From IMG/VR virus record IMGVR_UViG_3300033388_000746, positions 1 through 44,820 of that record: a stretch of DNA of 44,820 nt; one strand, given 5' to 3'. The stretch comes from a virus. Both the position numbers and the translations under genes were made by a program. Position 1 is the first letter of the stretch, and each line of letters opens with the position of its first letter. Positions 1 to 44,820 of this stretch are shown piece by piece. The notes below the pieces were generated by a model that saw only the letters and a list, made by a program, of their open reading frames with translations, had not been told where the DNA came from and did no database searches.

Positions 1-438
1 CACTTAGCTATTGTTATACCATCAGGCAGCATGGGTTCTACACAAGATAGAGACGAATGGCGTATTTATAAAAATGGTTCTGTAGTAAATCCAAGCACTT
101 ATGTTAAGTCAGGACTTCAAACAGTTACTTTAGCATACAATGGTAATTCAAGTTTAGGAGTGTGGAGAAGAAATAGTAATGTTAACTTTTTTGATGGCGA
201 GTTAAACAATATGGCAGTATTTTCTTCAGCACTTAACGCTACTAATATATCAGCTATTTATAATTCAGGATCTCCAATAGATTTAAGTACAGATTCAGGT
301 AATTATAATCAGTCAGCTAACCTAATAGCATGGTGGAGATTTAATGAAGGAACAGGGACTTCTTACGCAGATAGTTCTACCAATTCATTTACTGGATCAG
401 GAGTCAATACACCAACTTGGAGTACCAATACTCCATAA
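1..438 (+). CDS. LamG/concanavalin-like tail protein, 5' end missing
   Basis: The reading frame is open from base 1, so the first ATG at 31 is internal and the true start lies outside the window. The visible 145 residues begin HLAIVIPSGS. They then show the pattern of a laminin-G/concanavalin-like beta-sandwich: a polar strand YKNG, then FFDGELNNMAVFSSALNATNISAIYNSG near residues 60-90, and a second unit opening with IAWWRFNEGTG. Such domains bind carbohydrate and are common in receptor-binding or tail-surface proteins of Bacteroidota phages. The neighbours (a coiled-coil protein and a long fibre) fit a tail-tip role. The domain call comes from pattern recognition and the carbohydrate-binding role is inferred. 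Length and N-terminal domains cannot be known from here. Confidence 0.7.
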   Translation, partial: HLAIVIPSGSMGSTQDRDEWRIYKNGSVVNPSTYVKSGLQTVTLAYNGNSSLGVWRRNSNVNFFDGELNNMAVFSSALNATNISAIYNSGSPIDLSTDSGNYNQSANLIAWWRFNEGTGTSYADSSTNSFTGSGVNTPTWSTNTP

Positions 439-460
439 TAACTACATAAAAAATTATTTG

Positions 461-468
461 TATCTTTG
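461..468 (+). promoter_or_regulatory. Bacteroidota-type -7 element (TATCTTTG)
   Basis: TATCTTTG matches the Bacteroidota sigma-ABfr -7 consensus TAnnTTTG and lies in the 73-bp gap between the LamG-type gene and the coiled-coil gene. The leader from here to the ATG at 512 is almost pure A/T. No convincing -33 TTTG is visible at the expected spacing, so this is a candidate promoter for the tail genes downstream. Confidence 0.45.
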
Positions 469-511
469 TTAAAATAATAACTAATTAAATATTAATTTAA
501 ATAATAATATA

Positions 512-781
512 ATGGCAAAAAAAGAAGTAAAATTAACTACAGAAGAATTAAACAAATTACAAAATCTTCAAAAAGATTATAACAATATAAAAATGCAATT
601 AGGCGATACTTTATTACAACAAAACGCACTAATGGAAAAAGTTGCAGAAATTAGAAAATCTTTTTCAGAAGAAGAAGGACCATTAATGGAAAAGTATGGA
701 AAAAATGCTACCATTAATTTAGAGACAGGTATAGTAACTGAAAACCAAGAAGAAACTCCTGATTTAAAGATAACCAAATAA
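512..781 (+). CDS. Small coiled-coil tail-associated protein
   Basis: This 89-aa protein is mostly predicted coiled coil: residues 6-60 have a heptad-like pattern (LTTEELNKLQNLQKDY and onwards). A short beta-like tail follows, containing KYGKNATINLETGIVT. The KYGxxxINLETG ending recurs in small conserved proteins next to tail-fibre genes of many marine phages. It may serve as a fibre chaperone or a small tail component, but no function is established. The start ATG follows an A/T-only leader and sits 43 bp downstream of a TAnnTTTG element. The stop is 12 bp before the fibre gene, so the two are probably cotranscribed. Confidence 0.75.
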   Translation: MAKKEVKLTTEELNKLQNLQKDYNNIKMQLGDTLLQQNALMEKVAEIRKSFSEEEGPLMEKYGKNATINLETGIVTENQEETPDLKITK

Positions 782-793
782 AAATGAAACTAT

Positions 794-3700
794 ATGGCTA
801 AAATATTCAATACTACGGTATATCCTACTATTGTTCCTGCAGCAACTGATTTATTAATAGGAACAGATGTAAGCGATAACAACAAAACCGTAACATTTAA
901 AATTAGCGATATAGTAGGAGGAGGAGGTGCAGCACAAGACTTAGCCTCTGTTCTTGGTGTAGGAAACACTGCATCTAACAATATAACACTAACAGGTACG
1001 GGAATACTGACAGCAGTTGATGTATTCCCTACTGTTATTTCTGCAGGGGTTCAAGGAGCACATGGTACAAATGGACAGTTTCTTATGTCTACGGGTACAG
1101 GTTTACAATGGAATACTCCTTCAGGAGGTACGGTAACTTGGAACGATGCTGTTAGTAATGGAAATACAGTTTCTTCACAAAATATATTTTTATCTGATGG
1201 TAGTTTTACTATTACACAACCAGGTTCAGTAGCAGCTCAATTATCGGGAGATGTAAATACAACATTAAATTGGGCGGGAATTGCTGACTTTAGAAACAAT
1301 GTTTTAATTGGTGATCCAACGGGATCGGCAGGAGGTTATAAACTACAACTGCAACAATTAACAGAATTATGGGTGGAAGATGGTGTGACGCCTGGTACTC
1401 AAAGCAAAGGTGTTGCAGGACAATTTCTTATGTCTACAGCAACTGGTGTACAATGGTCATCAGCACCTTCATTAACCTCTCCAACACTTCAAGATGTATG
1501 CACACCTACCTCATCAGGAGATAATGTATTAACAGGAGTTGGTATTAGTTTTGTAGGTACAAATGCGGGAAGCACAACTGATTTTGATGAAAATACAATT
1601 CTACAATCTACAGGAACTGTTAATATAGTAGGAAATGCTGATATAACTGTACCAACAACACAAGGTTTTTTAAATATTAATGGGGGTGCTATAGATATAA
1701 AAGGAGATTACACTGAGTTTAGATTAAAAGGTAATCCAGGTACATTAGGTCAACTTTTAGTTTCACAAGGAAGTTTACAAACTCCAATTTGGAGTACCAT
1801 ATCAGGATTAAATCAAGATTTACAAAGTGTTTTAGATAGTGGTAACACAGCTAATGGTGCAAACGCTAATATTACTTTAACTGGTAATGGAGACTTAACA
1901 GTAGCTTCAACTGAGGGTATATTAACACTAAATGCAGGAGCTTTATATTTAACAGGAAGTTATACTCCAATATATTTAGGTGCTACACCAGGTTCAGCTG
2001 GTCAAGTGTTAACATCAGCGGGACCATTTTTAACACCAACATGGACAACTGTTAGTGGAAGCGGAACAGTTGATAGTGTAACAGGAATTAATTCAAATTA
2101 CATAGCAACAACAACAGGAGGAACAGCAGCTGACCCTACAATACTTGCATCTTTAAGTCTTACGGGAACTTCAACAGCGATAGGAACAGGAGTTGCTATT
2201 GGTTCAGATATATCTGTAAATGGTACAAATTATACACCAACAAACAATGTTGTATGTGGTACAGTTACAGGTTCAGGTTCAGGATTTACAATAAACGTAT
2301 TAAGCACTTCACTTCAAAATACTACAGACTATGAGATGGTATCGGGAGGTTCGGGATATGCTAATGGTGATACAGTAGAAGTGCCTGGTTCATCAGGAGG
2401 TGTAACAGCTATAATACAAATTTTTAATGTTGCATCCGATAGATATTATGACGATAGAGGTAAATTTTCATTACCTCAAGGAGCTGATTGGGATTTAGCT
2501 TTTACAAATGCTGCTACAGGTATACCTGTTACAGTCTCAATAGCATCTGGGCAAGGAGGTTCCGGATACTCTGACCCAACTACTACAGGAGTAGCTGTAG
2601 GTTCAAATGGTTTGGTTGTAACTTTAAATACATCAGGTGGAGTAGCACAAACAGCTACAATTACTACTCCAGGAACAAACTATTCAGCAGGTACGTCATT
2701 CTCAGGTTTATCAGGAGGTACGGGTTCAGGAACTACTGTAGTAGTAGATACTGTAAAAGGAGATAGCACATTAAGAAATTCAGATGGAACACGAAGTAGT
2801 GAAGTAACATTTAAACAAGGAACTAATATAGAATTTGTAAGAAGTATAAACAGTGGTGAGGTTACAATAAATTCAAGTTCAGGAGGAGGTTCAGTTACTT
2901 CAGTAGGTGCAACAAGCACCAACTCTACTCTTTTAATAGGAGGGAGTCCAATTACAACATCAGGTACTTTAGATATAGAACTTCCAGCTACAAGTGTTAC
3001 TGCAGGTTCATATACAGCAACTAATCTTACAGTTGATGCATATGGTAGAATTACAGCAGCTGCAAATGGTAGTGCTGGTTCAAACACAACATATGATTTA
3101 ACATCTTCTCAAACTGGTCCTGTAACATTAATGACAAACCCATCAGGAGGAACAGGTTATATAGCGGGATCAACACTTCCTACATCAGTTGTTACAGGTG
3201 GAGGTGATGGGAATTTAACTGTATTAGTTGGAACAGTTACAACTGGTGGTGTTATTGGAACTAATCAAATTACAGTTGTTGCTGCAGGAACGGGATATTC
3301 ACCTGGAGACACATTTACTGTAAATGGTCCAGGTAATGATGTTACTGGTGTGGTTAGTGAAGTTTCAGCTGCTTCAGCTAAAGTTAATTTAATACCATCA
3401 ACAGGAACAACAGACTCTGTTATACTAAAAGAAGGGTCAAATATTGTATTAAAAGATAACGGTGCTAATCAAATAGAAATTTCAGCATTAGGTACTTTTT
3501 CATTTGATATAGGAACAGTACCATCAACACAAGTTGGATTAATAGATGCAACAAATAACGCATTAACTTTTAAAGAAAAAGAAGTAACCATTGGTTCATC
3601 AGCAAATTTAAAATATATATCTCTATCAATTGCTCCATCATCAAATCAACTTTCTGTTGGGTTAAATGCTGATACTTCAGCATTAGATGATAATACTAAA

Positions 3701-5473
3701 GTAACACACTTTTTAAGAGCTGATAATACTTGGGGAATACCAGCATCAACAACGGGTATATCTTCATTAAATACTTTAACAGGTAATGTAGTATTAAATG
3801 AAAGTGGAGATACAGTTGTTGGGTTAAAAGCTGCAGCTACTATTGCTGTAGTTGGTGGTCAATTAGGAACGGGTTATGTAGCTGGTCAATACTATCCTAC
3901 TACAAAATTAGTTGCAGCTGATTCAAACGCTCAAGGTATAGTCGTTAAAGTTACTTCAGTTGACGGAGTTGGTGGTGTGACAGGTGTTGATTTATATTCT
4001 GCAGGAAGAAATTGGACTGCAACAGATACCTTTACTATTGATTTTGGAACAACACTATGTAGATGTCAAGTGGTTAGTGTAGTAGCTACTACATCTATAG
4101 GAATTAATTCTTGGAGAGGTTTATCAGGAATAGCTTCAAGTACCCAATCAGGTGTAAAAACAAGTAATCTTCCTCGTTTTGAGTCTGATTTGATTGCATA
4201 CAGTAGTAGTCTTTCAGAAATTGACGGAGATGGGACAGGTTCTTTTACAGAAACAGGTTTAAGATTTGGAAACTTTAATGCTGTTCCAAGAAACGGTCAT
4301 CAAATTTATGTTCAAGGAGATATTGGTTCTGTTACTACTAAAAACTTTCCTAATATAAGATTAGGTTACGCACAGTCAGGGTTTGGTACAGGAGCACAAA
4401 ACAACATAGCAATTGGTCATTCAGGTTTACAAGGTATAACTACAGGTGATGATAATATAGCTATTGGAGCCAGAGTACTACAAGATTTACAAACGGGTTC
4501 AAATAACATAGCAATAGGAGATAACACATATGGAAATGGTATAAGTGCGAATCGTGTTGTTGATAACAGTATAGCTATTGGTAACACAGCTGCTGCAAAT
4601 GCTTACGGATCAATGGATATTTCTATGGGATACTTAGCAGGTTCTAATATGATTAACAACACTGCTGATCCTACTTCTTCAGTCCAAATGAATAGAATAG
4701 CTATTGGGTATCAAGCAATGACGGGACAAAACACATCTAATGATACAAGAATAAGATACAATAATGGTGATATTGCGATTGGTGCTGCAGCTGCTGCATA
4801 TCAAAAAACTACAAATACCAATTCTTCTGGAAATGGTATTTATATAGGTACAACAGCAGGACAGGGTGTTGTAAACACTACAGCATTTAGGTCAGTATAT
4901 GACAGTGGAGAACACGTTGTTGTTGGTTCGTCTGCAATGCAATATGGTGCAGGAGGAAGAAAAGGGTATATAGCAATTGGTCATGGAGCTTCTATAGGTA
5001 GTTCATCAGCTAATATAGATACATACAACACATCAACATTTGGTATTGCATTAGGATATGAAGCAGAAGGAACAACGACTCAAACAGTAGGTATAACAAG
5101 ATCAGGTGTAGGTAATATAGCAATAGGATATCAAGCAAGTGGGGTATCAGGAGGTGTAGTACAAGGTAATACAATAGCAATAGGTACAAGTGCTATGGCT
5201 GAGGGACAAGAATCTATAGCAATAGGACGATTATCAGTAGCAGGAGATAATGGAAAGATTGGAGGTATTGCAATAGGATTACAAGCTTCTGCACAATTTA
5301 ACTATTCAATAGCATTAGGAAGAGGAGCAACAGCAACAGACGCAAATCAATTTGTTGTAGGATCATCTTCTTATAATGTAGGAACTGTAAATTCTGGTAC
5401 TATTACTCCAGACCACACATGGACTGTAATTATAAATGGAGTTACTTATAAAATTCCAATGGTAGAAGTATAA
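794..5473 (+). CDS. Long tail fibre with YadA-like head repeats
   Basis: This 1559-aa protein is rich in Gly, Ser and Thr, has almost no cysteine, and reads as a trimeric beta-fibre. Residues 1-100 are an N-terminal attachment-like segment. Residues about 90-430 contain repeated units of the form GQFLMSTGTGxxW followed by strand-rich sequence. Residues about 500-1120 contain several GGV...GxGYxxGD beta modules. Residues about 1200-1530 hold more than a dozen YadA/Hep_Hag-type repeats (NIAIG, SIAIG, IALG), the fold of trimeric autotransporter adhesin heads. The protein ends in WTVIINGVTYKIPMVEV. It most likely reads the host surface. A five-codon mini-frame begins at 784 but stops at once, so ATG 794 is the start. 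Confidence 0.85.
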   Translation: MAKIFNTTVYPTIVPAATDLLIGTDVSDNNKTVTFKISDIVGGGGAAQDLASVLGVGNTASNNITLTGTGILTAVDVFPTVISAGVQGAHGTNGQFLMSTGTGLQWNTPSGGTVTWNDAVSNGNTVSSQNIFLSDGSFTITQPGSVAAQLSGDVNTTLNWAGIADFRNNVLIGDPTGSAGGYKLQLQQLTELWVEDGVTPGTQSKGVAGQFLMSTATGVQWSSAPSLTSPTLQDVCTPTSSGDNVLTGVGISFVGTNAGSTTDFDENTILQSTGTVNIVGNADITVPTTQGFLNINGGAIDIKGDYTEFRLKGNPGTLGQLLVSQGSLQTPIWSTISGLNQDLQSVLDSGNTANGANANITLTGNGDLTVASTEGILTLNAGALYLTGSYTPIYLGATPGSAGQVLTSAGPFLTPTWTTVSGSGTVDSVTGINSNYIATTTGGTAADPTILASLSLTGTSTAIGTGVAIGSDISVNGTNYTPTNNVVCGTVTGSGSGFTINVLSTSLQNTTDYEMVSGGSGYANGDTVEVPGSSGGVTAIIQIFNVASDRYYDDRGKFSLPQGADWDLAFTNAATGIPVTVSIASGQGGSGYSDPTTTGVAVGSNGLVVTLNTSGGVAQTATITTPGTNYSAGTSFSGLSGGTGSGTTVVVDTVKGDSTLRNSDGTRSSEVTFKQGTNIEFVRSINSGEVTINSSSGGGSVTSVGATSTNSTLLIGGSPITTSGTLDIELPATSVTAGSYTATNLTVDAYGRITAAANGSAGSNTTYDLTSSQTGPVTLMTNPSGGTGYIAGSTLPTSVVTGGGDGNLTVLVGTVTTGGVIGTNQITVVAAGTGYSPGDTFTVNGPGNDVTGVVSEVSAASAKVNLIPSTGTTDSVILKEGSNIVLKDNGANQIEISALGTFSFDIGTVPSTQVGLIDATNNALTFKEKEVTIGSSANLKYISLSIAPSSNQLSVGLNADTSALDDNTKVTHFLRADNTWGIPASTTGISSLNTLTGNVVLNESGDTVVGLKAAATIAVVGGQLGTGYVAGQYYPTTKLVAADSNAQGIVVKVTSVDGVGGVTGVDLYSAGRNWTATDTFTIDFGTTLCRCQVVSVVATTSIGINSWRGLSGIASSTQSGVKTSNLPRFESDLIAYSSSLSEIDGDGTGSFTETGLRFGNFNAVPRNGHQIYVQGDIGSVTTKNFPNIRLGYAQSGFGTGAQNNIAIGHSGLQGITTGDDNIAIGARVLQDLQTGSNNIAIGDNTYGNGISANRVVDNSIAIGNTAAANAYGSMDISMGYLAGSNMINNTADPTSSVQMNRIAIGYQAMTGQNTSNDTRIRYNNGDIAIGAAAAAYQKTTNTNSSGNGIYIGTTAGQGVVNTTAFRSVYDSGEHVVVGSSAMQYGAGGRKGYIAIGHGASIGSSSANIDTYNTSTFGIALGYEAEGTTTQTVGITRSGVGNIAIGYQASGVSGGVVQGNTIAIGTSAMAEGQESIAIGRLSVAGDNGKIGGIAIGLQASAQFNYSIALGRGATATDANQFVVGSSSYNVGTVNSGTITPDHTWTVIINGVTYKIPMVEV

Positions 5474-5483
5474 ATTAAATTAA

Positions 5484-5618
5484 ATGAGAGTAGAATTAAA
5501 TGAAGAATCTATTAAAAATATCAATCGCTTATTACAATCACTACCTATTAGCACATTAGCTATAGTAGAAGAAATAACCGTTGAGATAAATAAAGGTTTA
5601 GTAGACGAAAAAAAATAA
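5484..5618 (+). CDS. Small 44-aa hypothetical protein
   Basis: This frame runs from ATG 5484 to TAA 5616-5618 and encodes MRVELNEESIKNINRLLQSL followed by an acidic helix ending in DEKK. It follows the fibre by 10 bp and begins directly behind a TAAATTAAATTAA leader, the same leader seen before other real genes in this window. It ends 6 bp before the next gene, so it fills an otherwise empty 150-bp gap. The predicted fold is two amphipathic helices. No family was recognised. The function is unknown; it may be a small assembly factor for the fibre or tail. Confidence 0.6.
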   Translation: MRVELNEESIKNINRLLQSLPISTLAIVEEITVEINKGLVDEKK

Positions 5619-5624
5619 AATTAA

Positions 5625-5849
5625 ATGGATATTAGAAAGATTTCCGTTGGTTCTGATTATAAATCAGGTTCAATGCACTATATAATAAATCAACCTGTTC
5701 TGGGTGGTGAATATAAAATACACTTAATACAAGCAAGCGAAGAAACTCAGTCTTATAAACTTTGGGTAGAAAAAAACCAAGAAATATTTATATGGAAAGA
5801 ATTTCTTTATACGTTGCCTATTACATTAGAATATAATATAAACTTTTAA
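5625..5849 (+). CDS. Small hypothetical protein (74 aa)
   Basis: This short, strand-rich protein begins MDIRKISVGSDYKSGSMHYI. It contains VLGGEYKIHLI and a lysine/tryptophan-rich segment YKLWVEKNQEIFIWKEF. There is no signal peptide or membrane segment. Its stop overlaps the next ATG by one base (TAATG), which implies translational coupling to the GroES-like gene. It resembles nothing I can name. The position between fibre and terminase, in the same polycistron as the GroES-like protein, suggests an accessory role in virion assembly. Confidence 0.6.
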   Translation: MDIRKISVGSDYKSGSMHYIINQPVLGGEYKIHLIQASEETQSYKLWVEKNQEIFIWKEFLYTLPITLEYNINF

Positions 5850-6421
5850 TGAGAGCTTTATATTCGTTTATCGTAAAGCCTTACAATAACCGAAGATATG
5901 ATAATATAAAATCTATTGGAGGTTTAGAGTTTGTAACAAGTGTTTCTGAAGAAGACTTTACTGTATCTAATCGTTATGCTGAAGTTTTATCTTTACCACT
6001 TCATTATAAAGGTGATGTAAAAGTTGGAGATACACTATTAGTTCATCATAATGTGTTTAAGTTTTATAATGATATGTATGGTAAAACAAAAAGTGGTAAA
6101 AGTTTTTTTAAAGAAAATATGTTTTTTATTGAAGAAGATCAGTTTTTTTTATACAAACAAAACGGTAAATGGAAAGCACATGGTAAATATTGTTTTGTAA
6201 AACCTGTAAAGAAAAAAGAAACTTTTTTAGATAAACACACAAAATACGAACCGTTGATAGGTGTTATTAAATATATTAACGACCAACTCTTGGAGTTAGG
6301 TGTAAAAGAAGGTGACGAAGTAATTTTTGAACCTGAAAGCGAATATGAGTTTACCGTAGAAGATGAAATATTATACAGAATGTTTACTAATAATATAACA
6401 GTAATATTAAATGACAAATAA
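5849..6421 (+). CDS. Putative GroES-like co-chaperonin (tandem beta-barrel)
   Basis: This 190-aa protein looks like two GroES-type beta barrels in tandem. Near residues 60-75 it has VKVGDTLLVHHNVFKFYNDM. The C-terminal half has GVKEGDEVIFEPESEYEF followed by EDEILYRMFTNNITVIL. This matches the GroES pattern in which a GD-V-F turn precedes a strand carrying an acidic residue, an aromatic residue and a final beta-hairpin. Phage GroES analogues such as T4 gp31 help the host GroEL fold the capsid protein, and a role in head or fibre folding would suit the position just upstream of the terminase and head genes. The family call is from memory of similar phage proteins and is moderate. Its ATG overlaps the preceding stop (TAATG), and its own stop overlaps the next ATG. 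Confidence 0.5.
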   Translation: MRALYSFIVKPYNNRRYDNIKSIGGLEFVTSVSEEDFTVSNRYAEVLSLPLHYKGDVKVGDTLLVHHNVFKFYNDMYGKTKSGKSFFKENMFFIEEDQFFLYKQNGKWKAHGKYCFVKPVKKKETFLDKHTKYEPLIGVIKYINDQLLELGVKEGDEVIFEPESEYEFTVEDEILYRMFTNNITVILNDK

Positions 6422-6689
6422 AGAATTAAAACTACAAATTATTGAAGCAGGAGAAAAGGCTGTAAAACAATTAGTAAAAGTAGCTAAAGAAGATATTATT
6501 AAATATGATGCAGAAGATGAATTAGCAGCTGACAGATTAAAAAATGCTGCAGCTACAAAAAAACTATGTATAATGGATGCTTTTGAGATTATAAAAAAAA
6601 TAGAAGAAGAAAGAGATTTATTAGAAGGAAATATATCGGACAGTAAAAACAATACATTAAAAGGATTTGCAGAGTCAAGATCAAAATAG
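6411..6689 (+). CDS. Small helical protein upstream of TerL, possible terminase small subunit
   Basis: This 92-aa protein is almost entirely helical, with alternating charged and hydrophobic residues: EAGEKAVKQLVKVAKEDI, then DRLKNAAATKKLCIMDAF and EIIKKIEEERDLLEG. It starts 11 bp inside the end of the GroES-like gene and ends inside the largest possible TerL frame. The position directly before TerL is where a terminase small subunit is usually found, and small size and a helical oligomerisation core fit. No clear helix-turn-helix was seen, so TerS is an inference from context. Confidence 0.5.
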   Translation: MTNKELKLQIIEAGEKAVKQLVKVAKEDIIKYDAEDELAADRLKNAAATKKLCIMDAFEIIKKIEEERDLLEGNISDSKNNTLKGFAESRSK

Positions 6690-8913
6690 AATATATAAAG
6701 TTTTAAAAAACTATATTCCAAATAGTGTTATGGCAAATAAAAATAAAGCTAAAACATGGAAATACGGATATAATGAAAAATATAAATTAGTAATTATATC
6801 CAAAGATGGAACTTTAGGAGATATTTATGAAATCAGTAATGTAATAATAGGCCTTCCTAAAACACCTAAAACTTTTGATAATCAAAAAGAAAAAAAAGAA
6901 AATCAAGTTTGGTCACCTACAGTGCAACCAAAAGTGTTAAAAAGAATACAATCTATATTTCAATGGAATGAAATGCCTTCTAATTTTAAAAATTCTTGGG
7001 TAGATTATATAGAAAAAGAATTTGATAAAAGAGAAGAAGGTTATTGGTTTTTAAATAATGGCATACCAACTTATATTACAGGTACACATTATATGTATTT
7101 ACAATGGACAAAAATTGACGTAGGACATCCTGATTTTAGAGAAGCTAATAGAATATTTTATATTTTTTGGGAAGCTTGTAAGGCTGACAGTCGTAGCTTT
7201 GGTATGTGTTATTTAAAAATAAGACGTTCTGGATTTTCATTTATGAGTTCATCAGAAGGTGTAAATCAAGCAACGATAACAAGAGATGCACGTATAGGTA
7301 TTTTATCAAAAACAGGAGCTGATGCAAAAAAAATGTTTACTGATAAAGTAGTTCCAATATCAAACAATTATCCATTCTTTTTTAAACCTATACAAGACGG
7401 TATGGATAAACCAAAAACAGAATTAGCTTATCGTGTTCCTGCATCTAAGATTACTAAAAAAAATATGTATATAACTGATAATGAAGATTTAGACGGGTTA
7501 GATACAACTATAGATTGGAAAAACACATCAGACAACTCTTATGATGGTGAAAAATTACAATACTTATTACATGATGAAAGTGGTAAATGGGAACGTCCCG
7601 AAAACATTTTAAATAATTGGAGAGTTACAAAGACTTGTTTACGATTAGGAAGTAAAATTATAGGAAAGTGTATGATGGGGTCAACCTCTAATGCATTAGA
7701 TAAAGGAGGAGGTAATTTTAAAAAATTATTTGAAGATTCTAATGCAGCAAAGAGAAATCAAAACGGACAAACAAAATCAGGATTGTACAATTTATTTATA
7801 CCTATGGAATGGAATTTTGAAGGGTATATTGATAAGTATGGTATGCCTGTTTTATTTACACCAGAAAAAACGGTAATAGGAATGGATGGTGAAGATATAA
7901 ATACAGGTGCAATAAATTATTGGAAGAATGAAGTAGAATCATTATCTTCTGACCCCGATGCTTTAAATGAATTTTACAGACAATTTCCAAGAACAGAGTC
8001 TCATGCTTTTAGAGATGAAAGCAAACAATCATTATTTAATTTAACTAAAATATATCAGCAAATAGATTATAATGATTCTTTAATATTAGGTCAACACACA
8101 ACAAGGGGTTCGTTTCAATGGGAGAATGGAGTAAAAGATAGCAAAGTAATATTTAGTCCAAATAAAAGTGGTAGATTTTTAGTATCTTGGACACCAGCAA
8201 AACATTTGCAAAATAAAGTTTTTTTAAAACAAGGAATTAAATATCCTGGTAATGATCATATTGGTTCTTTTGGATGTGATAGTTATGACATATCAGGAGT
8301 TGTAGTGGGTAAGGGTTCTAACGGTGCTTTACATGGAATGTGTAAATTTAACATGGATGACGCACCGTCTAATGAATTTTTTTTAGAATATATAGCTCGG
8401 CCACAAACAGCAGAAATATTTTTTGAAGAAGTTTTAATGGCTTGCGTATTTTACGGTATGCCAATTTTATGTGAAAATAATAAACCAAGATTATTGTATC
8501 ATTTTAAAAATAGAGGTTATAGAGGTTTTTGTATGAATAGACCAGACAAAAGGTATAATAAACTTTCAAAAACAGAACGAGAGTTAGGTGGTATACCTAA
8601 TTCATCTGAAGACGTAAAGCAATCACACGCTGCAGCAATAGAATCTTATATAGAAAAACATATAGGGTTAGATTTAGATGGTACTTTTAGAGATACAGAT
8701 GTAATGGGAACTATGCCATTTCAACGTACTTTAGAAGATTGGGCAAAGTTTGATATAACAAATAGAACAAGATTTGATGCTGCAATTAGTTCGGGGTTAG
8801 CTATAATGGCAAATCAAAAGCACCTGTACACACCTACTAAACAAAAATCAAAAATAAGTGTTAACTTTGCAAGATATGATAATAAGAGTTCCATTAGTCA
8901 ATTAATAAGATAA
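6667..8913 (+). CDS. terL: Terminase large subunit (TerL)
   Basis: This is the packaging motor, with an N-terminal ATPase that drives DNA into the prohead and a C-terminal RNase H-like nuclease that cuts concatemers. A Walker A-like RRSGFSF lies near residues 186-192 and a Walker B-like YLLHDES near 298-304. The nuclease domain begins with FGCDSYDISG near residue 535, which supplies the first metal-binding aspartates. The next gene is the portal, whose ATG follows immediately after the stop. At 748 aa it is long for a TerL. The start is uncertain: the 6667 start is TTG and overlaps the previous gene by 23 bp, whereas ATG 6730 gives 727 aa and no overlap. The Walker A loop lacks the standard GKS, as in other divergent phage terminases. 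Confidence 0.85.
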   Translation: MQSQDQNRIYKVLKNYIPNSVMANKNKAKTWKYGYNEKYKLVIISKDGTLGDIYEISNVIIGLPKTPKTFDNQKEKKENQVWSPTVQPKVLKRIQSIFQWNEMPSNFKNSWVDYIEKEFDKREEGYWFLNNGIPTYITGTHYMYLQWTKIDVGHPDFREANRIFYIFWEACKADSRSFGMCYLKIRRSGFSFMSSSEGVNQATITRDARIGILSKTGADAKKMFTDKVVPISNNYPFFFKPIQDGMDKPKTELAYRVPASKITKKNMYITDNEDLDGLDTTIDWKNTSDNSYDGEKLQYLLHDESGKWERPENILNNWRVTKTCLRLGSKIIGKCMMGSTSNALDKGGGNFKKLFEDSNAAKRNQNGQTKSGLYNLFIPMEWNFEGYIDKYGMPVLFTPEKTVIGMDGEDINTGAINYWKNEVESLSSDPDALNEFYRQFPRTESHAFRDESKQSLFNLTKIYQQIDYNDSLILGQHTTRGSFQWENGVKDSKVIFSPNKSGRFLVSWTPAKHLQNKVFLKQGIKYPGNDHIGSFGCDSYDISGVVVGKGSNGALHGMCKFNMDDAPSNEFFLEYIARPQTAEIFFEEVLMACVFYGMPILCENNKPRLLYHFKNRGYRGFCMNRPDKRYNKLSKTERELGGIPNSSEDVKQSHAAAIESYIEKHIGLDLDGTFRDTDVMGTMPFQRTLEDWAKFDITNRTRFDAAISSGLAIMANQKHLYTPTKQKSKISVNFARYDNKSSISQLIR

Positions 8914-11352
8914 ATGAAAGGAATAAGTATAGATATAAAATCCGCTGCTTTTCCCGATCAGTTTGTATCTGATTCAAAAAAGAAAACAAAAGAATTTGGA
9001 TTACAAGTGGGTCAAGCTATTCAGTATGAATGGTTCAGGAAAGAAGGGGTAAATCAGTGTAGATTTTACAGTCAATGGTGGGAGTTTAATCGTCTAAGAT
9101 TGTACGCAAGAGGTGAGCAATCAATAGCAAAATATAAAAACGAATTAGCTGTAGATGGAGATTTATCATATTTAAATTTAGATTGGACACCCGTCCCTGT
9201 CATTCCTAAATTTGTTGACATTGTTGTCAATGGAATGTCTGATAGATTATTTAAAGTAAAAGCATATGCTCAAGATGCCATGTCATCAGAAAAAAGAGGA
9301 GAGTTTCAAAACATGGTTGAAAAAAATGTTATATCAAAAGATTTATTCAAGCAAATAGAAAAAGACTTTGATGTAAAGTTATTTTCTATGAATCCTGATG
9401 AATTACCAGAAAGTGATTTAGAGATGGAGCTTTATATGCAAATGAATTATAAACCTGCTATTGAAATTGCAAACGAAGTTGCAATAAATACATTATTAGA
9501 AGAAAATCATTATTCACATACTCGTAAAAGATGTGATATGGATTTAATGACTTTAGGTTTATCAGTTGTTAAACATAATTTTCAGTTGGGAGATGGTATA
9601 AGAGTAGAGTATGTTGATCCTGCCAATGTAGTTTATAGCTATACTGAAAACCCATATTTTAAAGATTGTTTTTATTGGGGAGAAATTAAAACTGTACCTA
9701 TTGGTGAATTGATAAAAATAAAGCCTGACTTGACTAATGAAGATTTAGAAGAAATATCTAAATACAGTCAAGCATGGTATCAATATTATAATGTAGCTGC
9801 AATGTATGAAAACTCTATGTTTTATAGAGATACAGTAACATTAATGTATTTTAATTATAAAACCACTAACACTTTTGTATATAAAAAGAAACAAACAGCT
9901 ACGGGTAATTATAAGGTAGTTCCCAAAGATGATGATTTTAATCCGCCAGAAGAAATGATGGAGGAAGGTAAGTTTGAAAAAGTTACAAAAAAAATAGATG
10001 TATGGTATGACGGTATAATGGTTATGGGTACAAATATATTGTTGAAATGGGAAATGGCACAAAACATGGTTAGGCCTCAATCAGCAAGTCAGTATGCTAT
10101 GCCTAATTATATAGCAACAGCTCCAAGAATGTACAAAGGTAATATTGAATCATTAGTCAGAAGAATGATACCTTTTACTGATTTAATACAAATGACTCAT
10201 TTAAAATTACAACAAGTAATTTCAAGAGTTGTTCCTGATGGTGTATTTATAGATGCCGATGGATTAAACGAAGTAGATTTAGGTACAGGAAATGCTTATA
10301 ATCCTGAAGATGCATTAAGATTATATTTTCAAACGGGTAGTGTTATAGGTAGAAGTTTTACTCAAGACGGTGAGTTTAATAATGCTAAAGTTCCTATTAC
10401 ACAACTTACATCTTCAAGTGGCTCTCAAAAAATGCAAATGTTAATTGGTAATTATAATCATTATATGAATATGATTAGGCAAGTAACAGGATTAAATGAG
10501 GCAAGAGATGGTAGTACGCCTGACCCTAATTCATTAGTAGGGGTTCAAAAATTAGCTGCTTTAAATTCAAACACAGCAACAAGACATATATTAGAAGGAA
10601 GTTTATATTTAACTCAAACTTTAGCTGAAGCCTTGTCTATTAGAACAGCTGACGTATTAGAGTATTCGGATTTTGCAGATGAGTTTGCTATGCAAATAGG
10701 AAAATATAATGTAGGTTTATTAGATGATATAAAAAACCTATACATATATGACTTTGGTATATTTATAGAGGTTTCACCTGATGAAGAACAACAAGCATTG
10801 TTAGAAGCTAATATTCAAACAGCTCTGAACAAACAAGATATAAACTTAGAAGACGCTATTGATATTAGAGAAATAAAAAATCTTAAAATGGCTAATCAAT
10901 TGTTAAAAGTTAAAAGAAAACAAAAGGCTTTACAAGATCAACAGCAAAAACAACAAGAGCAACAAATGCAAGCTCAAGTAAATATGCAGTCGCAACAAGC
11001 AGCTGCACAAATTGCTATGCAAAAAATTCAAATGGAAACACAATCTAAAATGCAAATAAAACAAGCTGAGATTGGTTTTGAAATAGAAAAAATGAAAAAT
11101 GAGGCTGCATTGAAAGAACAATTAATGCAGACTGAATTCCAAATGAATATGCAGCTAAAAGGACTTGAACAATCTCAAATAGATATGAGAGAGAGAAACA
11201 GAGAAAAAGCAAAAGACAACAGAATTAGTCAGCAATCCTCACAACAATCAAAATTAATTGACCAGCGTAAAAATAATTTACCACCTATAAGTTTTGAGTC
11301 TAATGAAGATAGTATGGATGGTTTTGACTTAGCTGAGTTTGACCCACGATAG
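8914..11352 (+). CDS. Portal protein
   Basis: This 812-aa protein follows TerL with no gap (TAAATG). It has the features of podovirus portals: a tryptophan/tyrosine-rich N-terminal clip region (FYSQWWEFNRLRLYARGEQSI), and a stem and wing region with IPFTDLIQMTHLKLQQVISR near residues 415-435. A conserved RQVTGLNEARDGSTPDP lies near residue 525, and a long C-terminal Gln/Met-rich coiled coil (residues about 665-760) is typical of the barrel. It forms the dodecameric ring at the capsid vertex through which DNA passes and onto which the connector proteins assemble. Scaffold and capsid genes follow, as expected. The last 50 residues are acidic and disordered. Confidence 0.85.
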   Translation: MKGISIDIKSAAFPDQFVSDSKKKTKEFGLQVGQAIQYEWFRKEGVNQCRFYSQWWEFNRLRLYARGEQSIAKYKNELAVDGDLSYLNLDWTPVPVIPKFVDIVVNGMSDRLFKVKAYAQDAMSSEKRGEFQNMVEKNVISKDLFKQIEKDFDVKLFSMNPDELPESDLEMELYMQMNYKPAIEIANEVAINTLLEENHYSHTRKRCDMDLMTLGLSVVKHNFQLGDGIRVEYVDPANVVYSYTENPYFKDCFYWGEIKTVPIGELIKIKPDLTNEDLEEISKYSQAWYQYYNVAAMYENSMFYRDTVTLMYFNYKTTNTFVYKKKQTATGNYKVVPKDDDFNPPEEMMEEGKFEKVTKKIDVWYDGIMVMGTNILLKWEMAQNMVRPQSASQYAMPNYIATAPRMYKGNIESLVRRMIPFTDLIQMTHLKLQQVISRVVPDGVFIDADGLNEVDLGTGNAYNPEDALRLYFQTGSVIGRSFTQDGEFNNAKVPITQLTSSSGSQKMQMLIGNYNHYMNMIRQVTGLNEARDGSTPDPNSLVGVQKLAALNSNTATRHILEGSLYLTQTLAEALSIRTADVLEYSDFADEFAMQIGKYNVGLLDDIKNLYIYDFGIFIEVSPDEEQQALLEANIQTALNKQDINLEDAIDIREIKNLKMANQLLKVKRKQKALQDQQQKQQEQQMQAQVNMQSQQAAAQIAMQKIQMETQSKMQIKQAEIGFEIEKMKNEAALKEQLMQTEFQMNMQLKGLEQSQIDMRERNREKAKDNRISQQSSQQSKLIDQRKNNLPPISFESNEDSMDGFDLAEFDPR

Positions 11353-11377
11353 CTTAAAAAAGTTATTGTATAATTAT

Positions 11378-11385
11378 TAACTTTG
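11378..11385 (+). promoter_or_regulatory. Bacteroidota-type -7 element (TAACTTTG)
   Basis: TAACTTTG matches TAnnTTTG and lies in the gap between portal and scaffold genes, 20 bp before the scaffold ATG. It is followed directly by an AAATT repeat leader. It would drive scaffold and capsid expression independently of the terminase/portal transcript. No -33 box is obvious. Confidence 0.45.
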
Positions 11386-11405
11386 TATAAATTAAATTAA
11401 ATTAA

Positions 11406-12548
11406 ATGGATAATATTAAAGTAAAAGCTGTAGAGTTTATTGAAGAAAATAAATCTCAAGCAGAAATAGAAGAAAAACTTCTAAAAGAACACGAAGAAGC
11501 AGAAAACGCTACTAATGTTGTAGCTGAACAAACAACAGAAACAGAGCCTGAAGTAGTAGAAAAAGAAGAAGTAAAAGAAGAAGTTCAGGTTCAACAAGAA
11601 ACTCCCTCGTCAGAGTTAAATGACGAAGACGTTCTTGAATATATTAAAAATAGATATGATAGAGATATCAGCTCTGTTGACGATTTATTTGCACAAAAAG
11701 AAGTAAATGAAGAGTTACCAGAAGATGTGTCTACATATTTAAAATATAAAAAAGAAACAGGACGTGGTATTGAAGACTTTTATAAATTACAAAAAGACTA
11801 CACTACCATGGAAGATGATCAAGTTTTAGCTGACTACTATGCTAATATTGAGGAAGGTCTGGATAGTTTTGATATACAAGATTTATTAGAAGATAAATTT
11901 AGTTTTGATAATGAATTAGATGATCCAAAAGATATTAAAAAAAGAAAGTTAGCTAAAAAAAGAGAACTTGCGAAAGCAAAAAAGTATTTCAATGATCAAA
12001 AAGATAAATATAAAGTTCCTCTTGAGTCAAGTGGGAATGGGTTATCTGACAAAGACAGAGAAAGATTAGATGCTTATACAAGTTATATTGATGAATCTAA
12101 AACTGTGCAAGAAGCTCAGAAAAAGAAGTATGATTGGTTTCTCAAGAAAACTGATGAGGTTTTCAACAATGAGTTCAAAGGTTTTGAATTTAATGTCGGG
12201 GATAAAAATTTTACTTACAAGCCTGGTGATGCATCGGAAATTAAAAATGTTCAAAGTGATGTCAATAATTTTGTTGGCAAATATATGGACAAAAACGGTT
12301 TAATTAACGATGCGAAGGGATACCATAAAGCATTATCAATTGCTATGAATCCCGAAAAATACGCCAAGTTTTTTTATGAGCAAGGTATGGCTGATGCTGT
12401 GGCTGATGTTTCTAAAAAATCAAAAAACATTAACATGGATATCAGACAAGCTTCTCAGAGTGTGTCAAAAGATGGTTTAAAAATAAGAGCTATCGGTGAT
12501 ACAAGCAGTGGTAGAGGACTCAAAATTAAAAGTATAAAACGAGTATAA
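11406..12548 (+). CDS. Capsid scaffolding protein
   Basis: This 380-aa protein is highly charged and helical, and lies between the portal and major capsid genes, the usual scaffold position. The N-terminus (residues 1-75) is very acidic and Glu/Val/Thr-rich, the middle (about 100-260) is coiled-coil-like with many Lys/Glu/Asp, and the C-terminus (about 330-380) is basic (DGLKIRAIGDTSSGRGLKIK). In scaffolds a basic C-terminal tail commonly binds the capsid protein. No catalytic motif for a head protease was seen. The start follows a four-unit AAATT leader. Role is inferred from position and composition rather than from a sequence motif. Confidence 0.75.
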   Translation: MDNIKVKAVEFIEENKSQAEIEEKLLKEHEEAENATNVVAEQTTETEPEVVEKEEVKEEVQVQQETPSSELNDEDVLEYIKNRYDRDISSVDDLFAQKEVNEELPEDVSTYLKYKKETGRGIEDFYKLQKDYTTMEDDQVLADYYANIEEGLDSFDIQDLLEDKFSFDNELDDPKDIKKRKLAKKRELAKAKKYFNDQKDKYKVPLESSGNGLSDKDRERLDAYTSYIDESKTVQEAQKKKYDWFLKKTDEVFNNEFKGFEFNVGDKNFTYKPGDASEIKNVQSDVNNFVGKYMDKNGLINDAKGYHKALSIAMNPEKYAKFFYEQGMADAVADVSKKSKNINMDIRQASQSVSKDGLKIRAIGDTSSGRGLKIKSIKRV

Positions 12549-12569
12549 ATTTTAAAAAAAAATTAAAAA

Positions 12570-14009
12570 ATGTCAGTACAATTAAACCCAGGATTTGCTT
12601 TACAGCCATCAGCTCAAAAGCAAGTTCTATCTACAAACTACATAACTAATTTTGATTTCTTAAATCAGTATCTTCCTGATACTTATGAAAAGGAATTTGA
12701 GCGTTATGGAAATAGAACAGTAGCTTCATTCTTAAGAATGGTAGGTGCTGAAATGCCAACTAATTCAGATATGATTAAGTGGGCAGAACAAGGAAGATTA
12801 CATACTAAATATGTAAACTGTTCTTCTGGTCAAGCAGCTGGTGTAAATACAGCAACAATTACTATTGCTGATCCTAACATACCAGGATTAGTTGCTAACC
12901 AAACAAGTATTGGACTAAGAGTAGGTCAGACAGTTATGATTTCTGATAACACGCCTGGTTCTACATTATCTAACAAAGGTGTTATCTCAACTGCTCCAAC
13001 TCCAGGTGCTAATACATTTGTAGTAGAGTATTACGAAGCGGGAGGACAAACTTTTGCTGCAGGTGTAACAGTCTCTGTATTTGTTTATGGTTCTGAATTT
13101 GCAAAAGGAACACCAGGAATGCAAGGATCTTTAGAAGCTGATGATGTATTCTTTTCTAATAAGCCTATTATCATGAAAGACACTTACGCAGTTTCTGGTT
13201 CTGATATGGCACAAATCGGTTGGGTAGAAATCCAAACTGAAAATGGTGCTAACGGATACTTATGGTATTTAAAGTCTGAGCATGAAACAAGATTACGTTT
13301 TGAAGACTACATGGAAACTGCAATGATTGAGGCTGTACCTGCGGGAACAGGTTCTGGTGCAGAAACTTACTTAAGTTCAGCTACAGGGGGTGCATTCCCA
13401 CACGCTGGTTCTGAAGGAGTATTCTTTGCAGTAAACAATAGAGGAAATGTTTGGGGTGGAGGAAACCCAACTACTCTTGCAGGTTTTGATTCTATGATTC
13501 AAAGACTTGACAAGCAAGGTGCTATTGAAGAAAATGTAATTTTCTGTAACAGAAACTTCTCATTTGATATTGATGATATGTTAGCTGCACAAAACTCTTA
13601 CGGAGCGGGTGGAACTTCATATGGTCTATTTGACAATGATAAGGATATGGCGTTAAACTTAGGTTTCACAGGATTTAGAAGAGGTTATGACTTCTATAAG
13701 TCTGACTGGAAATACCTAAATGACCCTACAATGAGAGGTGGTTTAGTTGGTGGTGGTGTGAATGGACTTTTAGTTCCTGCAGGATCAACATCAGTTTATG
13801 ACCAAATCTTAGGTAAAAACGCTAAGAGACCATTCTTACACGTGAGATACAGAGCGTCTGAGACTGAGAATAGACGTTACAAGACTTGGATTACAGGTTC
13901 TGCGGGAGGTGCTGCTACATCTGATATAGATGCTATGACAGTTAACTTCTTAACAGAAAGAGCTGTTTGTACTTTAGGTGCGAACAACTTCTTCCTATTC
14001 AATGCTTAA
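12570..14009 (+). CDS. Major capsid protein
   Basis: This 479-aa protein begins MSVQLNPGFALQPSAQKQVL, followed by NYITNFDFLNQYLPDTYEKE and a conserved YGNRTVASFLRMVGAE segment. Together these resemble HK97-fold capsid proteins of Bacteroidota podoviruses, including crAss-like ones. Its codon use is richer in C-ending codons than its neighbours (for example TTC and AAC), consistent with very high expression. A Gly/Ala-rich insert at about residues 90-180 may be a surface domain. The gene follows the scaffold by 21 bp and is closed by a strong GC-rich terminator, so it can be transcribed with the scaffold in large amounts. Confidence 0.88.
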   Translation: MSVQLNPGFALQPSAQKQVLSTNYITNFDFLNQYLPDTYEKEFERYGNRTVASFLRMVGAEMPTNSDMIKWAEQGRLHTKYVNCSSGQAAGVNTATITIADPNIPGLVANQTSIGLRVGQTVMISDNTPGSTLSNKGVISTAPTPGANTFVVEYYEAGGQTFAAGVTVSVFVYGSEFAKGTPGMQGSLEADDVFFSNKPIIMKDTYAVSGSDMAQIGWVEIQTENGANGYLWYLKSEHETRLRFEDYMETAMIEAVPAGTGSGAETYLSSATGGAFPHAGSEGVFFAVNNRGNVWGGGNPTTLAGFDSMIQRLDKQGAIEENVIFCNRNFSFDIDDMLAAQNSYGAGGTSYGLFDNDKDMALNLGFTGFRRGYDFYKSDWKYLNDPTMRGGLVGGGVNGLLVPAGSTSVYDQILGKNAKRPFLHVRYRASETENRRYKTWITGSAGGAATSDIDAMTVNFLTERAVCTLGANNFFLFNA

Positions 14010-14028
14010 ACTGAAGTAAACTAATATA

Positions 14029-14056
14029 GGGGGGATTCGTCCCCCCTTTATTTTTA
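14029..14056 (+). terminator. Intrinsic terminator after capsid gene
   Basis: A perfect seven-pair stem GGGGGGA/TCCCCCC closes on a TTCG tetraloop and is followed by TTTATTTTT. It lies 19 bp past the capsid stop codon. The run of G:C pairs is striking in this AT-rich genome and should stop most transcripts from the scaffold/capsid unit. Confidence 0.9.
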
Positions 14057-14080
14057 AATTAAATTAAATTAAATATTATT

Positions 14081-14836
14081 ATGAAAAAAACACACGAAAA
14101 ATTCGTATCAAAGTCTTATAGACTAAAAAGACAAGACGCACCATTATCTTATATGTTAGCGTCAAGACACTCATCAAGATTTCCATTATTACATTTTGAC
14201 GAAGAAACAGGAACTAACAGGCCATTACGTTATGCACGTAATCAAAAATCACCTTTTGAAGACGAGCAAGATGGAAATGCAATATTAGAACCTGTAGTAT
14301 TTGAAGATGGCTTTCTAACTGTGGAAAAACAAAATCAAGTATTACAACAATTTTTACATTATCATCCACAAAATGGTATGGTATTTGAAGAAATAAATAA
14401 TGCAAGAGATGCTCAAGAAGAGTTAGAGTTAGCAGAAATGCAACTTAATGCTCAAATTCAGGCAAAAGAATTATCTACAGATAAACTTGTAACTGTATGT
14501 AGAGTTTTCTTAGGAGGTAGTGTAGATAAAATGTCTACAGCAGAATTAAAAAGAGACGTTTTAATGTTTTCTAAATCTCAGCCAGAAGAGTTTATGAATA
14601 TATTAAATGATCCTTTATTAGAACTACAAGACACTGTAATACAAATGTTCTCATCTAACTTGTTACAATTTAAAAATGGGCAAAAAGACGTACACTTTAA
14701 CTACAAGAAAAATAAAAAACGTATGTTAACTGTACCTTTTGGTGAAGATCCTTACTATATTGTGGCTTCTTATTTTCAAAGTGATGAAGGATTAGAAACT
14801 TTTAAAATGTTAAAAAAGACCTTAAATAAAGAATAG
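14081..14836 (+). CDS. Conserved hypothetical protein following the capsid gene
   Basis: This 251-aa soluble protein has a basic N-terminus (EKFVSKSYRLKRQDAPLSYM). A conserved block VLQQFLHYHPQNGMVFEE lies near residues 85-105. The long helical centre (QEELELAEMQLNAQIQAKEL) is followed by a C-terminal segment with KNKKRMLTVPFGEDPYYIVA near residues 210-230. I recall this overall pattern from conserved proteins near capsid genes of marine phages, without an assigned function. The position between capsid and small head proteins suggests a head-completion or assembly role. It begins behind a four-unit AAATT leader just past the capsid terminator, so it may be reached only by readthrough or by an unseen promoter. 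Confidence 0.7.
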   Translation: MKKTHEKFVSKSYRLKRQDAPLSYMLASRHSSRFPLLHFDEETGTNRPLRYARNQKSPFEDEQDGNAILEPVVFEDGFLTVEKQNQVLQQFLHYHPQNGMVFEEINNARDAQEELELAEMQLNAQIQAKELSTDKLVTVCRVFLGGSVDKMSTAELKRDVLMFSKSQPEEFMNILNDPLLELQDTVIQMFSSNLLQFKNGQKDVHFNYKKNKKRMLTVPFGEDPYYIVASYFQSDEGLETFKMLKKTLNKE

Positions 14837-14845
14837 TAATTTCTT

Positions 14846-14853
14846 TATATTTG
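14846..14853 (+). promoter_or_regulatory. Bacteroidota-type -7 element (TATATTTG)
   Basis: TATATTTG fits TAnnTTTG and lies 10 bp past the stop of the preceding gene and 38 bp before ATG 14891. Candidate promoter for the two small head-protein genes that follow. No clear -33 box. Confidence 0.45.
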
Positions 14854-14890
14854 TACTTTATTAACTAATACCCTTAATCATATTTTTATT

Positions 14891-15253
14891 ATGGAAAAAT
14901 TTATATCATTCACAAACACTGCAGCTTCAATTGCGGGAGGACTAAATATATTCCCTTCAGCAGACGTTGCTACAGTAATACAAACTTCAGCTACAAGAGT
15001 AACTGTATCTTTCAAAAATCATTCAGCAGATTATGATGAATTATTAATTAATCATACAGCTCTTCCTGCTTATAATGCAGCAACACCTAATCAGTGTACA
15101 GCTATGAGAGATTTAATTATAGATACTGTAGCGTCATCATTATCAACGGGATGGACAAGTCCTATATTTAATTTAGTTATTCCTGGACCAACTGAGTTGG
15201 TAGCAGCAGCAGCAGGAACACAAGTTGTGATTACAAGCATCGCTTGGCAATAG
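14891..15253 (+). CDS. Small head-region structural protein (120 aa)
   Basis: This Ala/Thr/Ser-rich beta protein has no charged helices, and begins MEKFISFTNTAASIAGGLNI. A repeated alternating hydrophobic pattern (TVIQTSATRVTVSFKNHS) suggests a small beta-barrel or jelly-roll-like fold. Composition and location in a capsid-adjacent transcription unit fit a head decoration or head-fibre subunit. No family was recognised. It is separated by 24 bp from the larger 408-aa protein and is probably coexpressed with it. Confidence 0.6.
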   Translation: MEKFISFTNTAASIAGGLNIFPSADVATVIQTSATRVTVSFKNHSADYDELLINHTALPAYNAATPNQCTAMRDLIIDTVASSLSTGWTSPIFNLVIPGPTELVAAAAGTQVVITSIAWQ

Positions 15254-15277
15254 TATTAACTAAAAAAATAAGATAAC

Positions 15278-16504
15278 ATGACAGCTAAATATTTAGAAAT
15301 ACCTATAAATTCACAGGCGGCCTCTGGCACTATGGATTTGGTAATAAATTCCAGAGCGTCAACTACTCTTGCAAATGGTACTAACAGTTCTTTAGGAAAT
15401 GTTGCTACAGCAACTAATCCTCAAGGTGGAACGGGTTATCCTACTCCTCCTGGTGGGGGTGTAGCTACCGCTACAGGTGGTTCACAACCAGGAAATGGAA
15501 GTGGAATGACGGTTACATTTACACAAGCAGGTGGTGTTGTACAAACTAATACGATAGTTATTGTACAAGCAGGTGCAGGATATGCAGTTGGAGATACAGG
15601 TACTATTACTACTGGTAGTGGTACTGCAACGTATGTAATTGCATCTGTAAATAACTCGGCTGCACCAACAGTTCTTAAAGATTCTGGTGCATCATTTACA
15701 TCTGCCGATGTTGGTAATGTAATATACAGCGGTACTTCAGGTGTAAGCACTATTGCTTCTTTTCAATCAGCAACACAAGTTACTTGTAATGCTGCTATAT
15801 TTCCTTCAGGTGGGGAAACGTGGAACATGAGAAAAGGTAAGCAATTAAATAGTACAGGAGCTACATTTACATCACGTAAAGTAAGAGTTGGTGATAAAGT
15901 TGACAACACTACAGCAGGAACAAGCACTACTGTAGCTGCTTTAATTGATGAAAACGCATTAACACTTACAAATGATATTTTTGCAGCTGCAGGTGAATTT
16001 GATGATAATTTTACTATCACTCCTTTAGCTACAGAAGTTTATGATCCAACAGCATCATTTACAACTACTGTTACTTTAGATGATGTAGTAGAAAACACGT
16101 CAGATAGTGTTACAGGTTCTATTTCAGCAATTCTTGATGATTTTAGACTTAGTACAACTCAAGGTGCAATGTTTGGAGACGGTGATTCTTACAAAGTTTA
16201 CGACCAAACTTCAACTTCTAATAAATTGTATCAAATTGATCAAATTATAGGTGTTGACAGAGGTGCAGATAACTTTAAAACAGTAATGTATTTAAACTCT
16301 ATAAATGCAAATGCTGATACAGTTACAATAAACCATTCAGATGCAGGTACAGGTAGAATTGTTGCTTCGGCAATTGAGACTGCTTTAGTTAGAGGAGCTG
16401 TAGGAGTTAACCTACCAGAACCTCCAGGACCAGCTGTAACACGTGTACTGATGCCAATCTTTGCAAACAGTCAAGTGGTTGTTGAAAGTGTAGTTGTAGG
16501 ATAA
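15278..16504 (+). CDS. Probable head/surface structural protein with GYxxGD module
   Basis: This 408-aa protein is Thr/Ala/Gly-rich and beta-stranded. Residues about 45-125 contain GGTGYPTPP and GGVVQTNTIVIVQAGAGYAVGD, the same GGV...GxGYxxGD module found several times in the fibre. Two further repeat-like units, each with a T-x-T/V surface pattern (GASFTSADVGNVIYSGTSGV and GATFTSRKVRVGDKVDNTTA), lie at residues about 130-240. The C-terminal third (VYDQTSTSNKLYQIDQIIGVD and ALVRGAVGVNLPEPPGP) looks like an anchoring domain. It may be a capsid fibre or decoration protein. It is the last gene before a strong terminator. Confidence 0.65.
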   Translation: MTAKYLEIPINSQAASGTMDLVINSRASTTLANGTNSSLGNVATATNPQGGTGYPTPPGGGVATATGGSQPGNGSGMTVTFTQAGGVVQTNTIVIVQAGAGYAVGDTGTITTGSGTATYVIASVNNSAAPTVLKDSGASFTSADVGNVIYSGTSGVSTIASFQSATQVTCNAAIFPSGGETWNMRKGKQLNSTGATFTSRKVRVGDKVDNTTAGTSTTVAALIDENALTLTNDIFAAAGEFDDNFTITPLATEVYDPTASFTTTVTLDDVVENTSDSVTGSISAILDDFRLSTTQGAMFGDGDSYKVYDQTSTSNKLYQIDQIIGVDRGADNFKTVMYLNSINANADTVTINHSDAGTGRIVASAIETALVRGAVGVNLPEPPGPAVTRVLMPIFANSQVVVESVVVG

Positions 16505-16525
16505 CTATATAACACAATATTTAAG

Positions 16526-16558
16526 AGAGGCTACAAAAAAAGTAGCCTCTTTTTTTTT
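16526..16558 (+). terminator. Intrinsic terminator closing the head gene block
   Basis: A perfect nine-pair stem AGAGGCTAC/GTAGCCTCT with a seven-A loop is followed by eight T residues. It starts 22 bp after the 408-aa gene. It is a textbook Rho-independent terminator and separates head genes from the connector/tail genes. Confidence 0.93.
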
Positions 16559-16560
16559 GC

Positions 16561-16568
16561 TATATTTG
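16561..16568 (+). promoter_or_regulatory. Bacteroidota-type -7 element (TATATTTG) after terminator
   Basis: TATATTTG begins two bases past the T-tract of the terminator and 24 bp before the next ATG. The back-to-back arrangement of terminator and TAnnTTTG element strongly suggests a new transcription start for the connector and tail genes. Confidence 0.6.
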
Positions 16569-16591
16569 TAAAAGATTAAAAAGTATTTTCT

Positions 16592-17560
16592 ATGGCTATG
16601 ATTGACGATGTGAGGAATACAGTATTAGCAATTATTAATAAAAATAATTACGGATATTTATCACCTCAAGACTTTAATTTATATGCAACTCAAGCTCAGT
16701 TGGATATATATGAAGATTATTTTTATCAGTATAATAGTTGGATAAATAAAGAAAACGTTAGACAATCAGGTACGGGTTATGCAGATATTGTAAAAGGATT
16801 AGTAGAAGTTATAGATTCTTTTTCTAAACAAGTTTTTTTAACACAAGCAAATGCAAATACTTTTAATTTACCAGCTGATTATTATTTAATTAATAAAGTA
16901 TTTTATTATCCAACTTTATTAGTTAGTGGCTTGTCAAGTTTAGGTAATTTACCCAATACATTAAATTCTACAGGAACACCTTTCGTTCCTCTTGGTGGTT
17001 TTAATATTGCACAATTTCCAAATACGGGTGCTTTAGTAGTAAACACTGATTCAACTTCTTTAGCTGAAGCATATGTAACAGCTGTACCAACAACAAGTCA
17101 ATTAACTCTTTCTTCATCTATATTTAATGTTCCTGCGGGTGGTGAGGGCTATGCTGTTTATGATAATGCTAATATAACAGAAGTTGAAAGAGTTAGTCAA
17201 AATAAAATATTTTATTTAACAAGCTCTACAATAACAACACCATCTAATCAGTATCCTGCATATGTATTAGATGCAAATATTATTACCGTTTATCCAACAA
17301 CAATAATGAATGCAGGGCAAATAAAAGCACAGTATGTAAGGTATCCAAAAGCACCACAATGGACATACAATACAATATCCGGAGGAGCACCATTATTTAA
17401 TCCAAGCTTACCTGGTTTTCAAGATTTTGAATTACCAGAATCAGACAAACCTGGTTTAATATCAAAAATTTGCCAATATGTTGGTATTGAGATAAGAGAA
17501 GATATGGTGTATAAATTTGGACAAACAGAAGATTTAATTGATTCACAAACACAATCATAA
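16592..17560 (+). CDS. Head-tail connector/adaptor-type protein
   Basis: This 322-aa protein has a helical N-terminus (MAMIDDVRNTVLAIINKNNY, then SPQDFNLYATQAQLDIYEDY) that resembles the helical core of podovirus adaptor proteins. A beta-rich insert at about residues 130-200 is followed by a C-terminal region ending in helices (CQYVGIEIREDMVYKFGQTE). It precedes a second adaptor-like protein and the nozzle gene, the expected order for connector components that sit under the portal. It starts a new unit just after the terminator and promoter pair and is 3 bp from the next gene. Assigned from position and pattern. Confidence 0.65.
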   Translation: MAMIDDVRNTVLAIINKNNYGYLSPQDFNLYATQAQLDIYEDYFYQYNSWINKENVRQSGTGYADIVKGLVEVIDSFSKQVFLTQANANTFNLPADYYLINKVFYYPTLLVSGLSSLGNLPNTLNSTGTPFVPLGGFNIAQFPNTGALVVNTDSTSLAEAYVTAVPTTSQLTLSSSIFNVPAGGEGYAVYDNANITEVERVSQNKIFYLTSSTITTPSNQYPAYVLDANIITVYPTTIMNAGQIKAQYVRYPKAPQWTYNTISGGAPLFNPSLPGFQDFELPESDKPGLISKICQYVGIEIREDMVYKFGQTEDLIDSQTQS

Positions 17561-17563
17561 AAG

Positions 17564-18484
17564 ATGGCATATATTACTGATTATAAATATTACGAAAACA
17601 ATGGTGTAAACCCAACAGATAAAAATTGGGGTTCATATCAGTATGTAGGTTTAGATGACATAGTGTCTAATTTTATGTTAATGTATCAAGGTAACAATGA
17701 AATAATAAACAACATAGAAAGATATCAAGTTATATTTCATGCTAAAAGAGGGATACAAGAGTTAAACTACGATGCAATGAAACAAATTAAGATTCTACAA
17801 ATGACAGTAGACTCTCAAATAAGGTTTGTTTTACCACCAGATTATGTTAATTATGTTAGAATATCCAAGTATGCTAATGGTGTATTATTTCCTTTAGTAG
17901 AAAACATACAAACAATGTACGCTCAATCGTATTTACAAGACGCTAATGCAGAAGTTATATTTGATGCAGAAGGTAACGCTACAAGGCCACAGAATTCTGA
18001 ATTAGATTTAGATAGAATAAAAGGTGGAGGATCAAAGTTGTATTTAGGTCCTGGTCCCTATCATGGTCAAATGGGTTATTGTTGTGAGGGAGATTGGTAT
18101 TTTACATGGGGTGTAGGAGAAAGATTTGGTTTAAATACAGAAACAGCAAATATAAATCCAACATTTACTATTGACAGACAATCAGGTGCTATTTATTTTA
18201 GCTCGGGTATGTCGGGGTCTTCAGTAGTTATGGAGTATGTAAGTGATGGTATGAATAATGGTGATGATACAAGTATAAGTGTAAATAAATTATTTGAAGA
18301 ATATCTTTATGCTTATATTAGATATTCAATTCTAAATAATAAATTAGGAGTACAAGAATATATTGTAAATAGAGCAAGAAAAGATAAATCATCATTATTA
18401 AGAAATGCAAAAATTAGATTAAGTAATATTCAGCCAGGAAGGTTATTAATGAATATGAGAGGTAAAGATAAATGGCTGAAATAA
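17564..18484 (+). CDS. Tail tube/adaptor protein (T7 gp11-like position)
   Basis: This 306-aa protein has an early helical segment (IVSNFMLMYQGNNEIINNIE), then the conserved-looking HAKRGIQELNYDAMKQIKIL. It then has a strand/turn motif VLPPDYVNYVRISKYANG typical of phage gatekeeper/adaptor proteins. Residues about 155-190 form a glycine and aromatic-rich loop (LGPGPYHGQMGYCCEGDWYF) that could face the tail lumen. The C-terminus is helical and basic. It sits between another connector protein and the nozzle, as does T7 gp11 before gp12, and as the adaptor or ring proteins do in crAss-like phages. Its stop is 1 bp from the next start codon. Confidence 0.7.
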   Translation: MAYITDYKYYENNGVNPTDKNWGSYQYVGLDDIVSNFMLMYQGNNEIINNIERYQVIFHAKRGIQELNYDAMKQIKILQMTVDSQIRFVLPPDYVNYVRISKYANGVLFPLVENIQTMYAQSYLQDANAEVIFDAEGNATRPQNSELDLDRIKGGGSKLYLGPGPYHGQMGYCCEGDWYFTWGVGERFGLNTETANINPTFTIDRQSGAIYFSSGMSGSSVVMEYVSDGMNNGDDTSISVNKLFEEYLYAYIRYSILNNKLGVQEYIVNRARKDKSSLLRNAKIRLSNIQPGRLLMNMRGKDKWLK

Positions 18485-18485
18485 T

Positions 18486-21400
18486 ATGGATATTACTACT
18501 AATTTTATAGCGGGACGAATGAACAAAAGCGTTGATGAACGCTTAATTCCACCAGGAGAATATAAAAATGCTTTAAATGTACGTTTAGGATCAACAGAAA
18601 CCACAGATATAGGTGCAGTTGAAAATTCAAAAGGTAATACAAAATTAACTACAGTTGAATATGATGGAAATCCTCTTTCAACTAATGCTACTTGTATTGG
18701 AGCTTATGCAGATGCTATTAGAGAGCAAATGTATTGGTTTATCCACGACAACAATCCTAATGGTACAACTGTAAACTTAATAGTATCTTACAATACAGTA
18801 TCTCAATTACTAACTTACCATGTTGTAAGTGTAAGTGTTTTAAATTTTAATCCAAAATATTTAATAACAGGTGTACAGTTAGTAGAAGATTTATTATTTT
18901 TTACTGATAATTATAACCCACCAAGAGTTATAAATATAAACACTGCTTACCCTACACCAACAGGTTTAAATGATAATTTTACAGAAGAAGATATAAGTTT
19001 AATTGTAAAACCTCCCGGATATCATTCTTATGTAAATACATTTGGACAAACTGTTTTTGATTTAGCAGCTCCCTCTGTAACCTTATATAAAACCGCTTCA
19101 CAAGAAGAAAACTTTTTATCTGATCGTTTTATATCATTTGCTTATAGATATAGATATGAAGACAAACAGTATAGTGCTACTTCTTTATTTACTTTAGCAG
19201 CTTTTGACACCTTAGATTTTAATATAGAACCAGAAGCTATGATTAATGAGGGAATGGAAAATAGAGCTAATTCCGCTCAAATACAATACAGCACGGGATC
19301 AGAGAAAGTTAAAGAAATACAGTTATTATATAAAGAATCTTCATCTAATGTAATATACATAGTAGAAACATTTATAAAAGCAGATTTAGGATGGGGAGAT
19401 AATGATATAAAAACTTTTACGTTTACATCTAATAAAGTTTACGGAACATTAGGATCTGATGAATTATTAAGACAATTTGACAATGTTCCTTTATTAGCTA
19501 AAGCTCTAACAGTTCAAGGAAATAGAGTTATGTTAGGTAATTATACAGAAGGATATGATATTACTACTTTAAATGGTCAGCCTATTCCGATAGATTTTGA
19601 AACTTCTTTATCTACTCAACAAGTAAGCACGGGAGTTATTAACGCACCTTTTACTTATGCAACATCAACAGGTACAAATACCACTGTGTGTTATACAGTT
19701 GCAGGACCAATAATTCCTCCTCCTTATTCAACTTGTTCCACATATTCAAGAGCAATGTTTGATTTATCAAATGTTCCATTACCAGTATTACAAGGTATTG
19801 AATTTGTTTTTCAAATGCAGATATATGCTTTTGAAACAACAGGATTTAATGGTTCGGCTTTAAATCCAAATGAACGATATGTGGTAGGAACTGCAACACA
19901 ACCAATAACTTTAACTTTAAACTATACAGCACCTCAACAGTTTAATTCAATTTCTGAAATGTTATCTCATGATTCTTTTAGAACTGCAGTTGGTGAATAT
20001 GTAGACCCTACAACTGCAATAGCTAACGCATCTACGGGGGGTACATTAATGGATCAATTTAACAGGATTATGTTAGAACAAGTATCTAATGTAACAATAG
20101 CTAATGGTTTTAATGATGATTATGAGTTTGTTTTTGAATCTATAAGCTCATCAGCAAGTAATCAAGTATTACAGTATACAGGACCAATACCAAGCACCAG
20201 CGGTGGTTCGGGGGTTGACAATTGTTTTGGAATTGTTTTTCCAGCAACACGTTTTGACCCTATATCTATGACTCCTGGATTTAATTCTATTTTTAATTAT
20301 TATAGATTTGTTTTAGAAGATGTTCAGTCAGGAAATCCTAATCCGTACACTCCTTTATTTTCATCTTACAGTTTACGACCTGTTATTCAGTCAAGTGGGT
20401 TAGTTATAGATCAAACATTTAACAACAGATCATTACACAGTAATAGAGATTACGAGGCAGGTATTGTTTACATGGATGGATTTGGTCGTGCTACTACAGC
20501 ATTAGTTTGTCCAACAAATACAGTTTTTATACCATGTGAAAATTCTATAACAGCAAACAGAATTAATGTTAGTGTTAATAATAAACCACCTTTTTGGGCA
20601 AAAAAATATAAGTTTGTTTTAAAACAATCAAGAGGAACATATGACACTATATATATAAGAAGGTTTTATCAAGATACAAATGACACATCATTATATTGGT
20701 TTGCTTTAGAAGGAGAAGATAAGGCTTTAGTAAATGAAGGTGATCAATTAATTGTTAAAAGAGATGTTTCAGGACCATTGGATCAGTTAGCTGTTGCAAC
20801 TGTATTAGAAGTAGAGCCTAAAATACGAGGTGAGTTATTAACAGACATAAGCTTGTCAGGATTATATATGTGTATTAAGCCTAATAATTTTAATGTTAGA
20901 GAAGAATTAGATGAATTTGGAGTTCCTGTTCAAAATTCTATAAATTTTGGCCAAAACCCTGGAAACGTAAGCGAAGACAATGTTGGTAAAGACCCGTTTT
21001 TTAACTACCCTGTACCTCAAATTTACAATCCTTTGACTGATGAGTATGATTTAGCTGAAGTAGCACAAGGTGCAGTAATAAAAATTAACTTTAGAATTTG
21101 GAGAACTGAATGGGATCCGTGGTTAGGGATTAAAGACGAAAGTATAGATTGGAGATGGTCACAATCTTTTGTTAGTCCTGTAAAATATGATAATTTTTAC
21201 GAGTGGTGGAAAGGTGAAAATATAATTTCATTTGCACAAGGTTCTTCTAACGATGGGCAAATACAGCTTTTTACACCAATTGATGTGTTACATGGTCCAC
21301 CATCAGCTCCATTTATTAATGGTGTTGGTCAAAATGGTCCTATTGAAGAAGGTATCCCTATTTCAGGTATCCCTGGTTTTGGAGCAAAATATGCCTTTTA

Positions 21401-23720
21401 CGAAGCTGTTGGTCAAACAGGAGAAGTTCGTAAAAGATACTTTTTACAACTACGTGCAAATGTTAATCAAGGTGGTAGTTTAGTTGATAAACGTCCTTGT
21501 CATGTAGATATGTCTATAGAGTTTTATAGTCAAGACAACTTATTAATATTTGAAACCTCTCCACCTGATGCTGATCCTAATTTATTTTTTGATTCTTCAG
21601 AAATGTATGATATTAAAGAAGATATAAATGGAGATTTATCTCATGCGGGAGAAATACAAAATCAAGTTGTTTCTGCTAATGTTCCTGCTATTAGTCAACT
21701 TCCTCATTTTAATTGCTTTACATATTATAATGGTGCTGAAAGTTATAAAATAGAAGATGCTGCAACAGGAAAAGCGTTGGCTTTAGGACAAAGAACTACA
21801 GCTATTTCTACAGAACCTTACGCAAAACAAGAAAGAAAAGCAAGTATAACATACAGTGGTATTTATTATCCATCATCAGGTATAAATAATAGTAATGAAT
21901 TTAATTTAGGGTTAGCAAACTTTAAAGATTTAGAAACAAACTTTGGTCCTGTAATGAAACTTCATGCAAGAGAAACTGATATATTATGTTTACAAGAAGA
22001 CAGAATATCTTATGTGTTATTAGGTAAAAATTTAATTAGTGATTCTGTAGGAGGTGGAGCAATTGTTTCAGTTCCTGAAGTTTTAGGACAACAGATAGCA
22101 CGTATAGAAGAATATGGTATAAGTTTTAACCCTGAAAGTTTTACTTCTTGGGGTAATAATATGTATTTCAGTGATACCAAAAGAGCTGCGATTATTCAAC
22201 TCTCAGGTGGTTCAATTAAAACAGATACCTTAAATGTAATTTCTGATAAAGGAATGCGTTCATATTTTAGAGATAAATTTATATCTCAATTAAACACACA
22301 AAAATTAGGGGGGTATGATCCATATATGGATGAATATGTTTTTTCAACTAATACTACAGAAATCCCTATAGATAATGTAGTGTCACCATGTGGAAGAGTT
22401 TTAACTCCTTCAGAAACTTCAAGTTCATATTCTATAAGTATAGAAGTTGGAGCTGTTGTAGGAGATTTCAATATAGGTTATAATGTTTTATCACCTTCTA
22501 CAGCAACTTTAGATATAGTAGCAATTTTTAATGGAGTTACTACAAGCGTATCAAGTGTTTCTGGTGTTGGTAATTTAAAAGTTCAAAAAACATCAGTATA
22601 TCCTACTACTGTAGATATTACAGTTTTACCTTCGGAAGAATGTTCTTACACAATAACTCCTGCTTGTATTACCTCAAGAGCAATAACGCAAGTAACTCAA
22701 TTTGTTTTAGTACAGTCAGGTGGTGGAAAATTTCATTATGGTTATAGTTGGACAGATGGAGTATTTGATAGTCCAATTGATGAAGAGTTAGCTATAATTG
22801 AACTGGCGGGAGATAGAGAATGTTTTGCAGCATCAGGGATATTAAGTACAAAGGTAAATTCAGGAATAGCATCTTCGGGATTAATTCCTTATGGAGGGAC
22901 TACAATAAAAATGTTTGTAGATAAAAAACCTGGAGACACGTATATTTGGAATCCTGCACGTGGACATAAATTATACGCATATACTCAGAAACAATTAGTT
23001 AGTGGATGTAACGAAATATTAGCTGACTTAACAAATAAAACTCCTTTAACAGTAACAAATGTTTCGGGAGATAAATATCAAGGAAAATTAGAAAATTTAA
23101 AATTAACAGGAACAACATTTTCAGGAACTAATGCATCTACAGCTCCTGCTAATTATATAGCTGATTTAAGTGTTAATTTTATTGACGAACAAATTTCAGT
23201 GGGTGATTCTGTAACATCTTCAGCAGGTGTAGTAGGAACTGTTTTAAGTGTAGCGGCTAATTTAGTACAGACAGGAGTGAGTGGTGTGCCAACTACAATT
23301 GTTTTTCAAAACGAAGGATATACAATTAGAAGAAGTAATTTAAATCAAGTTGTGTTGGTATATGATATGAGAAAAAAAGTAGGTAATACAGTATGTGAAG
23401 ACACTGTACAAGCTACAGCTTGTAATTGTAGTGGAGTATGCACGCCTTTTATTAGTTCAACAAATCCTGCAAGTAGTTATTTAAACGCTTGTTTACAACA
23501 ATTACCAGGGCAAGGCAACACGTTAATAGGAGTAGCTCATAGTGGAGCAACACCACTGCCTATAATAGGTAATACGGTGTATAGAACAGCTGCTTGTGAT
23601 CCTACAAATTTATTAGCTGATGGATACTATTGGATGCAAGATCAATTTGCAAATAATTCAAATGAAGTAATGCAAGTAGTCAATGGAATATGTGTAGGTA
23701 GACAAACAATAAACTGTTAA
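18486..23720 (+). CDS. Giant tail nozzle/stabilisation protein
   Basis: This 1744-aa protein opens with DITTNFIAGRMNKSVDERLI then PPGEYKNALNVRLGSTE, a signature resembling the stabilisation/nozzle proteins of Bacteroidota podoviruses that cap the short tail. The rest is strand-rich with beta-propeller-like repeats (residues about 50-350), then inserted domains and a late region (about 1150-1300) containing LHARETDILCLQEDRISYVLLG. The C-terminus is cysteine-rich (CNCSGVCTPF near 1645) and ends in a module GNTVYRTAACDPTNLLADGYYWM...VVNGICVGRQTINC. It is more than twice the length of T7 gp12, so it is probably a fusion of nozzle and receptor-side domains. The stop is followed in the same frame by another module. 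Confidence 0.75.
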   Translation: MDITTNFIAGRMNKSVDERLIPPGEYKNALNVRLGSTETTDIGAVENSKGNTKLTTVEYDGNPLSTNATCIGAYADAIREQMYWFIHDNNPNGTTVNLIVSYNTVSQLLTYHVVSVSVLNFNPKYLITGVQLVEDLLFFTDNYNPPRVININTAYPTPTGLNDNFTEEDISLIVKPPGYHSYVNTFGQTVFDLAAPSVTLYKTASQEENFLSDRFISFAYRYRYEDKQYSATSLFTLAAFDTLDFNIEPEAMINEGMENRANSAQIQYSTGSEKVKEIQLLYKESSSNVIYIVETFIKADLGWGDNDIKTFTFTSNKVYGTLGSDELLRQFDNVPLLAKALTVQGNRVMLGNYTEGYDITTLNGQPIPIDFETSLSTQQVSTGVINAPFTYATSTGTNTTVCYTVAGPIIPPPYSTCSTYSRAMFDLSNVPLPVLQGIEFVFQMQIYAFETTGFNGSALNPNERYVVGTATQPITLTLNYTAPQQFNSISEMLSHDSFRTAVGEYVDPTTAIANASTGGTLMDQFNRIMLEQVSNVTIANGFNDDYEFVFESISSSASNQVLQYTGPIPSTSGGSGVDNCFGIVFPATRFDPISMTPGFNSIFNYYRFVLEDVQSGNPNPYTPLFSSYSLRPVIQSSGLVIDQTFNNRSLHSNRDYEAGIVYMDGFGRATTALVCPTNTVFIPCENSITANRINVSVNNKPPFWAKKYKFVLKQSRGTYDTIYIRRFYQDTNDTSLYWFALEGEDKALVNEGDQLIVKRDVSGPLDQLAVATVLEVEPKIRGELLTDISLSGLYMCIKPNNFNVREELDEFGVPVQNSINFGQNPGNVSEDNVGKDPFFNYPVPQIYNPLTDEYDLAEVAQGAVIKINFRIWRTEWDPWLGIKDESIDWRWSQSFVSPVKYDNFYEWWKGENIISFAQGSSNDGQIQLFTPIDVLHGPPSAPFINGVGQNGPIEEGIPISGIPGFGAKYAFYEAVGQTGEVRKRYFLQLRANVNQGGSLVDKRPCHVDMSIEFYSQDNLLIFETSPPDADPNLFFDSSEMYDIKEDINGDLSHAGEIQNQVVSANVPAISQLPHFNCFTYYNGAESYKIEDAATGKALALGQRTTAISTEPYAKQERKASITYSGIYYPSSGINNSNEFNLGLANFKDLETNFGPVMKLHARETDILCLQEDRISYVLLGKNLISDSVGGGAIVSVPEVLGQQIARIEEYGISFNPESFTSWGNNMYFSDTKRAAIIQLSGGSIKTDTLNVISDKGMRSYFRDKFISQLNTQKLGGYDPYMDEYVFSTNTTEIPIDNVVSPCGRVLTPSETSSSYSISIEVGAVVGDFNIGYNVLSPSTATLDIVAIFNGVTTSVSSVSGVGNLKVQKTSVYPTTVDITVLPSEECSYTITPACITSRAITQVTQFVLVQSGGGKFHYGYSWTDGVFDSPIDEELAIIELAGDRECFAASGILSTKVNSGIASSGLIPYGGTTIKMFVDKKPGDTYIWNPARGHKLYAYTQKQLVSGCNEILADLTNKTPLTVTNVSGDKYQGKLENLKLTGTTFSGTNASTAPANYIADLSVNFIDEQISVGDSVTSSAGVVGTVLSVAANLVQTGVSGVPTTIVFQNEGYTIRRSNLNQVVLVYDMRKKVGNTVCEDTVQATACNCSGVCTPFISSTNPASSYLNACLQQLPGQGNTLIGVAHSGATPLPIIGNTVYRTAACDPTNLLADGYYWMQDQFANNSNEVMQVVNGICVGRQTINC

Positions 23721-23723
23721 AAT

Positions 23724-23897
23724 ATGGCAACAAACGTAGATATATATTGGGATGGGGATTTTTTTTGTACAGCAACTGCAATGTTTACTGATGCAAACTT
23801 AACTACTTATGCACCAACTAAATGGTATGCTTTTCAAGGCTACAAAAGATATTGGGACGCATCATTAATGGTTTTAGGACCTTGTATAATATGTTAA
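23724..23897 (+). CDS. 57-aa cysteine module, in frame with the nozzle protein
   Basis: ATG 23724 to TAA 23895-23897 encodes 57 residues: MATNVDIYWDGDFFCTATAM, then FTDANLTTYAPTKWYAFQGY and a tail ending LGPCIIC. The pattern (TATAxFTDxxLTT-AP, aromatic segment, terminal C-x-x-C) resembles small C-terminal modules of Bacteroidota phage tail proteins, and also the last 60 residues of the preceding nozzle protein. The two frames are the same and only TAA AAT separates them. This can therefore be a separate small tail protein or a stop-codon readthrough extension. It begins 3 bp after the stop and has no leader of its own. Confidence 0.6.
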   Translation: MATNVDIYWDGDFFCTATAMFTDANLTTYAPTKWYAFQGYKRYWDASLMVLGPCIIC

Positions 23898-23912
23898 TAT
23901 GTAATTAAAATT

Positions 23913-24695
23913 ATGGCAATAAAAAACACATCAATAAAAGAAACATTATCATACAGCGAAAGTGCTAAAGGATGGCCTTCATTTTATTCTTTTATTCCTG
24001 AATATATGATGGGAATGAATAGTTACTTCTATTCATTTGATGGAGGTAATCTTTACCGTCATAACACAAATACTTTAAGAAATAATTATTACGGAACACA
24101 ATATGCATCTTCAATAACAGGTGTATTCAATGTAAGACCACAACTTGTAAAAGTATTTAAAACTATTTCTTTTGAAAGTACTAACGCTTGGGAATGTAAA
24201 GAATTAATTACTGATCTTAGTCAAGGTTCAATGTTAGATACATACTTTGAACAAAAAGAAGGAGAATGGTTTAGTTACATTAGAAATAAAGAATCTACTT
24301 TAGACTTTAAACTACGATCAGCAAACGGTATTGGTGAGTTAACAGATGTGACTATTTCAACAATTCCCAACACAATACAAGTTACTTTTGGTGTTTCTGT
24401 AGGAAATATAATTAGTTATGGAGACCAAGTATATGTTCAAAATGGTACAGTAAACACTTTAGTTGGAACTGTTAGTAATATATATTTAGATATTAATAAG
24501 TTAGATATAGAGTTTACAGGAGGTATTCCTACAGTAAATATAGGGGACTTTTTATTTTATTATAAAAATCCTGTTGTAGAATCTAATGGTGCAAGAGGAT
24601 ATTTTTTACAGTTTGAAATAGAGCTTCCTACAAGCGTTACAACACCTGTTGAGTTGTTTTCTGTAGGGAGTAGTATCATGCAAAGCTTTCCATAG
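23913..24695 (+). CDS. Tail-region structural protein (260 aa)
   Basis: This protein begins with MAIKNTSIKETLSYSESAKG, then WPSFYSFIPEYMMGMNSYFY and SFDGGNLYRHNT. That opening recurs after the nozzle gene in related podoviruses as I remember them, and looks like a virion protein N-terminus. The middle (GVFNVRPQLVKVFKTISFES) and C-terminus (ARGYFLQFEIELPTSVTTPV) are strand-rich. No catalytic motif or membrane segment is visible. It lies directly downstream of the nozzle and its cysteine module and before the GNAT and ejection genes, so a tail or tail-appendage role is likely. The exact function is unknown. Confidence 0.65.
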   Translation: MAIKNTSIKETLSYSESAKGWPSFYSFIPEYMMGMNSYFYSFDGGNLYRHNTNTLRNNYYGTQYASSITGVFNVRPQLVKVFKTISFESTNAWECKELITDLSQGSMLDTYFEQKEGEWFSYIRNKESTLDFKLRSANGIGELTDVTISTIPNTIQVTFGVSVGNIISYGDQVYVQNGTVNTLVGTVSNIYLDINKLDIEFTGGIPTVNIGDFLFYYKNPVVESNGARGYFLQFEIELPTSVTTPVELFSVGSSIMQSFP

Positions 24696-24702
24696 ATTTT
24701 AT

Positions 24703-24710
24703 TATCTTTG
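24703..24710 (+). promoter_or_regulatory. Bacteroidota-type -7 element (TATCTTTG) immediately before GNAT-like gene
   Basis: TATCTTTG ends 5 bp before ATG 24716. If used, transcription would start at or next to the start codon and give a nearly leaderless mRNA. No -33 box was recognised, so this is only a candidate. Confidence 0.35.
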
Positions 24711-24715
24711 TATGT

Positions 24716-25117
24716 ATGAGTTTAAATATTAAACCTCTTACAGAAAAAGATTATGAAAGTGTATTATGTGAGTGGTGGAAAGATTGGAGATGGACACCTC
24801 CTGCAAAAGATTTTTTGCCAGATACAGGCTATATGGTTTATTATAATGACGAACCAATATGTGCAGGATATGTTTATATGACTAACTCTAATGTAGTTTT
24901 ATTAGAGTGGATTATATCTAATTTTAAATTTAAAAATAAAGAAATTAGAAAAGAAGCATTATTAATGTTGATAGAAACTATAACGTCATTAGCTGAAGGA
25001 TTAGGAAAAAAATATATATATTCACTTTTAAAAAGCAAGTCTTTGATAGATTTATATAAAGAGTTAGGTTATACAGAGGGTGATTCAAACGCAACAGAAA
25101 TGATAAAAAAATTATAA
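24716..25117 (+). CDS. GNAT-fold acetyltransferase-like protein
   Basis: This 133-aa protein has a GNAT-like plan: an N-terminal strand and helix (NIKPLTEKDYESVLCEWW), then GYMVYYNDEPICAGYVYM as the beta2-beta3 hairpin. VVLLEWIISN follows as beta4, then a helix with EIRKEALLMLIETITSLAEG, and YIYSLLKSKSLIDLYKELGY as the closing strand/helix. The Q/R-x-x-G-x-G/A acetyl-CoA loop is degenerate (KNKEIRKEA), so enzymatic activity is uncertain. Similar small GNAT-like proteins sit among tail/ejection genes in other marine phages, possibly as virion or host-modifying proteins. It is 1 bp from the next gene and probably cotranscribed with the ejection proteins. Confidence 0.65.
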   Translation: MSLNIKPLTEKDYESVLCEWWKDWRWTPPAKDFLPDTGYMVYYNDEPICAGYVYMTNSNVVLLEWIISNFKFKNKEIRKEALLMLIETITSLAEGLGKKYIYSLLKSKSLIDLYKELGYTEGDSNATEMIKKL

Positions 25118-25118
25118 A

Positions 25119-26249
25119 ATGGGAGTAGTTACAACATTAGCGATTGGAGCTGCAGGTGCAGGATTGAGTTTTGCTCAAGCTGCTAAATTAGCTAACGATA
25201 ATAGAGAGGCAAATCGTAAAGCGGCAGCTGAGATGCAAAAACTAAAAGACAGAGCTGAAGTAAAATTTACAGATGGTCTTAGCCTAAACAATGATTTATT
25301 TGCACAACAATTTGAACAACAAATGCAAGTTAGTGCTGATTTAATTAATGCAGCACAAGAAGCAGGACCAAGAGAGGTTGCGGCATTAGCAGGAAAAATA
25401 GGTGCATCTCAAGCACAACAAACAGAAGCAATTCGTATAGCTAAACAAGGAAGATTGCAAGATATAGAAGAAAAACAAATAGAAGAAGCTTCAGATATAA
25501 ACCAACAACTATTAGCAATAGAAACTGCACAAGTGCAAGACAAAGCAGCAAGAGACGCACAAACTGATCAAGCAGTTGCGGGTGCTACAATGAGTGGTAT
25601 AAATTCTTTAACAAGTGCATTGTCATCAGCAGCTAAAATGCAACCTTTAAATAAAATGGATAAAGCTGCAAGAGAGGCAGGTAAAGTTTTTGATGCTAAT
25701 AAATCATTATTAGAGAAAGCGGGGATTACTAAAGAAATGTATCAATTAGACCCAGATAAATATCGTAATATAATTTTTAATTCGGATGGTTCAAATATAT
25801 TAACAGAAGGTGTTACTGACTTAACTACTCCTATTTCCGTTACACCCTCACCTAATCTACTTCCTACAAGTAGTGGGTTGACTGAAGATAAAATGATAAA
25901 AGGTGTTGATATGTCTAATACAACTCAAAAATATATTACAGACCCTAACTCTCCATTTAGAGCATCAATAATGCCAAATCCTGGTTATATTAGACCTATG
26001 AGTCCTTTAACTACTGAAGAAATGGATGAAAATTTAAAAATTATGATGCCAACTTATAATGTTGGTCCTGCAGGATTACCTCCAGGTGTGCAACAAAGAC
26101 AGCAAGACATTTTAGCAGCAGGGGGAAGTTTAAGACCACAATTACAATTAGGTCCAGAGATAGGGATGCAAGGTTTTATCCCTGGTTATACAGCACCATC
26201 ATATGAAGATATTCTTACTAAATATGGAATTGCTCCACCTAACTTCTAA
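25119..26249 (+). CDS. Internal virion/ejection protein (T7 gp14-like)
   Basis: This 376-aa protein starts with a hydrophobic Gly/Ala-rich segment (VVTTLAIGAAGAGLSFAQAA), then a long charged amphipathic helical region (residues about 20-155). The centre contains a second Ala/Gly/Ser patch (VAGATMSGINSLTSALSSAA), and the C-terminus is Pro/Gly-rich and disordered. This is the composition of T7 gp14-type ejection proteins, which leave the virion and form the outer-membrane pore at the start of infection. It is the first of three consecutive genes that have the relative order and increasing size of T7 gp14, gp15 and gp16. Evidence is composition and context, not a motif. Confidence 0.65.
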   Translation: MGVVTTLAIGAAGAGLSFAQAAKLANDNREANRKAAAEMQKLKDRAEVKFTDGLSLNNDLFAQQFEQQMQVSADLINAAQEAGPREVAALAGKIGASQAQQTEAIRIAKQGRLQDIEEKQIEEASDINQQLLAIETAQVQDKAARDAQTDQAVAGATMSGINSLTSALSSAAKMQPLNKMDKAAREAGKVFDANKSLLEKAGITKEMYQLDPDKYRNIIFNSDGSNILTEGVTDLTTPISVTPSPNLLPTSSGLTEDKMIKGVDMSNTTQKYITDPNSPFRASIMPNPGYIRPMSPLTTEEMDENLKIMMPTYNVGPAGLPPGVQQRQQDILAAGGSLRPQLQLGPEIGMQGFIPGYTAPSYEDILTKYGIAPPNF

Positions 26250-26258
26250 AATATAATT

Positions 26259-27953
26259 ATGGCAAGACAAAACATAAATTTTAATACCTTTGTTCCTAAA
26301 GATTTAACAAAAACTCAAATAGATTGGGGTACTGTAGCCACAGGACTAACTAAAGAATTATCAGCAATAAAAAAAGAACGTGAAGATAAACGTTCTGAGT
26401 ATGAAGATGATACCTACAAAAGAAATAGAGAGCTTGGTGATTTAGAAACTTATGATAATAACACTTTAAACCAATTAGTTATTAGTGCATCTGGTTCAGC
26501 TCAAGATTATTTGAGTGTTAGAAATGAAATGTTTAGAAGAGGGTTAATTTCAGAAACTCAATATACAAAAGATATGGATCGTATATCGGGTAATTTTAAA
26601 GATTTTAATAAGGCTGCAAAAAACTATGACGCTTCTTATAAAAAATATAAAGATAGGCTAAAGGCTGATCCATCTAAAAATTATTTAGGTTCATCTTCTA
26701 TTGAACAAAAATTTGCTGAAGGTGCTTTAGCTTTTGGTAATTTAAATGGTGTAGTGGAGTATGTAAATCCTACTACAGGTGATATATCATTAGTAAGGTT
26801 AGATGACGATGGAAATATACCTAAAAATCCGTCTGAGCATATGCCTTTTAATGGTATGAATAACAGATTAAATTATGAATTAGATCAGTTTAATTTAGCT
26901 TATGAACAAAAATCTATTGTAGATAATTTAGGAGTTTCTATAGCAGCTGACGGATCAATTGGTGACGCAACACTTTTTGTAGAAACAGCAACAGCTGGTT
27001 TAGATAAATATGTAGATGGCTTTATGGTAAAAGATTTAGATGTTGCTACAGTATTAGAAGACACTATGGGTGACGGATATTATACTACAACAGATTTAAA
27101 TGATACAAATCCATTAGCTATTCACTTAGATTACTCACAAAATAATCAACCAACAGTTGTTAAAGGAGATAGATGGGATGAGCAAAAAGAAGTTGCAAGA
27201 AAATATATGAAGACTACTATGAAGGATATGATTGATAATAAAGCAAAAGCAATCAGAACTAATTTTGAGTCTACAGATGCAAAAAATTCAAGAAAAGACA
27301 GGGATTATGATAAAATAGAACAACCATTACCTGTATATACTAATCCTGTACAAGTTGGTGGTGATGTACAAACAGGTATTAAATACTTAACAGAAGGATC
27401 TGATGGTTTAGGAAAGTTTGTTGGTCGTGCTCCTGATGGTATATCCATATCCAGCGATACTGATGCTGATATACAAAATAGATTCTTTAGTGTTACAAAT
27501 TCTTATTTACCTCCAAAAGTAAAACAACACTTTGGAAGAAATCCTTTATTGGTTCAATATTTTGACGAGGTTGAAGTTCAAGATAATGGTGATGGAACGT
27601 TTAGTAATTATTATATTGATCATGATGGGACACGAGTTAAAATGAAAGACAACCAAATACCAGGTTCTACTCAAGATAGTCCAATTAAAAATAGCTTTAA
27701 TAGCGAAGATGAAGCTAAAGAAAATTTACCTGACATGGGACGTAATAATGAATTTATGACAATTGAATTTGGTGGTATTAATTATACAATACCAAATATT
27801 AGAGGTAGAAGAACAGACGAAGTTTGGATTTCAATACAAGAAAATGTAATTAATAGAGCTGTTGACCGATATAATGATGATATGTATTTTGATATTTATA
27901 ATCAACAAAGACCTGGTGGAGGTGGAGGTGCAGGATCACGATATAATAACTGA
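26259..27953 (+). CDS. Internal virion protein (T7 gp15-like position)
   Basis: This 564-aa protein has an N-terminus MARQNINFNTFVPKDLTKTQ. A charged helical section follows (KEREDKRSEYEDDTYKRNRE), then an acidic globular middle with many Asp/Asn/Tyr, and a C-terminus with INYTIPNIRGRRTDEVWISI followed by a Gly/Pro-rich tail. No enzyme motif, signal peptide or transmembrane segment was recognised. It lies between the gp14-like and giant gp16-like genes, overlapping the latter's ATG (TGATG), so a second ejection or periplasmic-tunnel component is the best inference. Confidence 0.6.
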   Translation: MARQNINFNTFVPKDLTKTQIDWGTVATGLTKELSAIKKEREDKRSEYEDDTYKRNRELGDLETYDNNTLNQLVISASGSAQDYLSVRNEMFRRGLISETQYTKDMDRISGNFKDFNKAAKNYDASYKKYKDRLKADPSKNYLGSSSIEQKFAEGALAFGNLNGVVEYVNPTTGDISLVRLDDDGNIPKNPSEHMPFNGMNNRLNYELDQFNLAYEQKSIVDNLGVSIAADGSIGDATLFVETATAGLDKYVDGFMVKDLDVATVLEDTMGDGYYTTTDLNDTNPLAIHLDYSQNNQPTVVKGDRWDEQKEVARKYMKTTMKDMIDNKAKAIRTNFESTDAKNSRKDRDYDKIEQPLPVYTNPVQVGGDVQTGIKYLTEGSDGLGKFVGRAPDGISISSDTDADIQNRFFSVTNSYLPPKVKQHFGRNPLLVQYFDEVEVQDNGDGTFSNYYIDHDGTRVKMKDNQIPGSTQDSPIKNSFNSEDEAKENLPDMGRNNEFMTIEFGGINYTIPNIRGRRTDEVWISIQENVINRAVDRYNDDMYFDIYNQQRPGGGGGAGSRYNN

Positions 27954-30900
27954 TGAACGAACAAGCAATAAAAGACGGGTATGACTACTTTGTACAAACG
28001 GGATACAAAGGTAGTTTAGAAGATTATATTCAGTTGATGGCTACTAATCCTAATGCTGTCAAGGACACTTATCTATATTTTAAGAAAACAGGTTATAATG
28101 GTTCTGAAGACGATTTTGGGATTTTATTTGGCTTAAATAAACAAGTAAAAAAAAAAGAAACTCCTCAACAACCCGTTCAAGTGGATTCAGATGGTTCTGG
28201 GGAAACGGAAATTACGGAGGAAGTTTTACAAGAAGAGGAGGGAGTACCTATTTCTTCGGAGTCTTTAAATCAAGAACTTGATTTTGGTCCTGCAGAGGTA
28301 AGAAGATATAATCCAATGGGTTCTGAAATGAACCGTCAAGACTTATCAGTTGGAGAAAAAGATACATTTATAGAAAGAGTTTTTGGAAAAAATGAATTAA
28401 CCGATTTATTTGGTGATATGTATCGTGCTGGTGCAGCAGGACAAGCACAAGGAGGTTCAGTTGATGAATCATTAGAGTTATTAGGAAAATCACGTGTTGG
28501 AGCAAAAATTACATCAGAAGATATAGAAGACTTTTTAGCAGCTCAAGAAAGAATGCAACAGCAAGGTGAGTCTGATGAAATGAAAAGTTTTAATCAAATC
28601 TATCAAGCCAATGGTGGAGGTGTTATGGGATGGTTAAAAGGAGTTTGGGCAAACCCAACTGTAGTGCCACAGCTATTTGTTTCTTCTATGAGTGCTATGT
28701 TAACTCCAGCTACTCTTGCGGGAGGAGCGGCAGGTGCAGCAGCAGGTGCAGGAGTTGCAGCGGCAGGAGGTTCAATAGGTGGTCCTGTAGGTAGTTTTTT
28801 AGGTGCTGTAGGTGGGGGAACAACAGGTTTTTTTATAGGTGCTTCAACAACATTAGAAACAGGATTAACTTTTGCAGAGTTACTACAAAAAGAAGTTCAA
28901 GAAAGAGGTTATGATTTAGATGAAGAAGGAATTCGTAAAGTGTTAGAAAGCAAAAGTGCTATGAGTAGCATTCGTAACAAATCAGCTGCAAGAGGGGTAA
29001 CAATTGGAGCTATTGACGCTTTAGCATCAAAAGTAGGAATTAAGGTTGGAGCGAGAACTTTAGGAAAAAAAGCATATGGTTTAGGTACAAAATTAAAAGC
29101 TACAGGAAAAGTAGCGGCTATAGAAGCTGTTGGTGGTTCAGTTGGTGAGGTTGGTGGTAGATTAGCTGCAGGTCAAGAAATGGATACAGCTGAAATATTA
29201 TTTGAGGGAGTAGCAGGAACAGCTACATTACCTGTAACATTAGGTTTAGCTGCATACAGACGACCTAAATATTACATAAATAAAAGTCAATACGATGATA
29301 GTGCTAAAGAACTTGCAAGAGTAGACCAAGACCAAATGATGGATGCTGTGTATAACTCTACAGATGCAGAATTTTCAAAGATGGAGCTTACTGCTGTAAA
29401 TAATCCACAATTAGATGCAGCAATAAAAGAACGTAAAACAAAAATACACAGTAGACAAGCTGCACAAAGAGAAATACTTCAAGCAAAACCAGATATACAA
29501 AAATCACAATTAGATAAGTTAACTCCTTTACAAGAAGAGTTAAATAGATTAGATGGTAATAAATCACAAGTAGCTAAAAAAAGACGTGCTGAGATTATTG
29601 CTGAAATGAATGCTATTGAAGATGGTGTTGCTACTGAAAAAACAGAAGTAGAGGTAACAAGGGAAGAAGCTAAAAAAGCGTTAGAGGCTGATAATGATCT
29701 TGCTATGGAAATGAAGCAAAAAGGGTTGCCTGCTCCCGACTTACAAATATTGTCAGAAGAAAATATAGAGAAGAAAAGACAGAAAATGTTGCAAGAAAAG
29801 ATTGCAGCTCAAGAACAAATGTCTGAAAGTAAGAAAAAAAGTAGTGAGACAACTGAGACTACTGAAACTACAGAAGAAGAAACGTCTCCAGAAGTTAAAG
29901 AAGAAGCAGATGAATTAGCTGAAGCTATTGAACTTGACGAGGGTAAACCTATAGAACGAGATCCTCAAGCAGGAGGAACACGTCCTGGTTCTACGGAAGA
30001 AACAACTGAAACAACTGAAACAACTGAAACAACTCAGACTACTGAAACAGAAGTTGTTGATGAAACAGTACAACCAGAGGTAACAGAAATTACTGAAGAA
30101 CAAGCAATAAACGAATTAAAAAAGGAAGGTGTGGATAATCCAACACCACAACAAATAAAAGAAAAACAAAATGCCCTTCAAGAGTCAAGCACAACTCAAG
30201 TGGATGGCCAAAAACAAACCGAGTCTGTTTCAGAAATTTCTGAACGAAACACTGGACCCGAACAGCCTACCCAAAAGAGTAAAGAAAAAACCAAAAGTAA
30301 AGACACTACTAAAGACACGAAAAAGAAAAAGAAAGTAGAGAGTAGAAAAAGTAAAGAAGATAAGATTATAAAACAATCTACTAAAAAAGACAATCCTCAA
30401 AAAAATGTTTACATAAATAAAAAAGGTAAAACAAAAATAGAGAAGTCTAAATTAGACAAGGTGGTAGATAAAGCAAAAAAAGCTATTAAAGCAATATCTA
30501 AAATAGCACCTAAGACTAAAATATTTCTACATACAGATCAAAATGAATATAATAATATAACAGGTAGACCTGGGACAGCGGGATTATTCTCGTCACAAAC
30601 TAATTCTATTCATATTAATGTGTCTAATATGAAACCATATACTATTGCTCATGAAATTTTTCATGCTATATTATATGAAAAGTTTGGGACTGATGTTCGT
30701 ATAGAAGCAGCTATGGGAAGATTTATAGAAGCACTAATAAATTCTGACATAGACAATGCAACTAAAAGAAAATTAGAAGAATTTGTAAAGTTATATGATA
30801 AGGGAGTGAAAAATGAAGAGTATGTGTCAGAACTTTTTGGTATGCTCGCAGAAGAATATACTACCTTAAATGTAAAAAACAAAAACTTAGTACAAAGATT

Positions 30901-33900
30901 TTTAATGAAATTAGCTGAATTATTAGGCCTAAAGTATGCTGATATAGGATTTAGCACTTTAAAAAAGGACACAGCTATTATAGCTTTATTAAACAATTTA
31001 TCACGTGCTGTAAGAGAAGGGGAGGTTGTAGAGGAAAGTATATATGGAGATGAAGTTACTTTTAAAGAATTTGATTATATAGTAGATGATACTATAGAAA
31101 TGGGTAAAACAGTAAAAAACCCTGCTAATGCATTAAAAGAACAAAAGATTGGTGGTTTTGAAGTTTCATATACTCAACAAGATAGTATAGCTGAAATGAT
31201 AAAAAAAGGTTTAGTTACTGAACCAAAAGATTTAAAATTTTTAGAAGGGTTAGAAACTGTAATTACATCTCCCGATGATATGTTAGCAGGAGAAATTAAA
31301 TATAAAGGTAAAGTTATTTTTGAAGGAGAAGGTGGTGTGTTTTTTGTAACTAAATTTGGTGATGTTTGGGCATCGGGAAAAAAAGGAACAGCAAACTCTA
31401 TAGCGAGAGGATTAAATGAACAATTAAAAGCAAATGGAGGTAGGGCTTTTTTAACTTTAACAAAAGGAACAGACTCTAAATTAGTTAGCAGTGCTTCGGG
31501 TGTAAATTCTACTTTAGCTATTCTAAATACTATGTTAGATAATAAATTAATATCTCCATCTAATTTTAGAAATGCAGTTTCTTCAGCTGTAAAAAAAGCA
31601 GGTGGTACTATAAATTTAAGACAAAGTGCTAAAGATTTAAAAACTGATATACAAAAATATTTTACTGATCCTAAAACAACTACGTTTGAAAAAAGAGGAT
31701 TTGTGGTTAAAGATATTGTAGGTGAAATAGCTAAAAATCTACCTCAAGAAGATCAAGCAGCTATAGCTGAGTTTTTAGGAGGTGATAAATCAAGATCAGT
31801 TGGTAAAGGTAAAACTAAATTAGTTTCAGGAAAACCTGGTTCTCAAGCATTAGTTGAATTAATTGCTCAAGTGGCAGCTGAAAGATTAACTAAAGGATTA
31901 AAGACGGGAGATATATATGCTGTAGTTGAAGTTAATGGTCCTGTAGAAGTTAAGAAAGATACACACCCAAGCTATCCATTTCATATATCATTAAAGGACG
32001 GTAGTAAACCTATACTACATTTACCACAAAACAGAGAGTCGGGGAGTAAAGTTCTTGTGCAAAAATCCGGAAAAGATTACGCAGTTCGTAATGTCTCAGT
32101 TGTAGAAGGAAGTTATAAAGGAGAAAAAGGGGATAAGTCTCAAAAAATTCGTAGTCCAAAAGAAATTGGTAAAAACTTTGGTATGAATAAAAAAGGTTTT
32201 ATTCCTGCTAAAAATGTATCAGATCCATATTTTATTAGACAAGCATTAAAAGGAACAGGTATAACAGTAAAAGAAAACTTTGTAAAAGTTCCTGGTGATG
32301 TACCACGTTTTGTTAGTTATAGTTTTCAAATAGACGGAAGATTTTATAATCCAATGTCTTCAGATAAATCACAAAAGACAAGAATTTTTAATACATCTGA
32401 CACTATTAATGATGTTGTTGCGAAAGCACGTGCAAGAGATTATAGTGACGCAGCTATATACGAATACTTACGAAATAATCGTAAGCTAACAATAGATGAA
32501 GCTCGTGCAGCAATAGAGAATAAAGATGGTGCTTACTCAGGAATGCCATCAGAGTTTACAAATGTTGAAGGTGGTATAAATGAAGGACAAACTTTATATA
32601 ATGAAGTTACTTATGAATTAAAAAAATATATTAGCGAAAATCCTGACGCTACTCCTTTTACTATTGGTAAAAAAGCATTTGAGATTTTAAGAGATAATGA
32701 TATTTTTAAAAGACAATTCAAAACAATTAAAACTCAATTAGAAGTAGCTTATGCAGGAGTGGTAAGCAGGGTTCAAGGTAGTCAAGTAAAAAACAGAATA
32801 GCGAGGTTAAAAAGAGACTTGTATATAAAAAATCAAGGTGCAAGAGATTTAAGAAGAATACAATTACAACTAAATCAGTTAATAAGAAAGTATGCACCAA
32901 AAGAAGCTACATATACTAAAAATGAATTAAATAGATTAATTAGTCAAATAGCACAAGCAAATAATAAAAATATTTTAAGCATAAGTGAAAAGGTTTTTGA
33001 TTTAATTGATAGAAAAAGAAATCAAGTAAAACAAAGTTTAATTAAAGAAATTAAAGCTTTAATTAAAAAACAAGCTCAAGGAACTCCAAATAAACAAAGA
33101 GCAACAAATTTAGAAGCACAAGGTAAACAGTTTTTCAAAGACATAGTAGATATAATACAAATTGTTACAAGGCCTGACACTGTAAAAGAAGGTGATATAT
33201 TAAGTCCACGTGCAAGAGGCCTTAGACAACTTCAACAAGAAATGATGGCTAATGAAGAGTTAACTAATATAGCATTAGAAAAACAAAGAAGAGGAGAGAA
33301 GCTAACAGTAGCTGAAGTAAAATTAATTAACAGAGCTTTAGCTTTTGACACTTTTGCTAACATACAAAATTTAGAATTAGAAGCAGTTGAAGGTATATTA
33401 AAACAACTAAAAGATACTAAGAAAGCATCTATAGCTTTATTAAATATGTCACGTTTAGAACGTGCAGAAGTAAACAATTCCATATATACTGCAGCTACTG
33501 AGGAAATAAGAGAAAATTATCCTCAATTGTTTGATAATGTTGAATTTTTCCCTAATGGAGAACCAAATCCTAACTTTGGTAAAATAAAAGATGCTAATCA
33601 ATTAAACCAAGAAGAAAACAGAGGAGTGTTAAAAAAATTAAGAGAAAAAGTATTAGACTTTTTACGTGACTTTGATTTTGTATCTCCTTTAGGTATAACA
33701 CGATTCTTTAGAAATAGACTTTCGCATTTAGGAACTTTAACAAATTTAATGGATAACGTAGCAAAAGGTAATACATTTTTTTACGAAAATGTTTATCAAG
33801 CATTAAATAGAATGCACACGAAAGCATTAAGAGGTTATTATAAACAAATAGAAATATTAAACTCTATTGCAGCTACTATAGATGGTATTGAAAGTTATCA

Positions 33901-35827
33901 AGATTTGAAAAATAAATTTGATAAATTCGGGTTAATAGAAGTAACAAAATCTAATGGAGAAAAAGATACTTATAGCATGAATCAAATGATGAGGATTTAT
34001 GCTTTATCTCAAAACAAAACTCAACGAGAAAAATTAACTCAACAAGGGCTTGGTAAGGAACAGATAGATTTTATAAGAGATCAGTTGGGCGAACAAGCAG
34101 TAGAGTTTGTAGATAAAATTGTAGATTACTTAAGTCTTGAATATTTTGAAAGTGTCAATGACGTATATAAACAAGCTAATTATGTAAACTTAGATCAAAT
34201 ACCAAATTACTTTCCTACAAAAAGTATTTCTTCTACAACTATGGTTACAGATTTACTTCAAGGAAACTTTATGAAAGTTTTTAATGACGTTACAGCTCCA
34301 GCTACTAAAAATAGAACTGACGAAGTTGGTGCTGTAGATTTAAATTTTAGTTTTACTGAATCATTAGAAAATCATATTACTCAAATGGAAAGATTTAAAG
34401 CTTACGCTATGGGAGTGAAAAACTTACAAGCAATCTTTAAAGTTCCAGCTGTAAATGCTTTGTTAGATAGATTAAATATTAGAGATGTGTTATATCAGTC
34501 TATTAATTTAGCTATAAATCCTACAGCTAATGCAATGCCAGCTGGTGCTATGGCAAAACTAATGACACGATTTACCGGATATGCATTATCTTTTAAAATT
34601 GTACAGTTAATAAAACAGTCAACTTCTTTTGTTAATGCTTTTGAAGATTATCCAGGAGTAAAAGGAAGTAGAGTTCCTAAAATGGTTAGCTTTATGATAG
34701 GGATGGCTAAAGTTATTGCAAGACTTCCTTATTATATGCAACTTGCACAAACAATATCTCCCGACTTTAAAGATCGTTGGAGAAAAGGTTTGGAAGGAGA
34801 TATATACCGTTTAGAGTCAGGAAGTAGAACTTTAAAACCAGTTGAAAAAAGAACTGCAGGAAAAGGTTTTGAAGCAAGATGGAATCGTTCTTGGAAGTTT
34901 TTTAAACAAGCAGCAGCTATGCCTACTGTATTAGGAGATGTTATGGGGGTTATGGGTTATATGGTAAACTATGTACAAAACATAGAGAATGGAATGTCAA
35001 AGGCTGAAGCAGCTGAACAATTTGCAGATTACAATGCAACACAGCAGTCACGAAGAGGAACAGATAAAATACCTTTACAACAAAGTCAAGAACCACTTGC
35101 AAGAGCATTTACTATGTTTGGTAGTACAATATTTTTACAAATAAATAAAGTATTGCAAACAACAACAAATATAATGAGATCACTTAAGGAAAAGGGTGGT
35201 GTGCGAAACGTACGTTCTAAAGATATAAAAGGATTAGCATTAAACTACGCAGGTGCTAACGTTTTGTTTGCTATAGCAGCTAATTTAGCTTTACTAATGA
35301 AGGGTAATGATGACGATCAAGAAAAAGCTATGGATAGAATTAAAGATGCTATGTATGGATTAAACTTACTTTACATGATTCCATTTATAGGTGGTGCATC
35401 TGAAGAAGCTATTAATAAGTTAAAAGGAAGAAGAGGTTATGGTGATGATGTTGTAAATCCATACAAATCAATATTTAGAAAAATATCAAAAGCAACAAGC
35501 TCAGGTGAGGGTATACAACCGTTAGTTGAGATTTTAATGGGAGCACAGATTGACCCTTTTGTTGGAGTTTATAATGCTTTAGCAAAAGATGGCACAAAAC
35601 AAGAAGAGGCTATCTATGATATATTAGGTATTAGTTCCTCTTATCAACCAGCCTTAAGTATGTCATTCTCTCCAGAAGATATGAAAATTATTAAAGAAAC
35701 AGATCCTGAGTTATATAAAATATTACAAGAACAGAAAAGATTACAGAGTGGAAATAAATTGATGCCAAAAGCACAAATGAAAAGAGAACAACCAGAATTA
35801 TACTACAGTTTATATGGAAACGAATAA
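27953..35827 (+). CDS. Giant 2624-aa ejection protein with zinc-peptidase motif
   Basis: This gene spans 7.9 kb. Two N-terminal repeats (GYKGSLEDYIQLM and GYNGSEDDFGILF) occupy residues 18-60. A hydrophobic Gly/Ala stretch (about 220-300) could insert in membranes. A long charged, Thr/Glu-rich linker (about 480-870) includes a TET repeat tract. HEIFH at residues 900-904 within PYTIAHEIFHAILYEKFG is the zinc-binding HExxH of a metallopeptidase. A mixed alpha/beta region with GDIYAVVEVNGPVEVKKDTH lies at about 1315-1340. The last 900 residues are helical and resemble the large polyvalent proteins of phages. It is probably ejected with the DNA, as T7 gp16 is, and may cleave or remodel envelope components. 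No DxDxD RNA-polymerase motif was found. Confidence 0.7.
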   Translation: MNEQAIKDGYDYFVQTGYKGSLEDYIQLMATNPNAVKDTYLYFKKTGYNGSEDDFGILFGLNKQVKKKETPQQPVQVDSDGSGETEITEEVLQEEEGVPISSESLNQELDFGPAEVRRYNPMGSEMNRQDLSVGEKDTFIERVFGKNELTDLFGDMYRAGAAGQAQGGSVDESLELLGKSRVGAKITSEDIEDFLAAQERMQQQGESDEMKSFNQIYQANGGGVMGWLKGVWANPTVVPQLFVSSMSAMLTPATLAGGAAGAAAGAGVAAAGGSIGGPVGSFLGAVGGGTTGFFIGASTTLETGLTFAELLQKEVQERGYDLDEEGIRKVLESKSAMSSIRNKSAARGVTIGAIDALASKVGIKVGARTLGKKAYGLGTKLKATGKVAAIEAVGGSVGEVGGRLAAGQEMDTAEILFEGVAGTATLPVTLGLAAYRRPKYYINKSQYDDSAKELARVDQDQMMDAVYNSTDAEFSKMELTAVNNPQLDAAIKERKTKIHSRQAAQREILQAKPDIQKSQLDKLTPLQEELNRLDGNKSQVAKKRRAEIIAEMNAIEDGVATEKTEVEVTREEAKKALEADNDLAMEMKQKGLPAPDLQILSEENIEKKRQKMLQEKIAAQEQMSESKKKSSETTETTETTEEETSPEVKEEADELAEAIELDEGKPIERDPQAGGTRPGSTEETTETTETTETTQTTETEVVDETVQPEVTEITEEQAINELKKEGVDNPTPQQIKEKQNALQESSTTQVDGQKQTESVSEISERNTGPEQPTQKSKEKTKSKDTTKDTKKKKKVESRKSKEDKIIKQSTKKDNPQKNVYINKKGKTKIEKSKLDKVVDKAKKAIKAISKIAPKTKIFLHTDQNEYNNITGRPGTAGLFSSQTNSIHINVSNMKPYTIAHEIFHAILYEKFGTDVRIEAAMGRFIEALINSDIDNATKRKLEEFVKLYDKGVKNEEYVSELFGMLAEEYTTLNVKNKNLVQRFLMKLAELLGLKYADIGFSTLKKDTAIIALLNNLSRAVREGEVVEESIYGDEVTFKEFDYIVDDTIEMGKTVKNPANALKEQKIGGFEVSYTQQDSIAEMIKKGLVTEPKDLKFLEGLETVITSPDDMLAGEIKYKGKVIFEGEGGVFFVTKFGDVWASGKKGTANSIARGLNEQLKANGGRAFLTLTKGTDSKLVSSASGVNSTLAILNTMLDNKLISPSNFRNAVSSAVKKAGGTINLRQSAKDLKTDIQKYFTDPKTTTFEKRGFVVKDIVGEIAKNLPQEDQAAIAEFLGGDKSRSVGKGKTKLVSGKPGSQALVELIAQVAAERLTKGLKTGDIYAVVEVNGPVEVKKDTHPSYPFHISLKDGSKPILHLPQNRESGSKVLVQKSGKDYAVRNVSVVEGSYKGEKGDKSQKIRSPKEIGKNFGMNKKGFIPAKNVSDPYFIRQALKGTGITVKENFVKVPGDVPRFVSYSFQIDGRFYNPMSSDKSQKTRIFNTSDTINDVVAKARARDYSDAAIYEYLRNNRKLTIDEARAAIENKDGAYSGMPSEFTNVEGGINEGQTLYNEVTYELKKYISENPDATPFTIGKKAFEILRDNDIFKRQFKTIKTQLEVAYAGVVSRVQGSQVKNRIARLKRDLYIKNQGARDLRRIQLQLNQLIRKYAPKEATYTKNELNRLISQIAQANNKNILSISEKVFDLIDRKRNQVKQSLIKEIKALIKKQAQGTPNKQRATNLEAQGKQFFKDIVDIIQIVTRPDTVKEGDILSPRARGLRQLQQEMMANEELTNIALEKQRRGEKLTVAEVKLINRALAFDTFANIQNLELEAVEGILKQLKDTKKASIALLNMSRLERAEVNNSIYTAATEEIRENYPQLFDNVEFFPNGEPNPNFGKIKDANQLNQEENRGVLKKLREKVLDFLRDFDFVSPLGITRFFRNRLSHLGTLTNLMDNVAKGNTFFYENVYQALNRMHTKALRGYYKQIEILNSIAATIDGIESYQDLKNKFDKFGLIEVTKSNGEKDTYSMNQMMRIYALSQNKTQREKLTQQGLGKEQIDFIRDQLGEQAVEFVDKIVDYLSLEYFESVNDVYKQANYVNLDQIPNYFPTKSISSTTMVTDLLQGNFMKVFNDVTAPATKNRTDEVGAVDLNFSFTESLENHITQMERFKAYAMGVKNLQAIFKVPAVNALLDRLNIRDVLYQSINLAINPTANAMPAGAMAKLMTRFTGYALSFKIVQLIKQSTSFVNAFEDYPGVKGSRVPKMVSFMIGMAKVIARLPYYMQLAQTISPDFKDRWRKGLEGDIYRLESGSRTLKPVEKRTAGKGFEARWNRSWKFFKQAAAMPTVLGDVMGVMGYMVNYVQNIENGMSKAEAAEQFADYNATQQSRRGTDKIPLQQSQEPLARAFTMFGSTIFLQINKVLQTTTNIMRSLKEKGGVRNVRSKDIKGLALNYAGANVLFAIAANLALLMKGNDDDQEKAMDRIKDAMYGLNLLYMIPFIGGASEEAINKLKGRRGYGDDVVNPYKSIFRKISKATSSGEGIQPLVEILMGAQIDPFVGVYNALAKDGTKQEEAIYDILGISSSYQPALSMSFSPEDMKIIKETDPELYKILQEQKRLQSGNKLMPKAQMKREQPELYYSLYGNE
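29999..30045 (+). repeat. Nine-base tandem repeat (ACAACTGAA) in the giant gene
   Basis: About four copies of ACAACTGAA run in tandem at 30000-30036 and encode Thr-Thr-Glu repeats inside the linker of the giant protein. A degenerate relative (ACTGAGACTACTGAAACTAC) lies near 29850. Copy-number change here keeps the frame because the unit is three codons long, so linker length can vary without loss of the protein. Confidence 0.85.
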
Positions 35828-36071
35828 TTTTGATGAAGACAAGTGTTTTAATAACACGTATGAATTAATTACAGGTAAAAGAACTTTAATAGATTTTTTA
35901 GATACAGAAGATGAATTATGGTTTCTTCACGACCCTAACAAAGAAAAATTAAGATATAACGACCCTATATATACAGAGCTTATAAATTATTTTATCTATA
36001 CTGAAGAATATGAAAAGTGTGCTGAAATTGTAGAAATTCAAGAAAAACTAAAACAATCTTTGTTTAATTAA
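35814..36071 (+). CDS. Small acidic hypothetical protein at end of the rightward genes
   Basis: This 85-aa protein has the sequence METNNFDEDKCFNNTYELIT at its start, then a helix with GKRTLIDFLDTEDELWFLHD and a C-terminal helical region (YTEEYEKCAEIVEIQEKLKQ). Many Asp/Glu and aromatic residues are seen. It overlaps the giant gene by 14 bp and ends in an 8-bp overlap with the convergent leftward gene, so it is the last gene of the rightward half. Its function is unknown. A small acidic helical protein of this type could be a regulator or an assembly chaperone. Confidence 0.6.
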   Translation: METNNFDEDKCFNNTYELITGKRTLIDFLDTEDELWFLHDPNKEKLRYNDPIYTELINYFIYTEEYEKCAEIVEIQEKLKQSLFN

Positions 36072-36459
36072 TTTCGTCAATAGATGTTATATGATCACTG
36101 TGGCTTCTATTTCTATTATATTGAGAGATTAAATCACTCTCAAAATTCTTCTTGTAATTTTTTCTTTCGGCCTCTAACTTATAGAATGAAAAAGCATTCA
36201 TACCCACAGTATGTGCATCAGTCGGAAAAAAATATTTCCAACCTTTAGACCTACCTCTATTTATATAGTAACAAAAAGCTACAGCTAATTTACCTGTATT
36301 TTTTTTAAAGTTTACCACAGCTGAATCATCTGATGTAGGTATAATTTCATCTACACTAAATGTTTCATTATTAATATTACCTTGTCTTGTTTTGTTTGAA
36401 AATCTTTCTGCAACTGTTTTGCAGAACACGTCTAATTCTTTTGCTCGTTCTTTGTTCAT
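36064..36459 (-). CDS. Hypothetical protein, last gene of the leftward operon
   Basis: This 131-aa soluble basic protein begins with MNKERAKELDVFCKTVAERF. Its middle (EIIPTSDDSAVVNFKKNTGK, then LAVAFCYYINRGRSKGWKYF) shows a beta-hairpin followed by an Arg/Lys/aromatic patch suited to nucleic-acid contact, and it ends with a charged helix and DHITSIDEIN. I recall similar small proteins in flavobacterial phage early regions without a function. It follows the 63-aa gene with a 30-bp gap and converges on the rightward genes. DNA binding is only a suggestion from composition. Confidence 0.6.
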   Translation of the reverse strand: MNKERAKELDVFCKTVAERFSNKTRQGNINNETFSVDEIIPTSDDSAVVNFKKNTGKLAVAFCYYINRGRSKGWKYFFPTDAHTVGMNAFSFYKLEAERKNYKKNFESDLISQYNRNRSHSDHITSIDEIN

Positions 36460-36489
36460 GATGGCCAGATTATTATTATTTTTGTTATA

Positions 36490-36681
36490 TTAGATTTCAT
36501 CAGTCAGGGAGTTGATTAAGTCAGCTAAAACCTTCATTAAATCTTGTGCCTTCTCTTTAGCTTTTTCGTGTTCACGTTCCATCAAATCCTCATACAGCTC
36601 GTCTCCAAAGCCATGTATACGATCAGTCACATAAGTAATGTGACTTATTGTAGATTTATCTTCACGTGCAATTCGGGACAT
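36490..36681 (-). CDS. Small helical hypothetical protein (63 aa)
   Basis: The sequence starts MSRIAREDKSTISHITYVTD and continues as one long charged helix (DELYEDLMEREHEKAKEKAQ and onwards), ending in DLINSLTDEI. A short helical protein of this kind often dimerises as a coiled coil. The gene is preceded by a TAnnTTTG element on the same strand and leads into the 131-aa gene. An overlapping rightward frame (36544-36750) lacks similar protein-like composition and was not accepted. The function is unknown. Confidence 0.6.
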   Translation of the reverse strand: MSRIAREDKSTISHITYVTDRIHGFGDELYEDLMEREHEKAKEKAQDLMKVLADLINSLTDEI

Positions 36682-36697
36682 TTATACTTGATTTTAT

Positions 36698-36705
36698 CAA
36701 ATATA
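36698..36705 (-). promoter_or_regulatory. Bacteroidota-type -7 element on minus strand (TATATTTG)
   Basis: The plus strand reads CAAATATA, so the minus strand carries TATATTTG, 17 bp upstream of the ATG at 36681. It lies in the only sizeable gap at the end of the leftward operon and may start a separate transcript for the two terminal genes. Its -33 box is not visible. Confidence 0.4.
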
Positions 36706-36719
36706 AAAAAAAATAGGAC

Positions 36720-37058
36720 TTATCCTAATTCTTCGGGATTTTTTATATAACAATTTAATAATCGTAAATCTAAATACTCATCCATAGATATCATTGTTAT
36801 GTCACTTAAGATAGTAGGACCATTATCTTGACGTATAATTTCAATAGCAAAAGTAATGTGAGAATCATCAATATCAACAATACATCCCCCTAAAATCTGT
36901 GACGTTAGATTGTTTTTTGGTATTTCTGGTAAATATTTTTGTATGAATGTTGCTATTTTTACAGCTCTTACTATTTTAAATTCTTCTTGTAAGTTTTCAA
37001 TAAAATCATCATCAACACTCCATTTAATCGCCTCTGTAGATTTCTGTTTTAATTCCAT
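36720..37058 (-). CDS. Hypothetical protein (112 aa)
   Basis: This protein begins MELKQKSTEAIKWSVDDDFI, has a helical section ENLQEEFKIVRAVKIATFIQ, and then strand-rich sequence GGCIVDIDDSHITFAIEIIR with an acidic loop. It ends in YLDLRLLNCYIKNPEELG. It overlaps the start of the upstream VRR-NUC gene's 3' end by 35 bp, so translation of the two is probably coupled. No enzymatic motif was found. Its place beside a nuclease and a helicase suggests a small DNA-metabolism accessory protein. Confidence 0.55.
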   Translation of the reverse strand: MELKQKSTEAIKWSVDDDFIENLQEEFKIVRAVKIATFIQKYLPEIPKNNLTSQILGGCIVDIDDSHITFAIEIIRQDNGPTILSDITMISMDEYLDLRLLNCYIKNPEELG

Positions 37059-37266
37059 GATCTTTTAATTGTTTTATTCTAAACTGTTGTATAGCAGACA
37101 CTTTACCTCTTGGTTTTTTTATTTCAGAAAATAATACGTCTGAGTCTTTGGGAATAGCTATTAAATCTGGTATTCCGTTTTTATTTGTTACTGTTAATTT
37201 AATTACATAATAACCTAACTCCTCCAATTGTTTTATTCTTTTTAATTGGATTTGATTCTCAGTCAT
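37024..37266 (-). CDS. VRR-NUC family nuclease
   Basis: An 80-aa stand-alone VRR-NUC domain. GIPDL (residues 31-35) supplies the catalytic aspartate, and FSEIKKPRGKVSAIQQ (46-61) carries the E-x-K pair of the PD-(D/E)XK active site together with the conserved K/R-G-K-x-S-x-x-Q helix. Such minimal nucleases in phages cut branched DNA or flaps and are often next to a helicase. Here an SNF2-type helicase lies 1 bp upstream, so the two may act together in repair, recombination or packaging resolution. All key residues appear intact. Confidence 0.88.
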   Translation of the reverse strand: MTENQIQLKRIKQLEELGYYVIKLTVTNKNGIPDLIAIPKDSDVLFSEIKKPRGKVSAIQQFRIKQLKDHGIKTEIYRGD

Positions 37267-37267
37267 T

Positions 37268-38509
37268 TTACAAATCTAATGAATCTCTTTTAAAGTGTGA
37301 CAACGTATAATCTTTCTTTTTGACTACAGCTTTGTAGATGTCATTTTCAATTCCTTTATTACTAAAAATCCAATAAATTTTATTATACTTTCTATCTTTT
37401 GTAGTCATCCTATCACGACTTTGGAAATAAGAAGTAGCACTGAAATCAATATTATAGTACACCAGAGCTTCTGCCTCTTTTAAACTGACACCCTCTCTAC
37501 CAGCTACTATTTGTAATGCAATACATTTGTCTGTCTCTTTAAACTCTTGCAAGTCATTAGTCAATTCATCACCATAAATTTCTTTTAGAGCTTTATACTC
37601 TTGTGTGAATTTATAAAAGATAGCTATTTTTTTATCTTTAAAATATTTTTTAATAAAATTAACTTTACTGTAATCTACTGTCATTGAGTTTCCACTTTCA
37701 AATTTTACAGTTCCCGAACAAAGTTGGTGTACTTTTGACATTAGTTTTACACCTGTGTCTCCTAATATTACCTCTCCTTCTCCTTCAACTACTCTATCTC
37801 TTTTTAATCTTCTAATTAATTGTTTAGTCTGTTCTTCTAACTCTACATATAATATTTTTTCCTCTGTTTGTGTTTTAAAACCTGCAGAGCGTTGCGTATA
37901 ATTAATTTTAAAGGGGTTTATAGCCTCTATAATAGACTTTAATCCTTTTGAGTAGTCATTAATCATCATACTATTTATTTTACGCTGTGATACGTTTACA
38001 TAGGTTTTAGCAAAAGCATAAAAATTTTTAAACTTATAAAATGGGTTATTGCGTACACCATATACTTGATGATACATTTGGCTGTATGACTCTGGTGTTG
38101 GTGTCCCCGAAAGAAACAATACATAAGGCGTAGATCTTCTAAATATTTCCTTCACTTGTTTCGCTCTTTTATTAGGACGAGGAAACGCACCCAATGAATG
38201 TGCCTCGTCACATATAACTACATCCCAATTTGTTTGTGGTATTTTATGTAAAGACTCATAATTTATTACTTCCAAATAATATGGAGGTTTTAATAAATAA
38301 AAATCATGCTCTATACTTGAAATAGCTTTTTTCTTTGTAATAAACAAAACATTCTTAGCGTTTAGTTCAGAACAAATACCTAATGCAGTTAATGTTTTAC
38401 CAGTCCTAACTTCCATAGCTAAGTAAACAAAATTACTATAGCCATACATTAATATGTTAACAGCTTTTTTTATTATATCTGATTGATAATCTCTAAATTT
38501 TATTTCCAT
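37268..38509 (-). CDS. SNF2/DEAH-type superfamily 2 helicase
   Basis: This 413-aa SF2 ATPase has Walker A MEVRTGKT (residues 32-39), DEAH (101-104), motif III-like LSGTPTP (133-139), and a C-terminal lobe with GREGVSLKEAEALVYYN. Motif VI is the QSRDRMT variant (363-369), in place of the common QxxGRxxR. The layout (single compact N-lobe, DEAH box and missing insertions) is that of phage SNF2-like helicases that remodel DNA or displace proteins from it. It overlaps the methyltransferase-like gene by 10 bp and sits before VRR-NUC, forming a probable recombination/repair pair. Confidence 0.88.
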   Translation of the reverse strand: MEIKFRDYQSDIIKKAVNILMYGYSNFVYLAMEVRTGKTLTALGICSELNAKNVLFITKKKAISSIEHDFYLLKPPYYLEVINYESLHKIPQTNWDVVICDEAHSLGAFPRPNKRAKQVKEIFRRSTPYVLFLSGTPTPESYSQMYHQVYGVRNNPFYKFKNFYAFAKTYVNVSQRKINSMMINDYSKGLKSIIEAINPFKINYTQRSAGFKTQTEEKILYVELEEQTKQLIRRLKRDRVVEGEGEVILGDTGVKLMSKVHQLCSGTVKFESGNSMTVDYSKVNFIKKYFKDKKIAIFYKFTQEYKALKEIYGDELTNDLQEFKETDKCIALQIVAGREGVSLKEAEALVYYNIDFSATSYFQSRDRMTTKDRKYNKIYWIFSNKGIENDIYKAVVKKKDYTLSHFKRDSLDL

Positions 38510-39135
38510 TGTTCTGTAATTGCTTTAGCCATTCCTTCAAATGTTTTACTTCTTAAAGTTCTACGCTGCTCTGGTGTTTTTGCTTTTTTTAATGCATCCA
38601 TATACCATTGTGCTTGACGTTTCTTTTTACCATTTTTATCTACCCATTCAAAAAACTCTCCTTTACTAACCATATTTGTAGGTGTAAGTAGAGGTAAGTT
38701 TTTTAACCAAAAACAAGTAGATTTTGATGCTTTATCTCCAAACCAATAAGGATGGACTATTTGATCGGGCTTTCTAATTTTAGAACTTAGAACGCTAATA
38801 GGGTTTTCTACAGCTATTTTATCAATAGGTGCATTCATTAATTTTTTTACAAATTCTATTGCTTTGTTTTGATTATTTAACCTTTCTTGATTAACACTTC
38901 CATCTTTGTTATACATCCATCTGGCTCCACTGACAGCTAAGTAAGTGCATGGAGGATGAGCAATCATCATATCGTATTTACCACTATATGCTTCTTCTAT
39001 TGCATCTCCTTTAATATGCCACTGTGGGTTACCCCCACTACAATCTAACAAATCACATGAATATGCTTCATAACCATTCTCTCTATACAAGTTTGTTATG
39101 GTTTGTGATTCTTCACAAGCTATTAATATTTTCAT
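38500..39135 (-). CDS. Compact C5-methyltransferase-like protein
   Basis: This 211-aa protein has HPPC (residues 60-63), which resembles motif IV of cytosine-5 methyltransferases with its catalytic Cys, and VENP (109-112), which resembles motif VI. Motif I is not FxGxG but LIACEESQTI (residues 4-13), so the usual SAM-binding loop is altered. No target-recognition domain is present. It may be a stand-alone base- or nucleotide-modifying enzyme, or a degenerate relative, as similar short proteins in other phages are usually annotated. Its stop and the helicase start overlap by 10 bp, and its ATG overlaps the primase-helicase stop by 4 bp. Confidence 0.6.
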   Translation of the reverse strand: MKILIACEESQTITNLYRENGYEAYSCDLLDCSGGNPQWHIKGDAIEEAYSGKYDMMIAHPPCTYLAVSGARWMYNKDGSVNQERLNNQNKAIEFVKKLMNAPIDKIAVENPISVLSSKIRKPDQIVHPYWFGDKASKSTCFWLKNLPLLTPTNMVSKGEFFEWVDKNGKKKRQAQWYMDALKKAKTPEQRRTLRSKTFEGMAKAITEQWK

Positions 39136-41516
39136 TCTTCTGGAATTTTAAATTCAATATATCTACCACTCATATCTCTACCCTCTAAAAATTCTACATT
39201 ATATTTGAATACAGAATAAGATCTAATCCACCCCCAAAACTTAATACGTGAAATAGTAAATTTAGATTTTGGAGCAAAATCAGGATGTTCATTAATAAAA
39301 TCTTCATACAAATCTTGTTTATATATTCTTGAATTAGGTTTTAACATTTCATTAGGCTGACTACCAGCTATTAACCCACACCATTCAATAAACTCATGAC
39401 AAGTCTCAGCAGATAATTTTCTAATTTTAAGATTTACAAACTGACTTTTAAGTAAACCTTTACCTAAATAAATTTGTAAGTTTTGTATCATATAATTATC
39501 AAATTGACACCATTCCTCATCATCCCATTCACCAAACATAAGTTTACCAAATTCTACCAATGGAGTAAATTCTTTAGTGTAATGCTGTGCAAGCTCTAAC
39601 TCCCACTTTCTTCTTTCAAATGAAGATCCTTTACCTTTTATTGCATAGTTTGTTGTTAATGCTACTTTAGGTGATTTAGAAAAAGGTATTTTAATTGCAT
39701 CTTTATTTTTCTTTTCTAAAGTTAATCCTTCTGTGATTACAGAAAACAATCGCTCAAAATCAAATGATTTTTTTACGTCATCAAAACATAGTATTTGCGT
39801 ATCTGCAGAAACTAATTGATATGCAAATGACTTTTCAAAAGCAAATGATTTGCCATCAATTGTTACGTTTTTTTTCATATGAGACAGGCCATTCATAAAC
39901 AAACCTTTACCTGTACCTCCTTCAGGATTGTCAGAAATAACTTCGTCATTTAATATTACTGCAGGACAATATGATAAATTTTTCCATCCATGTAGTAAGT
40001 AACCTATTGTAGATTCCATAGAAGCTATTCGGCTTATATCTTCTCCACAAATATTAGATATAAAAGTTTTATAATCACACTTACCAACCTTACACATAGT
40101 AAAATTTCTATCAATGACATGGTCTCTCCATACATAACCACCTAAATCAATATAGTCTATTAAAGTAATTTCATCAACTGTAATTTTAACAGCACAATTC
40201 ATGTAATATAAATACGCTGTTGTCTTTGTGTCTTCAATAAAAAACACATTGATAGATGACAATAAGGTTAAAAATTCTTCTCTAAAATATTTAGTTTTTT
40301 CTGCAAAATAATTATAAACAGATAAATCATCTATAGTTAGTAAATAGCTTAAAACAAAATCTTTAATTTCTTTTTCTGAAGTATGATCAATTAAATTATT
40401 AGTGACTCTTACAAATACATAGTTCTTACTTCCTTCCGGATTAAATTTATAAAAACCGTTGTCCTCTAAAAAGTTTTTAAATAATATATGAGTAATTTTT
40501 ACAACTCCTTTGTCACTCTTTGTCCAAAACTGATGAACTGCTTGTTCTTCTTCAAGACGAACCATTACATTTTCAATATCTACGACATCAATATTTTCGT
40601 CTTCTAATTGACATCGTATTTCTTTTTTTGGCACTCCTCTTCTTAGCTGTTGTTTAATTAAGTTTACCCTATCTTCGTCTTCATAATATTTTGTTCCAAA
40701 ATTTTGTGTGTTTGCATATGCAGACTGTATAGTTCTTTTTATTTCATTTAAATTAAAATCTTTACTATCAAAATTACCCATGACATACTCAGCTAAATTT
40801 TGAGGAACACCAAAATCATTAAAGGCAGCTGCCAGAATGTATACATTATTATTTCTCTCTCCGTTTTTTAATCCATATTTCTTTTCCCACCATTTAACTA
40901 ATATATCTACAATTTTATTTTCATCAGTGATAGGGATAGTTGGTTTATCTATTTGTTTATTAACTTCTACAAACTCTGTTTCTTCAATTTTATCCCAAAG
41001 ACTTGAGGTTTTATTAATGTATATAAGAGGATCATAGCTTTCGTAACATACACGTGAAACATTTTGTGAAGTTGAATCAAAATAAGGGGAGTCTAAATAT
41101 TTTTGTAAAGATTTAAAATATCTTTTATGGTTTTCTACTATAGGAGGAATTTTTACTAATGCCTTTAGCCCTTTTCCACTTGGCGAAACAAAAACACTAA
41201 AAATAAACTTGTTCTTAGTTAATTTTTCTTTTTCTTGTAATAATTCTTTGTTTGTTTTATATCCATCAAAATCTAAACATATTAAGCCACTATGCTCAAG
41301 TAATGATTTGTCATTTCTTTTATTAAACTTACCACTAAAACATATAGCTGGTAATAATTTTTTTAATTCGTTTCTTTTATCTTTATCTTTTTCTTCTCTA
41401 ATCTTTTTTACTATTTCAGAAGAATTACCTTTTTCTATTCTCTCTAATGTAACTTCTACTTCTCTGTAAAAAGGTTGATCAGTATTTTTTATGTCTTTAA
41501 AAATTGTTATTTCCAT
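39132..41516 (-). CDS. VirE-N / SF3 primase-helicase
   Basis: This 794-aa replication protein has an N-terminal BT4734/VirE-N-type domain (residues about 20-140) with SGLICLDFDGYKT and SPSGKGLKALVKIP, the active site of a primase-like fold. A PriCT-type helical section (about 210-270; NGERNNNVYILAAAFNDFGV) follows. The C-terminal SF3-type AAA+ helicase has Walker A GGTGKG near residue 530, Walker B ILCFDD near 575 and a motif C TTN near 620. It probably primes and unwinds DNA at the phage origin. It is the first gene after a strong terminator, and the leader is an AT-rich tract with inverted repeats. No phage DNA polymerase is present, so host polymerase would extend its primers. Confidence 0.85.
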   Translation of the reverse strand: MEITIFKDIKNTDQPFYREVEVTLERIEKGNSSEIVKKIREEKDKDKRNELKKLLPAICFSGKFNKRNDKSLLEHSGLICLDFDGYKTNKELLQEKEKLTKNKFIFSVFVSPSGKGLKALVKIPPIVENHKRYFKSLQKYLDSPYFDSTSQNVSRVCYESYDPLIYINKTSSLWDKIEETEFVEVNKQIDKPTIPITDENKIVDILVKWWEKKYGLKNGERNNNVYILAAAFNDFGVPQNLAEYVMGNFDSKDFNLNEIKRTIQSAYANTQNFGTKYYEDEDRVNLIKQQLRRGVPKKEIRCQLEDENIDVVDIENVMVRLEEEQAVHQFWTKSDKGVVKITHILFKNFLEDNGFYKFNPEGSKNYVFVRVTNNLIDHTSEKEIKDFVLSYLLTIDDLSVYNYFAEKTKYFREEFLTLLSSINVFFIEDTKTTAYLYYMNCAVKITVDEITLIDYIDLGGYVWRDHVIDRNFTMCKVGKCDYKTFISNICGEDISRIASMESTIGYLLHGWKNLSYCPAVILNDEVISDNPEGGTGKGLFMNGLSHMKKNVTIDGKSFAFEKSFAYQLVSADTQILCFDDVKKSFDFERLFSVITEGLTLEKKNKDAIKIPFSKSPKVALTTNYAIKGKGSSFERRKWELELAQHYTKEFTPLVEFGKLMFGEWDDEEWCQFDNYMIQNLQIYLGKGLLKSQFVNLKIRKLSAETCHEFIEWCGLIAGSQPNEMLKPNSRIYKQDLYEDFINEHPDFAPKSKFTISRIKFWGWIRSYSVFKYNVEFLEGRDMSGRYIEFKIPEE

Positions 41517-41526
41517 ACTTATTCCA

Positions 41527-41600
41527 AGCTATTTTTTAGCTAACTAATTGATTATTATTATATTATATTATTATTTATTATATTCCATAGAATATAGTAA
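41527..41600. other. AT-only tract with inverted repeats, candidate replication origin or control region
   Basis: Between the terminator and the primase-helicase start lies a 34-bp stretch (41551-41584) of A and T only. On one side is the hairpin AGCTA-TTTTT-TAGCT (41527-41541). On the other is the perfect inverted repeat TATATTC-CATA-GAATATA (41579-41596). Easily melted DNA flanked by symmetric sites, next to the initiator-type primase-helicase and the SSB-like gene, fits an origin of replication. It could also be an operator/promoter for the helicase gene, because the terminator just upstream leaves that gene without an obvious promoter. Structure is seen; role is inferred. Confidence 0.4.
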
Positions 41601-41630
41601 AAAAAGAGGGAAAGAAATATCTCCCCCTCT
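41598..41630 (-). terminator. Intrinsic terminator on minus strand after SSB-like gene
   Basis: Read on the minus strand, AGAGGGGGAGA pairs with TCTTTCCCTCT over 11 bp (two G:T pairs) around a TATT loop, and is followed by seven T residues. It begins 20 bp past the SSB-like gene's stop and splits the leftward operon before the primase-helicase. Confidence 0.88.
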
Positions 41631-41649
41631 CTTTTCCTACACACAACTA

Positions 41650-41904
41650 TTAGAAAGGTAAGTCATCGCTGGAATCCACCTCTACTTTTTTTGGTTCTGG
41701 TTTCCAAGTGTCAATAGATACAGAATGTGATTTACCATACTGATCTATTTCTTTTTTCTTTTGGACATTCAGTTTAATGTATTTCTTAGAATTGTATTCA
41801 AATATATGTTCTGATGGTAAATCAGATAGACATATACTACAAGACACAAGATTTCCCTCAAACTTTGATATACCTGATCCTACAAAAATTTTTTTATCTT
41901 CCAT
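41650..41904 (-). CDS. Small SSB-like protein with acidic DDLPF tail
   Basis: This 84-aa protein ends in VEVDSSDDLPF, which closely matches the acidic C-terminal tip of single-stranded DNA-binding proteins that recruits replication and repair enzymes. The body (residues 1-65) is strand-rich, with a CSIC motif (residues 22-25) and a basic/aromatic patch (KKYIKLNVQKKK), and could bind ssDNA. ATG 41904 was chosen over ATG 41925 because it avoids overlap and has the AAATTAAAATACATTAAA leader. Position among ERF, exonuclease and primase genes supports an SSB role. At 84 aa it is shorter than a full OB-fold SSB, so it may be a reduced or divergent form. Confidence 0.6.
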   Translation of the reverse strand: MEDKKIFVGSGISKFEGNLVSCSICLSDLPSEHIFEYNSKKYIKLNVQKKKEIDQYGKSHSVSIDTWKPEPKKVEVDSSDDLPF

Positions 41905-41905
41905 T

Positions 41906-42118
41906 TTAATGTATTTTAATTTCATGCTCCAAAATGTCTAAAACGTCAGCCATAAGTTTTTGCTTATCCTGTTCGCTTTTCATAGTAGTTGGAACTTCTA
42001 CTATAAAGATTTCTCGTTTCCAAGAGAGCTTTGAAAGATAGTGTTTAATTACCTTAAAAACAATCTTTAAAACAAAAAATATTTTTCTATGCCAAATAAT
42101 ATGTCTATAGTGTTTCAT
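41906..42118 (-). CDS. Small basic hypothetical protein
   Basis: From ATG 42118 (70 aa; ATG 42127 would add three residues) the sequence is MKHYRHIIWHRKIFFVLKIV, then FKVIKHYLSKLSWKREIFIV, with an acidic/helical tail SEQDKQKLMADVLDILEHEI. The N-half is very basic and amphipathic. Lysines interrupt the hydrophobic run, so a true membrane segment is unlikely, though membrane association is possible. It overlaps the exonuclease gene by 14 bp and ends one base before the SSB-like gene. It is probably a real cotranscribed gene of unknown role. Confidence 0.5.
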   Translation of the reverse strand: MKHYRHIIWHRKIFFVLKIVFKVIKHYLSKLSWKREIFIVEVPTTMKSEQDKQKLMADVLDILEHEIKIH

Positions 42119-42860
42119 AATGTACATATTGATTTATATCAGCTAACATATGAGGACCATTTTCATTAAAGAATTTATTATATATTTCTATAGCTTGTTC
42201 TACTTTTTCTTTACCTCTATTTAAAAAATCTACAGAAGGTTCATATATACCTAAATCATGAGTCAACTTATCTATAACGTAAAAAACTAATGGTTTACCA
42301 AATAACTCTTGATAGATATATGCTTGGCTATCATAATTATATTTACGTGCAGAAAATTTAAATTTAGATATATCAGAAGTAGTTTTAATATCAATTAACT
42401 GATCCTTACATACAATGTCAGCCTTACCCTTCCAATTTAATCCTCCAATTTCTTTAACCATAGGCACTTCATACATATTATTTTCATCATATATAGCTTT
42501 TGACATTTGATGATTTTTTTTCATAACCTCAACAATAACATTTAATGCAGTTACTTCTTTAGCTAATAAATATATTTCTTTATCATTAGCTGCAACATAA
42601 TCTTTATATGCTTTTGTATTTCTACTTGCAAGTGTTAAACACACAAAATCTTCTAACTTATGTGGCTCTAACATAGCAGTGTGGAAATATCTACCCTCAA
42701 TCATTGCCTTAGTTTCTGGCTGAGGTTTTCTAAAGTTTTTTGGGTTTTTTAAAAGAGTTCCAATGTCAGAATTTGATAGCCATTGTTTCCCGTAAGTACC
42801 ATAATAATAAGAATCGTTTTTAAGGTTGTTAATTACCTCAACTAATTTATGTAATTCCAT
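42105..42860 (-). CDS. PD-(D/E)XK exonuclease (RecE/DUF3799-like)
   Basis: This 251-aa nuclease has LSNSDIGTLLKNPKNFRK (residues 28-45), IEGRYFHTAM (54-63), the catalytic aspartate in GKADIV (145-150), and IDIKTT (156-161). These are followed by YNYDSQAYIYQ (175-185), the C-terminal Gln/Tyr helix. This order is typical of the PDDEXK-like RecE/lambda-exonuclease-related family. It would resect double-strand ends 5' to 3' so that the ERF annealase, encoded immediately upstream, can pair the exposed strands. The ATG overlaps the ERF stop by one base (TAATG), confirming a coupled recombination pair. Confidence 0.87.
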   Translation of the reverse strand: MELHKLVEVINNLKNDSYYYGTYGKQWLSNSDIGTLLKNPKNFRKPQPETKAMIEGRYFHTAMLEPHKLEDFVCLTLASRNTKAYKDYVAANDKEIYLLAKEVTALNVIVEVMKKNHQMSKAIYDENNMYEVPMVKEIGGLNWKGKADIVCKDQLIDIKTTSDISKFKFSARKYNYDSQAYIYQELFGKPLVFYVIDKLTHDLGIYEPSVDFLNRGKEKVEQAIEIYNKFFNENGPHMLADINQYVHYETL

Positions 42861-43435
42861 TATAAATGCTTAGAAAGCTCTTTTTTAGTCTTTGCTGAAA
42901 CCTTAAATTTTTGTTGTACGTGTTCTACAATTACAGGAAGTCCTAATGCTTTTATTTTTGGATCAGCAATATATGATAATACATTTTTCCAATCATCTCC
43001 TCCTACTTCCAACTCTACTTTAGTATTTATTACAGGTTTTTTCTTTACCTCTGGCTTAACAGTATCGTAGATGTTTGCATCTGTATCTTTATCTGTTATA
43101 ATACCGAGCATAGAACTTAAAGAATATCTTCTGTAATACGTTATACCTGCACCAGCTGATTGATGTTTGTTCATTCCCTTCTGATCGCAGTCAGGTATAT
43201 TAGCATGGCTTTCTATAGTCTCTCCCGTAAGAGTGTGAAATAATATTGTAGTAAGTCCATCTCCTTGAACTAATTGAGTAAATCCTAAATTATGTTTTTT
43301 TAATAAAGGATTTATTTGTGCTATCATATGCTCAAGTCTTATATACTTGTAACCATATCCGTCTGTACCTTTTAATAGTACAGGAACTTCTTGTTGAAAA
43401 TCAGCAAGAGCTTTATAAATGTTTTTCTTTTCCAT
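42860..43435 (-). CDS. ERF-type single-strand annealing protein
   Basis: This 191-aa protein carries the ERF signature in residues 92-120: SAGAGITYYRRYSLSSMLGI followed by an acidic DKDTDAN. The N-terminal half has the usual YIRLEHMIAQINPLLKKH and GFTQLVQ segments. It anneals complementary single strands during phage recombination and repair, working with the exonuclease encoded by the next gene. The acidic SSB-like DDLPF protein two genes on may be its ssDNA partner. Its ATG follows an AAATT-repeat leader that also encodes the end of the preceding gene. Confidence 0.88.
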   Translation of the reverse strand: MEKKNIYKALADFQQEVPVLLKGTDGYGYKYIRLEHMIAQINPLLKKHNLGFTQLVQGDGLTTILFHTLTGETIESHANIPDCDQKGMNKHQSAGAGITYYRRYSLSSMLGIITDKDTDANIYDTVKPEVKKKPVINTKVELEVGGDDWKNVLSYIADPKIKALGLPVIVEHVQQKFKVSAKTKKELSKHL

Positions 43436-43440
43436 TTTAT

Positions 43441-43833
43441 TTAATTTAATTTAATTAGTTTATTTGTGTGATAAGCGTATTTTTTCATAATAGTATCTCT
43501 TTTTGATTTAAGATTTTTTATGTACTTATCGTTTTTACGTGTGTTTACTTCTGTCTTCATCTTATTTTTAATAAGATCAACTTTACGTTTACAGTTTTCT
43601 AAAGCTAACAATCTACAACCTTTTTCCCAACCATTAACATAAAATATATTATATTCATTTTCAGTAAGTTCTTGATAGTAATCTCCATTTTTAGAACAGT
43701 TAAGTATTTCTAATTTACTTGGGTACTTACTAATTTTAACCCCGATATTAATCATACTTATCCCACCATTTCTTTGGTAGTATATTGCATCATCATTTAA
43801 TGCTTGATTAAATATATCTTTTTTACTGTACAT
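43441..43833 (-). CDS. Hypothetical basic protein (130 aa)
   Basis: This Lys/Asn/Tyr-rich protein opens with MYSKKDIFNQALNDDAIYYQ. It has VNGWEKGCRLLALENCKRKV near the middle, and a strongly basic C-terminal half (KMKTEVNTRKNDKYIKNLKS) ending KKYAYHTNKLIKLN. The high charge suggests nucleic-acid binding. Seven codons near the C-terminus (KKYAYHT) lie in a 21-bp sequence also found in the DUF3310-like gene. It overlaps the DnaA-like gene end by 11 bp. No family was recognised; it may be an early regulator or a DNA-associated protein. Confidence 0.55.
   Translation of the reverse strand: MYSKKDIFNQALNDDAIYYQRNGGISMINIGVKISKYPSKLEILNCSKNGDYYQELTENEYNIFYVNGWEKGCRLLALENCKRKVDLIKNKMKTEVNTRKNDKYIKNLKSKRDTIMKKYAYHTNKLIKLN
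43465..43485. repeat. 21-bp direct repeat, copy 1
   Basis: This 21-bp sequence (plus strand starts TGTGTGATAAGCG, ends in T6) is identical to the copy at 44340-44360. On the minus strand it encodes KKYAYHT in the C-terminal part of the 130-aa protein. Identity across the 21 bp in an otherwise unrelated pair of genes suggests a shared functional site or local duplication. Confidence 0.85.
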
Positions 43834-44119
43834 TTTGTACTCTTTTTACAAATGCTTGATAATCTTTATCAGAAGCAATTGTCTTTTTAGCTTTTTCATA
43901 ACCCTTCATAATAGTGTTGTGTTGCACTGGTAACCCATTCTCCTCCATGAACCTTCTAATACTACTGATCTTTATAGGGCGTTCATACGCTAAGTAATAG
44001 AGCATCTGTCGTGCTTCTGGACGTGGATGAACACGTGACTTGGAAAACATATCTTGCAGTGAAATGTAAAATTTATCTGCAACTAAAGTGGCGTAAACGT
44101 TAAATATTTCTTTTTTCAT
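43823..44119 (-). CDS. DnaA domain IV-like DNA-binding protein
   Basis: This 98-aa protein looks like a stand-alone DnaA C-terminal domain. RVHPRPEARQMLYYLAYERP (residues 29-48) matches the ARQIAMYL helix of DnaA domain IV, and LPVQHNTIMKGYEKAKKTI (63-81) matches the H-S-T-V helix-turn-helix that reads DnaA boxes (here HNTI). The rest lacks the AAA+ ATPase, so it would bind DNA rather than load a helicase itself. It lies between DUF3310-like and hypothetical genes. It could bind the phage origin or compete with host DnaA, either starting phage or blocking host replication. Domain assignment is from motif order. Confidence 0.65.
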   Translation of the reverse strand: MKKEIFNVYATLVADKFYISLQDMFSKSRVHPRPEARQMLYYLAYERPIKISSIRRFMEENGLPVQHNTIMKGYEKAKKTIASDKDYQAFVKRVQNVQ

Positions 44120-44396
44120 TTCTTTTTTTTTCTAATTTTTCTAATCTTTCTATTTCAAACTTTAAGTGATTGATTGATTTTTTTAAACATTCTATTGGAC
44201 TCTCATGTTTTTCAGAGCTGCGTAAACAGTAAGTTACAACATTGCCCACATTCCACGTACAATTAAAATCTTCTACAACATATCTTGCTTGGTAGTATCC
44301 TTCTCTGTAGGTGTCTCCAACATAGTAATCAGGTACGTCTGTGTGATAAGCGTATTTTTTTATTTCTTCTTTTGTTTTTTTGCTTGTTTCTTTCAT
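44100..44396 (-). CDS. DUF3310-like protein
   Basis: This 98-aa protein has DYYVGDTYREGYYQARYVVE near residues 23-42, then FNCTWNVGNVVTYCLRSSEK and ECLKKSINHLKFEIERLEKL. The order (aromatic loop, CNxGNVVxY helix, D/E-x-LKK helix) matches DUF3310, a small family common in phage early regions and sometimes fused to nucleotide-metabolism enzymes. It is basic at both ends. It overlaps the previous gene's C-terminus by 68 bp and the DnaA-like gene by 20 bp, typical of compressed phage operons. Its N-terminal KKYAYHT is encoded by the 21-bp repeat. Confidence 0.6.
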   Translation of the reverse strand: MKETSKKTKEEIKKYAYHTDVPDYYVGDTYREGYYQARYVVEDFNCTWNVGNVVTYCLRSSEKHESPIECLKKSINHLKFEIERLEKLEKKRNEKRNI

Positions 44397-44649
44397 ATCT
44401 ATTTATAAATTCTTCGGTTAATGTTTTATTTAATTTATATTTACTCATGTCATTTTTTATAATGACTTTTTCAGGCAGTGGAATTGCGTATTTACACGCA
44501 GAAACAAATTTACCTTTTATTTCTATTTTATCACACTCTTTAAAGAAATTATTCATTTCAATAGTATCTAATCTATGAGCTTTGTTGTAGTTGCGTAAGT
44601 GTTGTTCGGACTTGACTTGGTCCACTAAATATTGTGCTAATCTTTTCAT
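44329..44649 (-). CDS. First gene of the leftward operon, hypothetical (106 aa)
   Basis: ATG 44649 (MKRLAQYLVDQVKSEQHLRN) is preferred over the TTG at 44658 because it has the AATTGAATAAA leader and a normal start codon. The middle has KECDKIEIKGKFVSACKYAI and PLPEKVIIKNDMSKYKLNKT, mixed strand and helix, and the C-terminus is extremely basic (RYERNKQKNKRRNKKIRLSHRRT is seen as two groups of Lys/Arg). Tail charge suggests DNA or RNA binding. It lies next to the structured control region and would be made first. No family was recognised. Confidence 0.55.
   Translation of the reverse strand: MKRLAQYLVDQVKSEQHLRNYNKAHRLDTIEMNNFFKECDKIEIKGKFVSACKYAIPLPEKVIIKNDMSKYKLNKTLTEEFINRYERNKQKNKRRNKKIRLSHRRT
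44340..44360. repeat. 21-bp direct repeat, copy 2
   Basis: Second copy of the 21-bp sequence at 43465-43485, same orientation, 875 bp away. Here it encodes KKYAYHT near the N-terminus of the DUF3310-like protein, and it also lies inside the overlap with the upstream gene. Confidence 0.85.
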
Positions 44650-44666
44650 TTTATTCAATTAAATTT

Positions 44667-44800
44667 TTAGGAGGTAGATAAGTGTATTAACGTGTCTGGC
44701 AATATCGCCTTTATACCTACCTCCCTAAATACAACAAGTCAAACATTTAATATTAAGGTATCTTACACCTATAAAATTATGGGATTATTCCCGACTTGTT
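44667..44800. promoter_or_regulatory. Structured control region upstream of the leftward operon
   Basis: This gene-free stretch contains three nested or neighbouring symmetric elements. TTAGGAGGTAG (44667-44677) pairs with CTACCTCCCTAA (44717-44728) with one bulged base, and encloses the near-palindrome GGCAATATCGCC (44698-44709). AACAAGTC (44733-44740) pairs perfectly with GACTTGTT (44793-44800), beside the hairpin GGGA-TTAT-TCCC (44781-44792). Such structures could be an operator, a leader RNA of the early transcript, or part of an origin. A tRNA was considered and rejected because there is no T-arm. No TAnnTTTG element is visible on the minus strand here, so the early promoter may use other signals. 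Confidence 0.5.
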
Positions 44801-44820
44801 ATTTTGTTTTGTAATTATTT

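Follow-up and report, generated by a model that had tools for sequence, protein, structure and literature searches.

To our knowledge, few phage-encoded RNA elements have been explained by experiment. The put element of phage HK022, whose host is E. coli, is about 70 nt long, forms two stem-loops in an early phage transcript and works as an RNA that needs no phage protein of its own; it is present at two sites per genome, downstream of the early promoters (PMC9378689). Two tandem elements that we term E1 and E2 share with put their size, their two stem-loops, their placement in an early phage transcript and, presumably, this independence from a phage protein. They lie at the right end of a 44,820-nt linear IMG/VR virus record (IMGVR_UViG_3300033388_000746), the full length of which is referred to here as the window. 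The minus-strand genes of the window encode, among others, an Erf-like annealing protein, an exonuclease, a BT4734-type primase and a helicase. The window's terminase matches 87 phage records, of which 86 are Flavobacterium, Cellulophaga, Tenacibaculum or Maribacter phages and one is uncultured; because phages of Flavobacteriia encode the terminases closest to it, the host of this virus is likely flavobacterial. At the left end of the window, an ORF at 1-438 runs off the contig, indicating that the record is cut there too. Elsewhere in the window, a 98-aa protein encoded at 43823-44119 (minus strand) resembles DnaA domain IV (Pfam Bac_DnaA_C, E 1.4e-5, under the curated cut-off).

An earlier note on this DNA had listed a bulged inverted repeat, an enclosed near-palindrome, an 8-bp perfect repeat and a GGGA/TCCC hairpin, all four of which are present as described. 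They resolve into two closed elements on the minus strand, which is the sense of the early genes, with the bulged repeat (44665-44680 / 44714-44729) corresponding to the outer helix of E2. The features are given below; the letters of E1, E2 and their parts were checked.

44799-44820, minus strand: last codons of the upstream gene, which the contig end truncates (intact in the relative L005: MKEIHQLILKEKLKDNPDIKYIQWLQKLNQDILKKIIINNYKTK and stop, 45 codons in all); its stop codon overlaps the first P1 bases of E1
44733-44800, minus strand: element E1 (match to model R1 at 44724-44806, 97.4 bits; covariation)
44793-44800 with 44733-44740, minus strand: outer helix P1 of E1, the 8-bp perfect repeat
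44781-44792, minus strand: P2 hairpin of E1, GGGAATAATCCC (GGGA..TCCC)
44756-44770, minus strand: P3 hairpin of E1, AGGT..ACCT, absent from the earlier list
44741-44755, minus strand: conserved 3' stretch of E1, TAATATTAAATGTTT
44669-44725, minus strand: element E2 (match to model R2 at 44666-44728, 71.9 bits, its only match in the window; covariation)
44715-44725 with 44669-44679, minus strand: outer helix P1b of E2
44710-44714, minus strand: ATAAA of E2
44698-44709, minus strand: P2b hairpin of E2, GGCGATATTGCC, the near-palindrome
44680-44691, minus strand: conserved stretch of E2, GTTAATACACTT
44329-44649, minus strand: gene immediately downstream, encoding a 106-aa protein of the 'YFKYSG' family (start codon 44647-44649; family alignment)

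The repeats had been placed in 170 gene-free bases before the first early gene. The stretch is indeed mostly free of genes, but 44799-44820 matches the last codons of the upstream gene that is intact in L005, and the position relative to the early genes was misread: the contig simply ends at this point, and in 28 of the 31 related loci with a located element, 4-22 ORFs precede it on the same strand (from crude ORF calls that a contig end often truncates). Read from gene order, the E1/E2 region is mid-operon, and the apparent first early gene is an artefact of the cut contig.

Folding energies support a structured RNA. The minus-strand RNA of 44650-44820 folds at -42.0 kcal/mol, as compared to -25.8 (sd 3.7) in 200 dinucleotide shuffles (z -4.40), none of which is as good, so the region bears out the comparison with shuffled sequence that the earlier note had proposed. 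The plus strand gives -35.5 (z -3.04). Over 20 distinct tandem loci (60 mononucleotide shuffles each) the mean z is -6.1, and when single relatives were folded, none of 200 shuffles was as good in five of six; for the sixth, L014, z is only -1.47 (14 of 200). An alternative arm-swap pairing, in which the 3' arm of E1 joins the 5' arm of E2, has a mean z of -1.3 with uneven support among loci.

Another check proposed there, for compensatory changes across relatives, gave values beyond both shuffled and slid controls for each element, the slid controls being lower than the real score in every test. For E1, a plain MAFFT alignment scores 0.474, while shuffles give 0.219 and no slid version exceeds 0.250, with both-side changes in seven of the eight P1 pairs; in the model-fitted alignment the score rises to 0.645 (0.224 shuffled) and all eight outer pairs show both-side changes. 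For E2, 26 sequences in a plain alignment score 0.615 against 0.285 shuffled and 54 model-fitted sequences 0.648 against 0.307. Double changes are found in all 11 pairs of the E2 outer helix, a count that by itself does not exceed the shuffles (58 and 152 out of 500 have at least as many), and the evidence therefore rests on cells, pair types and score, which no shuffle out of 500 reaches. The P2b hairpin is invariant and contributes no covariation evidence. The wobble pairs are strongly biased: G-U and U-G cells number 37 in E1, as compared to 5 A-C and C-A cells, and the counts in E2 are 108 G-U and 0 A-C. Since G-U stands far above A-C, it is one single strand that folds, most simply RNA. 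On the strength of these comparisons, E1 and E2 are working RNA parts whose shape is kept while their letters change across many dissimilar virus genomes.

Both elements recur among phages that otherwise have little in common. R1, built from 20 sequences, matches 27 of the 28 records chosen as relatives, with one clear copy in each, a weak second match in G023 and none in G015. R2 matches 24 of 34 records, fetched mostly as bearers of E1 or E2, again with one clear copy each, and a pattern scan for E2 found 90 stretches. Weak second matches to the models, in G023 (24.4 bits), G038 (21 bits) and G028 (25.5 bits), were not counted as copies. Across 20 compared E2 loci, nucleotide similarity to the window totals 0-140 nt, with none in seven. 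In an 11.6-kb locus of another phage (L191), E1 is the sole nucleotide match to the window (56 nt at 93%) and closes a gene run opposite a convergent gene. A script scan added minimal E1-like forms (for example in L237, L246, L259, L261 and L292), several of whose loci bear E2 elsewhere, and a pattern scan of genome contigs returned 38 stretches, one of which, L220 (R1 59.5 bits), was judged real by eye. That contig (PAPR01000004.1) is binned as Pseudooceanicola and bears E1 together with phage-like genes; it is possibly a misbinned phage contig. E1 and E2 resemble one another by eye, and L024 looks like a hybrid, but as regards a single duplicated element, R1 has no second copy in the window and no match at E2 among the window matches listed. 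R2 had no match in 395 Flavobacteriales host genomes (stricter filters, no positive control), and neither model matched, at E 0.01, six annotated phage records, namely five cultured flavophages and the uncultured MW202828. A blastn search with one E2 hit seven Cellulophaga records; in the two inspected, the 26-nt match falls within a gene coded on the other strand, and it was put down to chance. No Rfam family (release 15) reaches its gathering score in the window or in seven loci, the weak matches lying far below it, and a search of the open-licence literature found no description of the E1/E2 element.

The genes that follow the elements are diverse. An ORF follows 63 of the 64 distinct E2 elements and starts within 60 nt in 60 of these 63 cases (median 31 nt), and the encoded proteins fall into 16 groups that phmmer does not join at E 1e-3. 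The largest, with 35 members, is the family that we named YFKYSG in the present analysis, the alignment of which contains motifs like (D/N)xYFKYSG and NDMSKYKL. The window's member has no Pfam match, and its two weak PHROG matches (E about 0.06) are to families of unknown function. For E1, 13 related loci encode the downstream protein. A role as the dedicated RNA partner is ruled out as a requirement, as only 15 of the 25 element-bearing IMG/VR records have the family. Retrieval by the protein alone yielded 60 loci, of which 53 were newly fetched and some were in records already known; within the 53, a clear E2 (at least 49 bits) is present in 24 and a clear E1 (at least 51 bits) in 20. Another 13 have a weak E1-like match (27-33 bits, E 0.011-0.13) that folds into an outer helix, one hairpin and an AAATGTT stretch. 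A leader peptide beginning at the AAATG in the tail of E1 was discarded, as its frames, read by eye, break between the close relatives L010/L011 and L025/L026.

Several ways in which such elements could act were weighed. A module that binds host machinery, such as an antiterminator of the put type or a riboswitch of a new class, present once per early operon in many unrelated marine flavobacteria phages, is conceivable but unlikely. Its specific put-like form, in which the nascent RNA would bind host RNA polymerase and cause read-through of terminators further down the early operon, seems more doubtful still. The occurrence of the elements in dissimilar phages is what a host polymerase partner would lead one to expect, and phages of the window type have a strong intrinsic terminator (41599-41636 in the window, minus strand) within the run of early genes, ahead of the primase gene and about 3 kb beyond E2, with counterparts at nearly equal distance in relatives. 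However, terminators are no denser downstream of E2 than upstream (0.058 versus 0.052 per kb), phages of other gene content mostly have no such downstream terminator, and HK022 put follows early promoters (PMC9378689), whereas E1/E2, judged from the ORFs preceding them, do not lie just downstream of such promoters. It is also improbable that E1 is an intrinsic terminator with added decoration, which would fix 3' ends or stop part of the transcription within early operons and would be protected or regulated by its loop. U-runs do often follow stand-alone E1 copies (8 in L014, 9 in L183, 6 in L048, 6 in L025 and 5 in L346; our script also listed L006 and L012 as stand-alone, yet R2 finds E2 in both), E1 lies between convergent genes in L191, and in L006 (8826-8928) and L238 (5648-5750) a long hairpin resembling E1, which contains hairpin GCCCACAACGGGC, has a U7 run and was missed by R1, replaces at the primase boundary the plain terminator of other relatives. 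Against this, the longest U-run after E1 is only 1-4 in the 17 copies with a recognised E2 next to them, E2 is likewise followed by none, and nearly invariant loops would be superfluous in a plain terminator; in the window, neither element combines a GC-rich hairpin with a U-run, and a terminator scan finds none there on the minus strand.

Three further alternatives were considered. A trans-acting phage RNA processed out of the early mRNA would explain why each record has one clear copy, why the neighbours vary and why dissimilar phages have a core in common, although the second E1-like hairpins of L006 and L238 count against a single copy; we consider it improbable, given that a start codon follows at a constant distance of about 30 nt and that the intergenic spaces are presumably too small, as a rule, for a promoter of its own. 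A single-stranded DNA hairpin that serves replication as an origin or primosome site is also compatible with a single copy in each record close to replication genes, and G-T wobble confined to one strand of DNA could likewise produce the pairing bias, but the same core persists beside different replication genes (PolA adjoins E2 in L279, and a primase follows it in L253) and precedes start codons, making this reading very improbable. Least credible is the repressor operator that had been suggested from the inverted repeats adjoining an early gene: instead of conserved palindromic half-sites, the outer-helix letters vary freely and change completely among relatives while pairing persists on one strand, as the strong strand bias of the wobble cells indicates. 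The suggestion of a structured leader RNA of the early transcript fares better, since covariation, fold and the excess of G-U over A-C uphold the structured RNA, whereas the position before the first early gene is lost with the mid-operon setting.

We therefore favour, with a probability of about 0.5, the reading of E1/E2 as cis-acting intercistronic regulatory RNAs in the long early mRNA of flavophages, to which a shared factor or ligand would bind. The alignments establish single-strand folds conserved in the sense of the early mRNA, with nearly invariant inner loops; E2 is intergenic, and an ORF begins about 30 nt past its core. In the proposed mechanism, the elements would act in cis on the mRNA. 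A factor or small molecule that many phages have in common, in the simplest case one from the host, would recognise the invariant loops, and whether the outer helix forms would determine the extent to which the genes downstream are transcribed or translated. Several lineages in which E1 occurs without E2 lengthen its outer helix so that it merges with a U-run immediately ahead of the start codon, a layout that would suit an attenuator. Counting against cis-regulation are the 16 unjoined groups of proteins after E2, which are unlike one regulon; the E1 of L191, which meets a convergent gene and thus has nothing downstream to control; in the window, the absence of a U-run or minus-strand terminator at E1/E2; and, across loci, the uneven support for the E1-E2 switch. 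A single-copy RNA pair with a core common to dissimilar phage genomes suggests a common host target, and E1/E2 offer a compact and testable way to study when genes are expressed in viruses that infect abundant marine bacteria.

Compared with known systems, we regard E1/E2 as a new family of structured RNAs located in phage mRNA. The cultured flavophages Flavobacterium elemo, Cellulophaga Calle, phi38:1 and phi18:3, and Tenacibaculum Gundel have a terminase and portal related to those of the window, but unlike the window they are the five records without an R1 or R2 match. Intrinsic terminators and attenuators are similar in that several stand-alone E1 copies end in U-runs, whereas E1 and E2 of the window are without U-runs and have conserved loops. 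As in riboswitches and protein-bound leader RNAs, a covarying outer helix surrounds a core that hardly varies, and a start codon follows at a short distance; E1/E2 differ from these in having no Rfam family at threshold and no consistent downstream gene, and the genes beside E2 suggest no riboswitch ligand. With respect to HK022 put (PMC9378689), the elements are distinguished by their mid-operon position and different folds, and the binding of polymerase by E1/E2 is hypothetical.
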